A DNA stretch of 28,063 nt, taken from positions 794,605 to 822,667 of the forward strand of contig WELB01000001.1 in the NCBI GenBank assembly GCA_009602725.1. The letters run 5' to 3'. Positions 1 through 28,063 of the stretch are shown piece by piece; position 1 is the first letter of the stretch; every line of letters begins with the position of its first letter. Below the pieces are notes generated by a model. It worked only from the letters and a program-made list of their open reading frames with translations. It was not told the DNA's origin and searched no databases. The position numbers were made by a program, and so were the translations under genes. Origin of the DNA: Spirogloea muscicola. Its lineage: Eukaryota > Streptophyta > Zygnematophyceae > Spirogloeales > Spirogloeaceae.

Positions 1-2664
1 TCAGGTGACCTACAACACACCGGCCCCGCCGTCAAGGCCGCGCTGCCCCCCCAGCCGCCCTCGCCCTGCCGCGGCGCCATGCCGGACGCCGCGCCGCAGC
101 AGGAGGACGGCGACGAGGTGTGGGATCCGCCGCCCGCCGAGGCCGTCGGTGCCGCTGCCGCCGCCACCGCCAGTGCGAGCGCCATTGCGCACCCGTGGTT
201 GCCGTTCGCCCTCCCGTTCGTGTCCACCAGGCCGATCTCCGAGGCGGCGGCTGCCGCCGGCGGCGGCGGCGGCGGTGGCGGCGCCGTTGTCGGCGGCGAC
301 GGCGATGGCGGCGGCGCAGCCAGCGACCTGATGGCCACTTTGGACGCGTCGTTTCTGGCCCGGGCTGCCGCCGCCGCCTGCGCCGCCGGCAACGACTCTG
401 CCGCTGCAGCGGCAACGCATGCAGTGCCTGCCACCTTCCAGCAGCAGATGCCGCTGGCGCTGCCGGAGGCCGGCGGCGCTTCGGTGGTGGCGGCTAGGGA
501 GGAGAGCATGGACTGGCAGCCGCCGAGCGGCGGCGAGGATGGGGGGGGAGTGGGGACAAGCCAGGCCATGGCCGCAGACGGCGACCTCTACGCCTTGTCT
601 GGCGCACTGCTGGGCACGCGGGCGCTGCCGCTGACAGCCTTCGCTGCCAGAGGCCTGGACGGCGATAGCGCTGTGCCCGCGCCTGCGATGGCGATGAGCA
701 CCGACAGCTCGGGCACCTCGTACTGGGCGCCGCGAGGCTTGCTGGGCGGCAGCTCCGCGACGCCGCTCGGGCAGTTCTTGCAGGAGGCTGCCGCCGTGTC
801 GCCACTGGCTTTCGGTGCCGGCGAGCTCGTGGACATGGGTGGCCTGGACGACCCTGGCCACAATCACGGCGGCAGCTTTGGGCTCGGCACAGCGGGCGAG
901 CTCGGGGACTTTGCGCTGCTCGGCGGCGGCAGCGTGCGTGCCGCCGATGTGCTGAGCATGGCTGACCTCGCCAGCTTGGGCCTGGACTTCGGATGCGGCG
1001 GGGATGGCGCCAGTGGCGGCGGCGGCCTGGGCGCTGGCTTTGGCTGCAGCAGTCAAGCGCTGGCATCGGAGTCGGCGCTGGCAGACGACTCCATGCCATC
1101 CATGGCGCACCTGTGGCGGAGCGCCTCCATGCCGGCAACCGTGCTTGGTGGCAACAGCAGTGGATATCATGACACTGCTAGCAAGCTCCTCCTGGCAGGC
1201 CTGCGCTCAGCCGGCGGAGGCAGCGAGGGCCTGAGCGGTGACCTCAATGGGGAGCTCGCCAGCCACATGTTCAGCCAGATGGCGATTGCTGCCGGCGGCG
1301 GCGCTGGTCAGGGCGAAGCCGCTGCCGCCGCTGTTGTCGCCGCTGCCGCCACCGCTGCGGCGGCGGACCCCTTGCGCATACTGGAGCTGGGCGGCAGCTA
1401 TGCTGCACGCGACGCAATGGGCGACCAATTGGGGAGCAGCGCTGCGGCGGTCGCCACGGCCGCTGCCAAGCTGCAGGCGCAGCTCGGGTTCGCGCCGGGC
1501 ACCCCAGAGCAGCAGCTACACCAGGCTATGGGCGGCGGCGGCGGCGACGGCTCGCTGATGCGCCCTGCGCAGCTGCTCATCCCGGACAACACCGAGCCTG
1601 CGGCGCTCCCCTTGGCACCTGGTGAGTGCCTGCCTCCCTCGCCTCCTCGCCTCCCTCGCCTCCTTCCCTCCTCCCTTGCCCTCAACTACCGGCATTGGGC
1701 ATGCTTGATCTGAGCGCTGGCCAGGCCACTCCGACTGACTGCGCCGCTCGCGCCCAGCGAATGCAGGCCTCCTGCAACGCGCGTCGAGCTGCACGGCGCT
1801 GGACAGGGCGCTGGATATCCTTGGGGGAGCATCGCCGTCGATGGCCAGTGGCAGCCACGGCGACCTCCGCTTCTTCTCACCGCACCCGACCGAGGCCCGC
1901 CTGGGTCCTGACCCTGCCGACGTCCGGTTCTACTCGCCGCAGGCTGACTCGTCGCGTAAGCGGCGAGCCGAGAAGCAGTGGTCTGCTGGTAACGAAGCCC
2001 CTGGTGGCACTAGTGCATTGCCACCACCCGGCGCTCGGTCGCCCGCGCACCTGCGCACCATGTCTTCCGCAGACCGGGCCATGGTGCTGGCCGACGCCCT
2101 TGTGCTGCCGAGCAGTGGGCGGTTGCCCAGCCTCCCCCCGCCAGCGCCCGTCTGGCGGTCCCCCGGCGCGCCAACCACAAGCTCTGCAGATGGCGTGGTG
2201 CCCTCGCCTGCTGTCAGTGCTGGCAGTTTGTCGCCCCAATCTTCCCCGCCGCTGCAGCCTGGGAGCAAGCCGGCAGGATTCTCGGCACCATCCCCTCGCC
2301 GTAGTCGCCAAAGGTCAGCGCAGTGCTCACCGCACCGTCTATTTTGGTCATCAACCCCATTGGTTGACCACCAAGTGTCTCCTTTTGTCATCACGTATTG
2401 CAGTAGCTCGTCAAGCATGCAAAGTGCTCAGATATGAGGAGATGCTTTTAGCATATTAGTGTTTAGGAGTGCGTGTATGGTGCAGAATGTGACGCCCTCC
2501 ACCTCTTCTTGCTTCCGCCTTGCAGCCGCTCGCGCTCCACCTCGCAGCAGCGCACCGGCTATGTGAAGCTCTTGCCGAAGCCACCCGAGCCAGCGGCTGC
2601 TGCCGCTGCTGCCGTGGCTCCCCGCACCGGCTTATGTGGCAGCCCTGATAGCCCTTCATCATAA
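1..2664 (+). CDS. Ala/Gly-rich protein of unknown function, three exons, possibly 5'-partial
   Basis: I do not recognise this protein. Proposed exons are 1/79-1621, 1758-2313 and 2526-2664. Donors GGTGAG and AAGGTC and acceptors CCCAG and TTGCAG keep the frame (phases 1 and 2), giving 745 residues from the ATG at 79. The frame stays open from 79 back to base 1, so the true start may lie upstream. Exon 1 is almost entirely Ala/Gly/Ser with runs of eight Gly. Exon 2 has a twin motif (DLRFFSP then DVRFYSP) followed by a basic patch SRKRRAEKQ that could be a nuclear signal. The tail is Pro/Ser-rich and ends in an Ala run and SPDSPSS. The composition resembles the activation or linker part of a regulatory protein, but no domain supports that. 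Codon use is strongly GC-biased. The opposite strand is also open across exon 1, but only as a composition effect. Confidence 0.65.
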
Positions 2665-3419
2665 GGCATTGTCGCACGCTCGGCGACGCACTCTGTGCAA
2701 ACACTGCAAGCGACTGGCGCCACAATGTACTCTACCACTGATTTTCCGCCCAGCCGCAGCACAGTGCTTGGAGCAGCTACTGGCAGGCCACAGATCCATA
2801 AAGAGGGCAGCAAATTTGTGTTAGGAAATAGTGGCATATGCACACTCAAGGCATGGTGACAAGATACAGCCTTCACTGCCACTCTGCCTCTAACCCTGCC
2901 TAAACCTGGGACGCACGTTCGCCAAGGTCGATGCTATCACGGCCTTCAAACACTAGCCTGGCCAGAGCAGGCAAGCAAGGTGGATGCAGACCTTGCACGC
3001 GGCAGCCGAGTGCCCCAGCTGTGAGGGGCCTGTGAATAACCCTTGCAAATAAGGTCGCCTTGGTGCGATATGTTGTTGTCCATGTTGATGCAATTTCAGC
3101 ATCTGCTACTGCAATGCTCGGTATCAATGATCAGCTCCCTGACATTGTGCTGCTCCGCAACAAAGTACCCTTGCAAGTCCATGTGTTTAAGGCTTGTCTC
3201 AAGTGGCTGTAGTACTGGCGGCAGAAACTGTTGACTCAATTTTGTTCAAAGACGTCGCAATCAAATATTGAACACGGGTTCATAGGAGGTAAGCAAAATT
3301 GGTTGTGGCCAAAAAGTGCCCTCCCAACATGTGCTATAGCTTGCAAGTATGCATGCCCTGTATGCTGTCTTCTCTGCCTGCATCCAGCCCAAGCGTCAGG
3401 CAGCCGGTGCCCTAGGCAG
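2665..3419. other. Convergent intergenic region
   Basis: This stretch lies between two genes that converge, the plus-strand gene ending at 2664 and the acyl-CoA synthetase ending at 3420. It presumably holds both 3' untranslated regions. I see no convincing coding frame, RNA gene or repeat in it, and no clear TGTAA polyadenylation signal in either direction. Confidence 0.6.
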
Positions 3420-6400
3420 TCACAGCCTGCTCAGGCCTGGCAATTTGCCAAGGTGCCTGACTCGGTCTCTCAGAATAAATTTTTGTATTTTGCCTGTGGA
3501 AGTCTTTGGCAGCTCCCCAAAAATGACTGACTTGGGAACCTTGTAATGAGCCATATGGGCACGGCAGAAGTCAATCAAGTCCTTAGCTAGAGCCTCTTGA
3601 GATACGGCAGGAGACACCTTCGGGCTCCTACTTTCGCCATTGTGGCAGTCTTTGAGGGCGACAAATGCGCACGGGGTCTCGCCCCAGATGTCATCTGGCC
3701 TGGCGACAACGGCAGCCTCCAGGACTGCAGGATGCTTATACAATGCGCTCTCCACCTGAAAGAGCATTGGATGCTGGTTTAATTGGCAAAGCTTGAATCT
3801 TGCGCGCTACCCTTGCCAGTGACCGCCTTGAATTCAATGGCAGCCTGCATCGTAAGAGCATCAGTCTGCTGAATGGAGTAGGTCTTGTGGAAAACCTCCA
3901 AGCTGCTGATGTTCTCCCCTCCTGAAATTATGATGTCTTTGCTCCTGTCCATGATCTCCACGTATCCATCGGGGTGCATGACAGCCAGGTCGCCAGAGTG
4001 TAACCACCCTCCCTGGCAGACATTGTTACAGTACATGAATGGGGTCTTGCATTCGATCAGTATCATAATCACCTCGCCTGAGCAGGATTGCTAGCTTGTA
4101 AGCCGACAATATTGTTGATGGTTGAGCTTCGAAGGTTACACAGACCTTTGAACTAATATTTGCAACTGCAGCAGACCCATCTCAACTGGGCCAGGCTGCT
4201 AACAACAAGTGTGGTACCACCAAAGGAAGCTGTGCAGTGACTGATAGTTAGTCAGTCAGTTTGGTCATGGGCTTCAACCTTCGTGGCCTCCCTGGTAGCA
4301 CTCTCGTTCTTGAGGTAGCCCTTCATCGTCACGTTGCCCCGAAGCATTATTTCCCCGATAGACTCACCATCCGCTGGCACGGGCTGCATAGTCTTTGGGT
4401 CCATCACCTCCATACGAAACTGGCCAAGATGGCACACGCCCTGCAAGATGGACAAGGTCAAAGATACAGCAGGCAGATCAGCAGAATACCCTCGAGTCGA
4501 GTTCTTGGATGGATGGAGCAACTGTCATCTCCGTCTACGGTGCTTGCAAGTTGGTACTGAATCAGGACAAGGTTCACTGGTCAAGGGGAAGACCAGAAGT
4601 GTCCCACACTGAGAAAAGGAGGCACTCGAAGATGATGCCGCAACTAAGACGCCTCTAGTAAAGAGCATGTAAGCAATTAGCCAAGGACCTGGCGAGCCTT
4701 GAGTCTTCCTCGCTCCCCTGCAGGGAGGGGGTCCCACTCATCTTTCCAGACGCACATGACGCAAGGCCCGTACGTCTCTGTCAAGCCATACGCGTGGAGA
4801 ATGTGGAACCCTATCTCCTCAACTCTGCGGATGACTTGCGAGGGAGGAGCTGCCCCCGCTGTCATGACCTCCACCGCACCGTGCATCCGCCCCCGATCCG
4901 CAACCCCCGCGTTTGCGAGCATGTTGAGCACAACTGCCGAACAAATAGGATGCGGACAAGGTTACTGGCGTGTGAGGGCGAGCAGTCGTGGGTCCTGCAG
5001 CTGACCTGACGAGCTTTCAGCTGCGCTTGCCGATCAGGAGGCAAGGCATCCCACTCCAGCTTCCAGACGCAGACGCTGGCCGGCCCAAAAGTCTCCGTCA
5101 GACCATACGCGTGCGTGACGCAGAAGCCGGCGGCTTTCATCCTGGTGAGTATGGCGGGTGACGGCGGAGCCCCCCCAATGAGGACATCCACTTGCTTGCA
5201 CAGTTTGCCAGAGCCCCAAAGGGAGCTGGCCAGCATGTTGAGCACAACTGTTCACAAGCCACCACTACTCTGTATCACCACCCCCCATCTCATCCTGCTG
5301 TTTGTTTGCCTACTCTCAGTTGCCTGGTCTCTCCAGACTGACAATATGTACTCTACACGGTCACTCCAGATGTGTTGCATGTGAAGCTGATGCTCGATGG
5401 CTGTGCTACGAAATGGGAAGCCTTCTCGTCTGAGTCCTGTAACCTAACCCTTCAATTTCTTGCACAAGGACCATGTTACCGACTTCAAAGAAGCATCAAA
5501 CTTGGGGTGAATGCAATGAAAGCATCGAGACATCACCTGGGGCTCCGCAGAAGTGCGTGACTTTGTGCTGTGCAATGGCTGCAGAACGGACATGTGGGAG
5601 TGCTTTGTCAGATGTTATAAGGTGCAATGCTAAGGTCTCATTGAAAGTACCGCATCTGGCAACTTCCAGGCCACGGGCCACTGCTAGCTTGATGAGATGC
5701 TGCCTCTTCTAAAGCCCAACTTGTACACAGTGTTCAGGAACATGTCAGCCAAGACCCATGAAGCAAAATACGACCAACAACAGTGAGGACCCTTTACCTG
5801 CGTATACGATTTCAGCAGTGACATTGCGGAGGCAGATGTTGGTGCCGGCCAGCGCCGCGAGGGTCCATGGGAAGCACCATCCATTACAGTGGAACATGGG
5901 CAGTGTCCACAAATACACAGCGCCAACCCTCATCTCCCAGCTGAGGGCGTTGGCTAGAGCGTTCAAGTAAGCCCCCCGGTGGTGGTACACAACGCCCTTT
6001 GGCGTTGACGTTGTACCTGACGTGTAATTCAACGCAATCGCCTGCCACTCGTCATCCGGGAGGTTCCAGGCATACTCCTGATCCCCTTCTTCAAGGAATG
6101 CCTCATACTCCGTGTCTGACGCGCTTAAGAGGTCGTCCTCCTGACAACCACCGGCGACATCCTTGTCCTGGATGACCACAATTGGAGGCCATCGTTGGCG
6201 GTCCTGTTTTTCCAGTCATAGGCAGGACCCTGTCAGCAAGCCACTTATCTAGCGCATTCATCCTACTGGTCCATGTGTTGCCAATGTTGTATTTGTACCT
6301 CCTCTCTCTTTCTGAGCTAGAGGATGCCTGCAGACTTCCATAATGCTTGAATACTTGTTGATCGCCAGACAAATTCCTAGCAGCACCTTGCCTGGCTTAG

Positions 6401-7451
6401 ACAAGACTACTCAGTCAGCAAGACGTGCAGGCTCATACATAAAGACGCCCGAAGCATAGAGGTGATAGCGATTGGTAAATGGTTCGACAAGCACGTGTCG
6501 AGTAATGTTTCACAGTATGCATTTATGGCGAGCAATCCTGCCACCCTGGGCCGTCATCAACCTTGGTGAGCAGTTGCAGCGCGTCCGTGACGAGCTTGAG
6601 GAAGCAGGAGTCCACGAATATCAGCTTCGCTTCTCCGTGGTCCAGGAAGTGGGCAATGGTGGGAGAATCAAGGCGGAGGTTGATGGCGTTGAGCACCGCC
6701 CCCGCCATTGGCACTCCAAAGTGCGCCTCGTAAAGTGCTGGGATGTTAGGAGCAACAAAAGCCACCTGTCGCTTGCGGCAAATCTGTCAGATATGCATCT
6801 CTTGTGCTGAATACGAGCCGGCAAGTGGGAAACCCCAGCATGCAGACACATTCTCTGTGACAAGCCTGGCTACCCAAATGACCGACGACTGGCTGCGCCG
6901 CCCCATCGAGTACTGGGTGCGGAACGCAGCGCAGGCTCGACGTCACGTGCAGTGAGCGCGTTCTTCCCTTCTACATCTGCTGCTGCATGAACTCCTCAAG
7001 ACCGTCTGCTCTACTGGGTGTTCTACACAAGGTGTCCTCAGATTGGAACCATTGCAGACAATGAGCTGCAGCAGCTGAGCTTGCTGATGCACACTGGCGG
7101 ACCGGCTTCAAGACCCTCAGTGCGAGCGACCGGGCATGGTGGGAACCCGAGAGGACCCAACAAGGGCAGCATGGCGGCGGAGGTCACCGTGTGCCCGTCA
7201 CCGACACCGCGTCGGCGCAGCGCAGACGCCATGCGGCGGGCGCGCGCGAGCTCGTCGGCCCAGGTGAGGACGCGCGAGCCGTGGACGACGGCCGGCCTCG
7301 TGGGGAAGACGCGCGCCGCGCGCTCCAGGAAGGCCAGCGGCGACAGCGCGACGTGGTTGGCGGCCGACCTCGCCAGCCCGGCCTCGTACATGCCGCCGCC
7401 CGCCGCGGCGCTTGCCGCCGCCGTCGCCGGAGCCTGACGAGCTTCCGCCAT
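3420..7451 (-). CDS. Peroxisomal acyl-activating enzyme (medium/long-chain fatty acyl-CoA synthetase, plant AAE type) with duplicated exon 5
   Basis: The enzyme activates a fatty or carboxylic acid to its acyl-CoA through an acyl-AMP intermediate. Exons on the minus strand are 7451-7188, 6765-6562, 6203-5798, 5578-5537, then either 5247-5006 (5a) or 4933-4689 (5b), then 4440-4279, 4012-3896 and 3755-3420. All junctions are GT..AG and phases match, giving 590 residues with 5a or 591 with 5b, close to the family norm of about 550-570. Motifs in order (5a numbering): P-loop [10 protein letters not shown] (217-226), VTHFCGAP (298-305), GGAPP and HAYGLTET in exon 5, SGDLA (446-450), [15 protein letters not shown] (from 462), and [11 protein letters not shown] with the catalytic Lys near 568. 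The C-terminus SRL is a type 1 peroxisomal targeting signal. Exon 4 is only 42 bases. The ATG at 7451 was chosen because the following residues lead into the family N-terminus; an in-frame start at 7565 (CAT read as ATG) is possible. Exact chain-length preference cannot be read from the sequence. Confidence 0.94.
4689..4933 (-). CDS. Alternative exon 5b of the acyl-CoA synthetase (tandem paralogous exon)
   Basis: This 245-base exon follows an acceptor reading TCGGCAG and ends at CAG before the donor GTCCTT. Like 5a it enters in phase 1 and leaves in phase 0, and it encodes 82 residues. It begins VVLNMLA, has a changed pocket segment [11 protein letters not shown], then [19 protein letters not shown] and LKARQ. 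A hand alignment gives 39 of about 81 positions identical to 5a. No stop or frameshift is present, so it looks functional rather than decayed. Only 72 bases separate it from 5a. Confidence 0.92.
5006..5247 (-). CDS. Alternative exon 5a of the acyl-CoA synthetase
   Basis: This 242-base exon follows an acceptor reading GAACAG and ends at CAG before the donor GTCAGC. It enters in phase 1 (its first two bases complete the Val codon begun in exon 4) and leaves in phase 0. It encodes 81 residues counting the split codon, with VVLNMLA at the start, the canonical [11 protein letters not shown] pocket segment, [11 protein letters not shown] and the end LKARQ. It is the upstream copy of the pair and the closer one to the family pattern GGAPPPPAVL. 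Confidence 0.92.
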
Positions 7452-7596
7452 CGCTGCGCAGGCGGGGTGGCGAGCTGCAGGCGGGCCTGGCAACGTCGAG
7501 CTGGGAGACGGCGTACGCGCGCGCCACGGCTGCTGTTCGGCAATAGAAGCCACCCGAGTGCACACCTCGGCAGTGTAGATTGCATCCAGTCATACA

Positions 7597-7712
7597 TGAG
7601 GATTGGAGTGCGTGATGGAGGGCCCGATCGGCCAAGTACGAAGGCAAGCACATTGACATAGGTACATCAGCTGCTGCTAAGCTGGACCCGCTCGGAAACC
7701 ACGAGCCATACA
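7597..7712 (-). repeat. Retroelement 3'-end copy A, upstream of the acyl-CoA synthetase
   Basis: Read on the minus strand this matches the shared 3' tail of copies at 9119, 15324, 21177 and 22757: a coding end resembling CGTGGTT..GAGCGGGTC, then TCAATGTGCTTGCCTT, GTACTTGGCC and GGGCCCTCC. It lies about 150 bases upstream of the start codon at 7451 in the same orientation, so it may sit in the promoter or 5' untranslated region. Confidence 0.75.
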
Positions 7713-8290
7713 TCAGCGTGCTGGGAGCGCACTAAGCCATGACAACCGACTTGCGGCGTGGTTCTCCGGCGCCCCAGATTAGTCTGGCAGACATGTACAG
7801 CCACTGCCCTCTCCTGAAAGCTTCTTTTCTTCGGCAGACGTGCAAGTGCTCACTTGTGGGTACTAGAGTCCCCATTTATATGTCATTACCATCTTGGTAT
7901 CTTAGCCTGTCTTGAATTCTTTGTTCTTCTGACAGGGAGTGTACTGGCTTGGTTTGCCCTCCCTCTTAGACAATGCGCACCGCACGCATTTACAATATGC
8001 AGAGCCGCAGGCTGGGCAGTCAGGGCCGTTTTCAGTTACCCCGTGCCAGTAACTTGGGAAACAGATGAGGTGACGAGAGCAGAGGCACCCTGCTGCGCAA
8101 GCAAGAGGCTGCTACAAGGGGCGACCTGCATAGCGGTGCAAATCAAGCAATTGGGATGTCTATTCAATCTTTTGTGGGCTGGCTTGATCACAGCCCGAGT
8201 TCTCTTTGAAGAGCTGCTTCTTCTGGAAGGATTCACAGCCCTTGCCCACTCTGGAAGAGCCACTCTCTATCTGGAGGAACATGGAGGGCC
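7690..8290 (+). repeat. Degenerate copy 1 of a dispersed multi-box repeat
   Basis: Boxes occur in the same order as in other copies: CATCAGCGTGCTGGGAGCGC (7711), CCCCAGATTAGTCTG (7772), GTGCTCACTTGTGGGTACT (7847), GTACTGGCTTGGTTTGCCCT (7941) with ATGCGCACCGCACGC, and GGGCTGGCTTGATCACAGCC (8176) with TTTGAAGAGCTGCTTC. The open frame across 7854-8366 is not conserved between copies and is not taken as a gene. Confidence 0.7.
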
Positions 8291-9118
8291 GCTCGGTACG
8301 AATATAGATCCAAAAGGTATGGAGCCTCCGTCTGCTCCCTGCCCGCCTTGCCGCTGGTCAGCTTGACAGGCCATCAGCAAAAGTAGCAAGGACACCGACC
8401 CCTCTTACATCTGTGGCTGTCCATGGCCCAGCAAGTAGGAGTTAGAGCCGGCATGGTGTGCTCTGTAACTTATGGATTTATTTGTGCTTGACCACCTTCA
8501 CATGTGAAAAGAGCTTCGCCTTGTAGGCGCCGCTAGGGGGAGCTCTTTTGGTTGTGAAAGGCCAGCCCAAAAAGAAGGGGCAGAATGAACCAACCTTCAA
8601 GCGACACTGGATCCCGTTGTCTCTTCTCTGCCCCTGTAGCTAGAAAGCTGCCCATTGGTGTCCAGCGTGCGGGAGGTGGTCCCGGGGCTTTTTACTGCTG
8701 TCTTATTATCTGATGTATGCGCAACACTTACATGGCCACTACGGTCTTGAACTCTGGTCAGCAGGCATCTTATGCTCAGCGGTGACAATTGTCTAAGCTC
8801 TGCGAGCTGCCGCAGGCAAGGTCTGCCTGGCTACCTATAGCGAATGTGATCACCCATCGAAGTCGGCTACACAGCCTCGCTGTAAAGGGGCCCAGTACAT
8901 GCACGCTAGACCCCGCCTAGACCACACAAACTGCAGTCTTTGAGCCGACTATGGGAGCACTGGTCAGTGCTGCATCATTTCGGACCAGTTTGCACACGAA
9001 GGGGGTAATGACAGGAGCAGCATAGCAGGAAATAGCAGGTAGTCCCTCAGCATACTACCAGCATGGAAATATGCATGTTTTTGTGGCTCAACCGTGAAAG
9101 CTTACACCACAGACATGA
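8291..9118. other. Intergenic DNA with repeat scraps
   Basis: A minus-strand piece of the GGCTGGCCTTTCACA box occurs at about 8540-8580 (read there as GTGAAAGGCCAGCCC). I see no coding frame, RNA gene or other organised signal in the rest. Confidence 0.5.
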
Positions 9119-9235
9119 GCTGACTCGTGGTTACTGAGCGGGTCAGCTGAGCAGCAGGTGACGTTCATTTGTCAATGTGCTTGCCTTTGTACTTTGCCAC
9201 ACAGGCCCTCCACTTCTTAATACATATTCATTCCT
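9119..9235 (+). repeat. Retroelement 3'-end copy B
   Basis: It starts CTGACTCGTGGTTACTGAGC, the coding end and stop of the element, and continues with GTCAATGTGCTTGCCTTTGT and CACACAGGCCCTCC. Only the 3' end is present, as expected for a 5'-truncated retroelement. Confidence 0.75.
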
Positions 9236-9708
9236 GACAGAAGCACAGCTTGGCTGCTTCAAAATGCGCTGTTCCAAGTTCAATCACGTGCCTGATGTGC
9301 AAGCATTCCATGCCAAGCATGATCAAAACCAGGACATTGGATCTCAGAAGGCAGCAAGTTTTCACCACCATGTACTGATTGATTGATGTATAGCACGGGT
9401 TGACCATCACCATTGGGAATAGCAACACCATACGTATCTATTGTAGCACAATATGGCTGACTATTTGTCCAGCCAGATTTCGAGCACTACTTTTGAGTAC
9501 TGATTGATTCTATAGCCACCAGGGTAGCCGTTGTACACTGAGGTGCTTTAGAGAACCTCATGAAAGCTCAACACTACACATTACAAAATTAGGCACTGAC
9601 TTGCGGCAGAGTGGTCCAGTGCTTTGTATGCAGATCCAAAGATGTGCAGACTTCGCAGCATGCATGCACGGACAAAGCATACAGATCAATCACTCTAGAT
9701 AGCTAGCT
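9236..9708. other. 3' flank of the GARP-like gene
   Basis: I see no gene here. The minus-strand pentamer TGTAA at 9585-9581, the usual green-algal polyadenylation signal, lies about 125 bases after the stop of the GARP-like gene, so the gene's 3' untranslated region probably ends nearby. Confidence 0.45.
9581..9585 (-). promoter_or_regulatory. Probable TGTAA polyadenylation signal
   Basis: The plus strand reads TTACA, so the minus strand carries TGTAA about 125 bases downstream of the stop codon at 9709-9711. TGTAA is the common polyadenylation signal of chlorophyte algae. A pentamer can occur by chance. Confidence 0.4.
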
Positions 9709-11435
9709 CTACGACAGGCTTGCCCAGTTGTTGCTTGTCCTTGGATCAAGCTCCACGTCATTGAACAGCATCTGCTCCATGTGGACAAGGCTCAGCTGCT
9801 CATTCATGCCTACCCTCTGCGGGCCTGCTGAGTCAGCCAGGAGCTGACCCAGGACGTCCTCAGTACCCTCATCAATGACCATGAGCTCGTCGGAACCGCC
9901 AGCATCTGCATGATGCTGCTGTTGCTGAGGTGCCTCCGGCGCACTCAGCCCAATATCAAGGCCTCTCCATGAGTCTCCCAGCTGATGAGGATGTTGCTGG
10001 GACTGTTGCTGTTGGTGTGCATGAGCAACGGACATGCTGGGGTTTGATGGGTGCTGCTGAGTAGGGGAGGATGAAGGAAAGTTGATCAGGTTGGGTAGTA
10101 GTGGTTGCCGCCCCTCAAAGGCCGGGAAAAGAGTCGAGAGAGGTTGTAGAGGAGCTGACAAGGGTCGCTGCAGCTGGTCAAGGCACACAGCCTGCGCTGG
10201 GTCCAGGCTGCGAGCGGTCTGTAGGGTCGAGGAAAGGGAGCTTGCTCTTTGCAGCGGCGGAAGCTTGATGGGGTCCCAGGTTGTTGGAGGCGGATGGGAG
10301 AATTTGGGGAGGGGAAGGACATTGACAGGCCCACGATGAGAGCTGGTGAAAGCTCTAGTGGACAAGGGTGCAGGCATACTTGGGACCGCAGTTGACGATG
10401 CAGGTGCAAGTGTGGGTGTCGGTGCATATAATGAGGCCGACTCTGTGACAGAGAGGGCACGAGGACTGTATAGGGTTGTCTGACTCTGCAGAGAATCTGA
10501 AGAAGGGCTCTTGAATGAGGAATCTGCAAAGCAGAAAGCAACGGAGGACCTTAAGCTGTAGGTCCAGTCTCATGGCCACAGATATGTTTCTATCTCAGCC
10601 GCCAGACTATCACTAGATCCTGGCAGCTGGCCTCTCAAGACCAGCTGAATGCCAAGGACTGATGAATCACTAGGATCAATGCAATGGCATACCAGACACA
10701 TGTTGCTTGCAGGAGCTCTACGAAAGACCTCGGCCCATGCTACTCACTGTTTGGCGAAGCGAGTTGGCGGAGCGGCTCAGCTGCCTGTGCATTGGCGGTT
10801 TGTGCCCACAACTCTTCCAACTTCCGGCGATGTATTTCAATACGAGACTGTCCAGGACCACAAGGACCAGAAGCTGCTCAGCAAATCTGGTCTCAACAAT
10901 TATCCCAGCCACTAAGTTGGGGCAAACGGGGATACTTGATAGTCAAACATGATGCAAACCAAAGAGAGGTGATGTTTGCGATATATCATATGAGAAACTA
11001 CAATCTCATCTGCACGTCTTGTTGCATACTGAGTAATACTGGGCCAGCAACACAATACGGTCCAATACCTGCATTTGCACTTGCTGCTGCAAGAGTTGTT
11101 GAATCTGCCCGACCATCTTGTCAGCTGTGGTTGCAGTAGAAATGGCTGGCTGGTAGTCACAGGGATCATTTGACACTTGCGGAGCTGATTCAGTCATTGA
11201 GCGAAGCGGCAGGTGACCGGCCTCTGCAGCAGGTGGCAAGCAAGGCCCTGCCTGCGAGATTGTCTGCGGAGGCTGAGTCTGATGTGCTTGCCCCTGTTGC
11301 CGCAACAGCTGGTGCGTTGGCTGTAGGTGCTGCTGCTGCTCCTGCTGCTGTGGCTGCAGATTGTGGTACTGGGGTTGCATGTGCTGGTGCGGCTGAAAGT
11401 GCGATTGGCTCTGCGAATGCAGCTGTTGCTGCTGC

Positions 11436-11471
<36 letters not shown>

Positions 11472-13244
11472 CGCTGCTGCTGCTGCAAGAAGGGTAATTG
11501 CTGCCGTGTTGCCGGCTGCTGCATTGGTGGCAGCTGTTGTGGTAATTGCAGTGACTGTGGGAGCACTGGTGGAGGACTCAGCGGAGGCGACGGCAGCAGC
11601 TGCTGCAGCGGCAGCCCCTGCGACTGCTCGTGCTCCTGATGCAGCTGCATTTGCATCGGCGGCGAGGGCAGAGCATGGCGTGGCGAGCCATTGAGGTCCA
11701 CGCTGCAGGCGCTGCTGCCTATGTCCTGGTTGTCTGCTGAGCTGCTGGCCCCAGGGCACCTGCTGTGTGAGGCGCGGTACTTCTGGAGGAAGCTCTTGAT
11801 CTGCGAGATTGTCAAGTTTGGGACAGTCTTCACGAGCACGCTGTGGATCATCCTCGGCGTGGCGCTCGCGCCGCCCACCTGCGCCATGGCGGCCTTGAAC
11901 TGCATGCGCATCTCGTCCGTCCACTTGGCACGCTTCTTCTGGCGCTGCTGCCAGAAGGCCGGAGGGAGCGCAGCCGCCTGACCGATGAGCTCCTGCACCA
12001 TAGAGTGCTGCGCAATCGCCGTGGTGGCCTGAGGGGAATCTAATGGCTGCCGGTGACCCACGCTGCCGCTGTGGTTGCAGGCTGCCGTCACCGTGGCGTC
12101 CAAGGAGCCTGGCGGGTGCAGAGCCCTGCTCTCATACCAGCCACAGCCTGCTGGCCGCGATGAGTACTCATGAGAGCTGTGCTCCTCAGCTGCTGCCGAC
12201 GCCGCCGCCGATGCCGGGATGCACGCCCGCATGCAGAAAGAGCAGGCGTTGGGCAGCAGTCGATGATGTGGGTGGCCAGTAGGTGGGCCGAGCGGCAAAG
12301 CATGCTCAGCAATGGTGGACTGCGACAGTGACAGCGGCCTGCTGCAATGGCTCGCCGACGCCGCTGGCAGCGCGACCTTGCCCGGAGTGGGCCGGCTGTC
12401 GCGGACGGCGCCGCTGCAGACCATCCTGCGGCTGGGGCGGAGAGAAGATGCTCGCTCGTCCAGGTCCATGCCAAGGGACGGACAAGCAAAGGTAGCTGCG
12501 CTCTTCCCGCCGCCGCCGCCGACCAACTTGTCCTTCGCATGACGTCGTTGCTGTGCCGTCGTCAGGTTCTTGCCCTTGTCCTTGGGCCTCGCCGTCCTCT
12601 GAGGGGCTGACGACTCCGCAGCCTCCTCACAGCTGCCGCTCACTTCGCCTGCGCCAGCTCTGCATGACAAAGGCAGCGGCCTGCCACAGGGAGCAGACCC
12701 CTGGGCGAAGCAGCAGCTGCTGGTGGAAACCGCAGGCTCTGCCGCACCGGCTGCCAGCCTCATGCAGGCGTTGCCTGTGATGGAGCTCCGTGGCTGGCAA
12801 GAGTCGGGCAAGACAGCCAGAGAGTGAGAGGTAAAGACGAGCGCTCCACTCCACTCAAGCCGTGGCTAAACAGGCAGGTCCCCATCTAAAGCCTGACTGG
12901 TGGCAAACGCACATGCCACTGCACCTATATGCCAAGCTCAGAGGGAACACGATCCCGGTAAGAACAGCGGCCACCCAAACTGATGCGCAAGCCGGACAAG
13001 CCGGGGCAAAAGTCCGAGCTTCAGCGGCTCGCACCAGGGCGAGCTCGGACTCGGCCTCGCTGTCGCTGTCGCTGGAGTGCACCGTCTCCGGCGTGCCGTG
13101 CCCAGTCTCCGGCGTGCTCGGCTGCGACTGGAGGTCGTCGTCAGGCCCTGCCGCGTCGGCGACGCGGGGGGCGTCCCTGCGCGGCGAGCCTGCTTCGGGC
13201 TGCGCCAGCAGCGGGCGCCCGGCCTGGCGCCCGACGCGGCCCAT
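9709..13244 (-). CDS. GARP/SHAQKYF-class Myb-like transcription factor with polyglutamine tract
   Basis: The core is a single Myb-like DNA-binding repeat, KKRAKWTDEM ... ATPRMIHSVL ... ISQIKSFLQKYR (about 11943-11771), matching the GARP (G2-like/B-type ARR) pattern, with SFLQKYR where plants have SHLQKYR. Proposed exons are 13244-13035, 12793-11069, 10847-10748 and 10523-9709. Phases 0, 0 and 1 agree and give 949 residues, with the Myb repeat near 355-412. Exon 1 is the least certain: it is acidic and Ser-rich (SSDSDSEAESELAL) and its ATG lies six bases from a poly-A run. If it is wrong, translation may start at the ATG at 12811 inside a longer exon. After the repeat come Pro/Gln-rich stretches with a run of 16 Gln (about 11425-11472), then a likely coiled coil spanning the second splice (QIQQLLQQQVQMQ joined to SRIEIHRRKLEELW), then a Ser/Pro-rich tail with acidic segments. 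It presumably acts in the nucleus; the target genes are unknown. Confidence 0.86.
11421..11485 (-). repeat. CAG microsatellite encoding polyglutamine
   Basis: The coding strand has an almost pure CAG/CAA run interrupted once by CGG, encoding four Gln, one Arg and 16 Gln. It lies in exon 2 of the GARP-like gene, in a wider Gln/His/Pro-rich region. Such runs usually vary in length between strains. Confidence 0.9.
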
Positions 13245-13248
13245 GCCC

Positions 13249-13402
<154 letters not shown>

Positions 13403-14200
13403 CTGTCTGATTCCCGTGCGGGCCACGGCCTGCTGTGGCGGGCCACTGATGGGCCGCCAGGCAACCTCCCGCCGCTGGGGGGCACTCGGGGGAGGCGTGG
13501 GCGGCGCCCCCTGCCCCTTTGCGGGGACGCCAGGGCCGCCCCCCCCTCTTTTCGTGTTCTCTTATTCCGTGGCTTTAATGCGGAGGCGGGGGGGGGGAGG
13601 CGGGGCGCTGTGGCGCCGAGGGGCGCGCGGGGAGGGTGGGCGCTGCCCCCCCTCCCCACCGAACGGGGCAGCCCGCCGCCGCCAGAAGCCGGAATATGCC
13701 GCGTCCGGCCACCGGTTGGCTGCCCGCCCGGCCCGCGAGCGGCAAGGAATCTTTCCCTGCACAGCGAGGAGATGCCCGCCCGGCCTCCAGCGCCGCCACG
13801 CTGGCGCCGGCTCGCGGCCGTGGGAACGCGCACGCCGGGCGAGGCCCCCCACGAGGCCTCGCGATCGCGCGCCCGGTGCCGCGTTCCCACCAGCACCCGG
13901 GTGCAGCCGCGGCCTGCCGCGCTGGCACCAAGCGGCAGCCACGCGGCGCGGGCACGCCCCGGCGGCGAAGGCGGCCCGCGTGTCCCCCACAAGAGGGGGA
14001 GAGAGCCCAGTTCCCGGCCACGCCGCTTGGCGCGACGCGGGAGCCCGGCCTGCCGTGGGGGGCCCCACACGAGGTGCTCTCCACCGCCTGCCTGGCCGCA
14101 CGTCGGGCGCCGCCAGCTTTGCGCGCCCAGCGCCAGCGCGACGCCGCGACGCAGACGGCCCCCCCCGCTCTGCCGTGGCCACCTCCCCGTAGCATTGTTT
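13403..14200. other. Very GC-rich stretch without a recognisable gene
   Basis: Composition rises sharply after the gap, with long C and G runs (for example around 13537 and 13590). Several frames on both strands stay open for over 150 codons, but the translations are Arg/Ala/Gly/Pro-rich and mutually overlapping, as expected from composition alone. I recognise no domain. Whether it belongs next to 13249 is uncertain because of the gap. Confidence 0.5.
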
Positions 14201-14212
14201 AGTCTGCACTCG

Positions 14213-14283
14213 ACTCTGCCTGAACAATGTATTGGCTTGAATTGGCCTCCCTTTCAATTCATGCGCCCCGCGCGCCTTCTCTC
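14213..14283 (+). repeat. 71-base repeat, first copy
   Basis: It matches 14650-14720 at 70 of 71 bases by hand count. It contains GTATTGGCTTGAATTGGCCT and ATGCGCCCCGCGCGCCTTCT, the A box of the dispersed multi-box repeat. The near-identity points to recent copying. Confidence 0.9.
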
Positions 14284-15323
14284 CCGGGTGGCCTGAACAA
14301 TGACTCTCGGAACTGGCCTCCATTTCATGCGCACCCGCGTTGCCTTGCTTCCTGACCTCAGCACGCCGCCCGGCCGCTCGGCCCGTTCCGGCGGCCCTGT
14401 GTCCTCTTTTTTGGGCTGGCCATTCACAGCCCCTCGCCCCCTTTCCCTGGGACGAACTTCCGCCTCACGCACACCCCCCAGATGCCGACGTCCTCACCTC
14501 CCACTTCTGGCCTCACAGTATTCGCCCTTTGGCAGAGCTGCTCATCCTTGACCGCTTTCAGATAAGAAGCAGCTTCCTCCAAACCGTCGAACCTTGTCAG
14601 TTCTTTTCGGGCTGGCTGGCTGGTCGCCCCCACAAAATTCTCCTTGAGCACTCTGCCTGAACAATGTATTGGCTTGAATTGGCCTCCCTTTCAATCCATG
14701 CGCCCCGCGCGCCTTCTCTCTCTTGAGAAGAAAGAAGAAGAAGAAAGACTCTTTCCACTGGAGGGCAATGGCTGTGATTGGCCAGCCCAGAAGAAGGAAT
14801 GCACAAAGGTCGAAGGGGCCTGAAACGCGTTGGGCGAGCAATTTCCTGCTCTAAAAGCACACAGCGACTCAAGTGGCCACTGGGTGCTCAATGTCTATAG
14901 TCAGCCCCGTCCGGATGAGCTTCCAAAAGGGGCGAGGGCTGCAAAAGCCAGCCCACAGAAGACTAGAACAATTCGAGAAGAGCATTCTCCATCTCGAACT
15001 TCCTTTTCCTCTGGGCTGGCCAATCACAGCCATCGACCCCCCGCGCCCGCTACAGGACGAGTCTTTCTCTCTCTCCCTTGCTCATTCTTTTTCTGAGCTG
15101 GCGAGATTACAGCCATCGCCCTCTTCTGGAAGAGTTCTTCCTTTCCTCTCCCTCTCTTGTTCTCTCCCTCTGACCTGATGTTGCTCACTCGCGGGTACTG
15201 AGCTTTCCTAGTGTGTTGTCGTGTTTGGTAAAATAGTGCTTTTTCGGCACCTCTTTCTTTGGCTTTGGACATTGTCCATAGTTTTTGGGCTGGCTTTGCC
15301 AGCCTCTCTTCTCTCCCCCATTT
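14284..15323. repeat. Cluster of degenerate box repeats
   Basis: Apart from the 71-base copy at 14650-14720, this stretch holds repeated pieces of the GGGCTGGC..CACAGCC..CTCTTC box at about 14412, 14607, 14770 (inverted), 15012, 15097 and 15288. A further A-box fragment (GCCTGAACAATG) occurs at 14291. I see no conserved reading frame. Confidence 0.6.
14650..14720 (+). repeat. 71-base repeat, second copy
   Basis: The partner of 14213-14283, with one difference (AATCC instead of AATTC). It is followed by CTCTTGAGAAG, then by a minus-strand piece of the GGCTGGCC box at about 14750-14800, so box units here are inverted relative to each other. Confidence 0.9.
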
Positions 15324-15530
15324 CAGAAAGCTGGTCAAGCCTTAGCTGGTACCTCAAGAGCTTGTCAACTGCCGTCCGGTATTCGGGCATCAGTTAGCGA
15401 CCTCTATGTGCTGACTCGTGGTTACTGAGCGGGTCAGCTTAGCAGCAGGTGACGTACATTTGTCAATGTGCTTGCCTTTGTACTTGGCCACACAGGCCCT
15501 CCGTCTCTCAATACACACTCAAATTTCTTT
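15324..15530 (+). repeat. Retroelement 3'-end copy C
   Basis: The first 104 bases translate to QKAGQALAG ... IRASVSDLYVLTRGY and a stop (TGA at 15425), aligning with QKAGRALVG ... IQASISDLYVLTRNY of copy E. The 3' tail follows (GTCAATGTGCTTGCCTTTGT, CACACAGGCCCTCC, CTCAATACACACTC). It is truncated at its 5' side. Confidence 0.85.
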
Positions 15531-15629
15531 CCCGGCTCACTCATGGGTACTGAAGTCGCTTTCGTTGTGTGTGTGTGTGTGTAGTGTGATCCAAGAAACT
15601 CGTTGGTTTCTTGGATCTTCTTTGTTCTT

Positions 15630-16180
15630 CGGCTCCCCAGGTAAGCCTGTCGGATTTGTATGTGCTCACTCCTGAGTACTAATGTCACACGGTAATTTAG
15701 ACACCTTTGAATTGGGGGGATTAAGGTAACCCCGCATTTTGCACTAGCTTTGCCTGAACAGTGTATTGGCTGAAGTTGGCCACCCCTTACACTTCTCTAT
15801 GTCGTCAGGAGCTCTTAGGTGCACAGGCGGCACTAATACAACGGATACAACGTAGCCTCTAGGAATGTGCACCGCGCGCCTTCTCTCTCTTTCGACCAAT
15901 GTTGGCCTCCTTGTTCCGTGCGCACCGCGCGCATGGAACAAGGTCCACAGGGCCGAAAGGCGCTAAGACCACACAGCTACGCAAGTGGCTACAGCGACAG
16001 CCCTCGCAACTTTTGTAGAAGCTGCTTCTCCACCTTGTCCATTCTTTTCGGACTGGCCTTTCACAGCCCCTCGCCTCCTTTGGGAAGTTGTTTCCTCGGG
16101 GAATCAGAGATCCCTCTTGGCGTGCGCGCGGTGCGCATTGAATGGGAGGACGCCCGAATTGAGCCAGATACACTGGTGAG
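15630..16180 (+). repeat. Degenerate copy 2 of the multi-box repeat
   Basis: The boxes are AGCCTGTCGGATTTGTATGT (15643) with GTGCTCACTCCTGAGTACT, GCCTGAACAGTGTATTGGCT (15752), GTGCACCGCGCGCCTTCTCT (15866), and CGGACTGGCCTTTCACAGCC (16048) with TTTGGGAAG. The order agrees with the copies at 7690 and 16360. Confidence 0.7.
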
Positions 16181-16359
16181 GCAAAAGCTAGTGCGAAGAA
16201 CTGGGCTAAACAAAGCGAGCGCGTATGCTAAGGGGGCTAACGAAACAGTGTGAAAGCCGGCTATGAATGGAGATCAGTACCCACAAGTGAGCCTCTGGTA
16301 GAGCCTCGTCTTGGGCTGGCTCTGACACCCACCACCTTCGGGACCCTTCCAACGCCTAC

Positions 16360-17110
16360 CAAGATATGCTTTACTGGGTACTGTACATGAGGCTGGGGAT
16401 TATTCGGCAATGGTTCGTCAGGCATCATGCCCGTCATTGAAGTACTGCTTTTTGCTGACTTTGCAGCGCTCTTAAGCTTTGACGAATCATCAGCGAGCTG
16501 GTCACACTCTCAGCCAGGCGACTGGCTTCCGTGGCAGTGCTTGGGTCCTCAAGTTAACCTGTTGAATCTGTATGTGCTCACTCGTGGGGTACTGAAGATC
16601 CGCTTCAGCCGGCTTTGTACTCTTACATTAGCTGCCCTAGGCATAGATTCGCTTGATGTGGCCTCATCCTCTTCACTAGCTGTAGTATCAACTCAGTGTA
16701 TTAGCTTGATTTGGACTCCCTTTCATTTCATGCAAACCCCGCACCCTCTCTCATCTGAAGGACCTTCTCTTTCCTGCTGCCTTTCTTCTTTGATGCTTTC
16801 GATCCAATTTGCAGCTTGTAAGTAGAAATTAGTACTACTATGCATGCTAGGCATGACTTTCTGATCGGTTTGCGGTCCCGTGTGAGCGCTTTCTCCTGGC
16901 CCTTGTCTACTCATTTGGTCTGGCTTTGCACAGCACTAGTTCCACCCTGGACCTTGTCATTCTTTTGTGGGGTGGCCCTTTCCAGCCCCTCGGCGCTTTT
17001 GGAAGAGCTGCCTTCCTCCTCTCTCATGTAGTGTCTCCGGCTCCTTCAAAGAAATTCGTTGATTCTTACGGGCTGACTACCACAGCCCTCGCCCCTTTTG
17101 AAGAGATGCT
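16360..17110 (+). repeat. Degenerate copy 3 of the multi-box repeat
   Basis: It holds TTTGCAGCGCTCTTAAGC (16460), ATCATCAGCGAGCTGG (16487), a CTGGCTTCCGTGGCAGTGCT box (16522), TATGTGCTCACTCGTGGGGT (16571), AGTGTATTAGCTTGATTTGG (16695), and several GGCTGGC/GGCTGAC..CACAGCC boxes (about 16919-17110). This is the most complete plus-strand copy in the window. Confidence 0.75.
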
Positions 17111-17260
17111 CTTTTTGTACACTGTCCACTTACCTCCCCACGCGCCACCGCCTTCCTCCAGAATCCTTGCAAGTCATGAGATCCACCTCTTACAAGAGGA
17201 GCCACTTGCCAACCTTCCCACTTTCGTTCCCCACCCCCACTTCCATTTCCTTCCGGCTCT

Positions 17261-17303
17261 TTTGTACTTGGCTTTTGGCCTTCGTTTGTTTCAAATACAC
17301 GAA
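17261..17303 (+). repeat. Retroelement 3'-terminus fragment (copy G)
   Basis: Thirty bases (17274-17303) are identical to 23136-23165, the extreme 3' end of copy E, preceded by TTGTACTTGGC, which is also part of the tail. Identity stops right after CACGAA in both, which marks the 3' end of the element. Confidence 0.85.
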
Positions 17304-17479
17304 ATCTTCTTTCGGACCTTGAGCTTTTCTTGGCATTGTGCGTGATGTGGGGTTAACCTTTCAATGGGAGTATTGGGCATCATGCCAGTCACTGACAAGC
17401 TGTCACGTTCGGACCTAAACAGGCAGGTTAGAGCCGAATGTGTCCTTATTGGATTGAGTGCTTGGGAGTTTAGGGACAA

Positions 17480-18115
17480 CCACCCGCCACGAGGAAGCAC
17501 TCCAGCACAGCGGAAGCCCTGTGGTGATGCCGCTAAATAGCGGCTCCACCCACGGGCACACGCTGTAGCCTTACCTCCCGCAGGACGCCGCCAAGGTCTC
17601 CACAGCAGAGCCGGCAACGAGCCGCGCGGGGCAGCGGTCTACAGCAGCAGGCAGCCGCAAGGCTGCGCCTCTCCGAGCTTCACTGAGTCCCCAGCCCCCA
17701 AGGTCGGGTCTCTCTCGGCTCGTGCAATAGTCAGTGCTTCTCCGTGCCACCCGCCCTCCAGGGTGTATGGGGGTCGCCCCAAGGCTCGCCCACGAGGAGC
17801 GTGCCTGACGAGGGAACCATGAGCTGTCTCCAGCAGGCGCCATGGCGCCGAGCATGGCCGCGGCGGGCATGCCGCCGAGCATGGCCGCGGGCGGCCATGC
17901 CGCCGGGGGCGTCCGGGCCCACGCATGCCGCCGAGCATGTCTGGGCCGAGCATGACGGGAGCATGCGAGGCCACCCGGACGAACCTGGACGGAACGACAA
18001 CGGCACGAGTGCCAGGGCGGTTCGTGCTGTCCGGCACAAACGGCCAAATGGACACCAGGTAAGCGTTAACAACACTGTTAGGCGCTCACAAACCTGGGAA
18101 CGTTACACAAGCGCG
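17480..18115. repeat. GC-rich repeat, copy 1 of a pair
   Basis: It aligns by eye with 20385-21110: CAGCGGAAG near the start, a CAGCAGGCAGC..GGCTGTGCC/GGCTGCGCC segment, CCACCC(G/C)..CTCC..GGGTGT, GAGGAGCG(T/G)GCCTGAC, and ACACTGTTAG/ACACCGTTAG..AACGTTACA at the end. Inside is a degenerate tandem array rich in GCCGAGCATG units (about 17845-17965). No convincing protein is encoded. Confidence 0.65.
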
Positions 18116-18329
18116 GCAAGCCATACGTGCGGCGACTGGACGTGGTCGCCATCTCCCCCCGAGGATTCTTTCAATTTTATGCACACCGCACGCTTTCTCC
18201 CCGAGCGGTGAGACTCGCGTGCTTGTGGACGTTTTGATTGACGCTTTCTTAAAGCTGGAGCACCGCCCTCCACTGTGCCTGGCTGGGCAATGACCAGCGC
18301 GGAGCGCCAGAAGGAGACGCATTCTAAGG

Positions 18330-18360
18330 ACCACCCTCAGTACACACTCCATTCTTCATG
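18330..18360 (+). repeat. Short retroelement tail fragment
   Basis: CCCTCAGTACACACTCCATT followed by CTTCAT resembles the end of the retroelement tail in copies A, B and C (for example CTCAATACACACTC). It is too short to assign with certainty. Confidence 0.4.
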
Positions 18361-18529
18361 AGACACCGTCTATCCATGCGCCATGGATATCAACGATGGC
18401 TACGGTAAGGAATGGTCCATTTTACTCAGCATCTGGCTCAGCTGGTAGACGCGCGTCGCTGCAGTCGCAAGGGCAACTTAAGGCCCACTAGCATTCCGCA
18501 GGCATTAGTTGCATGTCACAGAAATGCGG

Positions 18530-18810
18530 GTTTTGCTCAGCTTGCAGCGCTTCCAAGCTCTGATTGATCATCAGCGTGCTGGGCGCGCTCTAAGTTAGGC
18601 CATTGGCTTCCGTGGAGGTGCTCCTGCTCCCCATATTAGCCTGTCGCATTAGTATGACGTCCCTTTCAGCCTGCATACACTGTTCCCTTAGCCCTCCTTT
18701 AGCATAGGGCTTCGTATATGTAGCCCCACATTTCGTTCTAGCTTTTGCCTGAGTACTGTACTGACTTAGTTTGGCCTCCCTTTCATCCCATGCGCACCGT
18801 AAGACTACTC
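18530..18810 (+). repeat. Degenerate copy 4 of the multi-box repeat
   Basis: The boxes are CTTGCAGCGCTTCCAAGCTC (18541), ATCATCAGCGTGCTGGGCGC (18568), GGCTTCCGTGGAGGTGCTC (18605), CCCCATATTAGCCTGTCGC (18629), TTTTGCCTGAGTACTGTACT (18744), and TTTGGCCTCCCTTTCATCCC (18769) with ATGCGCACCG. The later box is absent. Confidence 0.7.
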
Positions 18811-18929
18811 CTTTCCGTATTCATCCTCTCCAGAATGTCCTGTGATGTGCGACTCGGGCTACTGGCAAGAGGGCTGGTTCTAGAGTATTCCACGCTTTCT
18901 AATGCGGCTCTCAATATGCAGCCTTCCCC

Positions 18930-19210
18930 GGCCCCAGCCATATGTCAGTGCTGGGCGTGCACTTGGTCAGACCCCTGGCTTGTGTGTTAGTGATCCAGCT
19001 CCCAGTCTGTCAGATAAGTAAGAGCTCTCATTTTTAGCTCATACTCAGCTCACTTGTGGGGACTAGAGTTCGATTTGTTTTCCCGCTCTCTTACCTTAGC
19101 CCATCTTAGATTAGAACCTTTGGTAGTTATACAGACAGTGTACAGGTTTGGTTTGGTCTCCCAGGGAGGCCAAACCATGCCATGCGCACCGCATGCCTTC
19201 TGACTTGCCA
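18930..19210 (+). repeat. Degenerate copy 5 of the multi-box repeat
   Basis: The boxes are TGTCAGTGCTGGGCGTGCAC (18943), CAGCTCCCAGTCTGTCAG (18996), CTCACTTGTGGGGACTAGAG (19050), CAGTGTACAGGTTTGGTTTG (19136), and ATGCGCACCGCATGCCTTCT (19181). A small inverted duplication (GGTCTCCCAGGGAGGCC) interrupts the A box. Confidence 0.65.
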
Positions 19211-20384
19211 CTTAGGTGGTGGACTCCACGGCACGAATTAGATCTTTCTTGACGACTACCGTGCTCCTTCTCTCTTGAAGAGGAACATGCCACCGTAGGG
19301 GTTTGCCGGCCCCAGCACCCTGGCAAACGAGAAGTTGCGGTCCATCCCCCCAGCTGACACTATCGCCTTCGTCAGAAGCATGGTAGGCTGCTCAAAGCAA
19401 AACGGAGAGGCGGCATTTTCCCTGGCACGGCGGCTTTGGACGGTCATTGCTCAGAATTGATGAGAAGGAATGAGCAAGAAGGCGCCAGTTAAGGGGTTAG
19501 TGGGGTGGGGGGGGCGTGAGAGTATCAGCTACAGGAAAAAAGCAGCATGCAAGAGAAGAAGAAGCTCTTCTAAACAGAGGCGATGGTTGTGAAAGGCCAG
19601 CCTACCAGGAGTGAATAATGCCAAATGGGCCGAGGAGAGGAGTAAGAGGACTTAATGGTGCTACTCCATAGCCAGGCAAGATAGTGTAAATGAATGCAAG
19701 AAGAGTGCAAGAAGTCCTTAAAGTGGAGCTGGAGTAGCACTAGCACACACGCCCAGGATGATGAGCTAAATCGGCTGGTGCATGGGTCCGCATCATAGAG
19801 CAGTACTGGTGACAAATTGCAGTGGTACTTAACTACAGCAACTTGGTCAGTCAGGGAGATGAGTATGCCAAGAGAAGAATGCGGCTGCTCATATAAGAAG
19901 ATCGGCTGTAAAGCCAGCCAGGTGCACACAGAGCCAAGGTGAAGGCAGGGAGCTCCCACCAGATACTTTGATGCACATGGTGAGCCATTCTGAGCAGCAC
20001 CCCACTCCAAGTGCGAGTTGCGCAGACGGCTGTATAAGCGCTGAGCCACACAGCTATACAAGTATCAGAAAGGATGGCCGCTTGAAAACCTCTGGTTAGC
20101 AGCCGCAAGTCACAAAAGGCTAGCCAGAAAAGTATGGTTCAAGTCCGACGGATTCGGAAAGCGCTGAAGAAAGGAGAAAGAAGGCGTCCGGTGCGCATGA
20201 AATGAGCGAATAGGCAGTTTCAGCCAGTACACCGTTTATGTGACATCTCTGTTCCTAATCACACAGTTAGGGTCAGAATGTCCTGTTTGGGTTTCGGACA
20301 TAGGGTGTTTTGGAGACAACCCCCTTTTTGTCTTTTTCTTTTTTTTAAACAGAGTGGAACGCCAGCGCACACAGCGCACACATA
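19211..20384. other. Intergenic DNA with inverted box fragments
   Basis: Minus-strand pieces of the multi-box repeat occur at about 19560-19625 (GTGAAAGGCCAGCC) and 20165-20235 (GGTGCGCATGAAATGAGCG ... CAGTACAC). Open frames at 19256-19447 and 19570-20061 on the minus strand show no recognisable motif. Confidence 0.5.
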
Positions 20385-21110
20385 CGCGTACAGCGCGCAG
20401 CGGAAGTCTTACCCTGAGGCACCGCCGGAAGGCGGCGACTCACCGAGGGTCAGCGGCTGTCCCCGCAAGTGGGGCAGGGCGCAGGCATGGTACTTACAGA
20501 GAGCCGTCGAGGCCCGCAGCGACGAGCCGCAGAGACGGGCTGGGCAGCAGGCGGCATCAGCAGAGCTGTGGCGGCGGCTGCGGCAGCAGGCAGCAGCAGG
20601 GCTGTGCCTCTCTTGGCGTCTCGGGTCCGACTGAGAAGTCTGGCCTCTGCCTACTACTGATAAGCGTTCCATCTGCCACCCCTCCCCTGAGGGTGTGACG
20701 AGGGTTGCCCCCAAGGTCCTCCCCGGAGGAGCGGGCCTGACAAGGGGACACGACGGGCGCACAGGGCCAGAGGCCTGTAGCACGAGTCCAAGGGACTAGC
20801 GCCAAGGAGGTGGCGCGCCAGGCCAAGAGCCTGGTTCACGGGGCCAAGGGACTGAGGCCATGAGGACGGTGGCCATGAGGCCATGAGGCCAGGCGAGCTG
20901 GCCACCCGGCCGGCCCGCCCGCAGGGCGTGGGCCCGAGGGGTGCGCACGTGGTACGGAGCCCGGGACCTCAAACCGTACTTAGCTACATACAGTGGAGCA
21001 AAGCTACCGGTGCCGTTTGGGACTTCCGAAGGGTAGATACGATACGATCATGTAAGGTTACCGACACCGTTAGCACTCTCAAACGGAGGAAACGTTACAG
21101 TTTAGGCAGA
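20385..21110. repeat. GC-rich repeat, copy 2 of a pair
   Basis: It is the partner of 17480-18115 (see there). It also contains a short tandem array of GAGGCCATGAG-type units at about 20850-20890, in the same relative position as the GCCGAGCATG array of copy 1. The copies are clearly diverged. Confidence 0.65.
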
Positions 21111-21176
21111 AGCTAGAGCAACAAGTGGCTACATAAATCGAACGGGAAGCCTGTCACAAAGAAAATCCGTGCCGGT

Positions 21177-21612
21177 ATGTGGTTTATTTTGAGTGAATGG
21201 AGAGGGCCTGAGTGGCCAAGTACAAGAGCAAGCACATTCACCGATGTACATCACATGCTGCTGTCACAAAGGGACGAAGTTTTTTCGAAGAAAGTAAGCT
21301 CATCCAAAGGGGGCGAGGGCCGTGAAAAGAGCGAAACTCTTGCAGTAGAGAAAAGGCAAGCACAATCAAAGATCTACATAACCTACAGCAGATTGACCCG
21401 CTCAGTAACCACGGGCAATACATGAAGGTCGCTAATCGATGCATGAATACTACATGTCAGATACGAAGCCCTTCTGCCACCAAGTAGAGCTCGCCCAGCT
21501 TTCTGGTGCAAGGCATTAGCCTGAGCACGCTGCAAACAGGCCGAAACTCGTAGATGCAAGAACGACAAGTATGCAATTGGCAAGCCCATCTCAGCCGGAA
21601 ACACAATGGAGG
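21177..21612 (-). repeat. Retroelement 3'-end copy D, inverted
   Basis: On the minus strand it encodes FPAEMGLPIAYLSFL ... QRAQANALHQKAGRALLGG, homologous to copy E, then a frameshift near the stop, then the shared tail with GTACTTGGCC and AGGCCCTC. An inverted GGCTGGCC-type box fragment lies at 21290-21340. Its 5' edge abuts the cox1 fragment at about 21613. Confidence 0.85.
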
Positions 21613-21857
21613 TAGGAACGAACGAATTACCAAATCCACCAATCATAGCAGGCATAACCATGAAAATTGCATCAAAAAGCATGAGCAGTAATTAGTATAT
21701 TGTACGGTTGAAACCTTATCACCCACAATTTGAGTTCCAGGTTGTGCTAATACCATACGAATAATACAGAAAAGCATGTACCCTCAATTCCCGCAATAGC
21801 ACCAAAAATTGCATACAAAGACCCATATTTTTGTGGTTAGTAGGAATAAAGCCACAT
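21613..21857 (-). pseudogene. cox1: Mitochondrial cox1 5'-end fragment in nuclear DNA (NUMT)
   Basis: The minus strand reads the start of cytochrome c oxidase subunit 1 in pieces: WLYS and TNHKNMG, then SLYAIFGAIAGI and GTCFSVL, then RMVLAQPGTQIVGDK, ITAHAF and FMVMPAMIGGFGN. The pieces lie in different frames, with single-base losses near 21830, 21760 and 21680 and an insertion in the TNHK region. The conserved Trp after GFGN is changed to Ser (TCG). Base composition is AT-rich, unlike the neighbouring genes. It cannot make a working protein and is a decayed insertion of organelle DNA. Confidence 0.92.
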
Positions 21858-22119
21858 TTGTGCAATATCCATTTGGAAGCATAACTTCATTCTTCGTTAG
21901 TACTGCAATCAATAGTTGAACTTCTTTAGGTTGATGTTTACGTAATTTTGAAAATCGCACACTGTCTCGAAAGCAAATCATAATCTTTCCGTGAGAATAA
22001 TTGTCTTCAAGAATAGGCAAAGCTTGAATCTTTTGTTCTGTTGGTTGTGATATTTTCCCATGTACACTTTGACTACATTTAAGCCAATTAAGTTGGAAAA
22101 ATACACGGACATGACTCTT
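21858..22119 (-). pseudogene. AT-rich open frame of probable mitochondrial origin, unidentified
   Basis: About 85 codons upstream of the cox1 fragment are open on the minus strand, including PTEQKIQALPILEDNYSHG and KLRKHQPKEVQLLIAVLTKN. The AT-rich composition and the position next to cox1 suggest a mitochondrial ribosomal-protein or free-standing ORF. I could not match it to a family, so the identity is left open. It merges into the frameshifted cox1 start. Confidence 0.5.
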
Positions 22120-22220
22120 TTATCATTTGTGTGCTTGTACACAAGCTTTTGCTTCGCAAAGCATGTTGAGCAATCAATTTAGATAACAGAGCTTCTTGAG
22201 AGCACATAAATTCGAGCAAG

Positions 22221-22432
22221 GGCAATCAGGAGGTGGGCTTGGAAGCAGTCATCCTTTGAAGAAAGCGTACTAGCTCACTGGTCTAGCTTAATTGCACCAA
22301 ATTTTAAACGGGGCTCAAGTGTTTCACCGAAAGGACGGGCCGTCAATCTTTTGTCTGTAACGGAAGATTCTGTACGTTGATGAAGGTATTGCTAATAATA
22401 GCTGGAGATATCAGAAGTGAGAATGCTGACAT
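22221..22432 (+). pseudogene. rnl: Mitochondrial large-subunit rRNA fragment (domain II) in nuclear DNA
   Basis: It contains the conserved 23S-type stretch GAAGAAAGCG..TAGCTCACTGGTC, then ACGGGGCT, ACCGAAAGGACGGG, and GCTGGAGATATCAGAAGTG followed by GAATGCTGACAT. These match the region around E. coli 23S positions 1050-1210. Only this part of the rRNA is present. Divergence and AT-rich flanks favour the mitochondrial over the plastid gene, but that is inference. Confidence 0.9.
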
Positions 22433-22605
22433 GGTACTTTCAAATAAGAGACTTCGCAAGGCTTTGAATTTGTTAATTAGATACTGTTGTCAGATTGTAT
22501 TCATGTTATTATTGATATCAGCTTATGACTTCATTGCTATGCCCTGCAGCAATCGAGATACAAATTTTCTATTTACATGTAATTGTCGCCTCAAAAACAA
22601 ATTTT

Positions 22606-22735
22606 GAAGGTGGTAGAGTTGAAAATTTACCAGGCGTATCGTTGTAATTGTGGAGTCAAAGGATTACAGGGGTTAGCCAATCGACGTCAAGGGCGTAGTA
22701 AGTATGGGAAGCAAAAATTAAATTATAAGAAAGAG
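22606..22735 (+). pseudogene. rps12: Mitochondrial rps12 3'-end fragment in nuclear DNA
   Basis: The plus strand reads EGGRVENLPGV in one frame and CGVKGLQGLANRRQGRSKYG in another, the C-terminus of ribosomal protein S12. A one-base loss near 22640 separates the two parts. The second part continues in frame into the retroelement ORF of copy E without a stop. The rest of the gene is absent. Confidence 0.88.
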
Positions 22736-22743
22736 CTCATAAT

Positions 22744-22756
22744 CTCTTTATGCACG
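22744..22756 (+). repeat. 13-base direct repeat, left (target-site duplication)
   Basis: CTCTTTATGCACG here is identical to 23169-23181. The two copies bracket retroelement copy E exactly, as a target-site duplication would. Confidence 0.75.
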
Positions 22757-23168
22757 CCAGCGGCAACCGACATCTTTGGCTGTCTGAGTCCTCGTTTCCA
22801 CACCCTCCTCCATAACATTGCCAACCTAGGCTACACACGTCGTGCAGACGTGTACACACGTCGTGCAGACGTGTTCCCGGCTGAGATGGGCTTGCCAGCT
22901 GCATACCTGTCTTTCTTGCGACAACGAGTTTCGGCCTATTTGCAGCGTGCTCAGGCTAATGCCTTGCACCAGAAAGCTGGTCGAGCTCTAGTTGGTGGTA
23001 GAAGGGCTTCGTATCTGACATCTAGTATTCAGGCATCGATTAGCGACCTTTATGTTTTGACCCGCAATTACTGAGCGGGTCAATCTGCTGTAGGTTATGT
23101 AGGTCTTTAGATGTGCTTGCCTTTGTACTTGGCCATTTGGCCTTCGTTTGTTTCAAATACACGAATTC
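22757..23168 (+). mobile_element. 5'-truncated retroelement insertion (copy E), probably non-LTR
   Basis: The 412-base segment encodes the C-terminal part of an element protein (PRFHTLLHNIANLGYTRRAD, then FPAEMGLPAAYLSFLRQRVS, ending ISDLYVLTRNY and TGA at 23072). An untranslated tail follows, ending in TTTCAAATACACGAA. It is flanked by 13-base direct repeats. A 5' truncation, a fixed 3' end shared with copies A-D and G, and a target-site duplication fit a LINE-like element inserted by target-primed reverse transcription. No reverse transcriptase motif is present, so the class is inferred. There is no poly-A tail. Confidence 0.75.
22835..22874 (+). repeat. Tandem pair of perfect 19-base palindromic units
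   Basis: ACACGTCGTGCAGACGTGT occurs twice at a 21-base period. Each copy is an inverted repeat (ACACGTC..GACGTGT) with a five-base loop. In the element ORF it duplicates YTRRADV. Copy D starts its homology just after this point. Confidence 0.85.
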
Positions 23169-23181
23169 CTCTTTATGCACG
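23169..23181 (+). repeat. 13-base direct repeat, right (target-site duplication)
   Basis: The right-hand copy of CTCTTTATGCACG, directly after the end of retroelement copy E. Confidence 0.75.
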
Positions 23182-23820
23182 ATGGCCGAAAAACCCGGTC
23201 TTCTCTTCTTCTTACTTAAACATTGAATTGTTTAGTCAAACACGGCGACATTGGTCACCTGAAGCGTGCTTAATCAGGTGGTAGGCAAGAGTGGTCGTCA
23301 GCAATTGCAGTCACCCACGAGGTAGCTGCTGATGTTGCACTTAAGACACTCGGGCTTCCTTTACATGCATGTAAGCAGGCAACTGGTCACGCTATGTCAA
23401 ACGGCCATCTCCGGCGACCCAATTTCTGGCCTCAGTACCCGCTGACCCACCTTATTTGCGCCAATGCTAGGGCTTGTGCTCTGCTGATACACAGCTCTCA
23501 CCACAGCATACTGCATAACTAACTTGACCCATGCATAGATATGTGACATAACAAGAGTCTCAAGTTGACAGCCATGTGCTATGCATTAGATTCAGATGGG
23601 TTAAGGAACCCAACGCCGTTAGTACATCACGTGATTGAGGCAGTAATTATATTCTTTCATTAACAGGATGCCCTAAATAAATATCTGTGCCCTTCTGCTT
23701 GAGGTGCTACCTGCAGGAAACTTACTCGCGGAAGGGAATGCCTGACTACCTGAGGACCTCCCATCCCATCTGCCGGCCACAACTGGTGTTGACATCATAA
23801 GTTACGCCACCAGGGCTCTG
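23182..23820. other. 3' flank of the GT47 gene
   Basis: This stretch probably includes the 3' untranslated region of the minus-strand glycosyltransferase. TGTAA on the minus strand at 23365-23361 is a possible polyadenylation signal. A plus-strand frame is open from 23274 to its stop at 23520-23522 (82 codons) without an early ATG. It includes THEVAADVALKTLGLPLHAC, and I do not recognise it. Confidence 0.4.
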
Positions 23821-26800
23821 CTAAGTGGGAATGACAGGGACAGTAGACGAGCGCCGAGCTCTTCGCTCATGGGTATCCCGAGCTGGTCTCCTCATCCTTT
23901 GCCGCCATGAGACTCCCTGCAGAGCGGCATCTTCGTCCTCAAGCAGTTCATCGAGCTTCCCAATGTTGCCGATACCTTCTTCCCGCACCTCATCCGCCAT
24001 TGATGGCACTTCTGTCCTGCGATCTTGCTCATCAGCAACCTCCACTGACAACCTCTCCACACTGGCAGCAGCCTGAGAGGGCTTGTGGCTGGACCTTGAG
24101 TTGAGGTGATTGTCCCCATTGGCAGCCACCACCTCCTGCTCAGCAGGTCTTAGGTCTGCCGCCACTGGCCCCAGGTCTCTCAACAGGCCCTCTGCCTCAC
24201 CTGGATGGATCTCCTCCTGAGGTGCTGGCTCAGAGGCAGGCGTCGAAGCCAGCTGCCCTGCGTGATCTGCTCCAGCCACGAGCACAGCCCCTTGTTCTGC
24301 AGGTGCTGAAGCAGGCTCTTCTCTGGGGTACTGCATGATGACCTCCTCTGACTTGCGGTACCGCAGCTGCTTGTGCAGCGACAGCTTGAGTGCAGGGATC
24401 TTGTTGGCAATCGCTCGCCATGTCATCTGCGTGGCATCCCCGGGCCAGCTGGGAAAGCGGTACTCAAAGTGCTGCTCCACCTGCAGCAGCACGTGCATCA
24501 ATAGAATCCCCGGCCTGAAAGTCACTACCCCGGGATCATCAATCACAACACAACCCAACAGATGTTCTTCCAGAGCTTCTCAAACACAAGTCACACAAGA
24601 GCAAGCCGAGAACCATCAATCCATGGCCTTAAGACACTCCCCTTAGCTACTAGGTTTCATATTATACAGCGTGAAGGGCGCACACTGCATGCCCCATGTG
24701 CCTCTGTTGTTGCCTGGTAGTGAAGGCAGCTGTTAGCACCTACAAAGATATCGTGAAACCCTGAACCCTATCTCCTAGATTCGAGGAGGGCATGGCCGGG
24801 CTGGGGTGTTTGTCACCTGCTTCAGGCGATTCCAGAAAGTGGTCCATTCCTCTCCGTCAATGCCCCGCAAAAGTTGCACCAGGTGCCCTGGCCGCACGGC
24901 ATCCTCTGCTCGTACAAAGACGCAAAATTCGCTGCAAGTGGAAACACGGCCATAAGTGAGGAGGACACAAAGACCCAATCTGCAGGCCACAGCAAATATA
25001 TGACAAAATGTGGCAGAGCTAAGTCGGAGAGGATTGCAAAAGGTTGCAAATGACCAGATCAATTAATATATTTTATTGGAATCAATACTGCTCTAAGATC
25101 AATAGACCGTCGACTTGCACCTGTAATCCAGGAAGTCTTCAAAAGGAAGCTCGATATCGTCAGATATTATGACAGGAACGCAATGGCTGACGATGGCGTC
25201 AAATAATCGGTTGGAAGAAGGTGTGTCGCCAGCAAGATGCAGACAGAACTTGGATGACCGCATGCCGCTGGTCGCACTACGGATGCCGGTGCGCTGTGCA
25301 GCCAGCCCAATGAGTAGGTGAGCATGACTGGCAAGACCTAGCCAAGCATGCAGTTGAGCAGTGCATTTGGAGCAGCGCAAGCTTCTGATGTGATGGCCGG
25401 CTGAAGCTTGCTCAGCTGTCCACTGCTGCCAATCAACCACAAGAACATGCAAATCGCAAGTGTCGTTTGATTTGTCCCAAGTCGAAAGACCCTGCTGAAT
25501 AAGCTTGTCAACTATGTGTTCTGCAACTGTGCTATGTGCCAGGACGAAGCTGGCCCCCCGGGGTCAACAGCAGACCTGGGTGTTTCCGGTGGAGAACTGA
25601 ACGCCCGTCTCGTTCTTGAGCAAGTCATACAACCTTTGGCGTATGACACCTCCCTGCCAAGTTGCAAAGCCAGCAGATGGGATTGACTGCACTAAGGTAA
25701 CATGCGGGGGAACCAAGGTTTTGATGCAAGCTGGTAACGAACCAGAGCTGACGCAAAGTGGTTGTATTCTTGCCCTGCTCCACTGCAACAACCTGTAGCC
25801 TTGTTACTAGCTTGCTGACTTTGACCGCTACATCGAGTTGCCAGCACATGACTGAGAGCAGAGCCCGGCACCAGCAGAAAGTGCCTGAGTTGCAGCAGAT
25901 TCATGATGGACAAGTGAGTCTCGGAAGCAGTTGGTATCGGCTTCTACCTCCTTGCGGACAATTGCGCCCTGGAAGAAGAGCAACAGGTGCCGATCCTGGT
26001 AGCCATTGTAGTCCTCTTTGAAGGTGCCAATGACGTGCTTGTAGGGAGCGACAACGTCCTTCTCCATGTTTGCCACCGACTCATTGTAGCGGCCGAAATC
26101 GGCAACGACAAACATAGCTGCACCCAGCTGCATAAACAGATCTTCTATTCAGTCTACTGATTGTTGTGTTGTCCTTTACACTGCAGATCTGCCCATGACT
26201 ATTCAAGGCCATGACTGGACCAGCCAAGCGCGAGCGCACCTGTTCACGGACGATGTGCATGCTGTTCGGGTGGTGGATGACCAGCAGGTGGTCCTGCCCC
26301 TCATAAAGGTGCCACGTTGCGGTGGAGTTCAGGTACTTGACCAGCTTCAGCTGCAGCTCCTCGTTCCTGTCCTGGAGGAACGGAGAGGGCAGACCTGTCA
26401 GTGCGAGCCTGTCAAGCTGACCACTAGGGAGACAGCTTCACCTGCAGCGGGCAGTGCCGACGTTCCCATATAACCTGGACCTCATCCTGGCTATTGTCCA
26501 CCAGGAGTGTAGCCTGCCCTCCGTCTAAAGACAACTCCGGAAACAATTGACAGGAAGACGTAGTTGGGGCCTGCCAAGGACAGAGGGTCAGAGCACTACT
26601 CCTGGTTCCAGAAGCAGGCTTTCCAGCTAACGAGTTGCTCACGAGAGGAACAATCTCATTGGTGCCTCCCGAGGTGACGTTGGCGGGCTGAGCCATGGTC
26701 GTCCGATTCCCTGGCGCCGTGGTGTACCGGTTGTACGCCAGAGATGCGAAGAAGGGCACAAGCAGGATGTCGGCTTGCTCGGGGTCCGGCAAGCGCACGG

Positions 26801-27911
26801 CCACACATGGGTTGCGGCGCTCCTCCATGTCCGACGTCAGGACGTCCACGGTCAGCCAGTACTCGGGGCTGTGCTGCTGGTACATGGCCCCCGGGTACCT
26901 GCACCGCGCGTTGCCACCGCATGTTATGGAGGAGTTGGAGGCCGTCAAATCAGCACCGCTGCCGGCAGCAACAGCAGCAGCAATGGAGCCACTCATGACC
27001 ACACCTTGGAATGTCGGAGGCGTTGACAGGAAGGCGGTTTATGTACTCTTTCTGCAGCATCCCAAAGTTGAACTCCCCCGGCAGGTCGTACATGTACACC
27101 TTGAGCGCCGCGCTGGCCACGTCGCAGGACGCCGGCTTGGTCAGCACGCCGGCGAAGGGATCCGGTTCCTCCTTGCGCTGCCGCCGGCTCTTCGACGTCA
27201 TCGCTTCTCCGACCGCTTCCAGCGGCCGCCGCACGCCAAATGCCCATGAGCGCGTCGGCCTGCCAGCAGTCGGGTGCGTCAGTCCCAGCGCCCAGGCACT
27301 CAGCCTGAGCATCGCTTGCGCGTGAGACTGGGTAGCAACTCAAGCTGCGCTCATGCACAGAGCTGCCGGCTCAAAGGCAGCACTGTTGGCAGACTTGGCA
27401 CACACAGTGACATGGGTCCCTATCGAGCATGCCGAGAGCAACAATGCGCAATCGCTGCCGGACAGGTGTGCTCGCGGCCACAAGGCCGAGCTGCCTCATC
27501 GCCATGACTCAGTGACGTCGTTGAGGAGCCTCTGCCAGTGCTGCCGAGCCGAGCTCCTCGGCATCATCACCTGGTGGTGGCCCGCGTCCTGCCCGCCGCA
27601 AAGAGCACGGAGTCGCGGTCTTGGGCGATGGCGTCCTCGCGGCGGCTCTGGGCGAAGATGAGGCCGCTGCCCAGGAGGCCCAGCGCCACGGCCGCCAGCA
27701 GCCACATGCGGCGGGAGCGGCGGTCTGGGAGGTCGTGCGCCTTGGGCGAGCTGCGGTAGTGCGCGCCGTCGCCGCCGCCCTTCGCGTGGCGGCCGCTCTT
27801 GGCCACCGCCATGGCGCCGGAGAAGGTCAGGAGGGTGCGCTTCACGAGGCCGCCTCCGCCGCCGCCGCCTCCGTCGCCGGGGCCGGTGTCGGCGCCCCGG
27901 ACGACGGCCAT
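23821..27911 (-). CDS. Exostosin-family glycosyltransferase (GT47), Golgi type II membrane protein
   Basis: It probably transfers a sugar to a cell-wall or matrix polysaccharide in the Golgi; the sugar is not determinable, and plant ARAD/IRX-type enzymes are the nearest family I recall. Exons are 27911-27571, 27259-27005, 26898-26442, 26371-26240, 26127-25948, 25653-25576, 25293-25121, 24931-24817 and 24480-23821. All are GT..AG with matching phases, giving 796 residues. An N-terminal anchor [18 protein letters not shown] (69-86) follows a Gly-rich, Arg-rich cytosolic segment. The exostosin domain then runs from [13 protein letters not shown] (about 167) through [86 protein letters not shown] and [18 protein letters not shown] to FRFPSWPGD-like sequence ([10 protein letters not shown]) near 584-593. 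The residues after NRY up to DRNEELQ (about 95) are longer than usual and contain a possible 72-base in-frame intron. The last 150 residues are a low-complexity acidic/Ala-rich tail not typical of the family. Confidence 0.92.
26571..26642 (-). other. Possible in-frame retained intron (exitron) inside GT47 exon 3
   Basis: Within the coding exon the minus strand has a donor-like GTGAGC after CTC and an acceptor-like TTGGCAG before GCC. Both are in phase 0 and 72 bases (24 codons) apart, with no stop inside. Splicing it out would shorten the unusually long insert and keep the frame. A confirmed-looking neighbouring intron (26372-26441) is just as short at 70 bases. Confidence 0.35.
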
Positions 27912-28063
27912 CGCCGCTGCCCACAGCGCACGTCACAGTGATCGACGGCCCGCCGGTGGCAACGACGCCGCCACAGCTGCCGTCGTCCCAGGCCCGAGCT
28001 TTGCTCCGCCTCCGCCAGACTCCGCGGCGCCGCCGCGCCGCGCCGGCTCAGCGCCGCCGGCAG
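27912..28063 (-). promoter_or_regulatory. Upstream flank of the GT47 gene
   Basis: The sequence is very GC-rich and should hold the 5' untranslated region and part of the promoter of the minus-strand glycosyltransferase. I see no TATA-like box or other defined element, and the window ends here. Confidence 0.35.

Follow-up and report, generated by a model that had tools for sequence, protein, structure and literature searches.

Mutually exclusive exons that exchange part of an acyl-CoA synthetase have been described in human ACSL6 and ACSL1, where an exon pair swaps the fatty-acid Gate domain (PMC1543647). The portions of the reports on which we draw state that ACSL6 isoforms whose Gate motifs differ also differ in their activity (PMC2868784), and that variants without both exons have been reported for ACSL1 and ACSL6 (PMC1543647, PMC2868784). 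For green algae, as far as the excerpted sources go, few mutually exclusive exons have been described: one case is verified in Volvox, the exons 4 and 5 of Volvox carteri cyn23, which are mutually exclusive, 106 nt each and both detected by RT-PCR (PMC4378016), and the excerpted text of a Haematococcus long-read survey gives zero mutually exclusive exons (PMC6330051). According to the parts of a human survey cited here, 377 (60%) of the exclusive-exon clusters (629 by the figure legend) contain exons not divisible by three, and 57 (9%) have a donor-to-branch distance below 50 bp (PMC5740500).

Here, we describe in Spirogloea muscicola an acyl-CoA synthetase gene with two tandem versions of one internal exon, 5a and 5b, which form a real exon pair, kept in three copies of the gene and very probably mutually exclusive. 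The arrangement resembles that of ACSL6 and ACSL1, as reported in the excerpts, in that an exclusive exon pair swaps a substrate-handling segment of an acyl-CoA synthetase, and we take all of these enzymes to belong to the same ANL superfamily. It differs from them in what is exchanged: in ACSL6 and ACSL1 the gate motif is swapped, whereas here the gate-like motif is constitutive and the segment from the GGAPP loop to the A5 motif is replaced. The swapped exon holds no gate motif of the ACSL type; the gate-like motif lies in exon 3, where it aligns to VPMFHVNAWC of 1ult, presumably the Thermus gate motif. Unlike in ACSL1 and ACSL6, skipping both exons here breaks the frame, and the enzyme subfamily and the lineage are also different. 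Like the Volvox pair, 5a and 5b are, very probably, exclusive exons, with lengths that are not multiples of three, and the cyn23 exons, too, encode two versions of a segment, in that case a possible ligand-binding one (PMC4378016). However, cyn23 is cyclophilin-related, with 13 residue differences between its exons in the part of the report considered, whereas the present pair belongs to a synthetase, has 40 fixed differences and is predicted from genomic sequence. Set against the human clusters, which are transcript-supported in the cited excerpt, the present locus has exon lengths not divisible by three and possibly a short donor-to-branch distance. The first-pass annotation knew of no described case in algal acyl-CoA synthetases, and we likewise found no algal acyl-CoA synthetase with such an exon pair in the open-licence literature; a similar animal precedent does exist in ACSL6 and ACSL1. 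The kind of exon pair is already known, and the enzyme subfamily, the lineage and the swapped segment are new as far as literature searches reach.

The window, by which we mean the whole 28,063-nt stretch of DNA that was analysed, comprises positions 794605-822667 of contig C1 in an assembly of 153 Mb and 471 contigs, which we searched with isoform 5b. All exon boundaries were inferred from splice sites and family homology, and the resulting gene model reads as follows in window coordinates:

Exon 1, 7188..7451, minus strand: ATG and synthetase N-terminus; located from its splice site and the alignment with the family; found in each of the three copies.
Exon 2, 6562..6765, minus strand: located in the same way and likewise found in each copy.
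Exon 3, 5798..6203, minus strand: constitutive; P-loop-like motif [12 protein letters not shown] and gate-like motif [10 protein letters not shown].
Exon 4, 5537..5578, minus strand: 42 nt, phase 1 at its end.
Alternative exon 5a, 5006..5247, minus strand: 242 nt, IGGAPPSP ... YGLTETFGP; the derived version; own Pfam AMP-binding score 30.8 bits (cut-off 29.9).
Intron between 5a and 5b, 4934..5005, minus strand: 72 nt, equally long in every copy; candidate branch-site A at a donor distance of 33 or 44 nt.
Alternative exon 5b, 4689..4933, minus strand: 245 nt, TAGAAPPSQ ... YGLTETYGP; near the family norm; own Pfam AMP-binding score 33.2 bits (cut-off 29.9).
Exon 6, 4279..4440, minus strand: phase 0 at its start.
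Exon 7, 3896..4012, minus strand: hinge region [15 protein letters not shown]; zero amino-acid changes among the three copies.
Exon 8, 3420..3755, minus strand: GKIQK lysine region, C-terminal SRL and stop.

The P-loop-like, gate-like, hinge and GKIQK segments of exons 3, 7 and 8 are named after known motifs. Scored against PRK08162 (NCBIfam NF006020, cut-off 677), the protein reaches 833.6 bits with 5a and 847.8 bits with 5b, so that both isoforms pass, and the gene most likely encodes a bacterial-type (PRK08162) acyl-CoA synthetase with a peroxisomal-type C-terminus. The C-terminal SRL, a PTS1-like tripeptide, is found in three of three copies. This fits the peroxisomal isozymes proposed in the first-pass annotation, and a peroxisomal location would be predicted for both isoforms.

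Exons 5a and 5b are flanked by AG and GT, differ in length by one codon and both run from phase 1 to phase 0, and our derivation returned the exon limits and phases previously proposed. With the phase-1 G included, 5a encodes 81 and 5b 82 amino acids, both of the form VVLNMLA...LKARQ, and the alignment gives 40 identical residues of 82 (49%; BLASTP E = 2e-28 in a single comparison), close to an earlier hand count of about 48%. If 5a were joined to 5b, the first stop would be codon 410 of the joined reading, at window 4864-4862 as counted from the exon lengths, and if both were skipped a stop would follow at codon 331; the two frameshifts had been predicted and are confirmed. This frame lock, with early stops when both exons or neither are included, holds in all three gene copies and bears out the proposal that a functional mRNA could use only one of the two exons.

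Two more copies of the gene are present on contigs C159 and C70, each with a 5a-like and a 5b-like exon. In all three copies both isoforms are without internal stop and every internal intron is GT...AG, in agreement with the earlier view that neither exon shows decay. The copies differ pairwise by 6-13 bases in each alternative exon, and their introns have diverged. A neighbouring stretch, window 26424-27249, also occurs threefold, on C1, C159 and C70, with 91% and 89% identity to the window; since the gene trio and the neighbouring trio lie on the same contigs, we regard them as syntenic, diverged copies of a chromosomal segment. Together, the region 3420-7451 and 26424-27249 (loci L041, L042, L124 and L125) provides two stretches about 89-91% alike or more across copies. 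The three copies suggest a polyploid or hybrid genome, or else a mixed culture or strain mixture. Because the pair, its phases, its splice dinucleotides and the early stops recur in two further gene copies, the pair goes beyond chance. Outside the three copies, the exon-5 region is spanned by matches on C4, on C7 and on C1 away from the present gene; among the matches listed these have 26-28% identity and are other superfamily members. Three AMP-binding matches on C7, C1 and C4 are near-equal and look like another trio. At the exon-4 donor (window 5536), two copies have GTGATG and the C159 copy has GTAGGT, the alignment showing six extra bases.

Are both alternative exons maintained as coding sequence? 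We compared changes among the copies on a three-copy star tree, with one-sided tests and the neutral fraction calibrated on intron changes. Exon 5a has 9 nonsynonymous and 10 synonymous changes (P = 0.023, one of two tests, on 19 changes only) and exon 5b has 6 and 9 (P = 0.0073, on 15 changes only), which indicates purifying selection on each alternative exon, with both behaving like coding sequence in use, at small counts. The other exons pooled (52 nonsynonymous, 90 synonymous) show no difference from 5a (Fisher P = 0.45) or from 5b (P = 0.79), and summed pairwise pN/pS is 0.32 for 5a, 0.23 for 5b and 0.19 for the remaining exons.

The intron that separates 5a from 5b has a constant length in the three copies, whereas the other seven introns each vary in length in at least one copy. 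Of its 72 ungapped sites 5 vary, as against 301 of 1884 for the remaining introns (P = 0.021 in a one-sided Fisher test, for one of eight introns, chosen by position). As a yardstick of length we used 26 hand-picked gaps between consecutive light-harvesting PF00504 exon matches, taken as approximate introns; the assembly contains 68 such exon matches, and the PF00504 model also matches one control, Synechococcus. Taken with the introns of the gene, these matches make a photosynthetic eukaryote very probable as the source, which is consistent with a green alga. The intron is shorter than all 26 gaps (77-313 nt), and the neighbouring pairs that were left out are at least 123 nt apart. Competing RNA pairing between the introns around the pair was unsupported, with duplex-energy z values from −1.99 to 1.03 in nine comparisons of 60 simple shuffles each.

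The two versions stand at different distances from the family. Our set of 80 relatives comprises 80 of the 592 confirmed loci on genome contigs plus two viral-contig loci, minus L053 and L057 (frame below 500 residues). All 80 genome-contig loci, among the matches listed, carry bacterial titles, and no algal relatives were seen among the listed matches from genome and viral contigs; the viral-contig scans yielded three loci altogether, L009, L010 and L126, the last of them a short and weak match. Median identity to the 80 listed relatives is 51% for 5b and 41% for 5a, with 5b the closer in 78 of 80, and of the 27 columns of the exon-5 segment that are at least 90% conserved among them, 5b keeps 23 and 5a 19. 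Of the columns invariant in all 80 listed relatives, 5a departs at two, with Ser for Pro (as aligned) and Phe for Tyr, and 5b at one, with Gly for Ala. The invariant Tyr, located after YGLTET, is Tyr in 5b; in 5a it is Phe in the window copy and Leu in both other copies. On the strength of identities and conserved columns we regard 5b as family-like and 5a as derived.

There are also nine columns at which 5a and 5b share a residue that departs from the consensus of the listed relatives. The shared residue is rare at four of these (327 V, 5% of relatives; 342 G, 0%; 375 A, 1%; 389 V, 5%) and present in 7-40% of listed relatives at the other five. This pattern suggests that the duplication took place within the gene's own lineage. 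A tree built from 81 rows and 82 columns of the exon-5 segment leaves 5a and 5b ungrouped and places neither reliably; a grouping of the two is neither supported nor rejected (p-AU 0.444, on 82 columns only).

How might the swapped segment bear on substrate? From the passages cited, the myristoyl pocket of Thermus LACS is lined by Gly301, Tyr324, Gly325 and Thr327, and Trp414 of acetyl-CoA synthetase sits at the Gly325 position (PMC6122825), such a Trp being a wall that limits acyl size (PMC8383264). All four Thermus residues align inside exon 5 (1ult alignments, positions counted by eye), which partly supports the first-pass view that the segment helps form the acyl pocket, with the reservation that the versions differ at the Gly301 position only: there 5a has Gly and 5b has the Ala that 97% of listed relatives also carry, and the equivalents of Tyr324, Gly325 and Thr327 are identical in 5a and 5b. 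The same annotation had invoked the Trp of the A5 region as a determinant of acyl size. This does not carry over, as the equivalent position is Gly in both exons; the Trp argument therefore cannot separate 5a from 5b, and we rejected the Trp wall as the discriminating residue. Three further fixed differences, Ile/Thr, Pro/Ala and Ser/Pro, lie on the loop or close to it. Across the three copies 5a and 5b have 40 fixed differences in total, spread along the exon; at 39 positions all six exons agree. Because only one of the four named pocket residues differs, a different acid preference is something that we infer; it is plausible, and substrate switching is a reasonable hypothesis with chances about evenly balanced.

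Several other readings of the locus have to be weighed. A misassembly that placed two paralogous exons in one gene is barely credible: the assembly is imperfect, with an A run and an N gap elsewhere in the window, but the same arrangement stands on three diverged contigs with base differences in every exon, and among the matches listed the other exon-5-region matches of the genome reach no more than 28% identity, so that such an artefact is unlikely. One of the exons might instead be decaying, a relic of tandem duplication that splicing has ceased to use, and 5a, farther from the family, would be the candidate. The absence of stops, frameshifts and broken splice sites from either exon in all three copies and the excess of synonymous changes in both make this very improbable. 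Somewhat better placed, and still unlikely, is the idea that 5b makes the enzyme and 5a serves as an off-switch, inclusion of both or neither leading to mRNA decay and tuning the amount of enzyme, not its type. The early stops of both-in and both-out mRNAs in all copies would suit it, as would the loss of some invariant residues from 5a and its drift at one of them; a relaxed or weakly used exon 5a would equally show the lost invariant Tyr and Pro and the drift at the Tyr. Yet nothing would oblige a switch exon to encode a good enzyme segment, whereas 5a is an exact in-frame replacement that has stayed open, kept YGLTE and the splice phases, and shows the signature of selection given above.

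The strongest of these alternatives, doubtful in our judgement and nevertheless to be taken seriously, accepts that both exons are translated and places the difference in stability, kinetics of the CoA step, partner binding or regulation, not in the acid used. The change may have nothing to do with acyl choice, given that the 40 fixed differences are scattered along the exon and that three of the four literature pocket residues, the Trp-wall position among them, are the same in both versions. Against it stand the Gly301 equivalent and the Ile/Thr, Pro/Ala and Ser/Pro differences at the acyl-pocket loop, all fixed in three copies.

We consider it probable that 5a and 5b are mutually exclusive, with 5b family-like and 5a derived, and that they likely yield two isozymes differing in acid preference or kinetics. 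Tandem duplication would be the most likely source of the pair. Each functional mRNA would then carry one exon of the pair, frameshift and early stop following when both are included or both are skipped, and the 72-nt intron may be too short for the spliceosome to join 5a to 5b easily: with 33 and 44 nt between the donor and the candidate branch-site adenosines, the distance would fall under the 50-bp steric limit given in the excerpted human survey (PMC5740500). The two predicted proteins would share P-loop, gate-like motif, hinge and catalytic lysine region and differ in a piece of about 80 residues with the GGAPP loop and the A5 motif, part of the adenylate/acyl pocket, most likely resulting in isozymes of different acid preference or kinetics. 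The splicing behaviour, regulation and altered substrate use ascribed here to 5a and 5b are predictions from the genomic letters.

Elsewhere in the window, positions 13250-13402 hold 122 consecutive A and then a gap of 31 N, which probably reflects a limit of the assembly or of the sequencing. Open frames with similarity to Exostosin GT47, perhaps one gene, lie at 25102-27038 on the minus strand, with a match at 25102-25563 (E = 6.8e-24) and a weak piece at 26427-27038 (E = 0.0024, under the curated cut-off). A 619-aa open frame with long glutamine runs, 11006-12865 on the minus strand, has zero Pfam matches at E up to 0.01.

In conclusion, one algal gene, in three diverged copies, may provide two peroxisomal-type synthetases in which exon choice swaps the acyl/adenylate pocket and shifts the acids that are activated by splicing, not by separate genes, a proposal whose chances we rate a little below even. 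The exon pair would amount to a chimera experiment made by nature, bearing on the question of which segment determines the acid that is used, and gene models that keep one exon of the pair would miss an isozyme. If the proposal is true, the alga retunes the pocket of a metabolic enzyme by splicing, and acyl-CoA synthetases would have another use of exon swapping, at a part of the active site other than in the animal case.
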